A stretch of 64,000 bases of DNA from Cryphonectria parasitica EP155 (lineage: Eukaryota; Ascomycota; Sordariomycetes; Diaporthales; Cryphonectriaceae), in assembly GCF_011745365.1 (NCBI RefSeq), contig NW_024468916.1, forward strand, positions 3,083,630-3,147,629. The letters run 5' to 3'. The notes beneath the pieces were generated by a model that was not told where the DNA came from, did not search any database, and saw only the letters and a list, made by a program, of their open reading frames with translations. Positions 1 through 64,000 of the stretch are shown one piece after another. Positions within the stretch are counted from its first letter, which is position 1, and each line of letters opens with the position of its first letter. The translations under genes and the position numbers were made by a program.

Positions 1-547
1 TTGGCGATTATGATCGCGTGGTCGGCAGTCTGCACACATTGCGAGCCAGAAAGGGCGGTCGGTACGTGGCAGCTGGCGTGAGGAGGTGCCCAAAGACGGG
101 TCTGGCGTGCGGCTTTCGACAGTTCTGATGCCGTATCACACTTTCGCATGCTTTGCTGTCGACGAAAATGAATATTTGATCATGTGTCTCCTGATACTTA
201 CTCATGATGGGAAATCGTGTTTTTGGAATTGGGAGATGTGGGATTTTCGCTGCCCGAAATTGTGCATATTTTCGTCAAATGATTTTAGATCAAAAAAATA
301 CATTCAGCTAAATAATCGCTTGTTTACAACCTTCAATGTTAATTTCAGGTGAAGGCAACTTCACAAAAGTCATGAGCTGCATGTATACAGAGTAAAATAT
401 ATATCCTAGCTACTTATAAAGTTCCGAGGCACACTCTTTGGTATGTTCTAACCATGTCTTGTCTAAGAATCTATCTATAAACGCCCATTCTAATGTTCTA
501 CAGGATATCTTCATTTGCCATACTCGTTTCCAAACAAAACATAAAAT
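1..547. other. gene-free left flank
   Basis: I see no supportable gene here. It lies beyond the stop codon of the old yellow enzyme gene and is AT-rich between about 240 and 540, as expected of 3' flanking DNA. Short open frames on both strands match no family I know. Confidence 0.5.
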
Positions 548-1826
548 CTAAACAGCAACATCCGGCTTGCCAAACTCCTTGATAAACTCCTCGCTGTACG
601 GGTAGTCAACGTAGCCCGGCTCACGCTTGGCACCCTCCTTCTGGTTGATGTAGAAGGTGAAGCGGTCATACTCGTTGAAGGGAATGCCCTTCTTGACGCG
701 GTAGACCAGGTCGGGCGTGGAAATGAAGCGGCGTCCAAAGACGACCGCCACCTCGTGGTCGTGGTACTTGCTCTCCACTGCCTCGATCGCAGTCTCGGTG
801 GTGAATCCGCCGGCGATGAAGACGGGCTTCTCACGGCCCCAGGACTGGAGAGCAAAGTCGAGACTCTCGTTCTCGGGGTCACGGTCGACAACTGACAGCC
901 TTGTTAGTTTTATGTGTCCTAGTACTAGCTGGTGCGGTAATGCAGGAGCTTTCTCCAGCTGGGGAACTGAAGCAGGTTGTTAAGTGGCACTCACCTCCCG
1001 AAACTCTAGGCTCGACCAGGTGCAGGAAGGACAGGTCCAGCTCGCGCAGCTGGTGGATGAGGTAGCTGAACTGAGGAATGGGGTCCTTCATCCGCATGCC
1101 CTGGAACTGCGCCCAGGGGGAAAGACGAATGCCGGTGCGGTCTGCGCCGACGGCCTTGACGACGGCCTTGGTGACCTCGAGAGCAAAGCGTGCGCGGTTC
1201 TCGATGCTGCCACCCCACTGGTCGGTGCGCTTGTTGCAGGTGTCCTGGGTGAACTGGTCGATCAGGTAGCCGTGCGCGCCGTGGATCTCGACGCCGTCAA
1301 AGCCGCCCTTCTCGACGGCATTCTTGGCCGCAGTAGCGTAGTCGTTGATGGTGGCCCAGATCTCCTCCTCGGTCAGGGCGCGGGGCGTAGGGCCCCCCTC
1401 CCACATCTTGACGTCGCTTGCGCTCACAAAGTCGTTCTTGTAGTCGAAGTCGTCGTCTGCAAAGGCACCGCCGGAGCCAACGGGGTCAGGGCGCGCCGCG
1501 CGGCCCAGGTACCAGAGCTGACAGATGATCTTGCTGCCCTTGGCGTGGACGGCGTCGGTGACCTTCTTCCAGCCTGCGAGCTGGGCATCGGTCCAGAGAC
1601 CGGGGATGGTCGGGTAGCCGCCGGCCTTGGCCGTGATGTAGGTTGCTTCCGAAATCAACAGCGTGCCGGGCACGACAGCACGCTGAGCGTAGTACTGTGC
1701 CATCGCGTCGGTTGGGACGTGGTCAAAGTCGGCTCGGAACCGGGTCAAGGGTGCCATGACGACGCGGTTGTCGAGCTGGATCGAGCCCACCTTCAGGGGC
1801 TTGAAGAGCTTGGTGTTTTCGGCCAT
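548..1826 (-). CDS. old yellow enzyme family NADH:flavin oxidoreductase
   Basis: FMN-dependent ene-reductase of the old yellow enzyme family, which reduces activated C=C bonds with NAD(P)H; the natural substrate cannot be read from sequence. The CDS is complement(join(548..891,995..1826)), 391 residues, with one 103-bp GTGAGT...CAG intron. The ATG at 1826 opens with MAENTKLFKPLKVGS, a normal family N-terminus. The TIM-barrel is complete: an early NRVVMAPLTRFRA segment, the flavin/substrate motif EIHGAHGYLIDQF, then TDQWGGSIENRARF. The C-terminal exon carries AVVFGRRFISTPDLVYRV, the usual phosphate-binding end. No signal peptide is visible, so it is probably cytosolic. A CA repeat lies in the putative 5' leader. 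OYE homologues also act in secondary metabolism, but no such cluster is evident here. Confidence 0.93.
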
Positions 1827-3156
1827 GGTGAGATATGTTTGTGCGTGTGTGTGTGTGTGTCTGGACGTTCTGATTATGAGTGTGGTAGAAGGAAGGGAAA
1901 AAAAGCCTGGCACGACGAACTCAAAATTGAAAGTGGTCAAAATGTCCTGTAACACTTAAACTTGGTGTGGACCAACATGTGAATACTGCTACCTGGCTTG
2001 CCATTTATATATCGAGAGAGCATCATCTTTGTTCGACGTTTTTCCATGGATCCGCTTGGTAAGGATAATAATATCCCCACAGCTCCATACTTACTGATCG
2101 TGTTGCCATCGAAAGGCTTACGTTATGCGACTCGAGTGCATGACCTACCTTAGGAGGAGGCAATTGTATAGAGGCCCGCGTCTATGTCAGGGTTCCACTG
2201 ATACGACGAAGTGACCTGATCACAAATCCATCAGTAGCGTCCCATAACGCCGAAAATTGTCTCACAGAGTGTCGGTGATATTAGAACCCGAAATTTCATC
2301 AATGATGCCACACATTGTCCCAGAGCGCTGTCCAGTCAGCAGTCTGTGTGTCTCTCTCACGCGCATGCGTCTCGACCAGGACACAATTGATCTTCCGCTG
2401 GCTGTGACTTCTTGATCGAGATAGAAGAACCAGTCTGTAGAATAGCAGCCCAGGTCCTCTTGTTATGGTCGAATGATCGAGTGAGGAACAAATGTTTGCC
2501 CCCCTGCTTGCAATGCTCAAATCATGTGATGTCACTTGGGTAGTGGGTGGGTGACTCGCGATACTGATCCACAAGGGGCTAGAATAGAAAAAGGGAAGAA
2601 AAAGAGGGTCGAATGAGCCTCACAAAGTGGAGCCGCATGAGCTTAATAATGCCATGGGGCGAGGGAAAACATGGTCCCGCGGATATGCCGTACTGCAGGG
2701 CAAACGTAGCCATTAGTAACTGCACTACAGTACGGAGTAACCGACGTCGACCCCCAAAGAAATAGAAAATCCGTTAAAAAAAAATACGTACAAATATTTA
2801 TTTCTGTATATTCAATACTAATCATGGTAAATGCCAGCAGCCCTGGGACCCCTTATGTCATGGTTCCCTGCATTTTTCAGACTTCTGAAGAATTTGTAAA
2901 GCTCAATATTGGGCGTTCGGCCGAAATAACACACGACATCATTGTTAATCAGAGGGAGTGTGTGCCCTGACGTTCGTTCTGAACTTAATTCCGACGCGAT
3001 AGCATGTCCACGCCGAAATCTCCTCGCAAACAAAACATGTATGCATGTGCCTTGCCTTCAAAATTGGTCTAGTTTTTCCTTCACTATCAGGCATCAAGGA
3101 CGACATGAGTTAATTCGTGTGTACTATTGCGTCTGGAGTCGAGGTCCCTGACGCGC
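1827..3156. other. intergenic: OYE promoter and HET-gene 3' flank
   Basis: No gene is supported. The stretch holds the upstream region of the old yellow enzyme gene and the downstream flank of the HET-domain gene. Short open frames are unrelated to known families. Confidence 0.5.
1841..1861. repeat. GT/CA dinucleotide microsatellite
   Basis: A near-perfect GT repeat reads as CA on the coding strand of the old yellow enzyme gene. It lies 15-35 bp upstream of the start codon, so probably in the 5' leader. Confidence 0.85.
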
Positions 3157-5211
3157 TCACGCGATGGCGAAATCCTCGGTCGGCTTACCGGTCCGGAGGG
3201 CCTCGCCCTTCATGAATCCATCCACGAAACACTCTCCGACGAGCTCAAAGACCGAAATACCCTGGGGGTCTTGTTGTTCTCGCCGGCGTAGAACGACCGG
3301 AACGTTGCAGCCAAACAGTACACACACGGCATCCCCTTTTTGTGCCCGCCTCGGAGCCATGCCGGGAAAGCCTAGATTGGTCACCATGAGCCGTCTGTTC
3401 TGAGCCTCCATAGTACCCCGAAGCCTGGACAAGAAGCTTTTTGGCCCCATCGGAGCAGATTGCCTGGTTTCATCACGCTGGTCCGACACACACAGCTCCC
3501 CCAGAGTCCACCCTTTGATGCGCAGTGCTGGATCCGCATGGCGCCGCCACCACCGTCCGAACCATTTAGGTGCTGCTCCGCTGGCGTTGTCTTGGTCGCC
3601 ATAAGCTGCTACGAGGTGCCTGAGATCTCGTGCGTACTGAGAAACGGGCGCAGCACGCTCCAGAAATCTGTCCAGCCGATCGAGGACGAGGGCTCGGGTT
3701 ACGCTCTGCAGTATAACCCACCTGTCTTTTTCTTGTTGTGCGTAGTGTGTAGTCTTTATGTTCATTCGAGATGTGGACTCGACTACCGTGGCCGGCTCGT
3801 GCGGGATGGGTCCCAAGCCGTCTATATGATCAAGCAATATGCCTTCACATACAAGATGCCCACCGCCAGGCGGCGAGCCCCAAGACTTGATTCTAGGAGG
3901 CTCCTCTTTGCTCGCCTTATAGGCAGCGTCTCTCTTGTGGTCCCGCGGCTTTCTCACCGGTCGAAAGTTGGCTAGGTGCTCGTTGGTGCTCTGGCTGACC
4001 ATCAGCGGCACAACGGAGGGTTGCAGCACGGGGACTCGCCAGTCGGGGGCCCACGAGGGCCAGTCTGGATGTTGATTGTGGAACAGCTGTGCGAAGCAGA
4101 TGATATCGAGGCAGTTGAATGTATCCACAAACTGTCGCACAAGCCTTATCCAGAGCGTGCTCGCGTCGTCGTCATATGTTGGCCTTCCGATCATCTGCCG
4201 GTCTTGCTCTCTGGCCAGGCCGTGAACTGCCCATATTCGATCTCTGGCATCTGTCACCCCGTAGTCCCCACAAAACGCCATCAGCGAGATCAGGCTCATA
4301 TTGTGGCGGGTGGGTTCCACCTGGTACCAGTCCATGATGCGACGTCGGTTCCACGCTGTCGTCCACACAGAAGGCCGGACGTAGGCCTTGAAGCTGCTAA
4401 AGAGCTCGAGGGCATCGATGCCTTGGCGGAAGGCCTCACGGGTCAAGGACGTGGGCCCACAGTGGAAGCACAAGTCTCGCGGGACGATAAACTCCTGCAG
4501 CGTCCATACACGCCGCCACCAGGTGTTCTGCAAAAAACCGTCCAGAGATCGCCAGCCAGGGTGGCCTTGGAGGTCCGGCGGGATTCGTATCCTGCGTTTG
4601 TGTACAGCAGCCCGAAATTCCTTGCGTCTCCGGCCCAGGAGTGACAGGAAGGCAATGGCTTGGTCCGTCTCCTCGGTCCGCTCCCCGAGCCAGACCAGCG
4701 TCCGAGCTGCCTGATGATAGATCTGACCCATCAGATGGACCTGTGATGCCCGCTCGGCAAGGTCAGTCTGGTTGATGCATATCGAGTCAATCCAGAGCCA
4801 TTTGTCGGCGTCGTCGTCGTGATCGTCGTCGTCGGTCTTCTCCCCCTCCTTGTCGTCGTCGTCCTCCTCGTCACGCAAGTCTTGACCCCCCAGATGTCTT
4901 CGCGAGCTGATCATGCGCAGGAATGGCAGGAGATTTTGTAGGACGCGGATCTGATGACCGCTTATATGGATGTGCTCATCGGCATATTCAGTGCCCCACG
5001 TGTACGAGACGGTGGTAAAAGAAGGGCAGTCAGGTTGGTTAAGTGAAAAGGTCGCAAGCTGGCCTGTCACCGCCTCGGAAAGTTTGTTGCTATTGTCGCC
5101 GTTGCCATTGTTTGTCTTGTTGGCGAGGCGGAGGAGCCGGATCGAACCTGGCGGTAGAGGCAGTTGCTCATAGAGGGAGCTGCACCTGCCTTTAGATGAT
5201 GCCTCGGCCAT
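3157..5211 (-). CDS. HET-domain (heterokaryon incompatibility) protein
   Basis: Uninterrupted 684-residue ORF with a HET domain, the cell-death-inducing module of fungal non-self recognition and related to TIR folds. Hallmarks in order: FTTVSYTWG near residue 63, then WLWIDSICINQTDLAERASQ near 137 with the following QARTLVWLGE-type segment, then RRVWTLQEF. The C-terminus shows the usual HET-protein ending, GDAVCVLFG ... LVGECFVDGFMKGEAL. Odd: between the two N-terminal HET blocks sits a strongly acidic run of Asp/Glu (about residues 107-135) that looks like a low-complexity insertion. No NACHT, ankyrin or WD repeats follow, so it is a stand-alone HET protein. Start: ATG at 5211. A TTAGGG-type motif lies about 260 bp upstream. 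Whether it is an active incompatibility factor cannot be said. Confidence 0.93.
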   Translation of the reverse strand: MAEASSKGRCSSLYEQLPLPPGSIRLLRLANKTNNGNGDNSNKLSEAVTGQLATFSLNQPDCPSFTTVSYTWGTEYADEHIHISGHQIRVLQNLLPFLRMISSRRHLGGQDLRDEEDDDDKEGEKTDDDDHDDDADKWLWIDSICINQTDLAERASQVHLMGQIYHQAARTLVWLGERTEETDQAIAFLSLLGRRRKEFRAAVHKRRIRIPPDLQGHPGWRSLDGFLQNTWWRRVWTLQEFIVPRDLCFHCGPTSLTREAFRQGIDALELFSSFKAYVRPSVWTTAWNRRRIMDWYQVEPTRHNMSLISLMAFCGDYGVTDARDRIWAVHGLAREQDRQMIGRPTYDDDASTLWIRLVRQFVDTFNCLDIICFAQLFHNQHPDWPSWAPDWRVPVLQPSVVPLMVSQSTNEHLANFRPVRKPRDHKRDAAYKASKEEPPRIKSWGSPPGGGHLVCEGILLDHIDGLGPIPHEPATVVESTSRMNIKTTHYAQQEKDRWVILQSVTRALVLDRLDRFLERAAPVSQYARDLRHLVAAYGDQDNASGAAPKWFGRWWRRHADPALRIKGWTLGELCVSDQRDETRQSAPMGPKSFLSRLRGTMEAQNRRLMVTNLGFPGMAPRRAQKGDAVCVLFGCNVPVVLRRREQQDPQGISVFELVGECFVDGFMKGEALRTGKPTEDFAIA

Positions 5212-5468
5212 GAAGGAAGGAGGGGGTCTGGGGCCTGGTCTGGCCCGTCATCAATTTCCGCGCGAGGTTGACTCAGTGCCGAGACTTTGCGGACATCAGA
5301 TAAAAAGAGGTCAGACTCCACATTGAAGATGGGTCTTTTTGCAGAGAATACCGTAGTATGTGGTGCTTCATTGGTGAGAATTGCAGTCGGTCAGTCGTTC
5401 AGAAATTCAATCTTGGAAGGAGCGGCAACCCTACTGAACTAGCGGCGGAGCATTTCTAACTCGTATGG

Positions 5469-5479
5469 TAGGGTTAGGG
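5469..5479 (+). promoter_or_regulatory. telomere-like motif upstream of HET gene
   Basis: TAGGGTTAGGG lies 258-268 bp upstream of the HET-gene start. Similar two-unit TTAGGG motifs occur at 11052-11063 and 14063-14076. Such elements can be bound by Myb-type telobox factors in other eukaryotes; function here is inference. Confidence 0.35.
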
Positions 5480-5613
5480 CTCAAGGACGCTTTTCTCGTT
5501 GACGATCGCTGAGCAGTAGGAGTATTTCATATATGAGCACAATTTGGGTCGACAGAGGGAGACCGAATCAACAAGCACACGCAGGGTAAAGAGGACAACA
5601 TGTACACGTCAAT

Positions 5614-5634
5614 GTATATATATATATATATATA
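5614..5634. repeat. TA dinucleotide microsatellite
   Basis: Simple TA repeat in the intergenic region upstream of the HET-domain gene. Confidence 0.85.
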
Positions 5635-5949
5635 GTGACAGTTAGAAGATCAAAGAATAACAAGAAGGATGAGAGCTGAAATCGTGCCACAGCGCTGATG
5701 CAGTATACTTAAAGACATTTCTTATTTGTTATGCTACCCCAAGCCAGTATGGAGGTTTCGAGACCAAGTTCAATTCCCAGCATCCAGAGAAGCGGTGGTA
5801 CATGAGGCTGTATCCTCCTCAGATTATAAATACAAACATGAATCTTGGATTCGTGTAGTATTTGCGTCAAGACGTTGAGTATCGAGTTCAGCAGAGAGCC
5901 GGATTTTGACATTTGACAGCATATTGCCGGATTCTGTAGCAATGTCTCT

Positions 5950-7308
5950 TCATTCCCGCACAAAAACACCCGCCATACCCTGTGTAGTGAAAGAATGGTT
6001 ATTAGCTTTTTGGTTTCATCCTTTTCCCCCCTAGACACTTTCAAAAGAGAGAAAGAGAAAGAGAGGACAGAGATAACTTACCATGCCTGTGCCGACACAC
6101 ATGCTCACCACGCCAACCTCGCCGTCCTGCCTCTTCAGCCCGTGCATCAGAGTGCTCACCATCCTAGCACCAGTCGCGCCCAGCGGGTGACCCAGGGCAA
6201 TGGCACCGCCGTCCGGGTTGATCTTGTCCATCTGGCCCTCGAGCCCCAGCTCCCGGATGCAGTACAGCGCCTGGCTCGCAAAGGCCTCGTTGATCTCCCA
6301 GCGGCTCACGTCGCTGTTCTCGAGGCCCAGCTGGCCCAGGGCCTTGGGGATGGCCAGCGCAGGGCCAATGCCCATCTCGTCGGGCGCACAGCCCACCGTC
6401 GTGGCGCTGACGAACTTGCCGATGATGTCGCCGGCCAGCCCCAGCTCCGTGGCCGTGCTGCGGCGCATCAGCAGCGTGGCCGCCGCGCCGTCAGACACCT
6501 GGGACGAGTTGCCCGCGGTGCTGGCGCCGTCGGGCTTGAAGGCGGGCTTGAGCTTGGCCAGGCCCTCGACGCTGGCGCTGGCCCTGATGCCGTCGTCCTC
6601 GGTCACGGTGATCCTCTTCTCCTCGCCCACCTTGTTGCCCTGCTTGTCGACCTCCTGGAACCGCGTGGCCACGGGCACAATCTCCTGGGCAAAGGCGCCC
6701 GACGACCGTGCCTTGGCGGCGCGGAGGTGGCTCTCGACGGCAAAGGCGTCCTGGTCCGCCCTGCTGACGCCGTACCTCTCTGCGACGTTCTCGCTCGTGA
6801 GACCCATGGCCATGATGCAGTCCCTCGCGTCCTTGTGGGGGCTCTCCTTCAGCTCGGGCCACAGGTCCACGGGGATGGCCCGCGAGCCGTAGTTGCGCGT
6901 CATGCTCTCCATGCCCGCCCCGATGCCCACGTCTGCCATGCCCGTGCGGATCTGCCCTGCCACGGCCGCGATGGCCATCAGCGAGCTGCTGCAGGCCCGG
7001 TTCACCGTGTAGAGCGACGTCGTGTTGGGGTAGCCCACGTGGTTCATGGCCATGCGCGCCGCCTTGCTGCCGCCCAGCTCCGAGAGCACCACGCCCACGG
7101 CCACGTCGTCGATGCGGGAAGGGTCGAGGCTGGGGTTGGCGTCGAGGGTTGCGCGGAGCACCACCGAGAGCAGCTCCTCTGGGTAGGCATCCTTGAGCGA
7201 GCCGCGGTTCGAGCGGCAGATGGGCGTGCGCAGCGATGAGAGGATCACGACGTCGTGGGGGGACTTGGTGAGCACGGCGCGGAGGCCCTTGGGGAGGGTG
7301 GCAGCCAT
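5950..7308 (-). CDS. 3-ketoacyl-CoA thiolase, probably peroxisomal
   Basis: Thiolase that cleaves 3-ketoacyl-CoA with CoA in fatty-acid beta-oxidation. CDS complement(join(5950..5979,6082..7308)), 418 residues. The nucleophile Cys lies in VNRACSSSLMAIA, the GHPLGATGARM motif supplies the His, and the second catalytic Cys is in SMCVGTGMG. The last exon is only 30 bp and encodes GMAGVFVRE, completing the conserved thiolase ending; the intron is 102 bp (GTAAGT...CAG). The N-terminus MAATLPKGLRAVLTKSPHD resembles fungal peroxisomal thiolases, but a consensus PTS2 is not clean: R and H are one residue too far apart. Residues 31-420 cover a full thiolase. A 414-residue open frame on the opposite strand is a shadow caused by GC-rich codon use. 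An acetyl-CoA acetyltransferase role is less likely. Confidence 0.92.
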
Positions 7309-8472
7309 CTTGTTTCTTGTTTCTTTTCAAGACCAATTGCTCCTGTCGTAACAATTATGTTTTATACAGACGACAAGAGAAAACGCATCCCTCTTGTTAC
7401 CGAGAAAGAAAAGAAAAAAAAAAGAATACATACAAAAGAAAAGTAAAGAAAAAAGAAAAAAGACACGCGCGAGGGTGAATAGAGCAGTCAAGAAAAAGAA
7501 CCGCCGGCGGATAGTGATTCGGTTTACCCGACACCCTCTTCCATCGTCACGGGCCCAAGGATCGGAAGAGAGCTTAAGCTGGATGGCCCCCCCCCCCAGT
7601 ATCCGGGGTAAAAGCAGCAAGTGCTATGCCACAGGACAGCTAGGCGCTGGTTAGTTTGTGGGGTTGCACAGAGTGGGCGGGGTGGGTAAAGGAAATCCCG
7701 GGTACAGCTTTACATGCTTCGGCTCGGGACCTTTTACTGCCTATTATCTGCCATTGTACTTACTTGCTTGTTTGCCGTATATGCTATAATATGGTAGCTT
7801 TGTTTGTGACCTGAGATCCTTCCCAACGTACTGAAGTAATCGTCGTCGTCAACCTCGCTGCATGTGGTCATCACATCCAAATTTGCATCTTCAAATTGCT
7901 GTTTGCGACACATGCACTCAATTATAGACAAATCAAGAACATCCTCTCACATGACCAAAATATCGTCAAGTGGCTGCGTTATTAAATCAGTCTCGTTCCT
8001 AAAGCTGCTCCCAACTGCTACTTCAATGCTATCGAGAAAGACGGTAACAGAGGATACTGTACACGTGCATATACGACACTTGTAGCGCGGGTCAGATGAC
8101 ACCTGATATAAAGTAATAATGATAATCTTCTGCTGTCTCCTTGCCTTCAAAGCACCGTAACCTGTATTGCGGTGAACCCAAGCTGCATACTGCCCAGAGA
8201 AAAAGAAAAGAAAAAAACCACCCCCAATAAAAACGCTGTCTGTCGATCTTTTCAAGTGCCCAAACACTGCACACGATAAACTGACCAAGTTGGGGCGGGG
8301 GGGAAGAAGAAGAAGAAAAAAAAAAAATGAAAAATGAAAACAAGAAAAGAAGAAAAGAAGAAAAAGCAAAAAGCAGTATCCAAAAAAAAAAAACCCCCAC
8401 CACCCCAAAAACCCAAAAAACTAAAGGCCCAAAGACGAAAAACAATGGGGGGGTATCATCAGTGAACCACAT
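7309..8472. other. intergenic: thiolase promoter, purine-rich tracts
   Basis: No gene is supported. The region has purine-rich (A/G) tracts at about 7420-7500 and 8296-8400, a C run near 7587-7597, and several A runs. The long minus-strand open frames there are poly-Phe/Ser translations of these tracts. Confidence 0.5.
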
Positions 8473-10266
8473 TCAGTCTCCTCGGATCCCAAGTCCAAGT
8501 CCAATGGGCGGGTTGCCCTCTCTCAGCCCACCCGCCATTCGTAGTTTCTTGGTCGGGCTCGTCGGCTCCCTGCCCTGCTGCTCGTCAAGTTTCCGTTTCG
8601 CGGATGTCGTCAGGGTCGGCTTGTTCAGTGGGCCGCGCAGGGTCGATTGCAGCTTCTTGTCGGCCGTCGTCGGCGTCGGCGTCACATCCCTCGAGCCGTG
8701 GGAGCTTGCCACCTCAAAGCTCTCCCGTGGGTCACGACGGAGCATAGACGTCGCCTCCTGGCTCGCCTGGCTCTCATAGATCTGCGCATCCTCCCCACCA
8801 GCACCACCAGCACCACCGCCGCCGCTCTGGCCGCGGTAGGTCGGAAGCGGTACACGAGGCCGCGGTGGGGGGGACCCACGAGAGACAAACGAGTTTGCCT
8901 GTTGTGCCACCGACTCCAGGTTTGCGCGAGCCAGCGTCTCGTTGTCATCTGCCGAGATTGTGCTCTCCCGGCTGTGACGTCGACCCCGCTCCATCCGGTC
9001 TGTTGTCCTCCCAAAGCTCAGCTCTCGCTCGGGGGTGTCGGGCACAAAGCTTCGGCCGACGAACCGTCGAGGGGGCTCGGTGTGGGGGACGAGGTCAGGC
9101 GGCGGCAGCAGGTCAGCGCCCCGAGGCCGGGACCTGTTGGGTGTCGAAGGCAGTGAGGACATGGACTGCGCGCCCCGGGAGTGCTTCAGTGGGTGGCGGC
9201 CTGAGGTGGAAATGGCGCGATTCGGGGTCACGGGGGTGGAGGGTACACTGCTGTTTTCCTGCGTGGCGGCCTGGAGCAGGACAGCAAAGGGCTGGGCTTC
9301 ACGGTCGACCCTGTGCTTCGGGGTCCGGCGTGGAGTCTGTCGGTGCTGGACAGGCGATGCTGCATGAGCCGTCTTGGGGGTGTGGAACATGCCGCCCGGG
9401 CTGGCGAGTTTGTCCCATAGCTCGCGCTTGTCGAGCAGGCGGTCTCGCAGCAGCTTGTTGTCCTCGCGCAGGGTGTCGATGCTCTCCTCCTGTCGCATGA
9501 TGAGCCTCTTGGCGGCCTTGAGCCTCTTGCAGGCCTCGTCGTAGTCCCTGAGGAGCTTCTCGTTGTCTCTGCGCACCTTCTCGGCCAGAGCCCGCAGGGA
9601 GTCGTACATGGCTGGTGTGATGTCGGGGCTGGGGGGGCTGGCAGTCCGCTTCACCCGTCTGGGCGCCTCGGCCTTCTGCTGCTGCAGCGCCTGCAGCTGG
9701 CGCAGGGTCATCTCCTGCTCGACAGCAGCACGGTGGGCATCCTCGTCCGCGCGGACAGAGAGGAGCTGGTACTGGAGCTTGTGGTGCGCGGCCTCCATCT
9801 TCAGGCGTGACTGCTCGGCGATGCAGGTCTGCAGCATCGCACGCAGCTCGTCGGGCGGTGCAGCAACGACCTGCTCGGGACGCGGTGCGGCGTAGTGCCC
9901 AGCGGGTGTCGTCGAGTTAGGCCGCACGGAGTGGAGGCCGGTGACGGGAGGAGAGAGCATCCGCTGGCGAAGGGAGGCGGCGGCTGCCCTGCTGGCGCCA
10001 TCGTTGGAAGGCACCTGGGAGGAGGGAGGAGGCGTCAGGGAGGAGGGAATCACAGAGCTGGCTGAGGCGGCGCGCTCGTCATTGCGCTCCGTCTTGAAGG
10101 ACAGCTCAGGGTCGGCAGGCGACGCTGGAGGTTCGGTCGAGGGGAGACTTTGTTGCGATGCAGAAGGGGGTCCGTTGGGAGCTGCCGCGTCCATCGGGGT
10201 GGTGGGCCCGTCCTCGACGATCACGGCCGGTGGTGGAAGTTTGGCAATTGAAAGCTCTGGAGACAT
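8473..10266 (-). CDS. coiled-coil, largely disordered conserved protein
   Basis: Single-exon ORF of 597 residues; I do not recognise a named family. The N-terminal third is rich in Pro, Ser and Ala. A central helical region (about residues 130-285) is a predicted coiled coil: heptad-like segments around MTLRQLQALQQQ and a longer one from AEKVRRDNEKLLRDYDEA through RQEESIDTLREDNKLLRD. The rest is basic and disordered, with many SP/TP sites (TPRRTP, SLPSTPNR, TPERE, TPTPTT) that fit proline-directed kinases, a GGGGAGGAGG run, and basic nuclear-localisation-like patches (SAKRKL, SPTKKLR) close to the C-terminus. A structural or cell-cycle-regulated scaffold (for example spindle or microtubule related) is possible but only inferred. 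Start ATG at 10266. Confidence 0.8.
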   Translation of the reverse strand: MSPELSIAKLPPPAVIVEDGPTTPMDAAAPNGPPSASQQSLPSTEPPASPADPELSFKTERNDERAASASSVIPSSLTPPPSSQVPSNDGASRAAAASLRQRMLSPPVTGLHSVRPNSTTPAGHYAAPRPEQVVAAPPDELRAMLQTCIAEQSRLKMEAAHHKLQYQLLSVRADEDAHRAAVEQEMTLRQLQALQQQKAEAPRRVKRTASPPSPDITPAMYDSLRALAEKVRRDNEKLLRDYDEACKRLKAAKRLIMRQEESIDTLREDNKLLRDRLLDKRELWDKLASPGGMFHTPKTAHAASPVQHRQTPRRTPKHRVDREAQPFAVLLQAATQENSSVPSTPVTPNRAISTSGRHPLKHSRGAQSMSSLPSTPNRSRPRGADLLPPPDLVPHTEPPRRFVGRSFVPDTPERELSFGRTTDRMERGRRHSRESTISADDNETLARANLESVAQQANSFVSRGSPPPRPRVPLPTYRGQSGGGGAGGAGGEDAQIYESQASQEATSMLRRDPRESFEVASSHGSRDVTPTPTTADKKLQSTLRGPLNKPTLTTSAKRKLDEQQGREPTSPTKKLRMAGGLREGNPPIGLGLGIRGD

Positions 10267-11257
10267 CGTAAGATGTTCGTATGACGATCGGAAAAGCGTT
10301 GGCTAGAATCAAGGTCGAAGGCAGAGGGCACAGCTGTCTATGAGGAGGGGCGTGCGCGGTAGTTGAGGGCTGTCGGATATGTGCTGTGACCATGCTCTGC
10401 ATCTGAGAACAACAATTGCAAAAAGAAGCTTGGGCTCCTGTGCGACACTAAGGGTAGAGAGCGACTGAAGGTCGGCTGTGTGTGACGGTTGTTGATGCAA
10501 AGGGAATTCGAAGGAGGAGGCTGGAGGAGAGAATGTCGTGAGTGAAGCGTTCTCGAACGGCCTTTCTCCTCTTTCAATGAGCCGAGAACCCAAACCAGAC
10601 GCAAGACCACGCACAATCCAGTGTTCACGATGGTCGCCTGCAAATAGGTGTCGCGGCGTGCAGGAAGGGTGGTGGGCCTCGGTGTGCTGCGAGGGAGGAT
10701 TGGGTGACGAGGACGAGGGAGGAGGAGCCCCTCGAGTTTGTTTGGTCGCAATCAGCCAACGTGGAGTTGTTTTCGGTCGGGGGGGGGGGGTGGTCGGGCG
10801 CCTGTTGTTGTGTTCCCAAGGTTACCTGCCCTGCCTGCCTGCGTACTGTACTACCACAGAGTCATAGTAATCGTACCCATGAAGTGTTAGTGGATCCAGC
10901 CGTAGCCTAACGCGCCTAAATCGAAGGGGGCCTGGTTGACTGGTTGTTTAGTAGGCATGGCTGGCAACCAAAACTGCGCCAAGCCGTTTTCATCACTAGA
11001 CCGGCTTTCATTCCAATACAAAATCTCGATGACGAGCGAGTGAGTGATGAAAGGGTTAGGGTTCTTTATAAATGCTCGTATTAAGTGCAGCAAGAAAAGA
11101 CTGAAATAATAAGAGAAATCGCTAACAACAACATGTGATCTTAGCAGTGAAACAGCCAGACAAAGCTGATTTTGGCCCTGGTTCTGGCCTGGCTAGTACT
11201 TCCACACGTGCTCCTCTTAAGTTCCACAAATTCTCGCTTCTCATGGACGACATGACC
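10267..11257. other. intergenic: coiled-coil gene promoter
   Basis: No gene is supported. It contains the upstream region of the coiled-coil gene, a G run near 10779-10788, and a telomere-like AGGGTTAGGGTT motif at 11052-11063. Open frames on either strand are GC-biased shadows. Confidence 0.5.
11052..11063 (+). promoter_or_regulatory. telomere-like motif
   Basis: AGGGTTAGGGTT in intergenic DNA, downstream of the GPI-type protein gene and about 790 bp upstream of the coiled-coil gene. Function is unknown. Confidence 0.3.
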
Positions 11258-12057
11258 TCACAGGGCCATGGCTACTCCGACGATGCCGGCGAGGCCCGCA
11301 GCAGCAACGTTCAGGCCTTCCTTCCTCGCTGCGCCAGTGGCGGCCGCAGAGCTTGAAACAGAGGTGCTAGACGCGGTCCCCGATACCTCTGTAACACCGC
11401 TGCTGGTCTTGGACGCTCCAGATGCGGCTGATGACGATGGCTCAGCCGTACCAGTGGCGGACGATGACGCCTCTGAACCCGTGCTCGTTGCGCTGCTGCT
11501 GCTGCCACTGCCAGAAGAGAGCTGGTCCAGCCCCGCGGTGATTGTGACTTGTACCATACTGTCCGTGATATCACTCAGGACCGTTGTGGACGTCCCAGGA
11601 AAGTTGGCCTCGGATCCGGCGTCCGTCTCGGTGCAGCTGGCTGTGTTCGAGGCGACATTGCAGTCGGCGTCCAGGCTTCTACATGTTTGAACGTGTGATT
11701 AACATATGCAACCCGGCCAAGGAGCGTTCGAAAGGAAGTAGGAAGGATGGGATATGCTCCCTTCCCTCTTCTCGGCGTTCTTCTGCAGACTTACATGGCA
11801 CCGGCCTCGGTGTAGTGGATACCCAACGTCGACGGGCCTGAGGTGAAGCTAACGCCCTCTCCAAAGCCGCAGTCGCTGGAATCTGTGCCCGCGGCGCAGT
11901 TTATGAAGTAGGTAGTAGCCTGTGGAGCGGCTGACACGACGGACGCGACAATATTGTCGCCCTCAAAACCATATAGGAACAGGCTGGTGACGGAGGTCGA
12001 CTGGGCGACTGTCAACGCCGCGAGCGAGGCAGCAATGAGCAGAGAACGGGACGTCAT
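11258..12057 (-). CDS. Ser-rich GPI-anchored-type cell-surface protein
   Basis: CDS complement(join(11258..11678,11795..12057)), 227 residues, one 116-bp intron (GTAAGT...TAG). The start at 12057 gives a clear signal peptide, MTSRSLLIAASLAALTVAQS. The N-terminal half is a small Cys-containing domain (Cys in FINCAAGTDSSDC, and again in DADCNVASNTASC). The C-terminal half is a Ser/Thr/Ala/Gly-rich stretch (about residues 130-205) suited to O-mannosylation, ending in a hydrophobic tail (NVAAAGLAGIVGVAMAL) typical of a GPI-attachment signal. Expected location is plasma membrane or cell wall. This architecture is common among uncharacterised fungal wall proteins; no enzymatic domain is visible. 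Confidence 0.88.
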
Positions 12058-13055
12058 CCTTGAGAAGAGCGTGTGATTTAAGACTAGAGAAAAGAACAGA
12101 AACGAGTGAAGCACAAGGTGAGGTGAAGAATAGAATGATTGGTTATGAAGAAAACCCAGAAAAGCAGAATGAAAAAGAAGAAAAAAAGACAATCAAAGGA
12201 GACGAGAGTTGATAAATTGGGATGGTGTCGACCCGGAGGAGGGAACATTACCAGGACGGGATTGTCAGAGTTTAGTGAGTTCTCGGGCCTTGAGGATAAT
12301 TAATGTTAAATTTAAGCGTGTCTCGAAGTTGCCTCCTAAAGCGCCATCATCCTTACTAGGAACTTCAGCCCCATACGCTAGGCATCGCCGCATCAGAGAA
12401 TCGTAGACTCCGGTGCCGATGGCAAAAAAGATGGCGAGCTTGCCCTGCAAAATGTAAGTCTGTGGATTTCCCCTATGCAATAGAGACGGGGTTCTCAGGG
12501 TCCCAGCATAATGACCCATAAAACGTCGTCTTTGAGGATTTCAGACACAAAAAACCCCGGTCTTTCCCCTTTCCTTTCCAACATTCCTACGGGATGATGA
12601 AATGGTCATGGAAAACTTTCACTGTGACAATCAGTACATGGCTTTTACCCAAGAACAATGCCTATGGCTATAAGAATTGCCTGTTATCAAATCTACGATG
12701 AAATATACCGTGTTTAAAGGCTCTTGGTGGGAGTGGATCTTGAAGGAACTGGATCTTGTACATATGATGGTCACAGCGACCAGTGGAATCGCCATTACTA
12801 AGGCCCTCTGACCATGGTACGAATTGTGGTGTGATTTGATTTTTAGAATCATAATCATGGCTCAAGAATCCCGAAGTCCGAGCAGTTGCAGAGTAGTGAA
12901 TGTGCATACCCGGCAGCTTGTCTACCTTGGGATCGATAATTCTTGGAATCAATCATATCATTCGGAAGCAATGGTGCTGGACAGCGTGCATGCAGATACC
13001 GATGAAACCGAATATACAAACAAATTTTGGTCGCCAACCCCTGGCCGTGAGTTCC
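12058..13055. other. intergenic: promoter of surface protein gene
   Basis: No gene is supported. It spans the upstream region of the GPI-type gene and the 3' flank of the small disordered-protein gene. Purine-rich DNA lies at about 12160-12200. Confidence 0.5.
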
Positions 13056-13414
13056 TTATGGCCCAGCCAGATTTGGTCCCTTCGCTGCACCACCCGGCAC
13101 AGCAGACCCTAGCCCCTTTGTACCAGGTTCATTCACCGGCTTCCAGGTTGCCTTGGTTTCGAGGGCCTCTTCAATTCGGCCGTCAGGACCCGGGAGGCCG
13201 CTGTCCGAGGCGACAGGTGCTGCTCCTGGTATGGCTGCCTCGCTATGGGCTGGGGCGTTCTCCGCGCCGAGTCCCTTTGCTGCCGAGGGTGTTAGTCTTG
13301 TCCCCACGTTGTTGGGGCAAAGTCGAGGTGATTTGTGTGGGACTTGCCTGCTGCATCCCTCTTCAGGAACTTGTCAGATGGCTCTTGGCCTCCAGGAACC
13401 TTTGTGTGAGACAT
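13056..13414 (-). CDS. small disordered hydrophilic protein, GC-AG intron
   Basis: Hypothetical protein of 96 residues from complement(join(13056..13279,13348..13414)). The 68-bp intron has a GC donor (AG|GCAAGT on the coding strand), a CTAAC branch site and a CAG acceptor. Splicing joins an ATG exon (MSHTKVPGGQEPSDKFLKRD) to an exon that would otherwise lack a start. The product is rich in Gly, Ala, Pro and Lys, with a repeated K-G-L-G motif (AAKGLGAENAP and GTKGLGSAVP), and has no signal peptide or membrane segment, so it is probably intrinsically disordered and soluble. It resembles small stress- or development-related fungal proteins only in general character; no function is assigned. It is divergent from the Saf4-type gene. 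Confidence 0.72.
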
Positions 13415-14382
13415 GGTGGACTGGTGAGTTTGAAGACGTAATCGAACAAAAGTGTGACGACGGTAAATTCTGTTGATGTTCGGTTCTGGGAAGGATGTTT
13501 TCCTGAGAGGTGTGGGGAAGGTGATTGGAATTATTGCTCAAGAGGAAACTTAGACAGTCGTCTGCCCGACGGTGTGAATCACCCTTGCTATATAAATAGT
13601 CATCGAGGCAAGACAAACGTCACTCTGAAGCCTCACAAACACCAGCCTGACGTCACATACTTCTGATCGACTCTTTCTTATGCAACACGGCCAGATAACG
13701 GACCTCCTGTTCCTGGGAAGATGATCATTGCAGATCAGAGAGCTGTGCCCTATCCCGCTGTTCCTGACGTCCCCCTTGTAAGCATTGAATTCTTAGCTGT
13801 TCGCTATAGTATCCTTTGGAGCTTTTTACAGGTCAAGTTTGTAAGTCGTGCCGCGCAAACCCCATGTTATGTACGAGGCTGGAGACACCATCGGACTTCC
13901 GAGGCTTGATCACATTATCACAACCATAATTACATCAACTCTTGACTATTAGTCTGACATGTCAAGAATTGAGATCTAAATTGGGAGCTCGTCATGGCTC
14001 GAGTAATTTCCTGCATTTTATTTCAGCCTGTCGGACGGCTGACTTGATAGTGAATGGTACTCAGGGTTAGGGTTAACGGGCTGATACATTTCGCACCAGC
14101 CTTGAACTTCATCATTCTCATCAACCAAAACATGCCAAACCCTTTCAACTTTCCTTTGTCATCTCACGCAACAGCCATCTCCCCAACGACATAACCCTCG
14201 CCGAAAAATAACGCTACCGACACTCATCAGAGAACTTATCCAACGTCTTTCTGCGAGGCTGCAACTGCACTCTACATTCTTTGTCGTCGTTACCGTTGCC
14301 ACCTTCCTTCTTCCTCCCAGGTGCCCTGCCTCATCTTGTACTCACTCCCTTGAGGGTTGCACACCCTCGGTTCTCCTTCAAG
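13415..14382. other. divergent promoter region (small protein / Saf4-type gene)
   Basis: 968 bp between two divergently transcribed genes; no gene is supported within it. It contains a telomere-like motif at 14063-14076 and a pyrimidine-rich leader just before the downstream ATG. An upstream TTG in frame with the splicing-factor ORF is not taken as a start. Confidence 0.5.
14063..14076 (+). promoter_or_regulatory. telobox-like motif upstream of Saf4-type gene
   Basis: AGGGTTAGGGTTAA lies 307-320 bp upstream of the splicing-factor ATG. This is the longest of three telomere-like motifs in the window. Regulatory function is inferred only. Confidence 0.35.
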
Positions 14383-15504
14383 ATGCAAGGCTTCAACATG
14401 GGCCGCTACGTGCCCCCCGAGCACGAGGGCGTCCTCTCCGCCAACCAGGCCTCCGGCAAGGGCTACGCCCTCGGCGCCCGTGCCTCCAAGCTGCGGACTG
14501 AGGGCGTCATAACCGTCCGTTTCGAGATGCCCTTTGCTGTCTGGTGCGACCACTGTCGGCCCCACCCCCAGATTATCGGCCAGGGCGTGCGCTTCAACGC
14601 CGAGAAGAAGAAGATCGGGAATTACTACTCCAGCCCCATCTTCTCGTTCCGCATACGCCATGCCGTCTGTGGCGGCGTCATCGAGGTGCGCACCGACCCC
14701 AAGAACACAGCGTACGTGGTTGTGTCGGGCGGCCGGAAGAGGGACACGGGTGAGGGCAAGGCGGCAGATGAGAGCCTGGTGGGGGACGGCCCGCTCATCA
14801 CACCGGCGGAGCGCGAGGAGCAGCGCGAGACCGCCTTCTCGAACCTCGAAAAGACCATCGAGGACCGCGCCGCGCTCGAGAGGGCCAAGGAGAGGATCGA
14901 CGAGATCGGCGAGGTCAGTGCACGGCAGTGGGACGATCCCTATGCGAGGAACCAGGCGCTGCGAAAGTCGTTTCGCGTGGGGAGAAAGGCGAGGGAGAAG
15001 GAGGCCGAGGCTGCGGAGGACATCAAGGAACGGCTTGGGCTGGGCATCGAGCTGTTGCCCGAGACGGAGGAAGATGCGCGGCGGGCACGGCTGGTGGAGT
15101 TTGGTGCGGCGCCCGACCGGGACAGGGAAGAGAGCAGGGCGGAGGGTCGAGTGCTCGCCCAGCCGCTGTTTGGTGGAAACCAGCCGAGGCAGACGGGTAC
15201 GGCAGCGGCGACGACGACGGCCAGCGCGAACGCGAGTGTGCCACCAAGAAAGCTGCTGAAATCGGAGCGGGCTGCTTCGAAGATGAAGCAGTCACTGGTT
15301 TCAGAGATTGTCGGCAACACACGCCTGGCGAGCGACCCCTTCTTGGGGCCGAGGGGCAGGGAGCTGACGAGATCCACTCCTTCTATTCATGGCTTGAAGA
15401 GGAAACGGAATCCCGCCAAGGAATATAGCTCTTCACTGGAGGACAGACCGGCTGAGAAGGTGGCTGCCGTGTCTTCTGGTCTTGTGGATTATGATTCAGA
15501 CTGA
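14383..15504 (+). CDS. saf4: Saf4/CCDC130-type spliceosomal protein (CWC16 family)
   Basis: Single-exon 373-residue member of the Yju2/CWC16/CCDC130 family, which associates with the spliceosome during the catalytic steps. Family blocks: MQGFNMGRYVPPEHEG at the N-terminus, VRFEMPFAVWCDHC (zinc-ligand pair), FNAEKKKIGNYYSSPIFSF, then HAVCGGVIEVRTDPKN and YVVVSGG. The Y-Y-S-S-P-I form fits the CCDC130/Saf4 branch better than Yju2. One usual Cys of the second zinc pair appears as His (HAVC). The C-terminal half is charged and helical, then disordered with a basic HGLKRKRN patch. The ATG at 14383 is preferred because the conserved N-terminus starts there; the open frame upstream begins only with TTG. 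Nuclear location is expected. Confidence 0.9.
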   Translation: MQGFNMGRYVPPEHEGVLSANQASGKGYALGARASKLRTEGVITVRFEMPFAVWCDHCRPHPQIIGQGVRFNAEKKKIGNYYSSPIFSFRIRHAVCGGVIEVRTDPKNTAYVVVSGGRKRDTGEGKAADESLVGDGPLITPAEREEQRETAFSNLEKTIEDRAALERAKERIDEIGEVSARQWDDPYARNQALRKSFRVGRKAREKEAEAAEDIKERLGLGIELLPETEEDARRARLVEFGAAPDRDREESRAEGRVLAQPLFGGNQPRQTGTAAATTTASANASVPPRKLLKSERAASKMKQSLVSEIVGNTRLASDPFLGPRGRELTRSTPSIHGLKRKRNPAKEYSSSLEDRPAEKVAAVSSGLVDYDSD

Positions 15505-16031
15505 TCTGATTGTCCAAAAAAGCACCACACCCCCTCCCCTTTGGTCCGACTATTTTGTTTCGTCGTTTTATGATACCATCTTAGGATTTGCTAGGAAATC
15601 CTGCACCTAGTTATATACCGCCTCCACGGCTTGTGCTCAAGTTATGCCGAATCATGCAAAGTATAATGTAGCGAATAAGCTTTGTGAGCAGGTATATTTG
15701 CCACAAGTGCTGTTTCTAGAGACCTCCGATGATTACTCCTTGAAAATGAGAGACAGAAAGAAAGAGAGAGGAAAAAGAAGTAAATCCAAGTGTGTGTCTC
15801 CTTCCACTGCCCCTTCTGAGGGCCACCCCCCTTTAGACCTATTGAAGTCCAGCCTGGCAACCCGACTTCGTCTAAGGCCAAAAGATCAGGAAGACAAGGG
15901 GGGAAGAAAAAAAAGGACAAACAGCGCGCCCGACATCCAGACATGTAGACCCCGCGACCTACCAATGATGATCATAACGCCGTTGCTGAGGGGGAAGAAT
16001 AGGAAATTTGATTGTCCATGGAGGTCCCAGG
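15505..16031. other. convergent 3' region
   Basis: 3' flanks of the Saf4-type gene and of ubc8, which converge here. No gene is supported; purine-rich stretches and short shadow frames only. Confidence 0.5.
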
Positions 16032-17314
16032 TCACACATCGTCCAGGCGACCTGCAGGCTCCTCGTCTTCATCCTCACCGAAGCTGGCCACGGAGCTCAT
16101 GTCGTCGTCGTCCTCGCTCTCTGCACCAGCCTCCTCGGCGGCATCCTTGCTCGCATATCGCTGAACGTACTCTGTTCCAAATGTAAGCGTGTGAGGCAGT
16201 TGAATGAGAATAATTATTCGGGAAACGGGGAGAATGTTCAGGGAAGACAAAGAAAAAGAGAAGGGAGGAGGGAAAGAAGAAAATAGAAGGCCTTACCTCG
16301 AACCTTGGAGTCATACGAGGCTTGGTCCCTGAGCATCAAGGCAGCGGCCTCGCCGTTCAGGGGATCGGAGGGGTTTGGATAGCGCAGGAGATGGGGGAGG
16401 AATGCCTCGAAGATGTTGATCATATCATACATTGGCGACCAGGTCTGATTGATGACGTCGAGACAGACGGAGCCGGATCTGGTATCCACGCGACACTTGT
16501 TAGTGATGTCTTCTTCCTCTTCCGGGCTTGAACCTCCTACGTTCTATTCGCGCTCAGAGAATAGGAAATTTCTTCCCCCAAATGATCCCTCTAGACATAG
16601 GAATGATTGGACTCGTGTCCGCTGGTCCACTTACAGCTCGTCTATGTTGGGGTGAAAAATTCGGTTGGTGAAGCCGATGCTGGGGGACTTGTAGGGGTAC
16701 TGGTCGGGTAGCTCGACGTGGACCTTCCAGACACCGCCCTCAAAAGGTGCTGCTCTCCTCGTCAGTTTATTGCCCCCGCCTTCTTTCCTTCTCTTTGCCG
16801 CGACATACTGTCTGTAGGTCCCTTGAACTTGACGTAGAATTCCTGCCTGTTCGAGCATCGTGAGTAACGGGCCGAGGGGAGCTGTAGCGTTCATCGTCGA
16901 CGGTCGGGGATTCCTCACACTGCAGACAAGAGTTAGCCACACCATGGCAGGATTCTGCAAGAGGATACATATTTGCTGTTGAGGATTGGGACGAAGGAAA
17001 ATGTTTGGGGGAAGATCACGCACTGTTGTCGTTGACCAATGTGACCTCGTAGTCGCTCATGAGCCTGCTCCAAATTAGCAATCACGAATGGTTTGCCAGA
17101 GCTGGGACAACCCATACATCCTAGAGACACGTTAGCAAGACTATAGAGGACTCCCAAAGAGCAGTTGCACCGTCATCGAGGCGGGAGACGCACTTCATGA
17201 CCTAGAAAGAGAAACGCCGCCAAGGTTAGCATCTAGATACGACCGAACAACCTCTCGACCAAGACCAAAGAGCCTACTCACATCAGTCTCGATCCGCCGT
17301 CGGGGGCTCGCCAT
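16032..17314 (-). CDS. ubc8: ubiquitin-conjugating enzyme E2, Ubc8/UBE2H type, with micro-exons
   Basis: E2 enzyme whose yeast orthologue Ubc8 works with the GID/CTLH ligase in degrading gluconeogenic enzymes. My model has nine exons: complement(join(16032..16171,16297..16478,16635..16749,16809..16846,16919,17024..17064,17118..17120,17194..17201,17282..17314)), total 561 nt, 186 residues. Exons of 8, 3 and 1 nt are needed to rebuild the conserved N-terminus ([20 protein letters not shown]); each is flanked by good acceptor and donor sites, and most upstream introns show a CTAAC/CTAAT-like branch site. The core has [29 protein letters not shown], the active Cys in [13 protein letters not shown], and [16 protein letters not shown]. 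The tail is acidic and ends [10 protein letters not shown], typical of fungal Ubc8. Introns are 53-156 bp. The gene is divergent from panB. Confidence 0.93.
16919..16919 (-). other. ubc8: single-nucleotide exon of ubc8
   Basis: On the coding strand the sequence reads CTAACTCTTGTCTGCAG, then T, then GTGAGG. The single T lies between a complete acceptor (with branch site) and a complete donor. It joins the A ending exon 17024..17064 to the G starting exon 16809..16846, giving the ATG codon of the conserved N-D-N-M-Q-E-F segment. Without it the reading frame is lost. Confidence 0.8.
17118..17120 (-). other. ubc8: three-nucleotide exon of ubc8
   Basis: Coding-strand GAT between CTAACGTGTCTCTAG and GTATGG. 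It joins AA (end of the 8-nt exon 17194..17201) to G (start of 17024..17064) to make Lys-Met codons in the conserved D-V-M-K-M-L-M-S-D-Y segment. Confidence 0.78.
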
Positions 17315-18905
17315 ATTGCCTGCGCGTGGTGGTAGTGATGGTGGTGGCGGCTTCAAGAGTTCCACGGGTTCGACTGTTGTGTCTTGAAGACTGCTGCAGA
17401 TGTTGGCGGTGGCCGGAAGGGGGAAGGGCGTGGGGAGAAAGCAACGACGTCAGTGCTCTAGTTCGGTCGGGCGCGGGCGTCGCGGAAAGAGTCGAAGGTC
17501 GCTACAATGCTCAGAGAGATGCCAAAGAAGGTCAAAGTGACGAAGAGAGTCAAGAAAAGCTTGATGGGAAGGAGAACAAGGTGGGAAAACAGATAGTGAC
17601 TGTATGGGAGACTTGTCGTGGTTCGATGTGAGGCGTGAAGTAGAGTGAGGCGAGGTGAGTAGAGTTCGGATGCCTGACGTTTACCCTTTGCTCTAAGTAG
17701 ATTACAGAGGCCGGGACCGGGAACGGGGGAGGGGCCAACGTAGGACGAGGGGGGGGGGGGGGGCAATTGTACAGGGGACGACAAAGAGGTGAAGGGCTGC
17801 CCTAACCATCAAAGGGTAGGACAGTATGGAGCTACGTGGGGTTGTTCCTACGTCGTGTGGGTGTATCACAGTGCACTCTGTCTGGGCGTGTATGGCCAGG
17901 TACCCCGGCAGCTGGGTCACAGGGATCATGACGCCCAGGATGATGGATGTGATGGTACATAGGGACATTTCGGGCTTCATGACTCTTGAGTCACTTTGTT
18001 TCTCTCTCTCCCCCTCTCTCTTCCTCCATTCTTCTTGTTCCGATTTCTTCTTCTCATGGTTATTCATCTATCATTATTGTTTCTTCTTCTTCTTCTTTCC
18101 CTTCTGCTTTGTCCACTAGTTGAAGGAATGAGGGGTATTCTCATGACGAGAGAGATGACTACTAGTAGATAAGGAAGGCTATTATAATAGAGCAAGGCTG
18201 ACATGATATATGTATACTTACATACAGTTTATAAAAAATATTTTATTTTGCATCTGACATTGAAACAACACGTATATCACCAACGCTTGTGGAAATCATT
18301 CGGCTCACGCTTTTAGTTGTCTCGTGTGTCGATTGTAATTCTCCAGTAAAGGGCCTAGTACTGGTGTGTTATTGAGTAGCACTATAACATTTAGTGGGAT
18401 GCCTGTCATAAAAGGCCATGCCTGTCTACGTACTAAGCCTCGGCTGGACTGGCCCCGGCCCCCTCCCAAACCCCTAAACGGCCCTCACAGCAGCGGCTGG
18501 CATGCAGTACATAAACCACCTGGAGAGCAAGTACTAAAGTATGTAAGCAGCATGGGTCCCGCCGCCCCCCAATAGGGAAAACCAATCCGAGGCTGACATG
18601 CCCTTTTCTACGCCTGCAACTATCATCATGATGAGAACTTTCGGTGTATAAAAACTGCCAGCTTGCAAATTACTGTCCGCGATCGAGGATGGATACGCTC
18701 TTTTCGTTCTCTTATCCCTACCATTTCGAAACCGGTCAATGAGTGATTTCTGATCGGGAATGGTTTTTGAAGAAGGGAAAGAAAAAAATAAATTATTCCA
18801 TAAATTTCCTCCCGAGTCTTTCAGATCTTAGCCACCATCGCCAATCTGGATACATAAGTACTCAAGTACACAGCATACACTTATATTTCATGCTTTGCAT
18901 ACACG
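17315..18905. other. divergent promoter region (ubc8 / panB)
   Basis: 1.6 kb without a supportable gene. It holds the upstream regions of ubc8 and panB, a 14-base G run at about 17750-17763, pyrimidine-rich DNA at 17998-18115, and an AT-rich stretch near 18180-18260. Confidence 0.5.
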
Positions 18906-20116
18906 ATGAACACTTTCTCAACAACACTACGGTCATGCGCTACCCTGGCGCGGGTCTCGCCTCACCCACCATCACCTTCACTGCGCATCTCACCATCCCT
19001 TCTCGTCGCCCGCCCCCTCCTGTTCTCGTCCCCGTCGCCCTCGCAGACCCGTCACAGTTCCCACTCCCCACTAGGCACACCACATGCTGCAACAAGAAAG
19101 AAGATCACCCTCGGCACACTCCGATCCATGTATCAGAAGAACGAGCCCATCACCATGATCACGGCCCATGACTTCCCGTCCGCTCACGTTGGCGATGCAG
19201 CGGGCATGGACATGATCCTTGTCGGTGACAGCCTCGCCATGGTCGCTCTCGGGATGGAGGACACAAGTGAGGTGTTGGTGGAGGAGATGCTGTTGCACTG
19301 TCGAAGTGTTGCGAGGGCGACCAGGTCCGCATTTACCGTAAGAAAACCACCGTCTCTCCTTAGTACATTTCATCTTATCATCTTCGCTTTTCGCCTCCCC
19401 ACCCAGCGTGGCACCGGAGTGGAAAATTCACTTTTAGTTCTTCTCGTCTTGTCCCCCTCCCCCCCCCCCCTCCTCTTTCTTTTTGAGGTCAGGCCGTTCT
19501 GACCACCTTACAGGTTGGCGACCTCCCAATGGGCTCATATGAGATCTCGCCCGAGCAAGCCCTAGAGACGGCGATCCGCTTCATCAAGACTGGGAGAGTA
19601 CAGGGCATCAAGCTCGAAGGCGGGAGAGAGATGGCGCCGTCCATCAAGCGCATCACCACAGCCGGCATCCCCGTCTTAGCACATGTCGGCCTCACGCCGC
19701 AGCGGCAAAATGCCCTCGGCGGGTTTAGGGTGCAGGGCAAGACAGCAGCCGGCGCACACAGAGTGCTTGACGATGCACTGGCCGTGCAGGAGGCTGGCGC
19801 ATTTGCTTGTGTCCTCGAAGCCGTGCCCGCCGAGGTCGCTGCCCTCATCACCAAGAAGTTGTCCATTCCGACCATCGGTATCGGTGCAGGCAATGGATGC
19901 TCTGGTCAGGTGCTGGTGCAGATTGACATGATGGGGAACTTCCCACCTGGACGCTTTCTGCCCAAATTTGTCAAGAAGTATGGCGATATCTGGTCCGAGA
20001 GCATGAAGGCCATGAAGGCATACCGGGATGAGGTCAAGAGCCGGGCATACCCGGCACCTGAACACACATACCCGATATCGAAAGCAGAATTAGAGGCGTT
20101 CGAAAAGTCCATATAG
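18906..20116 (+). CDS. panB: 3-methyl-2-oxobutanoate hydroxymethyltransferase
   Basis: Ketopantoate hydroxymethyltransferase, the first committed step of pantothenate and CoA synthesis; it transfers a hydroxymethyl group from 5,10-methylene-THF to 2-oxoisovalerate. CDS join(18906..19337,19514..20116), 344 residues; the 176-bp intron has a long C/T tract before the CAG acceptor. The first ~60 residues are Ser/Arg/Pro-rich with no acidic residue, fitting a mitochondrial presequence. Motifs: ITMITAHDFPSAHVGDAAG, ILVGDSLAMVALG (metal-binding Asp), the junction giving VGDLPMGSYE, IKLEGG, IPVLAHVGLTPQ, and IPTIGIGAGNGCSGQVLV. The downstream neighbour ATG12 converges with only about 180 bp between stops. 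Confidence 0.95.
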
Positions 20117-20297
20117 CCGTGCGGATGGGAGCATACGTGCTACAGCTCGCTGTAGGCGCCTCGAACCTTTGGGTCGAGTGCAAATCTGTCCGTCAGCTGT
20201 TCTGGCCCCTCTTCTTTCTCATATCCTTTAGAATCTAGCCGTCCATTGAGCGCAAATTCTGTGTGTGTTTTCGTGCCCGACGCATGGCTTGTATCGC

Positions 20298-20832
20298 TCA
20301 GCCGAAGGCGGGCGTCAACGAGTATCCAACATTAAGCTGGTCATTTGAATCCTTGAAGCACTATCCCCAAGGGTACAGCCAGATCTGTCAGCACCAGGCA
20401 AGGGTTTGACACGGGCCACAATGTCGGGCTCACCCTCCACAGATTCCCAACAATTTCATCCAACGCAGGCGCAAATGTCGAGTTGACATACAGGAACAGG
20501 CTCTCGCCTTCCCCGACCTTTAAAATCCTCCGCAAGTACGCCACGACAGCCTCAAACTTGGCCGCCGCGCTGATCCTCGATAGCTCCCTCTTCTGCGACA
20601 GGGGAGGCGCCGACCCGCCGACGGGCTTGAAGCGCACAATGACCTTTTGCTCAGTAGGGAACAAGCTGGCGTTGGCTTCGGCAAGCGCCGAGGCCGAGTC
20701 GCGTGGGAGGCTAGTGAGGATGAGCGAGGCGGTCATCGTGAGGGGCAGATCGGGTGAAGGGGAAGCCGAGGGGATGTCGGGTTCGGTGGGGGCGCCGCCC
20801 GGCGTAGGCGTGGAGGAGGACGACGAGGACAT
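20298..20832 (-). CDS. atg12: ubiquitin-like autophagy protein Atg12
   Basis: Ubiquitin-like modifier conjugated to Atg5 through Atg7 and Atg10; the Atg12-Atg5 conjugate drives Atg8 lipidation. CDS complement(join(20298..20360,20434..20832)), 152-153 residues, one 73-bp intron (GTGAGC...TAG). The N-terminus is a Ser/Pro-rich disordered tail. The ubiquitin-like fold follows: [14 protein letters not shown], then [19 protein letters not shown] and NLWR. The last exon encodes [20 protein letters not shown], ending in the obligatory C-terminal Gly. The ATG at 20832 is chosen; an in-frame ATG at 21099 would add a non-conserved extension and is likely in the leader. Confidence 0.94.
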
Positions 20833-21858
20833 GATTGCGAAAGGGAGAGTGGAAGTGGCAGGCAGCAGAAGGATGGTGTCAAGACACGGAAAGAAGTGAT
20901 CTTTGCAGTGTAGAATTGCAGCCAGAAGATGTAGGAATCCGAGGGCGTTGCGAGGAGCGATGGCAGGGTCTCCCAGGACGATAGCGTAGGTAGGGCCTAG
21001 GCGGAGAGGATAGCGGCTCCAGGGCCGTTGACGTCGAGGGGTAGCTACTGCTTTATCGATAAGAAGTCTACTTGATTGAGCTTGCGGCAACCCCACCACC
21101 CCACATCATGGCCACAACCGCGCACTGCTGCTTGGTGCCTTGGCACTGGACCTTTATAGGCTCTTCACTGACGAGCAAAGCATCGCTTGCTCTGTACCTT
21201 GGTTGCGAGTCTTGTCTTCCGGTCTCTAGGGATCAATGTTCATATTCTTTGTCAACGTATGATGCATACAGCTTAAGATACGTGAGCCTTTTCGTTCTTG
21301 TCCTCTACACATCTCTTGAGATGGGACATCGCCGTCATAGACTATGCCCGTCTGTTGCCCTAAGATCACGGTCTTCAATGTGACCGTGTGTCGGCCCCAG
21401 AAATGGGTGAAATGTGTCCCTCGACATGGAATCTGCCTCCCATCCGACCACACCAACCTCGTCATCATGGAAGTTTGGACGCCAGAAGCAAAAACAACAA
21501 CCCAACGCTGTCTTAACACCATGGTATGAAGGCATACCAGCGAGATGCTTCCTGCTGTAGCGAGGACGCCGCCTCTTGGTGTCATGGAAGTCACCCTGTC
21601 TGGAATTGTTGTGATAAAATGTGGCAGAATGCACATCCCCGAGCAAGACATCAAGCCGAGATGATATAACAAGAAACAGCCGGCGAATCATGAAAATAAG
21701 GGCTGCCGCTGGGGACGAAAATGCTCAAAAACGCAGTGACCACAACACCTCAAATGCAACAGCGGTACAATCAGCCAGCAAAGCAAATGACGCCTGGTGC
21801 AAAGCATTTTATGATGATGTCGGTACGGCAGTTACCTCTGCAGAGCAGGGCTTGATCA
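20833..21858. other. intergenic: ATG12 promoter and Dbf4 3' flank
   Basis: 1.0 kb with no supportable gene. A 148-residue open frame on the minus strand (21226-21672) matches no family I recognise and overlaps other frames of similar length, so it is treated as chance. Confidence 0.45.
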
Positions 21859-24011
21859 TTAATCCGAATTCTCTCCATCCTCGTCGTCGGCGTACTTCGG
21901 GGTTCTCTCCAGTTGGCCCAGCAGAGAGTCCAGCCTGGACCAGTTCCTATCATTCTCTGCGAATTTCCGGTGCTTCTTCGACAGGATATGCTACTCTTCT
22001 AGATTAGTTCCTGCTCACTCGTGTCGGACTGACTGGATACGAACCTCCTCGAAATCATTGAATTTGTCCTGGCAGTTTTCACAGTAGCCAGGCTTGAGGT
22101 CGCGCTTCTTTGTCTTGGCCGTCGGGACGGCAGCCGGGACGCTCATGGTCCGCTTGTGCTCCTTTGACTGGTCGTCACCAGCCTGGCCGAGTTTTCGAGG
22201 ACCGTGGCCGAGACTCGCCGATCGTTGATAGTGACCCGCGTCCAGGCTTACCTCCGCAAGACGGCGGGAGCTCAGGTCCTGAGAGGTCGGAATGGCCGAG
22301 AGATTGGCCGAGGTGGCGTTGCTCTTCTGCAGGACTTTGCGTTGGAGGCCGTGTAGCTCCTTGCTGGTGCCTGCCTTAGCACCGAGAACACCTGTGGCGG
22401 ACGAGATCATCTGTGACCGGATTGCGGAGGTAATATTTGACGGCTGGATACCGGACGCCACGGGCTCACCGGCGAAAAGGCGGGCAGACTGGGCACGGCT
22501 CGTAAAGGCATTCTGAGGTCTGAAATCGAGGGCAGGTGGGTTGGTCGCCTTGGCAAGGTCGAACATCTCCGGAGGGCGGACAGATCCGGCTCGGGAGTTG
22601 TGGCCATCTTCCATCTCGGACAGAGTTCTCTTTCCGATGACGGGTCTGGCCATCGGGGCTGCTAGTGGCGGCGGCGGCGGCGGCTTGTGCTCCGGAGCAG
22701 CCTCTGCAACCACCTTCTCCTTGCGCTCTTTCTCACGAGCCTGCTTCTCCACATGACGCTTGCGCTCTGCGGGATCCTCATCCTCCACAAAGGGGCATCG
22801 GCCGCCCGAGGAGGCTCGAAATTGAGGCCACTCCCCATCTTTCTTGTCGGCAACCTTGGGGTACTCTCTGACCATGATTGGTTTCTGTTTCTCCTCGATA
22901 TCGTAGATGTAAATATACGGGCCCTTGAAGTAGATCAGTTCCTTGGTGGCGACAGTCGGGTCGCGATCAGAAGGTCCATTGGTCCGCTCCTTGTTGAGAA
23001 GTTGCGCAAGGTTGGTCTCTTCGGCCGCCTTCGGAATGCTCGCGCTCAAGCCAAGAGGGTTCGGGTCGAACATGACCTCGAAGACGCGTTGGAGCTTGCT
23101 GAAGTGCCATATCTTCTTCTTCATCTCCTGGGCACGTATCAGGATATCAGTGTGCCGCGAGGCAGCTGGCTGTCTTGGAGCATTCTCCTCCAGGATGGGG
23201 GCCACAGGGACCTTCCTGGTGCTCTCGAGAAGGCGCCTCCGGATATCCTTGACGCTGGTGTCACGGCTGAGGAGTGAGGGATCGATGGTCTTGGGCATGT
23301 CGTATTGGCCACGCTGACTCTGTATCGAGGTAGAGGCATCGTCGGCATGAATGCGGGTGGGCTTGTCGGTAGGGATCGAGCGGGTCGTGATGACGTGGGT
23401 AATATCCTTCGAGAAGAACTTCTCTTCGCGCTGTTCATCGTCGGTTCGTCAGCGGCACCTTCTGGGGCATTGGGGGGTGGGGGGGGGGGGGGGGAGGTTG
23501 TTTTTATATAGTCTCGACTTACGGCACCCAGCTGGGTCAACTGCTTGACCAACTTGGACCTCTGCTCGGCAGGGCAGCTCTCAAAGTAGAAGACGTAGCT
23601 GGGGAAGCTATGCCGCGTAGCCTCCTTCCAGCGCTGCACGCGTGCTGCCTCGTCCTCCTGCTGAGCAACCTTGGAGATTGAGGCCTGGGAGATTTTCTCA
23701 TCCTTGTAGGCTCGGGAGAGGTCTCTTCTAATGACCTTGACCTGGCGGACTGGAGATCTGAGGGGCTGCTCGGTACCATCATTCAAGAGCTTTTTCTTGG
23801 TTGGGGGCGGCTGGCCATAGTGCTCTTCCCGCTGGACGCTGGCATAAGCCCTCTTCTGCTGACGGTGCTTTCCCAGAACGGAGGCCAGGGCAGAAGACTG
23901 GCTGCGAATGGGAGAGTTGGCGACATTGGGATTCGAGGAGAGAGGAACACGTCGGCTAGACATGGTGGAAGGATGGGAGATGGGGGAGGGTGAGAGGGAT
24001 ACGGCTGCCAT
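21859..24011 (-). CDS. dbf4: Dbf4/Dfp1-type regulatory subunit of Cdc7 (Hsk1) kinase
   Basis: Activator of the Cdc7 kinase that fires replication origins. CDS complement(join(21859..21990,22045..23430,23523..24011)), 668 residues; an ATG at 23963 with better context would give 652. Introns are 92 and 54 bp; the first contains a long C run on the coding strand. The N-terminal BRCT-like motif N region includes SFPSYVFYFESCP and FFSKDITHVITTR. Motif M (Cdc7 binding) is around ELIYFKGPYIYIYDI and PIMVREYPKV. The C-terminal motif C zinc finger is PGYCENCQDKFNDFEE joined across the last intron to HILSKKHRKFAENDRNW, giving the CCHH ligands. Between motifs M and C lies a long disordered Pro/Ala/Ser-rich linker. 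Nuclear. Confidence 0.94.
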
Positions 24012-25900
24012 GTAAGAATAGTGGTTCTAGGTCAACATGCTCTGCAGGTATAAGTGTGAATCCAGTGTCGTTTTGAGATCGTGTAGCATCCACGATAGAT
24101 TGCGTCGTGGTGCTCTGCACCCTGGAGTGTTTTTGGTCACACAAGTGGACGCGGGGGGGAGGGTGGATGGCGGGTTGGGCTGGTTGAACCGCAAGAAATC
24201 AGAGCTGGATGTTTGGGTGGACGGACGGAGAGGCACGCGTCTCTGCCTTGGCCCCTCGCAGGGCTGGTTGGTCGAGCCTCGTGACACAGTTGGATTTGGG
24301 GTTGGGGGGGGGGATGTAAAGAACCAGAAAGGGAGACAGACCCGTCAATTGGGATTGACTGTCGTTGCTGACGCCTCTTTGAAAACCGAGACGGGGCGAT
24401 TTTGGAGGTCGTGTTGAAGGAGTTGCTGCTGTTGGGCAAGTGTGTCGTGTTTTGGTGCAACTCGCTTCTTCTTCCTGCGTTTGTCGCTCGCTCTAGGAAA
24501 ATCGCGGTACGGGTGCAGGTGTGGCCCAGGTCAAGGCCTGCAAGGCTGGTATGGCGGCTTGTGTGGCAGGCTAGGGGGGAGCTTCCAGAGGTCCCGCCAA
24601 CAACAAACGCGCACAGGCCAGCACTGCCCCACTAAATATGCGGCCCACCAGTAGAAGGGGCAACGGCCCCCAGCAGCCTACCTATTTGGGCAATACGATG
24701 CTACATAGCATTGCTGTAGGAAGTACTATGTTAAGTAAGGCACATTTTGAAGGTACAGATCGAATGAAATACTAAGGAGTAATATTGTAATCATCAAGTA
24801 TTCCATCCATAATTATGTACGTAGTAGGTTATAACTTGAGATCTTTACCGAATCCTCCCAACTGACTTACACCATTCCAATGTCCCTGCCATGTCGTGGC
24901 CAACCATGGAGGGAAGAGGCAACGCTGCCCTGAGATCCTGGCCAAGTAAGTACATAGCAGGGACCAAACCCGCGTAAACCTGCAACCCTTCGTCAAGCGG
25001 TTGTTATAATATGCTCCGTGTATGGCATTAGCCAATGCGGCGGGGAAGAGAGCCAGGAGCCAGGAGAGCTGGCTCTCACATCCTCTGGTCGATTTTGTAA
25101 TGTCAAAGAGTATAGGAATAGCTGTGAAAATCTCGACACTTCTGCCTCAACTCCGTACCTCTGCTGTCACTGCAACGAGCGTGGGAGAAGAACATTAATG
25201 CTTATAATAGAGATTGGTTTGCATGTGTAATCAGTGCTTCTGAGGAAACCCGAACAACTCAACGATGCCTTGTGGGAGGACATGGTAAAGGCTCCAGAGT
25301 AAGGCCATCGTAGTTTCTGCCAAAGTCGTTGAGTAGAGGGCAGGATGCAACATATATTCATATGCTAGAATGTCTAACATCGTGTGACCGATGTCTTTTC
25401 TAATTCTTGGTTCCCAGCCCTGCTCACAGGGTATGTGCATGCTTGAGTGCAATTCATCCTCTGCCCATGGGTTCGTAACGCTTGTAGTCAGTGTGCGATT
25501 CAGAGAAACGTACCAGACATTGAGCTGTATGCACTACGGCGCACTATGTACCATAATAAGTAACAATCACCTAAGCACAATAGTAGTATGAAGTATGCAC
25601 CGTAGTACGTATTATGTTCTGTACGGCAGAATGATGAGTGGCTGACCCCCTGCTTTGATACTGCCAATTGGGTCGCAGTGAGTGGTACGGTACAGTACAG
25701 TTTGCCGGGATGCACCCATGTCTGGTCGTGCAGGGTTCTAAGCTCTCTCTGAATCTGGGGAAAAGAAATGCTCTCAACCGACTCACAATTCTAGTCGCCT
25801 GCTGTTTGGAATTAACTCTTCTCCTCTACAGCTCCCTTCCACGTACCGCAGCCACGATGCTCATGCGCGGCGCCGTGAGCCGTCCCAACCTTCAAGAGAC
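24012..25900. other. divergent intergenic region (dbf4 / icp55)
   Basis: 1.9 kb without a supportable gene. It holds upstream regions of both flanking genes. The part from about 24700 to 25650 is AT-richer with only short frames. A G run occurs at 24305-24313. Confidence 0.5.
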
Positions 25901-27483
25901 ATGAGCGCACGATCTTCCATCGCCAGGCTAGTAGCAGCCAGGTCAATCGCGTGGCGCCGCTCACCCCCCCGATCGCAGACGCTGCTTTCGACAGCCTTCG
26001 GTGCCCTCAACCAGCGACATCACCTCCAACCGTGTCGCAGATTCTATGCCGCCGTCTGTGCATCTCAGCTGCAGTTCGGGCAGCCCGTCTACGAGACCCA
26101 TCCTCACCTCCTGAAACCAGGCGAACGTGTGTCTCCCCTTGGTTGAAGATCCTGTTTCTTGTCGACGTCTCGACTCGGACTGTCCGCAGACTAAAACATG
26201 AACCCTCGCCTCCAGTGACACCGGGCATTACCGCCCAAGAATATCACGACCGCCGCGCCCGCCTGGCACAAGCTCTTCCGAAGAATGCCGTCGCGATCCT
26301 ACCTGCCGCCGAGATCAAATGGCGCTCCGGTGCCGTTTTCTTCCCATTCCGCCAGGAATCAAACTTCCTCTACCTTACCGGTTTCAACGAGCCCGAGGCA
26401 ATAGCAGTGATACAAAAGACCGGCGACAACCTTGGTGATTTCATATTTCACCTTCTCGTACGGCCGAAAGATCCCGCCGCAGAGCAGTGGTCCGGCCCCT
26501 GGAGCGGCGTGCAGGCTGCGGAGGACGTCTTCAATGCAGACAACGCCGGAGACATCAACAAGGCAGGGGAGCTGCTCCAGCCGATACTCAAGGATGCGAG
26601 CAAGATATATACCGAAGGCACCAGCGACTCTTCGCTACTCAAACGTCTTCTACGCATTCCTGCTGGCCATACGGCCGCCGCCACCTCGCCTCTCAGGCCC
26701 CTCCTCAATTCTTTACGGATCGTCAAGTCAGCGGGCGAGATAGCCAACATGCGCCAGGCAGGCCGGATCTCCGGGCGCGCCATTACCAACGCGATGCGGA
26801 GGGGCTGGAAGTATGAAAAGGACCTCCAGGCCTACCTAGACTATGCCTTCACCGCAGACGGATGCGACGGCCCCGCTTATGTGCCTGTCGTGGCCGGCGG
26901 GAGCAGGGCAAACATGATACACTACGTCCTCAACAACGCACCTCTTGAAGGTAAAGAAATGGTGCTGGTGGATGCTGGCGGGGAATACGGGGCATACATC
27001 ACCGACATTACGCGGACGTGGCCTGTAAGCGGCAAGTTCTCGCCTGCCCAGAAGGATCTGTACGAGGCGGTCCTGCGCGTGCAGAGGTCGGGTGTCTCGC
27101 TCTGCCGCGCAGACAGTGGCTTGAGTCTTGATCAGATCCACCGCTCGACCGAGGCTGCCCTGCGCACCGAACTCACCAAGCTTGGGTTCGAGTTGTCAGG
27201 GCCCGGAGCGCTGGAGACGCTGTTCGCGCACCATGTAGGTCATTACGTCGGACTGGACGTGCACGACTGCCCTGGCTATGGCAGGAACGTCGCGCTGAAG
27301 CCGGGACATTGCGTGACCATCGAGCCAGGTGTGTACGTGCCGGATGACGAGAGGTGGCCGAAGCACTTCAGGGGCATGGGCATCAGGATTGAGGACAGCG
27401 TGTGTGTGGACGAAACGGGGCCCATCGTTTTGACAACGGAGGCAGTCAAGGAGGTTGTTGATATCGAGGCTCTACGGAACTGA
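25901..27483 (+). CDS. icp55: mitochondrial aminopeptidase P, Icp55 type
   Basis: M24-family Xaa-Pro aminopeptidase like Icp55, which trims one residue from proteins after presequence cleavage by MPP. CDS join(25901..26126,26216..27483), 497 residues, with an 89-bp GTGTGT...CAG intron. The first exon starts MSARSSIARLVAARSIAWRR, an Arg/Ser/Ala-rich presequence; it joins HPHLLKPGE to LTPGITAQEYHDRR, the normal start of the mature protein. The metal-ligand set is present: VDAGGEYGAYITDITRTWP (two Asp), HHVGHYVGLDVHDC (His), TIEPGVYVPD (Glu) and GIRIEDSV (Glu). A frame reading through the intron from 25951 begins with GTG and has no plausible start, so the spliced form is preferred. Confidence 0.93.
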
Positions 27484-28307
27484 ACGGGCCTAAATCTTCT
27501 CCGCCAAGCAGAGAGATTCGGCACAACATCCATGCAGGAGGATCTCACGCTGGTGGAAGAACAGCTCTCTCGTGTGTGTGTGGATGTTGGTTTGAAACAG
27601 ACTCACCTCTCGACTCGCAGGCACGCTGCACTGAGACGTACATTATCACACACAAAATCAAAGTGAGGTGTTCAGATAGTAGCAGAAGGCCGCGTACGTT
27701 GTTGGCACGCAACGTGTCTCGAAAGGAAGGACAGACTTCCCTCAAAATGTTATGTCTCGATCGTCTCTCATTTATAATAGCTAGATAAGCTTCGTCTTGT
27801 CGTAGATGTGTATTAGGACCCTGTCTCTGGCTCACCTGGCCGGGGCTGTTGACGCCTGCCCAAGTACCCATCCATAACGTTCCCTTATGCCCGATTGACT
27901 CGAGATTCCCGATGGAACTCCCGATGAAAAGGAAAGGAGAGAGGGAGAGAGAGCGAGAACTTCGTTGAGAGCGAGAACTCGTCAATAGTTCAGTGTTTAT
28001 ATACAAAGAACTGGTCATTCTTCATTGATAATGCCCCCTTACTGAGAGAGATGGGTTGGGTCTATGCTTGGTTTTGTTTCATTACACCATTCGGTGGTGC
28101 ATATCCGTGATGACGCCTCAATGTCATGATATATCATCTTTCTTTCCCATGCTCGTGATAATCCCGAAAATGAAGCGGTTGTAGGGTGTGGGAGCCATAC
28201 TGAAAACGCCGGTAGCTATGTTGATAAGCAATATGGGATATTCTTTTCGTGGGATTTTGCTTTTTTCTCTCTTCCTTTGTGAACTTCGCGGGCCTGTGCT
28301 GACAGCT
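27484..28307. other. convergent 3' region
   Basis: 824 bp between converging genes (icp55 and the bHLH factor). No gene is supported; a 157-residue minus-strand frame lacks any recognisable domain. Confidence 0.5.
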
Positions 28308-30024
28308 CTAACAGAATGCTCGAGGGTCAAACAGCGTTCTGCTATAATTCGGCATTTGGAATGATGGCCGCGCTGTTTGGCTGAGCAACTGCTCGAAGGC
28401 CGCCAGTCGCCGTGAGAGCTGTTGGTGTTGTGCCATAATCGCCCGGTTCTTCTTTTCGAGATAGCTAATGTATTCCGTAGCTTTGGTGAGAACAGTACCC
28501 TGCGTATAGTTAGTTTTCCCTGTCAAAACTTGCACACAAATCTTCTGAGGGCTATCTCTACTGACCTTGCTCACTTTAGGCCGGTTGCCTGGAGTGTTGT
28601 CCTCGCCTTCATCAACAACGCCTTCCTGAATCGTCCTGAGGGCCGGGACCGCATCTCGCAGCTCCGAGATCTTGTCCTTCAAGTTTGTCCGATACTTTCT
28701 CTCAATGTCGTTGTGCGCCGTGCGGTCTCCCGATTTGCCTTTTGACTTGTTATCATCATCGCCCTCTTTCTCCTTCCCTTTCCCTTTCCCCTCGCTCTTC
28801 TCGGTAGTTGATCGGGAAAGTCGTGGCTGAGGTGGTTTCGCTACGGCGGGCGTCTCCGGACGCAACAGGGGCGCGTCGTCTGTGATCAAGCCCATGCCCA
28901 GGTTTCCCAGACCGCCAAATCCGCCCAGACCTCCTAGGCCGCCACCGATATTAAAATTTTGCCCCAGGGACGCATGGAGTCCTCCTCCTGCAACGTAACC
29001 CCTGGATCCGCTTGCCTGGCCAAATTGGCCCGACCCCAGCCCGCCCATGACTGGGCCGGTATTCATCGCTATGGCGATGAGACGGCGTTGTTCGTCCTCG
29101 CTCAGTTGCTGCGGGTTTTGCATGCTCATGAGCGAGTCAAGACGTAGCCCTGGTTGGGGCTTTTCCCAACTCAGTGGTGTTGAATACAGTCCTTCCCGTG
29201 GCGGAACCTCGGGCGGTGGCATATTGTCAATTTTGGACATGTGGTCGGCCAAGTTCATAGAGCCAAAATCCTCTGCGGTCATGTCGCCCTCCTCGGATAA
29301 TGCGTAATCCAGCGCGTCGTCATCCAGCATATCTTCGGGCCGTAGTGATCGGTGCAGCGGCCTGGAACTGCTCGGCCCTGCCGCGGCTGACCTCGACTCT
29401 TGTTGCTCCTGTGGACTCCACTGTTGGCTATCCCGAGTGGTAGCTATTGTGGAAGGTGAGGTATGTGAATGTTGCAGCTTTGGTCTTGACTCAAAAATAA
29501 AACAACTGTCAGTCAGGCCACACTATCTTTAACCTGATGCGCCGTAATGGCCCTCACCTGATGTCGCCGGGTGAAGGAGAGCTTACCTCTTTGGTTGCTG
29601 TGATTGCTGCTGCTGCTGCTGCTGCTGCTGTGCCGATAAATGCTGCGCGTCCTTGCCCTTCTGGTGATTGAGCTCCGAGCTGGCGCCTTCGCCGGCCACG
29701 CCCTCCTCATTGTCGAACTGAATCCAATAGTCAACGTTGTCGAAGGGTGTCGACTCGGTGCTAAGCTTTGTCCGCTTGCGTTCATGGCCGGACTTGGGCT
29801 TCGGTGCTCGAGGGGGAAGTATAACTCTTGTTCCCTGACCGCCAGCCTGCTGGGACCTTGACTGCTGGGGCCTGCCCGTCGCAGGCGTCGCAGTCTGTCC
29901 GAACGAGTCAAAGGACAGGCTGGTAGGGACAGAAGACGGCGAGCCGAGGGCCGACTCGACATTGAGGCCAGTTGTGTCCCAGAAGTTTTGGGCCGAGGAG
30001 CTGGAGCTAGGAGCAGCGAGGCGG

Positions 30025-30072
<48 letters not shown>

Positions 30073-30152
30073 CTCTCGAGGTCGCCAGTCTGGAAGTGAT
30101 TAGCACTGGTAACGGCACGCCAGCCAGACATGGTTCTCCTCGGAAAGGTCAT
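28308..30152 (-). CDS. SREBP-type bHLH transcription factor without membrane domain
   Basis: CDS complement(join(28308..28499,28566..29505,29587..30152)), 565 residues; a second ATG at 30131 would give 558. Introns are 66 and 81 bp. The bHLH region (about residues 453-525) starts AHNDIERKYRTNLKDKISEL; the Tyr after ERK is the SREBP-subfamily signature. The loop is long (GEDNTPGN...), and an intron falls between the loop and helix 2 (GTVLTKATEYISYLEKKNR), which continues as a short leucine zipper. Two polyQ tracts (15 Q near residue 29, about 10 Q near 178), a Gly/Leu-rich GGLGGLGGFGGLGN segment and a Lys/Gly-rich basic linker precede it. No transmembrane helices follow, unlike true SREBPs such as SrbA, so it is closer to SrbB- or Hms1-like soluble factors. 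Nuclear; targets unknown. Confidence 0.88.
29607..29630. repeat. CTG/CAG repeat (8 units), coding polyQ
   Basis: Pure CTG repeat on the plus strand, read as CAG on the coding strand of the bHLH gene. It encodes part of the second polyglutamine tract just before the first splice donor. Confidence 0.9.
30027..30071. repeat. CTG/CAG repeat (15 units), coding polyQ
   Basis: Uninterrupted 15-unit CTG repeat on the plus strand; CAG on the coding strand encodes 15 Gln near residue 29 of the bHLH factor. The purity suggests length variation between strains. Confidence 0.92.
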
Positions 30153-32482
30153 TCACGACCACCGAGGCTGTTCATATGGCAGATGGCAGGAAAACCTTAC
30201 TTGGCTGTTGGGTTCGAGGAAGTACTCGAGGTGTCTGAGAAGGTTGGGGTCCATGTTCGATTATCAGCTGAGCATTGCAGGACAAAAATCAGGGTCCAAG
30301 CGGGCTGGGAAGTCAGGAGACCGCTCTCGGTATCGATGGGAGCCGGGGAAACCGTCGGCTGAATGGGTGCGTGGTTTGAGTGAATGGTCAGTCCAAAGAT
30401 GGTTATCGACGGTAGTCTCACAGGTACTAGAGGGCGGCTCGAGGCGATGGGGAGGCGAGGTGGTTGCTGGATCCGGCCTGGACGGGCTATCTGCGATGGG
30501 ACATTGGAATGTGAAGCTAGCGGCCGTGTGAATGACCGTGTGAATCAACTTGCAGCGCCGACGGGACTTTCGGACGGCGGTACAATCCCCACTCAAGCCC
30601 TGAGATGGAAGACAGGGGAGATCTCTGGCCTCTTGACCAACTTGCTCTATCAGGTGATAATCGAGGCGGACAAGGCTTTGCAGGCGGTACGTGGCGCCAG
30701 CGTGCGTCCGTCCTCTTGATCGAACGCGTTGTAGACGTTCCTGGAATGAATCTGGCAGTCGTTGAATTGGTGGAGATTGATCACGGTGTGGGACAATTAG
30801 GTCACCAAGGGCCGATTGTTGAAGGATTATCTTGTTCTGTCCAGGGTGCGCAAATCGGGTACGACCTGTGCAAGTTGTGTCGCAAACCTTAAGTCGTTGG
30901 CCAACCAGTGTGGTCTGCTATGGGAGCGACTGGGCTCGCGTAGAGGCAGGTCGCCTTAGGCTCGGTACAACAGGCGCGACAGTTGAAAAATAACAATTAA
31001 AAAAAAATAATAAAAAAAAAGGGCAGAGGGGTCCCCCGAGAATCTCTCTGTCGATGCTCGCTTGTCAGTGCTGACAATGGAAAGTTTTGCGTGCGGAGGG
31101 GAACCAGAAGATGATGGCTGGCGCGCTGAGGGTGTTGAAAGTGGGCTGATGTTGACAAGCCCAAGTGTGGCGCTCCAAGGCCTGCCACTGCTGGTAGAGG
31201 CGCTGCAGGTCAGTTGCTCAGGTGCTGCGCTGCTTGTCGTGTAGGGGAAGGGGGAAAAATATTCCGTTGAGAAAGGGGGGTCAAAAGCAATTGTGAATGT
31301 TGTTGTGTGGACGTTGGACATCACCCCTCGAAGAACAAATCGCCCCAGCATCCAGTCAGAAGCATCTGATTCAGGCCACTTTCCAAACAAATCACGCCAC
31401 TTTTGACAGGCTTGGACAGGGAACTTTTACAGGGTACGTACCTCACGTACCCCACCCTTGTCTCTTTTTTTTTCTCCTTCCCCTTCGCTCCTGCCTCTCA
31501 ACTTTTACCCCCACAACTATCCTGCATCCCAAAGTCCTGGACGGAGAAGCATAAAAGACAATGAAGAATTCCACACTTGGGCCACAATGAAAACAACACG
31601 GTAATCGATTTGATGGCAGATCAGCTTAGGAATCTCAGCGTTGATGCCCCTATCATTCTCGTGTGCTCAGAGCGCTTGGACTGTGACTTCCTGAATATTC
31701 GCCGTGGTTCCGGAGCGGGCCGCCGTCAAGTCACAAGTCCAAGCCTCTTCTGGCCTAGGTCGACTATAGCCAGGGTAGGTGCCCCCCTCCCCCTCTTCTC
31801 GCTAAGGGTCCTCCTGCCTGCATCTGTAACAACTTTTCCCCTGTCGTCATCTTTCCGTTCTCTTTGAATTCACTACTGTACATCACGACCGACACATGTA
31901 CTGTATGTGATGAGCATCACCCGAGGCGACAATGTGCAATACAGCATATGCTATGAGGGCGGAAGAAAGACACGTATATCTTGTATTGGCCTGCATACTT
32001 GGATAGTCATTCATGCCAAGGGAGAGGGGGGGGGGGGAGAGACGGCCTCCCCCATGACATGACATGTCCTAGAACCCGGGACGGCGACGGCCGCGTCCAG
32101 TCGAGCATCTCTATAAATCACACAGCCGGTGGACGCCAACTAAGTAAGTCCTTACTGGTATTGAATCTTAGTGCCTGACGAGGCAGCTAACTTGCTTCTG
32201 ATCAACGCCATCCTCCTCAGGTGGCCCGCCCACAGCCCATCCACTCGGGCCTCCTACTATTCCCATCTTCCCATTCTCGACCTGTAGGCTCGACATGTAG
32301 TTGAGCGCACAAATTTCTAGAGTCTGGAACTGTTTTGGCGGCGTTGACTGAGGTCCGAAATGAACACGCCTCAGCCGAGCACTGGGTGGATAAGGTCCAT
32401 GATGACCTCAAGCTTCATAAAGCAGAATTGATGATGGGTATGAATGATTGAGAGGCGAAGGCAAATGCTGATGCTACTCAAG
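30153..32482. other. intergenic: bHLH promoter, long gene-free region
   Basis: 2.3 kb without a supportable gene. It holds the upstream region of the bHLH gene and the 3' flank of the FAD monooxygenase gene. An open frame at 31577-31867 reads as a plausible start but has no family match and ends in low complexity. A-runs at about 30998-31020 and a G run at 32028-32037 are present. Confidence 0.5.
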
Positions 32483-33874
32483 TCACTGCAACTCTTCCAG
32501 CTGTCGAAAGCCATACTCCTCGACCGGCACGAAATGTGCAGGTGGTCCCGCTCCCAGCCACAACGCGACATAGAACAGTTTCGAGCGATCCAGCAGGAAC
32601 ATGAGCGCGTTGAGGATCCAAACGCCCCAGGAAGTCTGCGGATGAAGGGCATTGGGCATGCCAGGCGCAAGCTTGTGTGCAAGCTCGACAGTGGGTCGCA
32701 TTTTCTCCTCGTACTGTGCAAAAGCGCGGCCGTGGTCGTTTGGGTGTTGCAGGATAGCGCCCGCGAGATTCCATGCGCCTGTCAGGCCGAGCGTGGTACC
32801 CATCCCTGAGAAGGGGCTCGCACAATATCTAACCTGGCGTCAGTGAGGGCTGGCGGGATACTGCGAAAGAGGAAAAAGAAGAAGAAAGGGGGTTTAGAAC
32901 AGGACGCACCCCGCATCACCTAGTAGAGCTACACGACCTTTACTCCAGTTGTCCATCTTAACCTGCGCGATCATATCATAATAGAAGTCCTTCGTCTTCA
33001 TCATCCCGTCCACTATCCTGTCACACTCCCAGCCGGCATCTTGGAAGAACTCCTTCATCAGCTGCTTCTGCGCCTGGACCTCCTCGCGTCTATTAGTAGC
33101 AACCACAGAGAGCCTCTCGTCGGTATCATTGATGAGGGTCATAAACACCGTCACCCTGTCCCTTTGTTCATCCGGCCGGACCATCACACCTCTTCGCCCA
33201 GGTGCATGAAACCACCTCCGCCACATGGTATCATTCTGCCCAGCTGCCATGCTGAAAAAGGCACCATACACACCACCAGCGAGCTTCTTCACCACACGAT
33301 CAGCATGCTGGCCCCAAACCATGCCCCTCGTTGTGCTCTGAAGCCCGTCAGCGCCAACAACGAGGTCAAACCTCCGCCGCTGGCCGCTTTTGGCGAAGTG
33401 AACATCCACCTTGTCCCCATCCTGCTCGATACTGTCCAGATGGTCACCCCAAATGAACTCAATCCCCTTCCCTCCCTTGGCTCTCACCTCCTCGCCCACC
33501 GTCCTCGCCCTTTGGTACAGGATCTCTGCAAGTGTTCCCCTCAAGATCTCCACGTCAGCAGTGGGCGTCGACATCTTGCCGCTCTTGTCAGCCGAGAATT
33601 GAGCCCAGATTCGGTTCTGCATATCCACCAGACGCACGCCCTCCTCCCCCGTTGTCCTTGCTTTGATCTGCTTCTCAATCCCTAGGCGGCGGATGATAGT
33701 GATCCCGGCCCCACGGATGTCGATATTCTGGCCTTCTGTCCGCAAGCCCGGCGAGCGCTCGAGGACGGTGATATGCGGTTGCTGATCGGCGGGGAGGTCG
33801 GATAGGAGCAAGCAGGTCGCCAGGGCTGGGCCAGCGATGGAGCAGCCTATAATAAGAATGTTTAAGGGAGCCAT
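32483..33874 (-). CDS. FAD-dependent monooxygenase (TetX/PHBH-like)
   Basis: Group A flavoprotein monooxygenase. CDS complement(join(32483..32828,32910..33874)), 436 residues, one 81-bp intron (GTGCGT...TAG). Motifs: the N-terminal dinucleotide fold ILIIGCSIAGPALATCLL, a substrate-side TEGQNIDIRG segment, the DG motif DLVVGADGLQSTTRG, and the FAD ribityl motif GRVALLGDAG completed across the junction by YCASPFSGMGTTLGL. The C-terminal 110 residues are helical with a hydrophobic WGVWILNALMFLL stretch that may associate with membrane. It is divergent from a Zn2Cys6 regulator across a 725-bp promoter with repeated palindromes, which suggests local control. Substrate unknown; such enzymes hydroxylate aromatic or polyketide compounds. 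Confidence 0.92.
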
Positions 33875-34167
33875 TGGGTGGACTTATTGAGATTGTATAA
33901 AGAGGCACTGATTATTTGCAGAGACAAGCTCACACATACGTGGTGGGACGCCTCGACTTATCTATATACTTAAGTATATAGGACCTATTATGTTAGTAGG
34001 GCTCGTCATGAGACTACACTGTACGAAGTGGTTCAGACGTAGGAACGAAGGATCAGATTACAACTTGTCACTCTTCTTACTCTAACGTGGTCTATTGCCT
34101 TGGTCCAGCCTGGCAAATTATCGTCAACGTCATCTACGGCATCGTTGTAGGCGCCTACCTAGTGGCT

Positions 34168-34177
34168 TCGGGCCCGA
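34168..34177. promoter_or_regulatory. CGG-inverted-repeat palindrome 1
   Basis: TCGGGCCCGA is a perfect palindrome, that is CGG and CCG separated by 2 bp. Zn2Cys6 dimers typically read inverted CGG triplets, so it is a candidate site for the adjacent regulator. Confidence 0.5.
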
Positions 34178-34190
34178 GATGTCAGCATTT

Positions 34191-34200
34191 TCGGGCCCGG
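34191..34200. promoter_or_regulatory. CGG-inverted-repeat palindrome 2
   Basis: TCGGGCCCGG, with the same CGGGCCCG core, centred 23 bp (about two helical turns) from palindrome 1. Confidence 0.5.
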
Positions 34201-34493
34201 CGCCTTGACCCTGTAGTTTAGGGCAATCCGCGTCACTACCAAAATCGCTAGGCCCGTAAAATGCCGGAAAGAATCATCGTATTCTCACGGCACAGTCAAG
34301 TCCAATCAGCTGGAATTTTCATTTCTAAACTTCCTCTTCGTCATTTTCAATTCGCTGGGTTATTGCTTGCACCCTTCTCGCTCGATCCTCTCCGCATCGT
34401 GCACAGCATGGTGCGTACGCGGCGGATCCCGCTGACCATTCTAGACACGACTCCGGCTTAGTCACGACATCTGTGCCCAAAAGTCATCCTCGC

Positions 34494-34503
34494 TCGGGCC
34501 CGA
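34494..34503. promoter_or_regulatory. CGG-inverted-repeat palindrome 3
   Basis: TCGGGCCCGA, identical to palindrome 1, about 100 bp upstream of the Zn2Cys6 gene start; this placement would allow autoregulation. Confidence 0.5.
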
Positions 34504-34599
34504 AACTGTCCTTGTAATACGTTGTTCTCCTCGAATCTTCCTCCATGAACTGCGCCGGCCAGGAAATCGCATAGAGAACTGCATTACAATCATTCAGCA

Positions 34600-36830
34600 A
34601 TGGCGACTAAACAATCGGAGACGGCCCAGAATTCTCCCTCCGATGCTGCGCATAGAGTCTCGGAGATGATGCCGCCTGCAGCTACCTCGATGCCGTACAA
34701 CTGCCAGTTATGTGTGAGGCGGAAAGTCAAATGTGACAGAACCGTGCCGACATGTTCATCCTGTGTCAAATCTAAACAAAAATGCGTCTATCAGGCCCCG
34801 CCAAAGCCACGAAGGAGGAAGCGTAGGCACGATGAGACTGAAGCTTCCTCCACCCCTGAAGAAGATCTTCATGAGCGCCTCGCTCGTTATGAACACATAC
34901 TACGAGAAAACGGCCTTCTTGAAGTGGGAGAGGACCAACCACCCGGTGAGACTATGAATAAGGCCAAGTCCCAAACAAAAATCAATCCAGAGCCATCCCA
35001 TGCGCCAGCGGGACAATTAAACGCCCCTTGCATGCTTGAAAGGCCAGGAAGACTCGTCTCAGGGGACGGGAAATCGCGATACATCGATAGCACGCTTTGG
35101 CTTGACACTGGCATGGACGACATACATGAACTTTCCGACGATGCAGAGGGCCCGCATGATCTCAACCTGGGTCCCTCGTCCTTCATGCACAGCTATGATC
35201 CGGTCTCTGCCGCCCTACTAGGGATCTCGCAGAACCTTCTCGAGTTCCATCCCAGTCACGAACACGCGATGAAGCTCTGGCAGACCAATGTCCATAACGT
35301 GCAGCCGCTCTGCAGGATATTACACGTTCCGACTACAACCCAAATGGTCACCTCGATTTCGAGACAACCGTCAACGGCCACACGGGCACAGGAATGTCAG
35401 CTTTTCGCCATATATCATTTTTCCATCTACACCTTGAGCGACGAGGATTGTCTACGTGATTATTCTGAATCACGAAGTGTGTTGTTGACCAGATATGAAC
35501 ATGCCTTGCGGCAGGCGCTCGTCAACGCATCGTGGCTCAAGACCACAGAGATGCCGATCATGCAAGCCTACATGCTGTTCCTGATCTGTGGGCGCTCCTA
35601 TCTGGATCCACATACGTTTTGGATGCTTACTGGTATCGCGGTCCGCATTGCCCAGCGCATGGGACTGCATCGTGACGCCGAGAGCCTCGGTTTACCTCCC
35701 TTTGAGGTTCAAATGCGGCGACGCCTCTTTTGGCAACTGGTCCCTCTCGATGGGTTCGCTGGTCAGCACTCAGGTACCGGCATCAGCATGCCGCCTAACA
35801 CGTGGGATGTTAAGAAACCGCTGAATCTCGACGATGATCAGATCTATCCTGGCATGACGCAGCAGCCTGAAGAGGTCAAGGGCGCCACTGACATGATATA
35901 TGTCCTTATGCGAGTGGAGCTCTCAAATTTCTACTCCCGAAAGGCATTGCGTTGGAAATCCGGAGGTGCTGGGCCCAGCGTCCACCTGAGGACAAGTGGG
36001 GATGGTATTGAACTGGTCGATCAAGTCGAAGCGGCCATCGAGGACAAGATTCTTCGATACTGCGATGTCATCAGTAAGTATTTCAAGGACATACAACTTT
36101 TCTCGGAGATCAACTGTCGAAGCTCAGGCCTCGGGATCAGAACATAATATTAACATACCTGATATTAGACCCTCTTCATTATCTCGTTATGTTAATCGTC
36201 AGGTCTGCTGCAAATATAGTGCGCCTACGTATACATATGACGCCTCTGATGAACAGCCACGCGATCAGCGACGCTAGGAGACGCAAACTCTACGAACTTG
36301 CACAGAGGATCCTCGATGTAGACAACGCGGTATATCGTCACCCGCAGCTGCAATGCTGGCGGTGGCAGGTCAAGGAGTTTTTTCTCTGGGATGCACTCAT
36401 CTGTATCCTTACCAGCCTCGCGAAGCCGGGTTTCTTCTCGCGTACAGAACTGGATGCGGCATGGGCCAAGGTGGGCGAGACCCTCACCAACCACCCGGAG
36501 ATTACCGGATCAAGACGGCCTGTGTATAGTGCTGCTTGGAAGGCCTTGATCGAGGCCTGGGAGGCCAATCCGCCGAGCAACTCAGACCCTGAGCCCAAGT
36601 ATATCATAGAGTTGAAGCTGAACCGGAGCAAGGTGAAGAGGGTCCCGACAAGCCAGACCCGCGATGTGACGAGTGGAAGATCAGATATTGAGGCCGTGGC
36701 ACCCCTGGACTCGACCATTTCCAACTGGAACGAGGCCAGCTTGGACACCTTCAGCGGATATAGCCCCGGCGTCGCAGATTGGGTGTTTTGGGACCAATTT
36801 TTCCAGAATGCTGTTGCCAATCGTGACTAG
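34600..36830 (+). CDS. Zn2Cys6 fungal-specific transcription factor
   Basis: CDS join(34600..36073,36169..36830), 711 residues, one 95-bp intron (GTAAGT...TAG). The binuclear zinc cluster spans residues 35-62 (C-x2-C-x6-C-x6-C-x2-C-x6-C, starting CQLCVRRKVKCDRTVPTC), followed by a basic linker PRRRKRR and a short coiled dimerisation segment (ERLARYEHILRENGLLE). The fungal-specific middle homology domain runs from about 190 to 560: RILHVP, the motif ARIAQRMGLHRD-like stretch (GIAVRIAQRMGLHRDAESLG), RRRLFWQLVPLDGFAGQHSG, and CDVINPLHYLVMLIVRSA restored across the intron. It is divergent from the FAD monooxygenase, which is a likely target. Nuclear. Confidence 0.93.
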
Positions 36831-38148
36831 CAGTTTACTTGGAGTCTCCTCCAGAATTCTGTACTCAGCAGCTACGAGAGCCTGTCCCTTCCCTCTCTTC
36901 AACACACCTCGTCTTGAACCCAACCACAGCCGCAACGCGACGTGCTCGGAAATGCATTGTGCATTTGATGAACAATGGTAAAAAGCTAGGCTGTCAGTGA
37001 GCCCTGTAGGGGTGGACTCTGACAAGATTGATTGGTGGCTACTAGCTGAATCACCGGATCGTCTCTAGCTCCTTCACATAGGACAGGAGCACTTGGGGGG
37101 AAAAAAATAAGAAGAATGAAGGTATAAGGAGAGGAGGGAGAGTGATGATGCAACCCTACAAATGGAGCGCAATTAAATTACAGGTGATCTTAAGCACAAG
37201 GAGGTTGTAATGCAAACGATGCAAATTCACTATGGTTCCATGACCACTTCTTCGGAATGCAACGTACATGGCCTGTGCACCAGCTTATGAGATCTACTGT
37301 TGAGGATCGGCTTCTTCCGAAAGCATACCTTGAAGTTCGAAAAAGGGAGGCTAGCTTAGTCACTTTTGAGGGCCTCAAACCCGGCCATTCTCATAGGCTG
37401 ACATTCGCTAATGATGTGACTGGACGGGCATCGAGCGGTGGGGACAGGCCTTTAGCTGAGCCATGACATCAGAGCTTATGCGACCCCCTGAGCAGCACAC
37501 CGCGTACCGTAGCTGTTTTCATGCCCCTCCTGGCTCGTGATGGGGTCCTCCAGACGAAGATTTTGGAACTGGAACACAGCAGCAGCAGTGTAAATCACGG
37601 AAGTTGATGATAAGTATCGAGACAGCACTTCTAAACACTGAAGACCGACCCACATGTAGAAGCTCGCAGAAGACGACGAGAGTGATTCGTGTCAGTAGAC
37701 GATTGTTTGGTTAAAGCGGATGTTGAGCTCTGGCCTGGATATCCCCGCTTGTGCCAGCATGCAGACGGTGCGGGGCGGGGCCTGACAGGTTTACTGTAAC
37801 GGCAATCGTTTGACCTGAGCATGATTTCGGTAGGTCTCAGACCATAGATTGGCTAGGCAAGAGCAGGCCAACAAGGGCCACCAGGCTGACCCAGCCGTCG
37901 TGGCGTTGCTGAGGAAGCTACTATGGTGGGCGCCTTACCCCGCGATTTCTCCCTTGATATCATCCTCGTGTTTCTCCTCTTCTCTTTCCTTTCCTCATTC
38001 CATTCTCCATCCGCCCCCAGTCAGATCCTGAACAGAAGAAAGACCAGCACTGTCGTCGTCATCATCATCGTCATCACCAAGTACCTCTCTTATCTTCATC
38101 ACACAATCACAGCAGTACCTTCCAAGGCAGTACGATACCTCCTACACG
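36831..38148. other. intergenic, 1.3 kb
   Basis: No gene is supported between the Zn2Cys6 gene and the Cys-Pro motif protein. The last 100 bp are a pyrimidine-rich leader with a GTC/ATC repeat (about 38051-38079). Confidence 0.5.
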
Positions 38149-38613
38149 ATGTCTCAACCAGGAGTTTGCCCCGTCGTTGGTACCACCAACTCTGTACTGC
38201 CCCCTTCCCATCCCGACGTCGACCTCTCAAAGCCTGGCCAAACCTGCCCTGTCGTCGGCGCAAAGACGGAGCATCATGGCAATCTCCACAAACACCCTTC
38301 CGTTCCCGTTCCCGCCGATGCGAAGAACGATGCGACCTCATCTGCCGACGCACAGAAGTGCCCCGCCCTGAAGACCATCGTCGATGAACCCAAGTCAAAG
38401 GAGATGGACGACCAGGTATGCCCCGTGGTGGGGCCAGTCACGACGATTCTTCCTCCTCACCATCCTTCCACCGAGGGCCAGCCCGACGACGCTGTCTGCC
38501 CCGTCACAAAGGCTCATATGGGGCATCATAAGGGCAAGGTGGCTGAGCATCCGGATGTCCACAATGCTGGTGCCGGTGCGGTGTGCCCTGTTGTCGGCGC
38601 CAGATCCTCCTGA
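38149..38613 (+). CDS. small Cys-Pro-Val repeat protein, candidate heme or metal binder
   Basis: Single-exon protein of 154 residues with six Cys, each directly followed by Pro: VCPVVG, TCPVVG, KCPALK, VCPVVG, VCPVTK, VCPVVG. It is an internal duplication: each half has CPVVG, then a Leu-Pro-Pro-x-His-Pro block (VLPPSHP, ILPPHHP), then a second Cys-Pro motif and a His-rich element (TEHHGNLHKHP, AHMGHHKGKVAEHP). His is frequent, and there is no signal peptide or membrane segment. Cys-Pro dipeptides with nearby His form heme regulatory motifs in known sensors; metal or heme binding is therefore a reasonable inference, not shown. Pro/Asp/Lys-rich linkers suggest little fixed fold. I do not recognise a named family. 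Confidence 0.82.
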   Translation: MSQPGVCPVVGTTNSVLPPSHPDVDLSKPGQTCPVVGAKTEHHGNLHKHPSVPVPADAKNDATSSADAQKCPALKTIVDEPKSKEMDDQVCPVVGPVTTILPPHHPSTEGQPDDAVCPVTKAHMGHHKGKVAEHPDVHNAGAGAVCPVVGARSS

Positions 38614-40216
38614 AAAAAACAACTGAACAGCCGGACGAAGTGTACAGAAGGGCGGAGGTTTGGAGTGCTCGACATCGGAAATGAACGCATAGGGTAGTAG
38701 TGCTGGCATTCAATCCAGTCGCATTCGCTCTCACCTGGAAAGCCCTTCACTTACTTACGTAGGCATTGTTTCCGGTCTTGGCGTGCACTCCCCAGAACAT
38801 CTTACAATCTGTGCCGGCGGAAGGACATTTGCAAGGCTACTGGGATCTAGTGATACACAGCCTCTCAACAACAAGCTGTCCTCGATGGCCAGAACGTTTG
38901 ATGTGATGCTTCAAGGTTGTCTATTCAGACAAGCATAGCTTCATAACCAAGAGGCGTCACCGCAAATGCCATCCCATCCACGAGAGCCTCTGGAGTGACA
39001 TTTTCTATTGTGACCTTACAAACGTGGCTAGTCGCCTTTCATGGCATTCGAGCCGTCCTATTTATACATATGTCAGCCAAAAGAAATGTCTGGTAGTATC
39101 TGTCGAAAATGAAAGGGGTTCAACGCGCGGCCTTGAGTAAAAGTACTGGATCGAGAGACAGCGGGCTGGGGTATGGTGTTGAATCCTTCCATATGCGAAT
39201 TGTGCAGGGTGTGAATTATGCCTCCATGGGTTCGTTGCTGAAGTGAAGCTTGTATTTAGTATTACGCCGAACTTTCGTACATGCTTCTGTCGTGCAATTA
39301 GCTTGTGATATGTCGACTGGAAAAAGTAACGAGAACAAAAAGATGGCGAACGCGTAAGCTCCTGGCCTTTTATCCTGATCAGGACACTCAAAGTCGCACA
39401 CCTTGCTGCAGGGACAGGGACCATGTTCAAACTCTCATATAAACATAATTGGGTCGTCGGTGGACCTCGCCGTCGCTTAATGCAACGGTATAGGCCTTGG
39501 TGCTGTTGGAAGGCAGATCGCCCACAGTTTAGAGGACATGGGCTTTATAACCCATCCTTGTAATATGGGGCCGACTTCTTGAACCTTCCGAAAGAGTCAC
39601 ATTACCCTAGCACACATCAAATCCCACCCCCGGAACCTGAACTTCGCAATCAACCCCGGAGTGTGGGGGAGATGCATGCGGCTGGGGATGTCGTGGTAAT
39701 CTCGACAACATCACTGGTGGATGCAATCTAGCCGACGAGGACCTACAACAACTACCTGCATAATTTATGCAGGCGGCCTCGAAGATGTGCGGTGGCGGCT
39801 TCTTAGGTGGTGGAAGGGCGCCATGTGGGCATGTTGTCGTCAACGAGCCCCGATGCGTGCACACATGCAGATCCTGTGGATATTGCGCCAACCATCCTCT
39901 GGATAATGTCAACCTCTTCGAACGGCCTCTATTGATTCATCGAGCAGGTGCCAGAGGGGGCAGTCACCATGTACCTCGGATCCGAATCGAACAACCCGCC
40001 ACAACACTGCTTCTTTGGGCACAACGCATTGCTTTCGCCCCTTGCAGCAGGCTCGGCTCGTAGCTCAAGGTCATTTCGTTGTCCCCATGGGAGTCGAAAT
40101 ATAAAAAGGACAGGAAGGTCGCTTTCCTTTCCGGTGGCTATGTATCATTCATTCAGAGGCACCGAGGCTACTACACTCATTAGAAACAATCATACATGCT
40201 ATTGAAAAAGAGCAAC
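38614..40216. other. intergenic, 1.6 kb
   Basis: No gene is supported. Open frames on the minus strand at 39062-39430 and 39607-39912 show no domain. The last 150 bp are the promoter and leader of the intradiol dioxygenase; an upstream in-frame ATG is at 40196. Confidence 0.5.
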
Positions 40217-41697
40217 ATGTCGTCCATTCGCTCCTCTCTTATTTTGGCTTGCCTGGCCGCGGCCGGCCTCAGCCCCTTCGCCACCGCTCACCCTGGTGAG
40301 AGCCAGGACGTCCATGTCGCTGAGATGAGAGCTCGCGACCTCTATTTGAGGGACCAGGCTCATCTTCGCAAGCGATGTGGCTCTCACCTCCAGGCTCGCG
40401 GCCACGAGACGCGGGCCTCTGAGCGTCGCAAGGCCCTCGTTGACAAGCTCCGAGCGGAGCGCGGTATCCACGCCGACAGTAAGTGTCCCATAGTTGTGAT
40501 AATCACCACAGAAGAAGACTATTTTCCCTACCTAGACTTGGTAGCCAAGTACTGATCCAACATTACTCGAACAGCCCCTTACTATGGGAAGCGCAGCCTC
40601 GTTTCGGTTCTTGCCACGGATCATAACGAGACGCTTGTGGACCCCGACGTCGATCTCAGCACTTCCCAAGATGCCGTGTTCGGGGACAACACTTCTTGTC
40701 TCCTCTGGCCTTCCATCGAGCCACTGGCTGAAGGACCTTACTGTAAGAACTCGACCTCTAGAAATAATCACGTCGTCGCGGAAATGTGCGTGTATGTGGA
40801 CGTGGCCATTAATGAGCGACCCCAATATTAGACGTCCGTGATGAGTTGATTCGCCAGAATGGCATCGAGGGTCTCCCCGGCATCAATATGACACTTGATG
40901 TCCAGATCATCGACACCAGCACTTGGTAAGTTTATACCGTATCCCTGGTCAAGCACTGTCTGCAAGACACTGACTCTAAGCCGTTCAAAGTGAGCCGGTT
41001 GCGAACCAGTACACGGAATTCTGGCAAGCCAACGCGACCGGCGTGTACAGCGGGACTGACAACACCGACAACGGTGACGGCACCGACCCCAGCATCCTGA
41101 ACACCACCTTCTCCCGCGCTATCTGGCCGACGGATGATGAGGGTGTCGTCCAAGTTGACCTGCTGTTCCCGGGCCACTACGCCCCCCGTGCTACCCACAC
41201 GCACATCATCGTTCACCAGAACACCACCGTCCTGGCCAACGGCACTCTCGAGTGGGGCGCCGGAACTTTGGACTACGTTGGTCAGATCTTTTATGACCAG
41301 GATTTGATCGATGAGGCTGATACCGTCTATCCTGTAAGTACACGCCTAGATGGCATTCTTTGGGGTGTCATTGCAGGTCCAGCTATGCTGTGTGAATCTT
41401 GCTCCTTTCTCCGACTCGCCCAAAGCGAGCACTTCAGATTTCGAATATTGACTGTTCCACTAGTACACCGAGAACCCGAACGTGATCAAGCCCAACAGTG
41501 AGGACATGGTGATTTCGACTCTTGCTGCTGACGTTGACCCCGTGGCGTGGTACGTGTACCTCGGCGACTCCCTGGCCGATGGTATTGTCGCGTGGGTCAC
41601 CATTGGTATTGACACCAGCGCGGTCTACGATGTGGAGTATGCTGCCACTTGGACCGCCGATGGTGGTGTCGAGAACCCAGATGCGCCTCAGCCTTAA
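40217..41697 (+). CDS. secreted intradiol ring-cleavage dioxygenase
   Basis: Extracellular Fe(III) dioxygenase that opens catechol-type rings between the hydroxyls. CDS join(40217..40478,40575..40742,40832..40925,40991..41333,41464..41697), 366 residues, four introns of 65-130 bp. A signal peptide is clear (SLILACLAAAGLSPFATAHP), followed by a His- and Arg-rich segment. Motifs: LLWPSIEPLAEGPYYVRDEL (first Fe-Tyr, rebuilt across an intron), LDVQIIDTSTCEPVANQYTEFW, NATGVYSG, then FPGHYAPRATHTHIIVH carrying the second Tyr and both Fe-His ligands. Such secreted enzymes act on plant or lignin-derived catechols in wood- and plant-associated fungi. The start could also be 40196. It fits the neighbouring tannase and esterase genes. 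Confidence 0.93.
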
Positions 41698-42355
41698 TTG
41701 GTAGCAGTGAAAATTGGGGTATTTGGCTGTGGCTTTGTGGAGACGCGCGCCCAACCGGGGTAAAAACGTGGAAGACTCAAAGTATACGGCTGAGTGTACA
41801 TGATTATGGCATACATTGACTCTATACTACAAAAATGACTAGGTTCATAGCATAACAGTGCTTAAGCTTACCTATCAGAAACTTGTTGCACCTGGAGATG
41901 ATCTGTAGAGCCCTGCCTTGCTGAGAGAACGCGTCCGTCTTGTTGTCTGATCCGCAGATTTATCTCTGTAAAGTCATTGGGGCACCTTTACACAACTACT
42001 TTTCTGATGTTATAGAATAAGTAAACCAATAATGCAGGCCGGAATCAGTCACCCTCACCTGCGCTCAAGGAGAGCATGAATCGCCGGATCATATCCGAAC
42101 GGAACGGAACAAAGATATCCCCCCCACAACGCCATGTCTCTATCGATACCCCTCAATGATGACAGAGGCTTACAGGCAGCCACTAGGACAGCACACTCGT
42201 GTGAGTATTAACATACTGTACTGCTCGCCTCACATTGGTTGAATTGCAGACTGCTTCTCCTAACAGAGTCTACTTTTCTTCATCATTGTACCGACACCTT
42301 TATCTGCGCCGCCGCCCTTCGAGACTTGAATAAAATATCAGGCGCACAGCACAAG
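41698..42355. other. intergenic: dehydrogenase promoter
   Basis: No gene is supported. The open frame extending upstream of the dehydrogenase ATG begins only with TTG at 42239. Confidence 0.5.
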
Positions 42356-43435
42356 ATGGCGAGTCTTCTCAATTTCGGCGTGATCGGAACCAACTGGATC
42401 ACCAACAGCTTCGTGCAATCGGCCCACGAAAGCAAGAAATTCAAGCTCGTGGCTGTGTACTCTCGAAGACTTGAGGCAGCACAGAAATTCGTTTCAGAGA
42501 CTCCCTCCATCTCCGATGCGTCCTCCGTGAAAACTTACGAGGATCTCGACGCACTGCTATCGGACAAATCACTTGACGTGGTGTACATCGCTTCCCCGAA
42601 TTCCCTGCATTACGCCCAAGGCATCAAGGCCCTGAATGCCGGCAAGCATGTCATCGTGGAGAAGCCTTTCGCCTCCAATCTCAAAGAGTTTGACGAGCTT
42701 TGCAAGCTGGCAGACTCCAAGGGCCTCTTCGTGCTTGAGGCATATCGGCACATCCAGGAGCCGAACTTCCTTAAGCTCCAGGCCCTCCTGAACGACCCTG
42801 TGAAGAAAGCAGAGAAGTTTGGGCCAATATACGGAGCAAGTGTCAACATGGCAGTGTACTCTTCCCGCTATGCCAAGGTCCTGGAGGGCGAGGAACCCAA
42901 CGTGCTCTCGCCCAAGTTCTCGGGCGGGAGCCTCTGGGACATGGGATGCTACCCAATCATGTTCACACTCGCCCTGTTTGGCAAGCCTGTGTCGCAGGCA
43001 TATCATCCAGTCATTATTCGCACTGGCGTTGATGGCGGGGGCCACATTATCATGAGCTATTCTGCCGAGGCGTCGAAGCAGAAGGAGAAGTTCACTGTCC
43101 ACGCTCATACAAGCAAGATTTACACCTCGACCGCGCCCACCGAGATCTATTGTGAGAAGGGCACAATCCGGGTCAACGGGGCAACAGGCGTTACGGACAT
43201 CAACACTATAGAGTTTGTGCCTAGTGGTTCCAAGGATGCCGAGCAGTTGGCTGACACAAACCCCGAGTATACGGGCATGCTGAATCTGACGTGGGAGGCG
43301 AAGGAGCTGGGACGGATCGTGTCTGAGAACGATAGAGAGGCAGAGAGCGCCTTGAGGAGTTTAAGTCGGGATGTCCTGGAGACCATGGAGGATTTGAGAA
43401 GGCAGAATGGTATTGTGTTTGCCAGTGAGCAGTAA
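42356..43435 (+). CDS. Gfo/Idh/MocA family NAD(P)-dependent oxidoreductase
   Basis: Single-exon dehydrogenase of 359 residues. The Rossmann fold opens NFGVIGTNWITNSFV; the nicotinamide-side motif is HVIVEKPFASNLKEF (EKP triad Lys), preceded by VVYIASPNSLHYAQGI; a catalytic-region GGSLWDMGCYPI follows. The C-terminal alpha/beta domain continues to residue 359 with no truncation. Members oxidise sugars, inositols or trans-dihydrodiols; the D-x-G-C-Y-P segment resembles dihydrodiol/xylose dehydrogenase types, and the substrate is not certain. No targeting signal is seen, so it is cytosolic. It stands between secreted catabolic enzymes and could act on a sugar or aromatic product. Confidence 0.92.
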   Translation: MASLLNFGVIGTNWITNSFVQSAHESKKFKLVAVYSRRLEAAQKFVSETPSISDASSVKTYEDLDALLSDKSLDVVYIASPNSLHYAQGIKALNAGKHVIVEKPFASNLKEFDELCKLADSKGLFVLEAYRHIQEPNFLKLQALLNDPVKKAEKFGPIYGASVNMAVYSSRYAKVLEGEEPNVLSPKFSGGSLWDMGCYPIMFTLALFGKPVSQAYHPVIIRTGVDGGGHIIMSYSAEASKQKEKFTVHAHTSKIYTSTAPTEIYCEKGTIRVNGATGVTDINTIEFVPSGSKDAEQLADTNPEYTGMLNLTWEAKELGRIVSENDREAESALRSLSRDVLETMEDLRRQNGIVFASEQ

Positions 43436-44401
43436 GGACGAAGTTTTGGGGATATTCCAGTCTAAATTAGACCAAATACCGATTGATCATCATGTTCTGA
43501 TACATTTGAGCCAAGCTGCCCAGGGCCGGCAGGGTTCGCAACGTTCATGGAGCTAATGAATGTTGTGCAGTGCGCGTATACCACTTGATCCTGCACTCAC
43601 TATTCTCGAGGATGCAGTATTTCTAGCCCAAATGGATTTTTGCTAGACATGTCTTGACAATCGGCTTATTTTAGTGAACCATACTGGACGGCCGGACGGT
43701 GCGGAGAAAGAGGCGGGAAGCGCTCGACATTCCACACCAGTAGCACTTGGCGCCCAGGACTTGGCAGATGATCTAACCCGGCTCATTTCCACGTTTAACC
43801 AGTAGGCTCACTTGGTTGTTGCTAGCAGCGTTAAATAGAATGTGGTTTCGATGGATTCAAGTCGAACGAACCGCGTTAATTTGTTAATACCACGAAGAAT
43901 CACCTGCGTGTATCGGCGGACGAATCTGAGACTGCCAAGGGCGAAATGGCAATGGCAAGGGCGGCAAAGCAATATTCTGACATCAAGAAATATAATACGT
44001 TGTCTCAGCAACCAAGCTGTGATCCCAAGCTGATCTGAGCGACTCGTTAGTTCTTTCTCATCGAATGCCCGGGACTGCCAAGCAACGGCCAAGCAGGCCA
44101 AGTCTGCATCGCCTCGTTGTTTGCTTTTTGTGCCCATCTATCCTTGGACAATACGAGTACCTAAGCTTCGAGGAAGTCTCCTGAAGTACGCAGTTGAACT
44201 GGCACGGCGTCTCGGTCTCGGACACATCATTAAGTACTTGCACGTAAAGCGCGGAGTCGCTTTTTAGATGGTGATGCAAGCCAAGGCCCAAGAGACGCCC
44301 ATCTCCTGAGGCCGGGTTTATTATGGCAATTCTGTTCCTTCTGGATTCTGCATACCTCCTCCTTACAGAAATGCTTTCATTTTCTTCAAACTTCTTTCAG
44401 C
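43436..44401. other. intergenic, 0.97 kb
   Basis: No gene is supported. It holds the 3' flank of the dehydrogenase and the promoter of the GH76 gene. Confidence 0.5.
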
Positions 44402-46027
44402 ATGTTGCAGAACCTCCGTTGTCTCGGTATTGTCTCTTTCGCCCATGCAGCGACGGCTGCACTGACATTGAACGTGGACGAGCCCCGTATGTGTATCCCA
44501 TGAAACTCTGTGTCCAATACCTGCCGTCTCGTTTCGGGTCCTGACTGTCACCTTCCAGAGTCCATCAGAGACAATGCAGCTCTTGTCGCCTATGACCTTC
44601 TCGCGACCTTCTACCAAGGCAACCAGACTGGCAAAATCCCAGGGATCCTACCCGGCCCTCCTCCAGATGGCGACTACTACTGGTGGCAGGGCGGTGCCTT
44701 ATGGGGCACGATGGTCGATTATTGGCACTATACGGGCGATGAGTCCTATGTGAACACGACCAAGGAAGCACTGCTGTTTCAGACGGGCCCAGACAACAAC
44801 TACATGCACCCAAACTGGACGGCTTCGCTGGGGAATGACGATCAAGCATTTTGGGGACTCAGTGCCATGCTCGCTGCAGAGACGTTGTTTCCGGATCCAC
44901 CAGCAGATGACGCGAGGCAGTGGCTTGCCCTTGCGCAGGCGGTATTTAATACCCAAGCCCATCCAGATAGGCATGACGACACGTGTAACGGTGGACTGAG
45001 ATGGCAGATTCCGGTCCACAATAATGGATACAATTATAAAAACAGTATGTGTCACTACTCCACACCCCCCATCTTGAATGTCTCTATCGACTAGAATGGC
45101 CCGCTGACGTTCGAAACCTTATTAGCTATCTCGAATGCCTGCTTCTTCAACATGGGAGCCCGTCTTGCACGATACACCTCGAACTCATCCTATTACTCTT
45201 GGGCATATGATACCTATGACTGGCTCAAGAAGCTGCAGTATATAGACGATGAATACAACGTCTATGACGGAGCACATGTGGGTACGAATTGCACAGATGT
45301 CAACAAGGCCCAATTCAGTTACAATGTCGGCATGCTCCTGCAAGGTGCGGCTTTCATGTACAATTATACTGCAGGGCAGACCGACAATACAACAATGAGC
45401 AATGGAGAAACGGCATTCTGGGAAGGTGAGGTCAACTCACTGCTGAATGGGACCCTCAGGGTCTTCTTTCCAGATGACATTGCTCACGAGGTCGCCTGCG
45501 AGGACGGTGGTACCTGCACGTCAGACATGCTGAGTTTCAAGGGCTATGTGGCGCGTTGGTTGGCGATGACAACGCAGCTGGCACCGTTCACGCGCGACAG
45601 GATCATGAAGGTCTTGCGGACGAGTGCCCAAGCAGCAGTCAAGACGTGTACCGGTGGCACCAGTGGGCGTATGTGCGGGTTCAAATGGCATCAGCAAACT
45701 TGGGACAACACAATCGGTGCCGGACAGCAGATGAACGTCCTGGCGACGCTGGTAAGCCTCCTAGCCACAAATACCGCAGAGACTGTCGCTGGAGGAGATG
45801 GTGGTGCACCAGTGACAAATTCGACGGGCGGAACGAGTACTGGGGACTCGGCGGCTGGATATGGGGACAAGCCATGGGAACAGGTTCTGAAGCCGATTAC
45901 GGCTGGAGACAAGGCCGGGGCGGCCATACTGACATTTGTGCTATTGTCGTCGTTCACGGCGGCATCTGTATGGGTTAGTCTCGATGATAGTGTGGCGTTC
46001 GGCTCATGGGGTTTTGGTAAAGCGTAA
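44402..46027 (+). CDS. glycoside hydrolase family 76 (Dfg5/Dcw1-like) protein
   Basis: Alpha-1,6-mannanase/transmannosidase family; fungal Dfg5/Dcw1 members attach GPI proteins to wall glucan. CDS join(44402..44486,44559..45044,45126..46027), 490 residues, introns of 72 and 81 bp. A signal peptide is encoded by the 85-nt first exon (LRCLGIVSFAHAATAALTL). Motifs: DYYWWQGGALWGTMVDYWHYTGD, then GNDDQAFWGLSAM with the catalytic Asp pair, FFNMGARLARYTSN, FSYNVGMLLQGAA, and RMCGFKWHQQTWDN. Many Asn-x-Ser/Thr sites are present. The C-terminus has a hydrophobic helix (GAAILTFVLLSSFTAASVWV) but is followed by about 16 residues (SLDDSVAFGSWGFGKA), longer than a usual GPI signal; a single membrane anchor is an alternative. 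Confidence 0.93.
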
Positions 46028-46277
46028 TTAATGCACAATAATGAAGAAACGAAGTTACAGAGTCTCCCGCTCGAGCATGAACAAAAATATGCCAGGGAAA
46101 GAAGACGGCGCAGACCCGATGAGCTACAGGAGGCTGCTGAGAATCATTTATGGCTTCGAATGAGATGTTAACGTGGCTCGCTCATCAAGCCAATAGCGCA
46201 ATGTGCCTGAGCTCGCTATCAAGTAATGTCAGTACCAGAGAAATAGAAGATATTGAAGATGCTTTAGGTAGATCAAC

Positions 46278-47465
46278 TCACTTTTGCACCTGTTGACCAA
46301 CTTTCATAGGAGGATACTGAGTCTCCTCGCCCTCGTCTCGACCGAGGTTGAGCTGTTCCACTCTAAGCCGCTTCGCCCGGTCAGAAAGATCCGGGATGGG
46401 AGCGAGGTCGAAGTCACTGGAGAGATGCCAGAAGAAAGTGCTTGAGATTCGGATAAGAGGTCGTTCGGAAAAGTCTCTCTTCCTCTTTTCAATCGTCCCA
46501 AGTGTCTCCTTATTCACGACAACCTCATGATATCCTGCTTTCACGAGGCCTCCGGTCAGGTGCTCCAACTGCTTTCCTGCCTGTACCAGCAGGTAGTTGC
46601 CTGGTGGGATCTTGACGGCTATACGCTTGCCCGTGTTGCGTGCCCAGATGTGCAGTCCCGGATATCGTGAGCGACCATGAATCGTAAGAAAATTCAAATC
46701 AGTGTGGAAGCCGGCAAGGATCGTGTTCTCATCTCCGTATTTGCGAAGATCTGATGCGGTCGGAGCCAGGATGTGAGGGCCATACCGGCCTGCGTCGCTG
46801 AAAGTCTTTTCGGAGAGTCCCAGCCCAGTCGCCGCCATCTCTGCGAGACCAGCCACCCTGTAAGTAAGGACACATCGTCAGTGTCACAGAGAAGAGAAAA
46901 TGATACGGAGCTTCATTTCCACTTACGCGTTCTTCATCGATGACCCCCATTGATTCATTGTCGGCTCCCATCTCTCCCTAATGGAGGGTGACTCGGGAAC
47001 AATATTTTTGGCATTTAAGCCAGGAAATTCAGTCTTGTAAGGCGGGTGTTCAACAATCTTCCAGAAAAATCTGCATTTGGGATCGGGCTGATGGCCGGTA
47101 ATATCCAGCGGCCTCTGGCTCGGTGCCAGTCGCGCAATAATGTCCAGACATGGCTCGTCGACCGCACACTTGGGCTTTTCCGTATTTTCTAGCGTAGCAC
47201 CTATCTGGTAACCCAGCTCGGGCCGTTCGTCCTTCTTCAGAGCCTCCTCAGGCTGGGCAAAATAATCCTCGAGGAGATCCAGAAAGTCATTATTATCTTG
47301 TTCTGAGACCCGGCTGTCGTGCAAGAGCAGAGCACCATAGGTGATAAGGGCGTCGGCTGCTCGATCACATTCTGCGACAACAGCAGGCGAGTCGTGAGGC
47401 TGATCAAGAAAGAGATCGAGGTTGATGATGGGCAACTCCATCGATACGTCGTGGGTGGCGGCCAT
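46278..47465 (-). CDS. 2-oxoglutarate/Fe(II) dioxygenase (isopenicillin N synthase-like)
   Basis: Non-heme iron oxygenase of 372 residues from complement(join(46278..46857,46927..47465)); the intron is 69 bp (GTAAGT...CAG). The DIOX_N-type N-terminus reads ELPIINLDLFL. The iron ligands are in FHTDLNFLTIHG (His, Asp) and AGYHEVVVN (distal His), and a 2-oxoglutarate-binding Arg/Ser pair is in RPLIRISSTFF. An acidic-rich C-terminal tail follows. The start at 47465 (MAATHDVSMELPI) is chosen because the frame above it has no ATG, only TTG at 47552. No signal peptide. The family includes oxidative steps of plant and fungal secondary metabolism and some demethylases; the substrate is unknown. Confidence 0.9.
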
Positions 47466-48695
47466 GAAGGAGGAACCCGAGTGTTTTACGGTTGCGCCCT
47501 GATACGATTCTGCCCGGCCGAATTCTGAATTTGTTGTCGTTGGCGATTTCAACTGGCTGCCGCAAGCAAGGCTGTGATGTTCATATGGAACTGGTGTGTT
47601 ATCTTCACTTGATGATAAGATCTAGCAACTATCATGTGTCAGAGGCGGGGCAACGTGACTCTGTCTTATGATCTTGAACGACCTAACTTGATCAGGTAAG
47701 ACCTTGTTTTTTTTTTTGTTTTTTTTTTGTTGCTGTGAACCACTGCAATCTAATGGGCTTAAATAGGGCTGATTTGACAGTGAATCCCCCACCATAATCT
47801 TCCCTTCAAAGTTGATCAACCGCCCGAAGCAACAATTTTTGATATGACTGGATATTTTCTGGGCTTACTATGCTCTAAGGTTTATTAGATCCAGCTTCAA
47901 GACGTAACGATATAAGCTGCATACTTATCTAGTATCGATCAATTTTTATTGTACCAGTCAGAATGACTTGCATGGTTCTTGTTATTAGCCTTGGCCACGG
48001 TATGGCATGATCAACGGATCAACTCGCCTGCACTCCTAACATGAGGTTACAGATATGTGTATTACGATCTTTCAGTGACTGACCACAACGACCAGCCAGT
48101 AGCAATGTCCGGATCCTGGCTCTCGGCCGAGTCATAGCTGTTGACCTGCCAGAAGCGTCAGGAAACGGGCCACTGATTCGTGGCGCATTATTGTTCGAAG
48201 GTACGGCGGTTGCCATCCTTCGAAATGCAACCTCAATTACGTCACGCATAGGCGTCATTATATAAATCGGTGTCTAGAAGAATGTCCTTTCGATCCTTCC
48301 ACAATGAGTAGAGTTCAAGGGTAGCATCAAGGTTGTCGCTTTGCATTCCACACTGAGATTACCACCAGATGCTCAACAACGATCAGCACCTCGGCCCGTC
48401 GAGGTTGCTTTCGGAGAGGAGGAGACTTCCCAAAACGGCCGAAGCGAACATGCGGACGCGTCCACGAATATATGAAGTATGTCGACCCTTGATAGGCTTA
48501 TTCTTCCCCCGGTTCGACGTGACAATCCCAAATTGTGAAGAGATCAAATTTGATGTATTGAGGTGGAAATCTGCAGACCTATGCAATATATAGGAGGTAA
48601 CCCTTTACTACGAGTGGCTCAATTCCAGACAAATTTATCCCAAATCACCGCAGCTCCTTTGCCTTGAGCTCTGATATTAGATATCCAGAGCAGCC
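47466..48695. other. divergent promoter region (2OG oxygenase / carboxylesterase)
   Basis: 1.2 kb without a supportable gene; a T-run at about 47708-47730 and generally AT-rich DNA. Short open frames carry no domain. Confidence 0.5.
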
Positions 48696-50428
48696 ATGGG
48701 GGTGAGAGTTTCTCGAGACGTCAGGGCTGCCCTGATTGGCCTTCCTCTGGCCCAAGCAGCGCTTTACAGTGGAGTTGTTCAGACCGAGTATGGCCCTGTC
48801 CAAGGGTACCAGGCCTTCAACGAGAGTCAAGAAGGCCTGTCAGCTAACTGGGCCGACGTCGCTGTGTGGAAGGGAATTCCCTTCGCAGCTACGACAGCAG
48901 GTGAGGTTAGTTTGCACGCGCTCTTCCTACGGCCAGCATTCTAAGGTGTGCTGTGTTCGGCTAACATGCCAATGCACAAGAACCGGTGGAGACCTCCCCA
49001 AGCGGCCAACCCATGGAACACTACCTTCGATGCAGGCGAATTCGGAAACATCTGCCCTGGTGTCCTCACGGACGCCGGTACGTACACCGTCAGCGAGGAC
49101 TGCCTGAACCTCAATGTCTGGAGCTCAGCAAACTCGTCCGACGCAAAGCTCCCTGTTGTCATGTGGAGCTGCCCAGCGGAGTCGACAGCTGCTGATTCCG
49201 AGTTCAACGGCGGCGGCATGGCTGATGCTGGAGTCGTGTTTGTCAGCTACAACTCTCGCACTGGTGTATTGGGATCACTCGCCACCCCAGAACTATCTGA
49301 GGAGCGCTATGAGGCAGTTGGTGTCAACAGCTCTGGAAATTGGGCTATGCTGGATCAACGTAAGTCATCTCTAGTTATTCAAAAAGCAACATTCTTCGTT
49401 AGGTAGCTGATTAACTACGGTGTGCAATAATACCAGAGGCCGCATTGAAATGGATTCACGCCAATATCGCCGCCTTTGGTGGTGATCCTGACCATATCAC
49501 TGTCCAGGGCCAATCCGCGGGATCCGCGGCATCCTACCACGTTGTCAACAGTCCCCTTGTCGCAGGTCTGATTGTCGGGGCAATCATCGAGTCAGGCGTT
49601 CGTGACCCTCACGACCCGCTGTGCACCTCGCTTGCGGAAGCTTATGACAATCAGACCACCGCAATAGCACATGGCGAAGAATACCTGACAAGCCTGGGTG
49701 TGTCTACCATTGCAGAAGCGCGTAATCTGTCATTGGATACAGTGCTGGCTGCTACTTTTGGCGGCAAAACCGCTGCTATCGACTACTATGCTATGCCCTC
49801 GACGTATTTGGAAGAACTTCTCCAAGGTCCAGCAAATGATGTGCCGATCATCACCGGAAACACACGAGATGAGAGCGGTGCGACGTACGATCTCCAGCTC
49901 ACCTATGCGGAATATTTGCAAGATCTAAACGAAACGTTCTCGGGCGAGTGGTTCGAGAGATTTTTCGAGGCCTACCCTGCGAATGAGAGTGGCAATGCTG
50001 GCGTGCCTTACAACGCACAATGGTCTGATCGTTCCAAGGTTGGGACATATTTCTGGACCCTGCTATGGCAAATCAGCGCATCCAGTCCTGTCTACAATTA
50101 TTACTGGGACCATGCCCCCCCTGGACAAAGTTCGGGGGCGTACCATGAGTCCGAGATCTACTACGCCCTCAACAACCTCTATGCGAATGCTGAGCAGTTT
50201 CCCTGGACGGCCGACGATTATGCTATTGCACAAGAACTGAACGGCTACTGGGTCAACTTCATTAAGACTGGCAACCCCAACGGGGGGAATCTGACCTACT
50301 GGCCTGCTGCAAGCAACGCCTCGCAGGCGGTCCAGCATGTGGGTGACGGCTGGGGCCAGATCCCCGTCGCTCATGACTACCAGGTCCAGTTGTTCTCGGA
50401 GTGGTTTAACACCCTGGTCGCTTACTGA
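48696..50428 (+). CDS. type-B carboxylesterase, oxyanion-hole region altered
   Basis: Alpha/beta-hydrolase of the carboxylesterase/cholinesterase family, CDS join(48696..48905,48981..49359,49437..50428), 526 residues, introns 75 and 77 bp. A short hydrophobic N-terminus (ALIGLPLAQAALYSG) may be a signal peptide, and N-glycosylation sites are frequent. Motifs: VWKGIPFAATTAGENRWRPPQ (restored by splicing), SEDCLNLNVWS, the nucleophile elbow TVQGQSAGSAASY, the acid in TRDESGATY, and the His in SGAYHESEIYYAL. Odd: where the family has W-I-Y-G-G-G-F, this protein reads VVMWSCPAESTAADSEFNGG, so the Gly-rich oxyanion loop is replaced and about 3 residues shorter. The flanking sequence is intact. It may be a diverged non-catalytic form or a recent compensated frameshift. 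Confidence 0.85.
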
Positions 50429-51375
50429 GCGTCTTGTGGGCATGCCCCTGGATTTATTTTTCCTCAAGCGTTCCCGGTGGAGATCGGCAGGCTGGTATTT
50501 TGCTCTTTGTGCCTGTTTCCCACCAAGAAGGTTCATCTTATGATTGTTGGGAGATGGAGGGTGTGTCGAATCGGGATCATCTCTCTGCCGGAACCATCTG
50601 GGCCCCTTCAGGAAGGATATCGTGGCGGGCAATGGTTGGAACGTGTGTAACGTGTTATTTTTTTCGACTGAATTTATTCATCCACTATTAAGACAAAATG
50701 TCAATATATTCCCTTTCCGTGGACACCTGTGAATTCTTTGAGGTTTTCTCCAACCGCAAAGAGAGATGGAAAAAACCGCAAACTATGAAGTAATCTGTGC
50801 TTTTGGACTTCTTATCAACAATGCGAACAAAGCAAATCATACGATAATGATGTGCTACATTTTCTCTATGAAGAAAGCTTTTTCGAGGTAGACGGCGATT
50901 ACTTTCTTCGCAGGGGTATCTGACGGACTACTTCCCTTTCTCATTGGCATTCTGTTATCAGACCCAGCCATTTGAAATACATATGTATCTGGCTCGCATC
51001 GGGGCCGCTTTCAATACGACCGCATTGCCGATCTCAAGGCGACATATCAGATACAGATCGTGAAAGCGTGGAGCGAAGTAGCATTACGGAACGGTTACGC
51101 ACAGACAGTCAACAAGATAATGTTCGCAGGGCAGTACAGATTGCCAGCCAAGAGAGAGAAAGATGTTAAAGTATTTCGGCAAGCTCCGTGATCACCAAAT
51201 TCGCAGTATCCATGTACATTTGTGTCCTTCTTATACACACGGAGCCTCATAGCTATTTTTAGCGGGGGTTCTGTGGCTGTATACCTTTGGCCCCACACCT
51301 TGATGATATTGACCTTCCGACTACCCGTCCTATCCCCTGTCTTGCTGAAAGCGCAGATCAGGTTCTACTCTATCA
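50429..51375. other. convergent 3' region
   Basis: 0.95 kb between converging esterase and tannase genes; no supportable gene. Confidence 0.5.
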
Positions 51376-53130
51376 CTAGTAAAGGGGGAGCGGGTATGCG
51401 TCAAAGTCGTAGATCCACGTGTCATACGAGGCCTGGTCAAACACACAGTCCATAGTAGTGCCATTGTTGGTCCAGAGGGGCCGGAGAGGCCAAGAGCAGA
51501 GCTTTCCAGTTTGTCCCTCGTTGTCACCAGATAGAACAGTGGCATTTAGGAGGACTGGCTCCACTCCATTCTCAACCCAGTCAATCATCACCGCGAGATT
51601 GGTCTGGGGGAATGGGCCGTTAGGCTGCTCGCTGTTGGTGGCGCAGTGAGCAGCGCCAGGAACAAGATAGAGGCGATAGAATGCATTTAATGCCTCGCTG
51701 GATTCATTCAGGGACATGCCAGGGAACATGATCTTGCGCACGGATTCGCGGTAGTGGACGGATGAAGCTGTTGGGACGCTAGGGTCGGACTCGCCGTGGA
51801 AGTGAATGATCTTTCCACCGGACAGCGCGATATCGGTCAGATCGGGATTGTTGACCTGCAGGGTATCTTGGTACTTGGTCCACGCATACTGCATCCAATC
51901 GCGGACAGTATCATAAGTTACATTGTCCAGTGACTCGATACTGGAGATGTCGAGAAGCTGGACGAACTTGGCCACGAACTCTCCACCGTTCCCGTCAATG
52001 CTCAGGCCCCAAGTGCCGGTGGTAGAGTCGTAGGTAGTCGCGGCATCATCGAAATCGGCACCTGGCTGGTAGGACAGGTAGGCTTGGCGACCTTTGGTAT
52101 CTTTGAGGCCGTCCAGTATAGTCTGAGCGACCTGGACGCCCAGCTCAGTGACCGTGCCGTTCTGGGCTGGGGTTGTGCTCGTTTGTCGCTTGCCAAATCC
52201 AAGACCAATGCTGCTGCTCCCGCTGCTGGCCGTGCAGTAGTAAGCAGCGCCGACCAGGGAACTGATATTGAAGTTCAGCTTGCATAAGTCGCTTCGGGCA
52301 ATAACACCATCAGACTTTCCGTCCAAGGCATCGCAGGCTCTGATGGTAGCATTCACAATGAGCTCTAGCTCACAAGGAGGAGGGTAGTAGCCCAGGGTCT
52401 TCTCGACCACGTTGGAAGTAAGGTGGTTGATTTGCTGCTGGGCGAAACGGAAAGCAGGAGCGCCGACGATGATTCCGTCGTAGTCTGCACCGAAACGTTG
52501 CGCCTGAGACCAACCCTCGCGGCCGCCCTCGGAGCAAGACTGATAGTAAGTGTAGATCTTGTCCGTTGTGTTATAGAAGTTCTTGCTGAATTCGCGGCCG
52601 ATCGTCATCATCTCATGTATGCCCTGATACCCGAACATGTAGGTATTCTGCCAGTTGACGGTTCCATTGGCATCGAGGAACACATCATCAAAAGCCTCGC
52701 CGTTGAAACCTCCGTCAGTGAGGCCAGAGGCAGCACCGTACATCACACCACCCGGCAAAGACCCTGTGGTGCTGGAGCCCTCATTGATCTCGTATGCCTC
52801 GCCGCCGGTTGTGAGGAACCGGTTCTTGAAGTTGGCCGGTCCCGGCATCCAGTAGGTGACAGCAACAGTGTCATCACGGGCGGTATGAGTGTAGTTGAAG
52901 GTGACGACGCAGTAGTCAATGGTAGCAGCCGGGTAGAAGGTGCTGCTGCTGATCGAGACATTGTAGTGAGCCGTCGTGTTGACCGAGGTCGAATCGAGTG
53001 AAATGCCCAAAAAGGTGCCATCGGCAGGCAATACGGATTCAACATAGGACGTGGTGCACACATCCCCCAAAGTTGCTGCATTTGCAGCTGCCACGACGGC
53101 CGCCGCAGCCAAATGAGTGTCGGCACGCAT
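51376..53130 (-). CDS. secreted tannase/feruloyl esterase
   Basis: Single-exon secreted esterase of 584 residues that cleaves gallate or ferulate esters of plant phenolics. The ATG at 53130 gives the signal peptide MRADTHLAAAAVVAAANAA; the open frame extends further upstream but that part is not conserved. Hallmarks: NRFLTTGGEAYEI, TYYQSCSEGGREG with the nucleophile Ser after Cys, GIIVGAPAFRFAQQQ, a lid domain with Cys pairs (PPPCELELIVNATIRACDALDGKSDG, split here as PPPCELEL and RACDALDGKSDG), IIHFHGESDPSVPT with the Asp, and LVPGAAHCAT with the His next to Cys. The Cys next to Ser and His form the family's catalytic disulphide (CS-D-HC). Numerous N-x-S/T sites fit secretion. Confidence 0.94.
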   Translation of the reverse strand: MRADTHLAAAAVVAAANAATLGDVCTTSYVESVLPADGTFLGISLDSTSVNTTAHYNVSISSSTFYPAATIDYCVVTFNYTHTARDDTVAVTYWMPGPANFKNRFLTTGGEAYEINEGSSTTGSLPGGVMYGAASGLTDGGFNGEAFDDVFLDANGTVNWQNTYMFGYQGIHEMMTIGREFSKNFYNTTDKIYTYYQSCSEGGREGWSQAQRFGADYDGIIVGAPAFRFAQQQINHLTSNVVEKTLGYYPPPCELELIVNATIRACDALDGKSDGVIARSDLCKLNFNISSLVGAAYYCTASSGSSSIGLGFGKRQTSTTPAQNGTVTELGVQVAQTILDGLKDTKGRQAYLSYQPGADFDDAATTYDSTTGTWGLSIDGNGGEFVAKFVQLLDISSIESLDNVTYDTVRDWMQYAWTKYQDTLQVNNPDLTDIALSGGKIIHFHGESDPSVPTASSVHYRESVRKIMFPGMSLNESSEALNAFYRLYLVPGAAHCATNSEQPNGPFPQTNLAVMIDWVENGVEPVLLNATVLSGDNEGQTGKLCSWPLRPLWTNNGTTMDCVFDQASYDTWIYDFDAYPLPLY

Positions 53131-55141
53131 CCTGGAAACGGACGATTGTAAAGAATGGAAAGGTTGGTCGAATTCTATAGCTCTATAATGAGCCCAGATC
53201 CGGTGGGTTTCGATGATGAGTCGGAATGAGAAGTTCAAGAACATTGTTCCTTCTTGGCATCTCTTTGTACTATTATACTTCATGGAGGTCTGGTATGTTG
53301 GTCAGCCGTGACAAGGCTGAGTTTAGATCGTGACAGCCCGGCGGTAATGCTGGTTTTCGATACTACGTCAAGGCTTACGCGGTCGAGATTGTCGAATATT
53401 TGGCATTGTAGGCGAGTGCTGAAGTAGATACCCACCGACGGCGATGCCAGTATGCCGTTTGCACGCGCTACGGTATTTGCTCGGCCAAAGTCGCGGGTCT
53501 TTGCAGAACTTTAACTAAGGGTACCTGTGGACCCTCTCTGGCGTAAATGAATTTCTTTTTTATGCACATCGTGCGGACTTTTTACTTGCTTGTTCCGCAT
53601 GCATGCCCAAGTACATTTTAAAAAGTCAGATACGGGAAGGCAACGATATGAAGTCTACAAGAGCCGAGTTTTCCGGTGAATGTTATCAAAACTTAAAAAG
53701 GATAAGAAACAGACGTGTCGACGGGCTCATCCGTGGAGATGTCACGACTGCGAAACAGGTAAGCAAAAAGGAAAGAGAAGTAGACGAAGAAGAACAGAAA
53801 CGACATTTCCTCCCAAATTCCAAAATTATTCATAGCATGCTGCACCAACTCAGCCGACAGAGATCTGGACACTCCCACAAAGCTTGTTTTTGCCGTTCAT
53901 CCGATATGATTCATAGCTTAGTGAGTGCCTCCACCACGTATATTGTGGCAGGACAAGACACTGGACTCCGAGATTGCAGGGTCGAGGAGGGTCTGTCATG
54001 CAAGCGTGGACATTGCCGCAGTTGAAGTTCCCCACCTAGTACTGAGCCTCATTCGACTATTTCTGGTCTTATGAGGGATCTAGTGTTCATCCTGACGAAC
54101 CCATGAAGAATGTTTACTTGGGTACTCGGGCAAGTAGTCAAAAAGGGTTCAGAAAAAGAGCCGGGCTTACGTGGTCCTCGGGAATAGCCGGCCTGCCTCA
54201 TCTGACCACATGATTGCTCAATGCCTACCGTGGACTGAACGTACTTGAGCCTCAGGGTTAGCGCAGGCAGTGTTGAACTTTCTGTGAGACAGAAAGCCGG
54301 ACGCGACAAGTTCTCGTTGCAAATCCTAGCATGCTGCGGACCCCGATGAGGGTATCGAAGGCCTCCATAGTCTATAGGATATCTTGATTTTAAGGTACGT
54401 CATCTCGCATTTGCAGATTGTTCCTGTGCGTGTGCGCCATGCCTGCAGGTTACCATCTGCTAGGAGTCTCATGGCCTGACTGCCTGAAGAGGTTGAAATT
54501 CCACGCTCTCGAATGAAGGAAGATTTCAATCCAGATCAGAATCATCAGCAAGTAATTTTTCTCGCAGAAGTTGAGAAAAACAAGAAGAAGAGAGAAGAAA
54601 TCCGACATCCAGAAACCCTTCGTCTCTGAAACGATTACGGCCTTATGGTTTGGTTTATTCAAAGGCCTTGGCGGATCGCGGAGGTCAAACAATCGCGCAC
54701 CTTTTGGCATTGGGCCTCATATTCTGTTGTAATCACACATATTTGATCCTGAAGATATACATTATTTTTCGTTTTCTTTTACTGACATGCAACAAAAAGA
54801 GCTTAAGATTTCGAATTTCTTTCGTCCCCTGAAGACACTAGGTAACACATGCGGCGGTTGGGATTGTCTTGTGAAGGTCTATAATTCTTGTGAACTACCT
54901 TCATGGTCTTGGTTTACTCCCTAGCGCCAATTAGCTCCTCTTCCAGTTGGTAATGGATCAGTATCGCCCGGCTTCAAATTTGCCTTGGTGCGTAAACTGA
55001 GTGTTGCAGGTCAGGAAGCGATCAAACAAACAACGGACAAGACTACAAAGATAGTGATGAATACGGCAGGAGCGACGCTCGTGAGCATGTCAATGTCTTT
55101 TGAATTCATCTTCTGCGGATCATCTGCTAGTCTCGAGTCGT
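53131..55141. other. intergenic, 2.0 kb
   Basis: No gene is supported. It holds the tannase upstream region; several frames of 60-140 codons show no domain. The T/C-rich stretch near 54560-54830 is low complexity. Confidence 0.45.
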
Positions 55142-55790
55142 CACCCTAGACCATTTCGTGTTCATCTTCGACTCACGTCTCTGCAAATCCTCCGACCCTC
55201 CAGATCTGAAGGAGTTCGACCATCTCATGTCTCTGACTGTCAAACTATTTCATCAACCGGGGCTACTAGGAAGGTATGCCTCATTAACACAGTGGGCTCA
55301 TCTCACAAGACTTGCCTGAGATTCTCGTCCAGCAGCCTAGGCTGCGTCATTTCACTTTAAATATGCCCGTTCCCGTTGAGGCTTTCGATAACCCACACCG
55401 CTTTCACAATAGTCACGATGAGGATATGCTGTACGCTCTGGGGGACACTAGTCTCGAACAGCTACTAGCATTGGAGAGCTTCGAGCTGCAAGGGACTTTG
55501 TGCTCTCTGAAATGGTGGCAAAAGTCGCAGCACTGTCAATGAGACAGACTGATCTCCGTTGAGACCAGGATAGTGACATCAGAGCTGAGTTTATGAAAAG
55601 TTTGAACAATGTGTCAACAGCTCAGAGGCTCGTTAGTCTGCTCTCAGAATTATATGAGAGGATGCTTTTACCTTATTTTCTCCAATATGGAGTGGGAAGA
55701 ATGGATGAGGATTATTCAGTGATGATGGAAAGAATGCCCATCAGTCTGCACTGTATCAAATTCTGCCCCTTGTTATATATAACCAATTAG
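55142..55790 (+). pseudogene. degraded LRR/F-box-like gene remnant
   Basis: Two reading frames carry protein-like sequence typical of fungal F-box/LRR proteins but cannot be joined by a normal intron. The first (about 55150-55319) reads LDHFVFIFDSRLCKSSD and PDLKEFDHLMSLTVKLFH; it stops at a TGA. The second (about 55315-55541) reads LPEILVQQPRLRHFTLNMP and GDTSLEQLLALESFELQG. A third piece (55593-55788) has LVSLLSELYERMLLPYFL. The only splice that fuses the first two frames would need a 19-bp intron, so a frameshift is more likely. It lies beside a HET-domain gene, in the sort of region where such genes turn over fast. Confidence 0.4.
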
Positions 55791-55838
55791 AACCTAGGAC
55801 CTGAGCAAGGGCAACCTCTGTTTGCTCAGCCCGAGGCG

Positions 55839-57669
55839 TTAGATGATGCTAAATGTCTGGCCACCCCCCCTGTTGCCATCTAAAGCCTCACCCTGCATGA
55901 TTCCATGCACATAACACTCTCCGACAAGAAGGTACCTTTCGCCCCAGGGTCGAAGACAGAAGGGCAATTTACCCCCAAATAAAACGCATATAATATCTCC
56001 CTCCTTCATGACCTTGGGCCCCAAGACGTACCTCCCCCTCTTTGTTCTGGCAAATACCCTGTTGCCCGACGCTCCGTTGGCCGCACGAGCCCATTTATAT
56101 TCGTCGCCTGCTTTTGCGAGTTGACGTATCCCCTCATGTACCGTGCAAGTCCTGCCAGCTGCCACGGAGATATATGCTGCACTATGGGCAAGCCACTCGT
56201 CTCTTGCTGCAGAACCTGCTAGTCCATCTTGCCAGGCAAGAGCAACGCAGCCATTGCTTAGAGTTTGAGTGTATGCAAAGACTGCAGAGTCTCCGTTGAC
56301 GTATGGAATCTTCAGATCGAAGTCACTGTGACCACATATTTCACGCCATACTCTTTCGATAGATTGTGGCCAGATTGCGCCATCAACGTGGAAGTGCCTT
56401 GGTTCGAAAGGCACAGCGCAGACCTTGACGGTATCCACATGCAAGCCCTTTGCATAAAGAGTCTTGGAGTTTCCGTCCACGACAAGATCTGGGCGTATTC
56501 CTCGGCTGGCGTCGTGTGAGGTCGTGGGCTCATAAAGGATATGCGACTGATAGATTCGCCAATCCGGCACCCATGTCGGTAAGGCGAGCCGTTCTTCAGG
56601 ACCAGGCACCTCTGACAGAGGGGAATGAGATGGGAGCTCGACATGCTGGACAGCTGCGAGGGTGATCATTCCCTCATCACCCCCTTTCAGAGATCTGATG
56701 GAGACATCGCAATACACATCCTCGACCGAAGTAGCATAATTAGCCACTACTCCACGGATTTGCGCGTTTTGATACGCCGAAAAATGACCAAGGAAAGCGA
56801 ATACTCGATCTCGCGGATCGGTGGCCCCAAGATGCCGGGCGCGGTGCAGCTCGTATATGAAGTTATAGCGATTTGCGTGACGACTTTCCTTATCGGGTTG
56901 CACGTATCGATAGTACAAGTATTTGATCTTAGCCGTCTGTATGTTGACCTGTTTCCTCAGGTGATGATACTCTGTGAGGTCCCTACAAACCGAGTGTAGA
57001 AGATCCCATTCCATGGTTCCCTCGCCCCAGAAAAGGGTTGCTGGTGTCCGGGTGCCTATCTCCTGAATAATCCAGACCCGACCGAACTGTCCAGGTTTAG
57101 TGCCAACGGCCAAAGGCAACGAATTTTTTCCTATGAAAGGGTTGGCTTACCCAAGGTCTGGTCGTCAAAGCTCGAATGGAGGCCCACTGGTCGTCGCTTA
57201 AAGCGTTACTGTCAATCTGGTGATCCTTGATGATCTGTGAAAGGTGCTGAATGGAAGTGAATGAACTCGGGGCTATGGATTCCTTGTCTTCACCAAGCCA
57301 CACTAGGATTCGAGCTGCATTCCGGTATATACCATCCATAAACTTCACTTGCTGACTTCTTTCTTCCACGTCGTCCTGGTTGATACAGACTTGATCTGCC
57401 CAGATGCGTCTTGGACCTGTCAACAGCCTGACTCTTTTCAGTGCCATGAATAGGCTCCTAGTAAGGAGGATGGGGGCGCCGTTGCAAACCATGGCGAAAT
57501 CTCGGCTAGGAGAGCCCCATACGTATGAGATGGCTTCGTATTCCCCAGCCGCGCCGCTGTCGACTGTTTCCAATTCGCCTTGGAGGACATCGTCGGGACC
57601 TCCAGGACTCAAGATCAATACCCGGAAAGAATTGTTGAGCTTCAACGAGTCATACTGAAAGAGGTCCAT
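55839..57669 (-). CDS. HET-domain protein, paired with RelA/SpoT gene
   Basis: CDS complement(join(55839..57086,57151..57669)), 588 residues, one 64-bp intron (GTAAGC...CAG). The HET domain lies in the first ~190 residues: EYEAISYVWGSPSRDF, RRIWADQVCINQDDVEERSQ, then ARILVWLGEDKE, continuing across the intron as RPWFGRVWIIQEIG. The rest is the long helical region usual for HET proteins, with TDPRDRVFAFLGH, LPTWVPDWR, and near the C-terminus GDIICVLFGGKLPF and LLVGECYVHGIMQGEAL. The start at 57669 (MDLFQYDSLKLNN) is used because the longer frame starts with TTG. It is divergent from the RelA/SpoT gene with 469 bp between starts. It is intact, unlike the neighbouring remnant. A programmed-cell-death role is inferred from the domain. 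Confidence 0.92.
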
Positions 57670-58138
57670 GTTGGAGGTTTTCGGTATCTCAAATTCCAAG
57701 TTGATTCCGGTTTGGTACTGCCTACGACGATATGTGCACAGCGGTTGAATCCTGATTATATTAGCGCGGCAAAGGATGGTCCGGAGGATTCCCGTTTTTC
57801 CTTGCTGGATCAGGCTTTGTGGGCCTTTTCATGCGGGGGCGTAAGCAGAATGGCACGAAGGATTGCGGGTTCGCAGATCACAGTTTCACACGACTAGTCA
57901 CGTTGGTAAATATCTACAATGCCTTATCACAACAGATCCACTTCTACGCATCAGAAAACCTGCATGTGCGGCTGAAGCTGTTATTTGAGGCGCGAGGTAC
58001 GACTTCAGCAAAATTTGCATATCTTGCCAATCTTCAAATCTCTTTTGTTGCCGTTGCGCTTCGAACAGCATTCTTCTTTTTCCAACAATAGTCTCCACCA
58101 AAAGTTCCTCATCATCTAACATCAGATCGAGACAAGCA
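57670..58138. other. shared promoter of HET and RelA/SpoT genes
   Basis: 469 bp between two divergent start codons; no gene inside. Its shortness makes co-regulation of the two genes plausible. Confidence 0.55.
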
Positions 58139-60703
58139 ATGACGACTCTGCAAGGCATGACCCAGGAAGACCAAGTCTTCGAACAGTGTCTGCGGGATTT
58201 CAAGCGAGAGTTTTACAGCCGGGAAAGTCGTCTGGATGCGCATATGAAGGAAGCGAAGAGGATCATTGAATCCGGTAGAGGGAACATTCCTGGTCTCAGC
58301 AAAGGATTCAATGTCCGGCACTTTCCTATCAGCGCCAGACGAAAAGAAGACAACAAAGCTCTGAGAACCTTGCGCCGACGACAGAAAGAACGTGTTCAGC
58401 TCAAAACTCTAAGAGCTAGAGTCATGGCCCGCCGGGTCGAGACTGGCCAACACGACGCCTGGGAAAGCTACTGCAGAAGATGGAACATGGAGGACAAAAT
58501 CAACGAAGTGATCCCGTTCACAGATATGGACGAGGATTGCCGCATTGATGCAATGTTTGATGCCATGCCTGACCTTGCGGGGCTTCGTATCTCCTTGTAC
58601 TTCCCAGGAGATGTCGATAAAGTCATTGTCTTCCTCAAGGATAACTTTGAGATTGTCCAGGGCCCGAGTCGAAAGGGGGGTCTCTCACGACAATTCCAAA
58701 CCATCAGAAAGCTAGTGGAGCAGGAGGAGAACACGAATATACCCACGGGCCCCGAGCAAGGTGCCTTGATGAATGGAGCCAATCAGGACCATTCCTGGCA
58801 ATCAACATTCGCTGGCTACAAGGCAACTCATGTCATTGTTCGGATGAAAGAGGGTTATCATTTCGATGATTTTACGAGAGGAGACAAGCCTACGAATATT
58901 GAGATCCAAATTGGGAGCATCATCATGCACGCCTGGTCCGATATTGAGCACGACATTCTTTACAAGCCCTCCGAAGGCGAAACAGTATCTGACGATGTGA
59001 CTCGCATGCTGGATCTTATCAACGGTATTGTCATAACCGGGGAGGTTGCGCTCCAACAACTTGGTGCCGTTGCTGCCTCGGAAGCCAACGCGCGTGAGCA
59101 AGAGAGGAAGAAAGAAGCACAAGACTTTACCTACCTCCCAGTATGGCTCGACAACTACTTTGCAGATAAACCCAACACCAAACATTTCAAGCGGGACTAT
59201 GAATGGAGCGGTACAAGATGCCTCCATCTTCTTCTCAAAGCTTCGAACAATCACAATTTTGGAAGACTGGAACAGCTGCTGAACAGTATGGAAGATGTAA
59301 CTCCAGATGCTTCCCTCCCCCTCAGGATTCAGGCTCTTTTGGGTGCCGACCAGTGGCCGATAGAGCACACCAATCTCTGGACCAAACATAATGATTCAGC
59401 ACTACAACTCGCGTGGACTGCAAGATACTGGGTCACATGTCTGAACCACACTGCGACTATGGCACTTTTTCTTGGGCGCCAGAGTTTGATTACTCAATAC
59501 TTACCATCTCGCTCAAACGAATTTTTGAGCGAGTTCGGGAAGGCCAAAAATACTTTGCCAACGTTTGCAGAATATCTGGACATTTTGCATCCCCGGTACC
59601 CTCACTACAAGCGAGACTTGAGCAGGACGATGATGATCATTGACTTTTGTCAATACTTGCTGAAGTCAATCATTCCTACTGGTAAGACATTTTGTTTCCT
59701 TCGGCTTGAAAACCAGTATAAGATTTTCAGATGAACTCGATCCAGTATACTGACATTAATGCAGACACGATCACTGATCAAATTCATTATAATGCGCTTC
59801 ATATCACCAAAGCTGGTTATGTTGCGCGACCACGCCTTTCGGATGAGGAGGAACGGAATCTGAGCGAGGACACCGTCGTTGTATCATTTCTGTTGAAGTG
59901 GCTAACCCCCGAACCTTCTGTATTTGTCGGTTTGGCAATTTCCGAGGTACGAGCTTCGAGAATCTCCTTTCCATTTTTCTTCCTTTGGATACTGACGTCC
60001 ATTGCTGCAGGTGGACCCGGACCTCAAGTGTGGCAGCAATGAGAGCACCTCCCAATTATTCTTCGTGCCACAATCTTCAGCCGACGATGACTTCACATGG
60101 AAAGCCACGAAGGCTCGCCAAATGGGTCTCTTTGATGTCAACATGGTCACGTTCGACATGAACTCCTCTTTGAAGTTCGGAGTCAGAAACGCCATATGGA
60201 CCCAGCACATCTGCGAGCTACTTGGAGCCGACCTGACCAATGTCCAAGCTTTGAATGATTTGGTTTACGCAGAAAAGGGGCTTGCACTAGCTGGTCCTAG
60301 GCAATCAACTGACTGGGCAACCATATGGCCACTCAAAGGTATAACCCTATCACTGGGCACTGTGGAGAAAGATAGGGTTGCTGAATTTCTCGACGTATCC
60401 CGGAGACTTGGTGTCAAAGGGCCACTGGCCAATCGCGTACTGGCCACTCAAGTGAAGGCATTACAGACGACAGACACTGGCCAACTGGAAGTTTTCCGAA
60501 AACTTGCTCAGAGACTTAAGGTTGAGGATTTGAAGGAGCAGGAGGACCTGGCCAAGTTGTTCCCATGGATGTGTAGCTTAAATGAACAAGACGTCATGGA
60601 AAAGTGGGAGTCTGCAAAGATGCTCGGGATCTATGACTCTGAAGAGCTTCAAGAAAGGTTAAAAAGTCACGTGCTCGAAGGGCTTGAAGGGATTGTGGAA
60701 TAG
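58139..60703 (+). CDS. RelA/SpoT-domain nucleotidyltransferase-like protein
   Basis: Protein of 805 residues, CDS join(58139..59681,59765..59946,60011..60703), introns 83 and 64 bp, phases 1 and 0. A RelA/SpoT synthetase-type domain occupies about residues 100-310: PDLAGLRISLYFPGD (145-159, Asp and Arg as in synthetases), FAGYKATHVIVRMKEG (GYxxxH box), NIEIQIGSIIMHAWSDIEHD (Glu/Gln of the active site, then H-A-W-x-x-x-E-H). The N-terminal 90 residues are charged and helical. No HD hydrolase domain and no TGS/ACT domains are present; the ~490-residue C-terminal part is unrecognised and mostly helical. Bacterial homologues make (p)ppGpp or related alarmones, or act as toxins. The fungal product is unknown. 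It is divergent from an intact HET gene. Confidence 0.88.
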
Positions 60704-61101
60704 GAGGGAGCGGGCAAGCAGTGAATACTTAAGTACTTGTGGTGTTGTGGTGGCTAGTATGGTGATTAGACTTCAGGGCGAGGAGGGCAGTTGGAATCTG
60801 AGCTACCGTACAGTTGTAAAGGGCCATGGTTCTCGAATGGCATCAGACAGAGAATGACAACAGACGATCCCGTGACCTCTTTTGATTTTGAGCTCTTTTG
60901 GCATATCTAAGACACATTTCACACCCTGTCTCTGCGTCTTCATGCTTTTTGTCGTCTCCCACACGCCCACCCTACCCAGACAGTATATCAAGATAGATAT
61001 TCTTTAAAATTGTCAATCCCATCTTTTATGTATGTATTAACAGGTTGCGTTGTCCGACATTTTGTGTGAGAGTATATACCTTGAACGCTCAGCATGGAGT
61101 C
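60704..61101. other. convergent 3' region
   Basis: 398 bp between the stops of the RelA/SpoT gene and the FAD monooxygenase gene. Nothing gene-like is seen. Confidence 0.5.
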
Positions 61102-62444
61102 TCAATGCCACCGTCCAGGTATTTGAAATTTGAACTTAGCGGCTATTTTTGCCGGGTCTGACCATGTCTCAATAATATGCCGGTCCCTCTTTTCACAATC
61201 TTCCTGTCCAGTTGTAACAACACGAAGTCGACCGTTATGTCTCGCTGCCCGGACCAAGGCTGCTGTGCGTGGTCCTCGTTCTTGGGAAAATGCTGCAAAA
61301 ATTCCCTCCAAAGTGTCAATGTCAAATTTACCGTCTGAACCGATGTCTGGCAAAGCGCTGCCTAACCGGTAGCAATCCTCCAAAGCCTGATTGGCGCCCT
61401 GACCTAAATGCGGGCTCGCTGCAGCAGTAGTTGTCAGTGGATAACAGAAAGGATAGCCAGGAGATGGCCCAATACTAAGTATATAGGGCACTTACTTGGA
61501 TGAGCGGCGTCTCCGACCAACACCACACGCCTACCATGCCAGAGCTGCGGAGCGAGCTCGTCGCGGTCATACAGACCAAATTTCACCAGCCTCTCCGCGG
61601 TCGCGAACATCTCCTGGACACAAGGCTCAAACTGCGCCACGCCTCCCGGACCTGACGATGCTAAAAGGCTTCTTTGCGCAGCCTCTCGCTCGTTTGAATT
61701 GTAGAGATGCCACGATTCCTTGGTGCCCTCCTCCTCGGCTCGGGTAATGGCCCAGGAGCTGTGGCTGGCGTTGATGGTGTAGGAGACGACATGAATGGCA
61801 TCGCCATACCAGTTCCGCAACCCAGGTCCCATGGCGGCGATCTTCTCGGGTGTGCGAGTAATGCCCGCGGTTTGGGTCATGCCGGTGTAGGTAGCTGGAG
61901 GATGTTCAGGGTCAAGTCCTTTGGTTTTCAATAGAGCAGCGCGGGTACTAGAGTGAAGACCGTCGCAACCGAGGATGAATTCTCCCGATACCGTCTCGCC
62001 ATTAGAGAAGAACGCTGTAGCCCCGGAATCGTTCTCGGAGAACCCAGTCAGGGACCAGTGCTCGCGGAGCTCTATGTTCTCCTCATGTAGACGCTCACTC
62101 AGCCTTTTGCTGAGTGCCGTGCGTGAAATCCCACAGGCCTCATAGTCGTACTTAGCTTTGTACGAGCTGGGAAGGTCTGACTGGCCGAGAAGCGTGCCGT
62201 CGGCCTTGAATTCCTGAAACACCTTCAGACCTTCTGCTGTGGCGTAAATCCAGTCGGCGACCGCCACGGAAGGGAGACCGAGTACGTGGATACCATTGGG
62301 CATAAGACTGAGTGTGGCACCGACTTCACCTATCATACTGTGTTTCTCAAAGACAATGGGGCTGTAACCTTTCTCCTTGAGTATAAGAGCTAGGACGGCC
62401 CCGGCGACACCACCGCCAATGACAAGAACCTTTGGACTGGCCAT
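61102..62444 (-). CDS. FAD-dependent monooxygenase (salicylate hydroxylase-like)
   Basis: CDS complement(join(61102..61418,61496..62444)), 421 residues, one 77-bp intron (GTAAGT...CAG). Class A flavin monooxygenase: GxGxxG fold KVLVIGGGVAGAVLALIL, EVGATLSLMPNGIHVL, GISRTALSKRLSERL, the DG motif FILGCDGLHSSTRAALL, and GRRVVLVGDAAHPT completed by SPHLGQGANQALEDCYRLG across the junction. The arrangement fits enzymes that hydroxylate aromatic acids such as salicylate. The neighbouring Dal5-type transporter could bring in an organic acid or amide; a small catabolic pair is a reasonable inference. Start ATG at 62444. Confidence 0.93.
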
Positions 62445-62908
62445 CGAGTTGCGACTGTTTTCTTAAGGCATTGGTTGGTAATCCTAGGTGTGTCGAGCAT
62501 CTTCGCTTGGGTAGGTCCTTTTACTCTGGCTTTGGCGGATTTTAAATAAATAATTACGCACGTGGATTAATTGCCCATAATTAGGTCCATGCTAGAATAC
62601 CGCGGATCATCCGCATCTTCATTTACTTAAATATGCAGCCAGGCGGTGCTTGTCCACCAAATAGTATACGCTATGACATAGTGGAGCACCATCATGCGAG
62701 GCCGCGGAGCATCCACGGAAGCCGGATATAAGTTGAGAAGCAATTTTATGGTCTAAGGGTTGAACTTCCTCTGCACAAGTGGGACGTTACGAGCTATGTA
62801 CGTAAGCCCCTTGAAAACCTTCGTCCCTTTGCCGAGTTATATGCCACCTAATTCTGCGGGAATATTGAAAACGCTAAACACCAGCCAGTGCTTATCGAAA
62901 TTACATGA
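62445..62908. other. intergenic between monooxygenase and transporter
   Basis: 464 bp: promoter of the monooxygenase and 3' flank of the transporter. No gene is seen. Confidence 0.5.
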
Positions 62909-64000
62909 TCAGTACATTTCGTAACGCCACCCAAGATCAACCATTTCCTGCGTCACACCCCTCTTGACCACCTTCGCAATCTGCTCTGGATCGCCAGAGT
63001 CCAAGCGTTTGTTATCGCGCAGGACAAGCCATCGATAAACAGTAATCGTGAGTGCGAATAAAGCTGCGCAACCCATCAAAGTCCCAAAGGCAGCGTAAAA
63101 CCGCGGGCCCGCATAGTATAAGTAGGACGCCCAAATATTCGAAGTTCCACCAATGGCGTTGACTAGAGCCGATGCCGCGGCACGCTTCGAAATAGGCCGG
63201 GCAAGGTGAAGATTGATCGTCTTGTACATGAGGATTTGTGGGCCGACAGAAGAGAAGGGCAAGACCATCATGCTGAAGTAGCGCGCGCCCACGTTCTCGG
63301 TTGCCATGGGAATGATATACATCACCATGGCAATCGAAATGCACCCAATGATGATTGGATACACAGTGTTCTTGCGATCCGAATAGTAGGTGATCCCATA
63401 GTAGATGAAGCCGGCAAGAATGTATGGAGGAGCGGTGAGAAGGAGGCTGAGGGTGCTTGAGTAGCCAAGAGAGTCGACGAGTGTTGGGAAATAGTTGGCT
63501 ATCGAACCTTGTGCCTGGGACATCATGTTGCAGAAGATGAGAAGCAACATCTTTGGGTCGGACAGAGCATCGAGAAAGCCTTTCAGTACACTCTCTTTCT
63601 CTCTACCCTCAGCGGCTCCAGCCTCAGACTCCATCCGCCAGACTGCGAGGTCTCGTTCTTCCTGCGAAAGCATGCGACTGTTGTGTGGGAACTCCGGCAT
63701 GATGCAAGCACAGACAGCACCAATTCCGACGGTGGCGCTGCCTTCGATAATGAACAGCCACCTGTTTGCTCGTTGGTTAGAATAGCTTCTGACCGCTATA
63801 AAGACGTCCAGGGCAAATTGACTGCTTCGAAAAAGGCCACTGGAGTCTGGAAAGTTGAAAGACAAATAATAAATGTAAAGGAAAAAAGAAGAACACTTAC
63901 TGCCAGCCTGCTATACCATGCGCTCCGTCTAGTTGAAGGATGGCGGCAGCAAAGAGGCCTCCAAACGCATTACCCACTTGTTGAGCAATATAAAGCCCAG
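62909..64000 (-). CDS. MFS transporter, Dal5-like anion:cation symporter (partial)
   Basis: The C-terminal ~316 residues of a major facilitator; the 5' part lies beyond the right edge. Visible exons: complement(join(62909..63761,63901..>64000)), intron 139 bp with TTCTAACC branch site. The upstream exon has QQVGNAFGGLFAAILQLDG and GIAGW, joining WLFIIEGSATVGIG, the usual middle signature of the Dal5/allantoate permease family. A cytoplasmic loop (LSQEERDLAVWRMESEAG) then six further hydrophobic segments follow, including YILAGFIYYGITYYSDR and WASYLYYAGPRFYAAFG, and the family ending VDLGWRYEMY-like tail. Substrates of relatives are ureidosuccinate, allantoate, nicotinate or related acids; not defined here. 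Confidence 0.9.

What the first reader, a model, noticed from the sequence alone, without database searches (positions are those of the whole stretch)
16809..17314. Exons of 1, 3 and 8 nucleotides in the ubc8 gene
Between the ATG exon and the E2 core, the conserved protein can only be rebuilt if an 8-nt exon (17194-17201), a 3-nt exon GAT (17118-17120) and a single-nucleotide exon T (16919) are spliced in. Each sits between full acceptor and donor sites (for example CTAAC...CTGCAG | T | GTGAGG). With all nine exons the length is 561 nt, divisible by three, and the N-terminus matches the UBE2H/Ubc8 family. Skipping the 1-nt exon destroys the frame, so inclusion of a one-base exon would be obligatory for a conserved E2. 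Single-nucleotide exons are very rarely documented; exon-definition models do not explain them, and stepwise intron removal (the first splice recreating a donor at AT|GTGAGG) would.
Basis: partly seen in the sequence, partly recalled or inferred. Interest (0 to 1): 0.9.

Follow-up and report, generated by a model that had tools for sequence, protein, structure and literature searches.

The report
One-base exon in fungal ubc8
A fungal gene for a ubiquitin-conjugating enzyme appears to need an exon one DNA letter long, beside exons of three and eight letters, to make its protein; relatives suggest that the arrangement is old and that automatic gene models mostly get it wrong.

Summary
On the minus strand ubc8 (UBE2H/Ubc8 family) has nine exons, including 8 nt (17201-17194), 3 nt (17120-17118) and 1 nt (T, 16919), 561 nt with stop. 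Of 33 in-frame GT-AG solutions enumerated, the 1-nt one scores best on a hand-set scale and is the only one giving NDNMQEF. Comparable signals occur in under 1% of shuffles or window stretches.

Relatives give the strongest support. Of 229 listed proteins, all 51 without an NCBI label (probably transcript contigs; inferred) read NDNMQEF-like. Of 176 non-plant NCBI models 19 do, 137 carry wrong joins, 20 lack the motif; in 137 of 137 wrong joins the first residue fits an A-initial codon, as if the upstream exon ends in A. Nineteen read MY or MF, exposing T|GTAY/GTTY. So the 1-nt exon looks ancient in Pezizomycotina and often misannotated.

No RNA of this species and no DNA of a fungal relative could be read; 22 NDNKF models stay unexplained. 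The main rival, a donor 4 nt downstream giving NDNSAQEF, is in frame but weak and absent from the 51. One-nt nuclear exons are known (plant APC11, VPS55; Fusarium CYP621A): a new, apparently widespread member.

The parts
17282..17314 (-). exon 1, 33 nt, [11 protein letters not shown]
17202..17281 (-). intron 1, 80 nt, GTGAGT...GCTAAC...CTAG
17194..17201 (-). exon 2, 8 nt GTCATGAA
17121..17193 (-). intron 2, 73 nt, GTGCGT...GCTAAC...CTAG
17118..17120 (-). exon 3, 3 nt GAT; its G completes AAG, its AT begins ATG
17065..17117 (-). intron 3, 53 nt, GTATGG...GCTAAT...GCAG
17024..17064 (-). exon 4, 41 nt, ends AAC A (phase 1)
16920..17023 (-). intron 4, 104 nt, GTGCGT...GCTAAC...CTGCAG
16919..16919 (-). 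exon 5, single nucleotide T, middle base of the conserved Met codon A|T|G
16847..16918 (-). intron 5, 72 nt, GTGAGG...TACTCAC...ACAG
16809..16846 (-). exon 6, 38 nt, starts G CAG GAA (phase 2)
16750..16808 (-). intron 6, 59 nt
16635..16749 (-). exon 7, 115 nt
16479..16634 (-). intron 7, 156 nt
16297..16478 (-). exon 8, 182 nt, with the VCLDV stretch (active-site Cys assignment recalled)
16172..16296 (-). intron 8, 125 nt
16032..16171 (-). exon 9, 140 nt including TGA; acidic tail
17018..17019 (-). GT of the rival donor (AACAGTGC|GTGATC), 4 nt downstream of the intron 4 donor; in frame without the 1-nt exon

Best explanation
ubc8 carries two introns one nucleotide apart, both inside the Met29 codon of a conserved ubiquitin-conjugating enzyme: intron 4 after A (phase 1) and intron 5 before G (phase 2). 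The T between them is an obligatory single-nucleotide exon. Both introns are short and each has its own donor, branch motif and acceptor, so they are most likely recognised by intron definition and removed one after the other. If intron 4 goes first, the joined ...ACAT|GTGAGG is the donor for intron 5 and fits the recalled U1 consensus slightly better (C at -3, A at -2) than the unspliced AGT|GTGAGG. If intron 5 goes first, CTGCAG|T is still the first AG after its branch motif. Either order leaves A+T+G=ATG. The 3-nt and 8-nt exons upstream would be handled the same way. Shown: sequence, frame, signals, and how relatives read. Inferred: splicing itself, its order, and descent of the arrangement from early Pezizomycotina.
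For: Nine exons give an intact E2 that matches 8pmq_E without a gap here. Best score of 33 in-frame GT-AG solutions (weights set by hand) and the only one of the 33 giving NDNMQEF. Signals by chance under 1%. Of 229 listed relatives, 51 of 51 without an NCBI label read M[QS]EF and carry the residue from the 3-nt exon (37, 14). Of 176 non-plant NCBI models 19 read M; 137 have a wrong join whose first residue is S,T,N,K,R,I or M, all possible with an A-initial codon (137 of 137); in the 98 that run on to QEF the last inserted residue can end in G (98 of 98). This fits a phase-1 donor after A and a phase-2 acceptor before G CAG, one nucleotide short. 19 models read MY or MF after NDN, i.e. T followed by GTAY/GTTY. 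Four unlabelled proteins have a gene model identical to them from the W(K)xHVE motif to the end: P0003/P0010 Cytospora schulzeri, P0117/P0169 Aspergillus nanangensis, P0105/P0167 Penicillium chrysogenum, P0070/P0092 Ilyonectria; the unlabelled one reads NDNMQEF and the model does not, 4 of 4 (P0117/P0169 differ at 1 of 154 residues when counted from the FYVRF motif).
Against: No RNA of this species and no DNA of a fungal relative was read. That the 51 proteins come from transcripts is inferred from mostly 1-3 kb contigs with unbroken frames; the source codes (lgn, jgi, ena, merc) are not explained by the tool, and some may be from species lacking these introns. 22 of 178 NCBI models read NDNKF, a join that I cannot derive, and 4 read NDNRQEF, which a G exon could also explain. 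Three of the 19 models with M (Gryganskiella, Saitoella, Taphrina) lie outside Pezizomycotina (recalled). RNA of introns 4-5 folds no better than shuffles (z=+1.48).
Confidence: 0.92

Rival explanations
1. No 1-nt exon: one 173-nt intron is removed with a donor 4 nt downstream (AACAGTGC|GTGATC...ACAG|GCAG), giving NDNSAQEF, one residue longer.
For: In frame, no stop. 25 of 178 NCBI models show a join of this form (SxQE), e.g. P0045 Dichotomopilus NDNSAQEF.
Against: GTGATC lacks the +5 G present in all 8 donors of this gene; lower score (9.1 against 10.75, hand-set); it ignores CTAAC...CTGCAG|T|GTGAGG. 0 of 51 proteins without an NCBI label read S here, although one of the three searches used such a misjoin (P0019) as query (best 120 of 5493 listed). 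The inserted residue varies among models (K, M, A, Q, T, L, E, G, R) as expected if it only reports donor positions +3/+4 plus G.
Confidence: 0.05
2. Assembly or sequencing error: the true gene has one ordinary intron at this codon, and the 1-nt and 3-nt exons are artefacts.
For: Only one assembly was available.
Against: The same phase mismatch is inferred in gene models of many genera, and the flanking signals are complete.
Confidence: 0.01
3. The stretch is a stwintron, an internal intron splitting the donor of an external one, removed entirely.
For: Two abutting introns needing consecutive splicing, as in stwintrons (PMC9024468, passages seen).
Against: Intron 5 has a complete donor (GTGAGG) not split by intron 4; removing everything drops T and shifts the frame.
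Confidence: 0.02
4. The 1-nt exon is real but a recent local oddity of this lineage, not ancient.
For: DNA of relatives was not seen.
Against: Misjoins of the same form occur in models named from Aspergillus, Penicillium, Coccidioides, Fusarium, Claviceps, Neurospora, Tuber, Geoglossum, Dothistroma, Cytospora and others (names; joins).
Confidence: 0.07

Closest known systems
Arabidopsis APC11 1-nt exon (PMC4674806, parts 1 and 2 of 3 read)
   Same: Constitutive single nucleotide between AG and GT, needed for the frame; the authors favour intron definition combined with recursive, one-after-the-other removal.
   Different: Plant, subunit of APC/C, shown with cDNA and GFP constructs; here a fungal E2 without RNA proof.
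Plant VPS55 and APC11 1-nt microexons (PMC8831610, passages seen)
   Same: Well conserved in land plants; missing from the reference annotations of the species examined there.
   Different: Plants; confirmed by RNA-seq and RT-PCR.
Fusarium CYP621A 1-nt exon (PMC12940212, parts 1 and 2 of 3 read)
   Same: Filamentous ascomycete; a phase-1 boundary cannot join a phase-2 exon; 1-nt exon inside a conserved codon.
   Different: G not T; 20 orthologues of one genus, a rarely expressed P450; 18 SRA reads shown by the authors. Here a conserved E2 gene and apparently a whole subphylum, without reads.
Stwintrons of Hypoxylaceae (PMC9024468, abstract and passages seen)
   Same: Consecutive splicing of nested introns in Sordariomycetes.
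   Different: Donor split by an internal intron; the whole stretch is removed.
Trichoderma Xlr2 20-nt microexon (PMC11121469, passages seen)
   Same: Fungal micro-exon missed by gene prediction.
   Different: 20 nt, inclusion depends on glucose, a regulatory switch.
Mitochondrial single-base exons (placozoan cox1 PMC5436844, Ophiostoma PMC12308204; search listing only)
   Same: Exons of one base reported, going by title or listing.
   Different: Organelle genes, other intron types (recalled).

Membership tests
single-nucleotide exons | one coding nucleotide between a complete acceptor and a complete donor | tested here: met
   CTAAC...CTGCAG|T|GTGAGG, introns 104 and 72 nt
single-nucleotide exons | inclusion needed for frame and conserved residue | tested here: met
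   skipping stops after 76 residues; T gives Met of NDNMQEF
single-nucleotide exons | cDNA of the same organism contains it | not testable with these tools
   no RNA reads; only proteins of relatives without an NCBI label (51 of 51)
single-nucleotide exons | conserved in related genes | tested here: inconclusive
   inferred from protein misjoins; relatives' DNA not seen
UBE2H/Ubc8 E2 enzymes | UBC core and best match to Ubc8/UBE2H rather than other E2s | tested here: met
   PF00179; top PDB sequences are 8pmq_E (yeast Ubc8, recalled) and two UBE2H entries at 222-246 bits, E2 D2/UbcH5b about 99
[quoted passage not shown]
   intron 5 donor GTGAGG is intact
stwintron [D1,2] | whole stretch removed with frame kept | tested here: not met
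   whole removal shifts the frame

The most novel reading that the evidence does not exclude
The 1-nt exon of ubc8, with its 3-nt and 8-nt neighbours, is an ancient obligatory feature of essentially all Pezizomycotina, kept since before its classes split, spliced stepwise, and overlooked because most gene models misread it. It would be the most widespread single-nucleotide exon known in fungi and a natural test bed for how spliceosomes handle splice sites one base apart.
Probability: 0.75. Interest if true: 0.85.

Novelty: new member of a known kind. Interest (0 to 1): 0.74.

Why it matters
Single-nucleotide exons are at the physical limit of splicing: the factors that bind a 3' splice site and the next 5' splice site can hardly sit one base apart at once (established reasoning, also in PMC4674806). 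The nuclear cases that my searches found are two plant genes and one Fusarium P450. A conserved E2 that appears to need one across a subphylum with good laboratory organisms (Neurospora, Aspergillus) would make the order and machinery of such splicing directly testable. It also means that most of the NCBI ubc8 models listed here (157 of 176 non-plant entries) differ from the family at the N-terminus, and suggests that gene finders should allow 1-nt exons.

Tried and rejected
DNA of relatives was sought in plasmids (no match), viral contigs (none confirmed) and genome contigs (3 prokaryotic loci at 28-33% identity, not fungal and not read further); the own genome has no relatives and gives no file. 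So relatives were read only as proteins, from three searches each listing the best 120 of 4956, 5493 and 5603 hits, 229 distinct proteins in all. P0018 and P0206, labelled both NCBI and jgi or lgn, were counted as NCBI; both read M. RNA structure linking the two introns: not better than shuffles. In-frame alternatives: 33 enumerated, best 25 printed, all 33 checked for NDNMQEF; one with a 7-nt exon gives NDNTNMQEF but uses a weak donor GTATCC and adds two residues. A second ubc8 copy: none among 18 matches. Not explained: the 22 NDNKF models, 4 NDNRQEF models, and MHPL/MSVT in P0043 and P0104; 20 non-plant models lack the NDN motif and say nothing about this site. No intron matrix was trained; donor and branch weights are hand-set from recalled fungal consensus. 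Literature: no paper listed is described there as reporting a 1-nt exon in ubc8; lists were partial (15 of 18; 12 of 21; 20 of 155). I read two of three parts of two papers and passages of three others; subscription papers are not covered.

Full report
What is there. The window is from a 43.8-Mb, 17-contig genome of a filamentous ascomycete. Over the C-terminal part the closest listed proteins are Diaporthe and Cytospora models and the unlabelled P0003 (92.8% each for P0049, P0011, P0010, P0003), so it is probably a member of Diaporthales (inferred). On the minus strand 17314-16032 lies the only Ubc8 orthologue found in the genome. Nine exons of 33, 8, 3, 41, 1, 38, 115, 182 and 140 nt give 561 nt including the stop and 186 residues. 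It is an E2 (PF00179), best matched in the PDB by 8pmq_E (yeast Ubc8, recalled) and human-type UBE2H entries. 8pmq_E aligns without gap through the micro-exon region (query [21 protein letters not shown], chain VMKLLMSDHQVDLINDSMQEF).

The micro-exons. AAG ATG CTC is built from exon 2 (..AA), exon 3 (GAT) and exon 4 (GCTC..). AAC ATG CAG is built from exon 4 (..AAC A), exon 5 (T) and exon 6 (G CAG..). All eight introns are GT-AG, 53-156 nt, with G at donor +5; introns 1-5 have CTAAC, CTAAT or CTCAC upstream of the acceptor. Without T the frame shifts and stops after 76 residues; without the 8-nt exon it stops after 41; without GAT it stays open, one residue shorter.

Is it chance? All one- and two-intron GT-AG solutions between exons 4 and 6 with introns of at least 45 nt and an open frame were enumerated: 33. 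The 1-nt solution ranks first (10.75, hand-set weights) and is the only one with NDNMQEF. The simplest rival, a donor 4 nt downstream, scores 9.1 and gives NDNSAQEF. A comparable acceptor-N-donor with branch motif occurs in 0.28% of 5000 shuffles (0.08% with T) and in 0.61% of 6384 window stretches (0.14% with T). The pattern was set after seeing the site.

Relatives. Three protein searches, each listing the best 120 of about 5000-5600 hits, gave 229 distinct proteins. I sorted them by source label: 178 with an NCBI label (taken as gene models) and 51 without (lgn, jgi, ena, merc; mostly contigs of about 1-3 kb). That the latter are transcript assemblies is my inference from unbroken frames. 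All 51 of 51 read M followed by QEF or SEF after the NDN-like motif, and all have the residue encoded through the 3-nt exon (37, 14). Of the 178 NCBI entries two are named as plants (P0001, P0029). Of the other 176, 19 read M, 137 read something else, 20 lack the motif. Three of the 19 are from outside Pezizomycotina (recalled).

The wrong models are informative because they translate pieces of intron. In 137 of 137 the first wrong residue is one that an A-initial codon can encode, and among the 98 that run on to QEF the last inserted residue is one that a G-final codon can encode (98 of 98). Both sets of residues are broad and the entries are related, so these are not independent events. They fit an upstream exon ending AAC A and a downstream exon starting G CAG across these species: phase 1 against phase 2, one nucleotide short. 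Twenty-five models have the form NDN-S-x-QE with x compatible with NNG, as expected when the donor is moved 4 nt, since GTRAGT contains a second GT. Nineteen models read MY or MF, i.e. ATG TAY or ATG TTY: T directly followed by GTAY or GTTY, a donor, read through. Fifty of 98 end in R before QEF, as AG|G CAG read through would give. In four pairs that are identical from the W(K)xHVE motif to the end, the unlabelled protein has NDNMQEF and the gene model does not: P0003/P0010 (Cytospora schulzeri), P0117/P0169 (Aspergillus nanangensis), P0105/P0167 (Penicillium chrysogenum), P0070/P0092 (Ilyonectria); counted from the FYVRF motif three remain identical and P0117/P0169 differ at 1 of 154. Same species is not shown. 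For the 3-nt exon, 55 of 178 models skip it (four-residue VMKL type), 51 have the five-residue form, the other 72 read through donors, drop parts or could not be classed.

Age. Misjoined models carry names from Sordariomycetes, Leotiomycetes, Dothideomycetes, Eurotiomycetes, Pezizomycetes (Tuber) and Geoglossum (class assignments recalled), while the models from Saitoella, Taphrina and Gryganskiella read M. The arrangement is therefore probably as old as Pezizomycotina. This is inference: no DNA of a fungal relative was available.

Mechanism. Exon definition can hardly act across one base. Both introns are short with complete signals, so intron definition with sequential removal is the likely route, as Guo and Liu suggested for APC11 (PMC4674806). 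Removing intron 4 first gives ACAT|GTGAGG; removing intron 5 first leaves CTGCAG|TGCAGG with the correct AG first after the branch motif. Order not determined. It is not a stwintron: no splice element is split and one base is kept (compare PMC9024468, passages).

Known cases. APC11 in Arabidopsis (PMC4674806), APC11 and VPS55 in land plants (PMC8831610), CYP621A in Fusarium (PMC12940212). This is a new member of that kind; what is new is the gene and the apparent breadth. The papers listed (some lists partial) include none described as reporting a 1-nt exon in ubc8.

Against. No RNA, no relatives' DNA, one assembly; 22 NDNKF and 4 NDNRQEF models remain unexplained; the 51 sequences are transcripts only by inference; the intron RNA shows no special fold.

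Noticed in passing
14281-15504 (+): Neighbouring convergent gene encodes a Saf4/Yju2 splicing factor (PF04502, 218.7 bits), ending 0.5 kb from the ubc8 stop codon; whether this is more than coincidence was not tested.
   Followed up: partly
19487-20116 (+): Open frame matching ketopantoate hydroxymethyltransferase (PF02548, 251.2 bits).
   Followed up: no
17749-17763 (+): Run of 15 G upstream of the ubc8 start.
   Followed up: no
public proteins P0023, P0028, P0167 and 19 others: 22 of 178 NCBI ubc8 models read NDNKF, lacking residues; the join that produces this is not clear.
   Followed up: partly
PMC12940212: Presents its Fusarium case as the second example of a 1-nt exon, although PMC8831610 (2022) had already reported one in plant VPS55.
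   Followed up: yes
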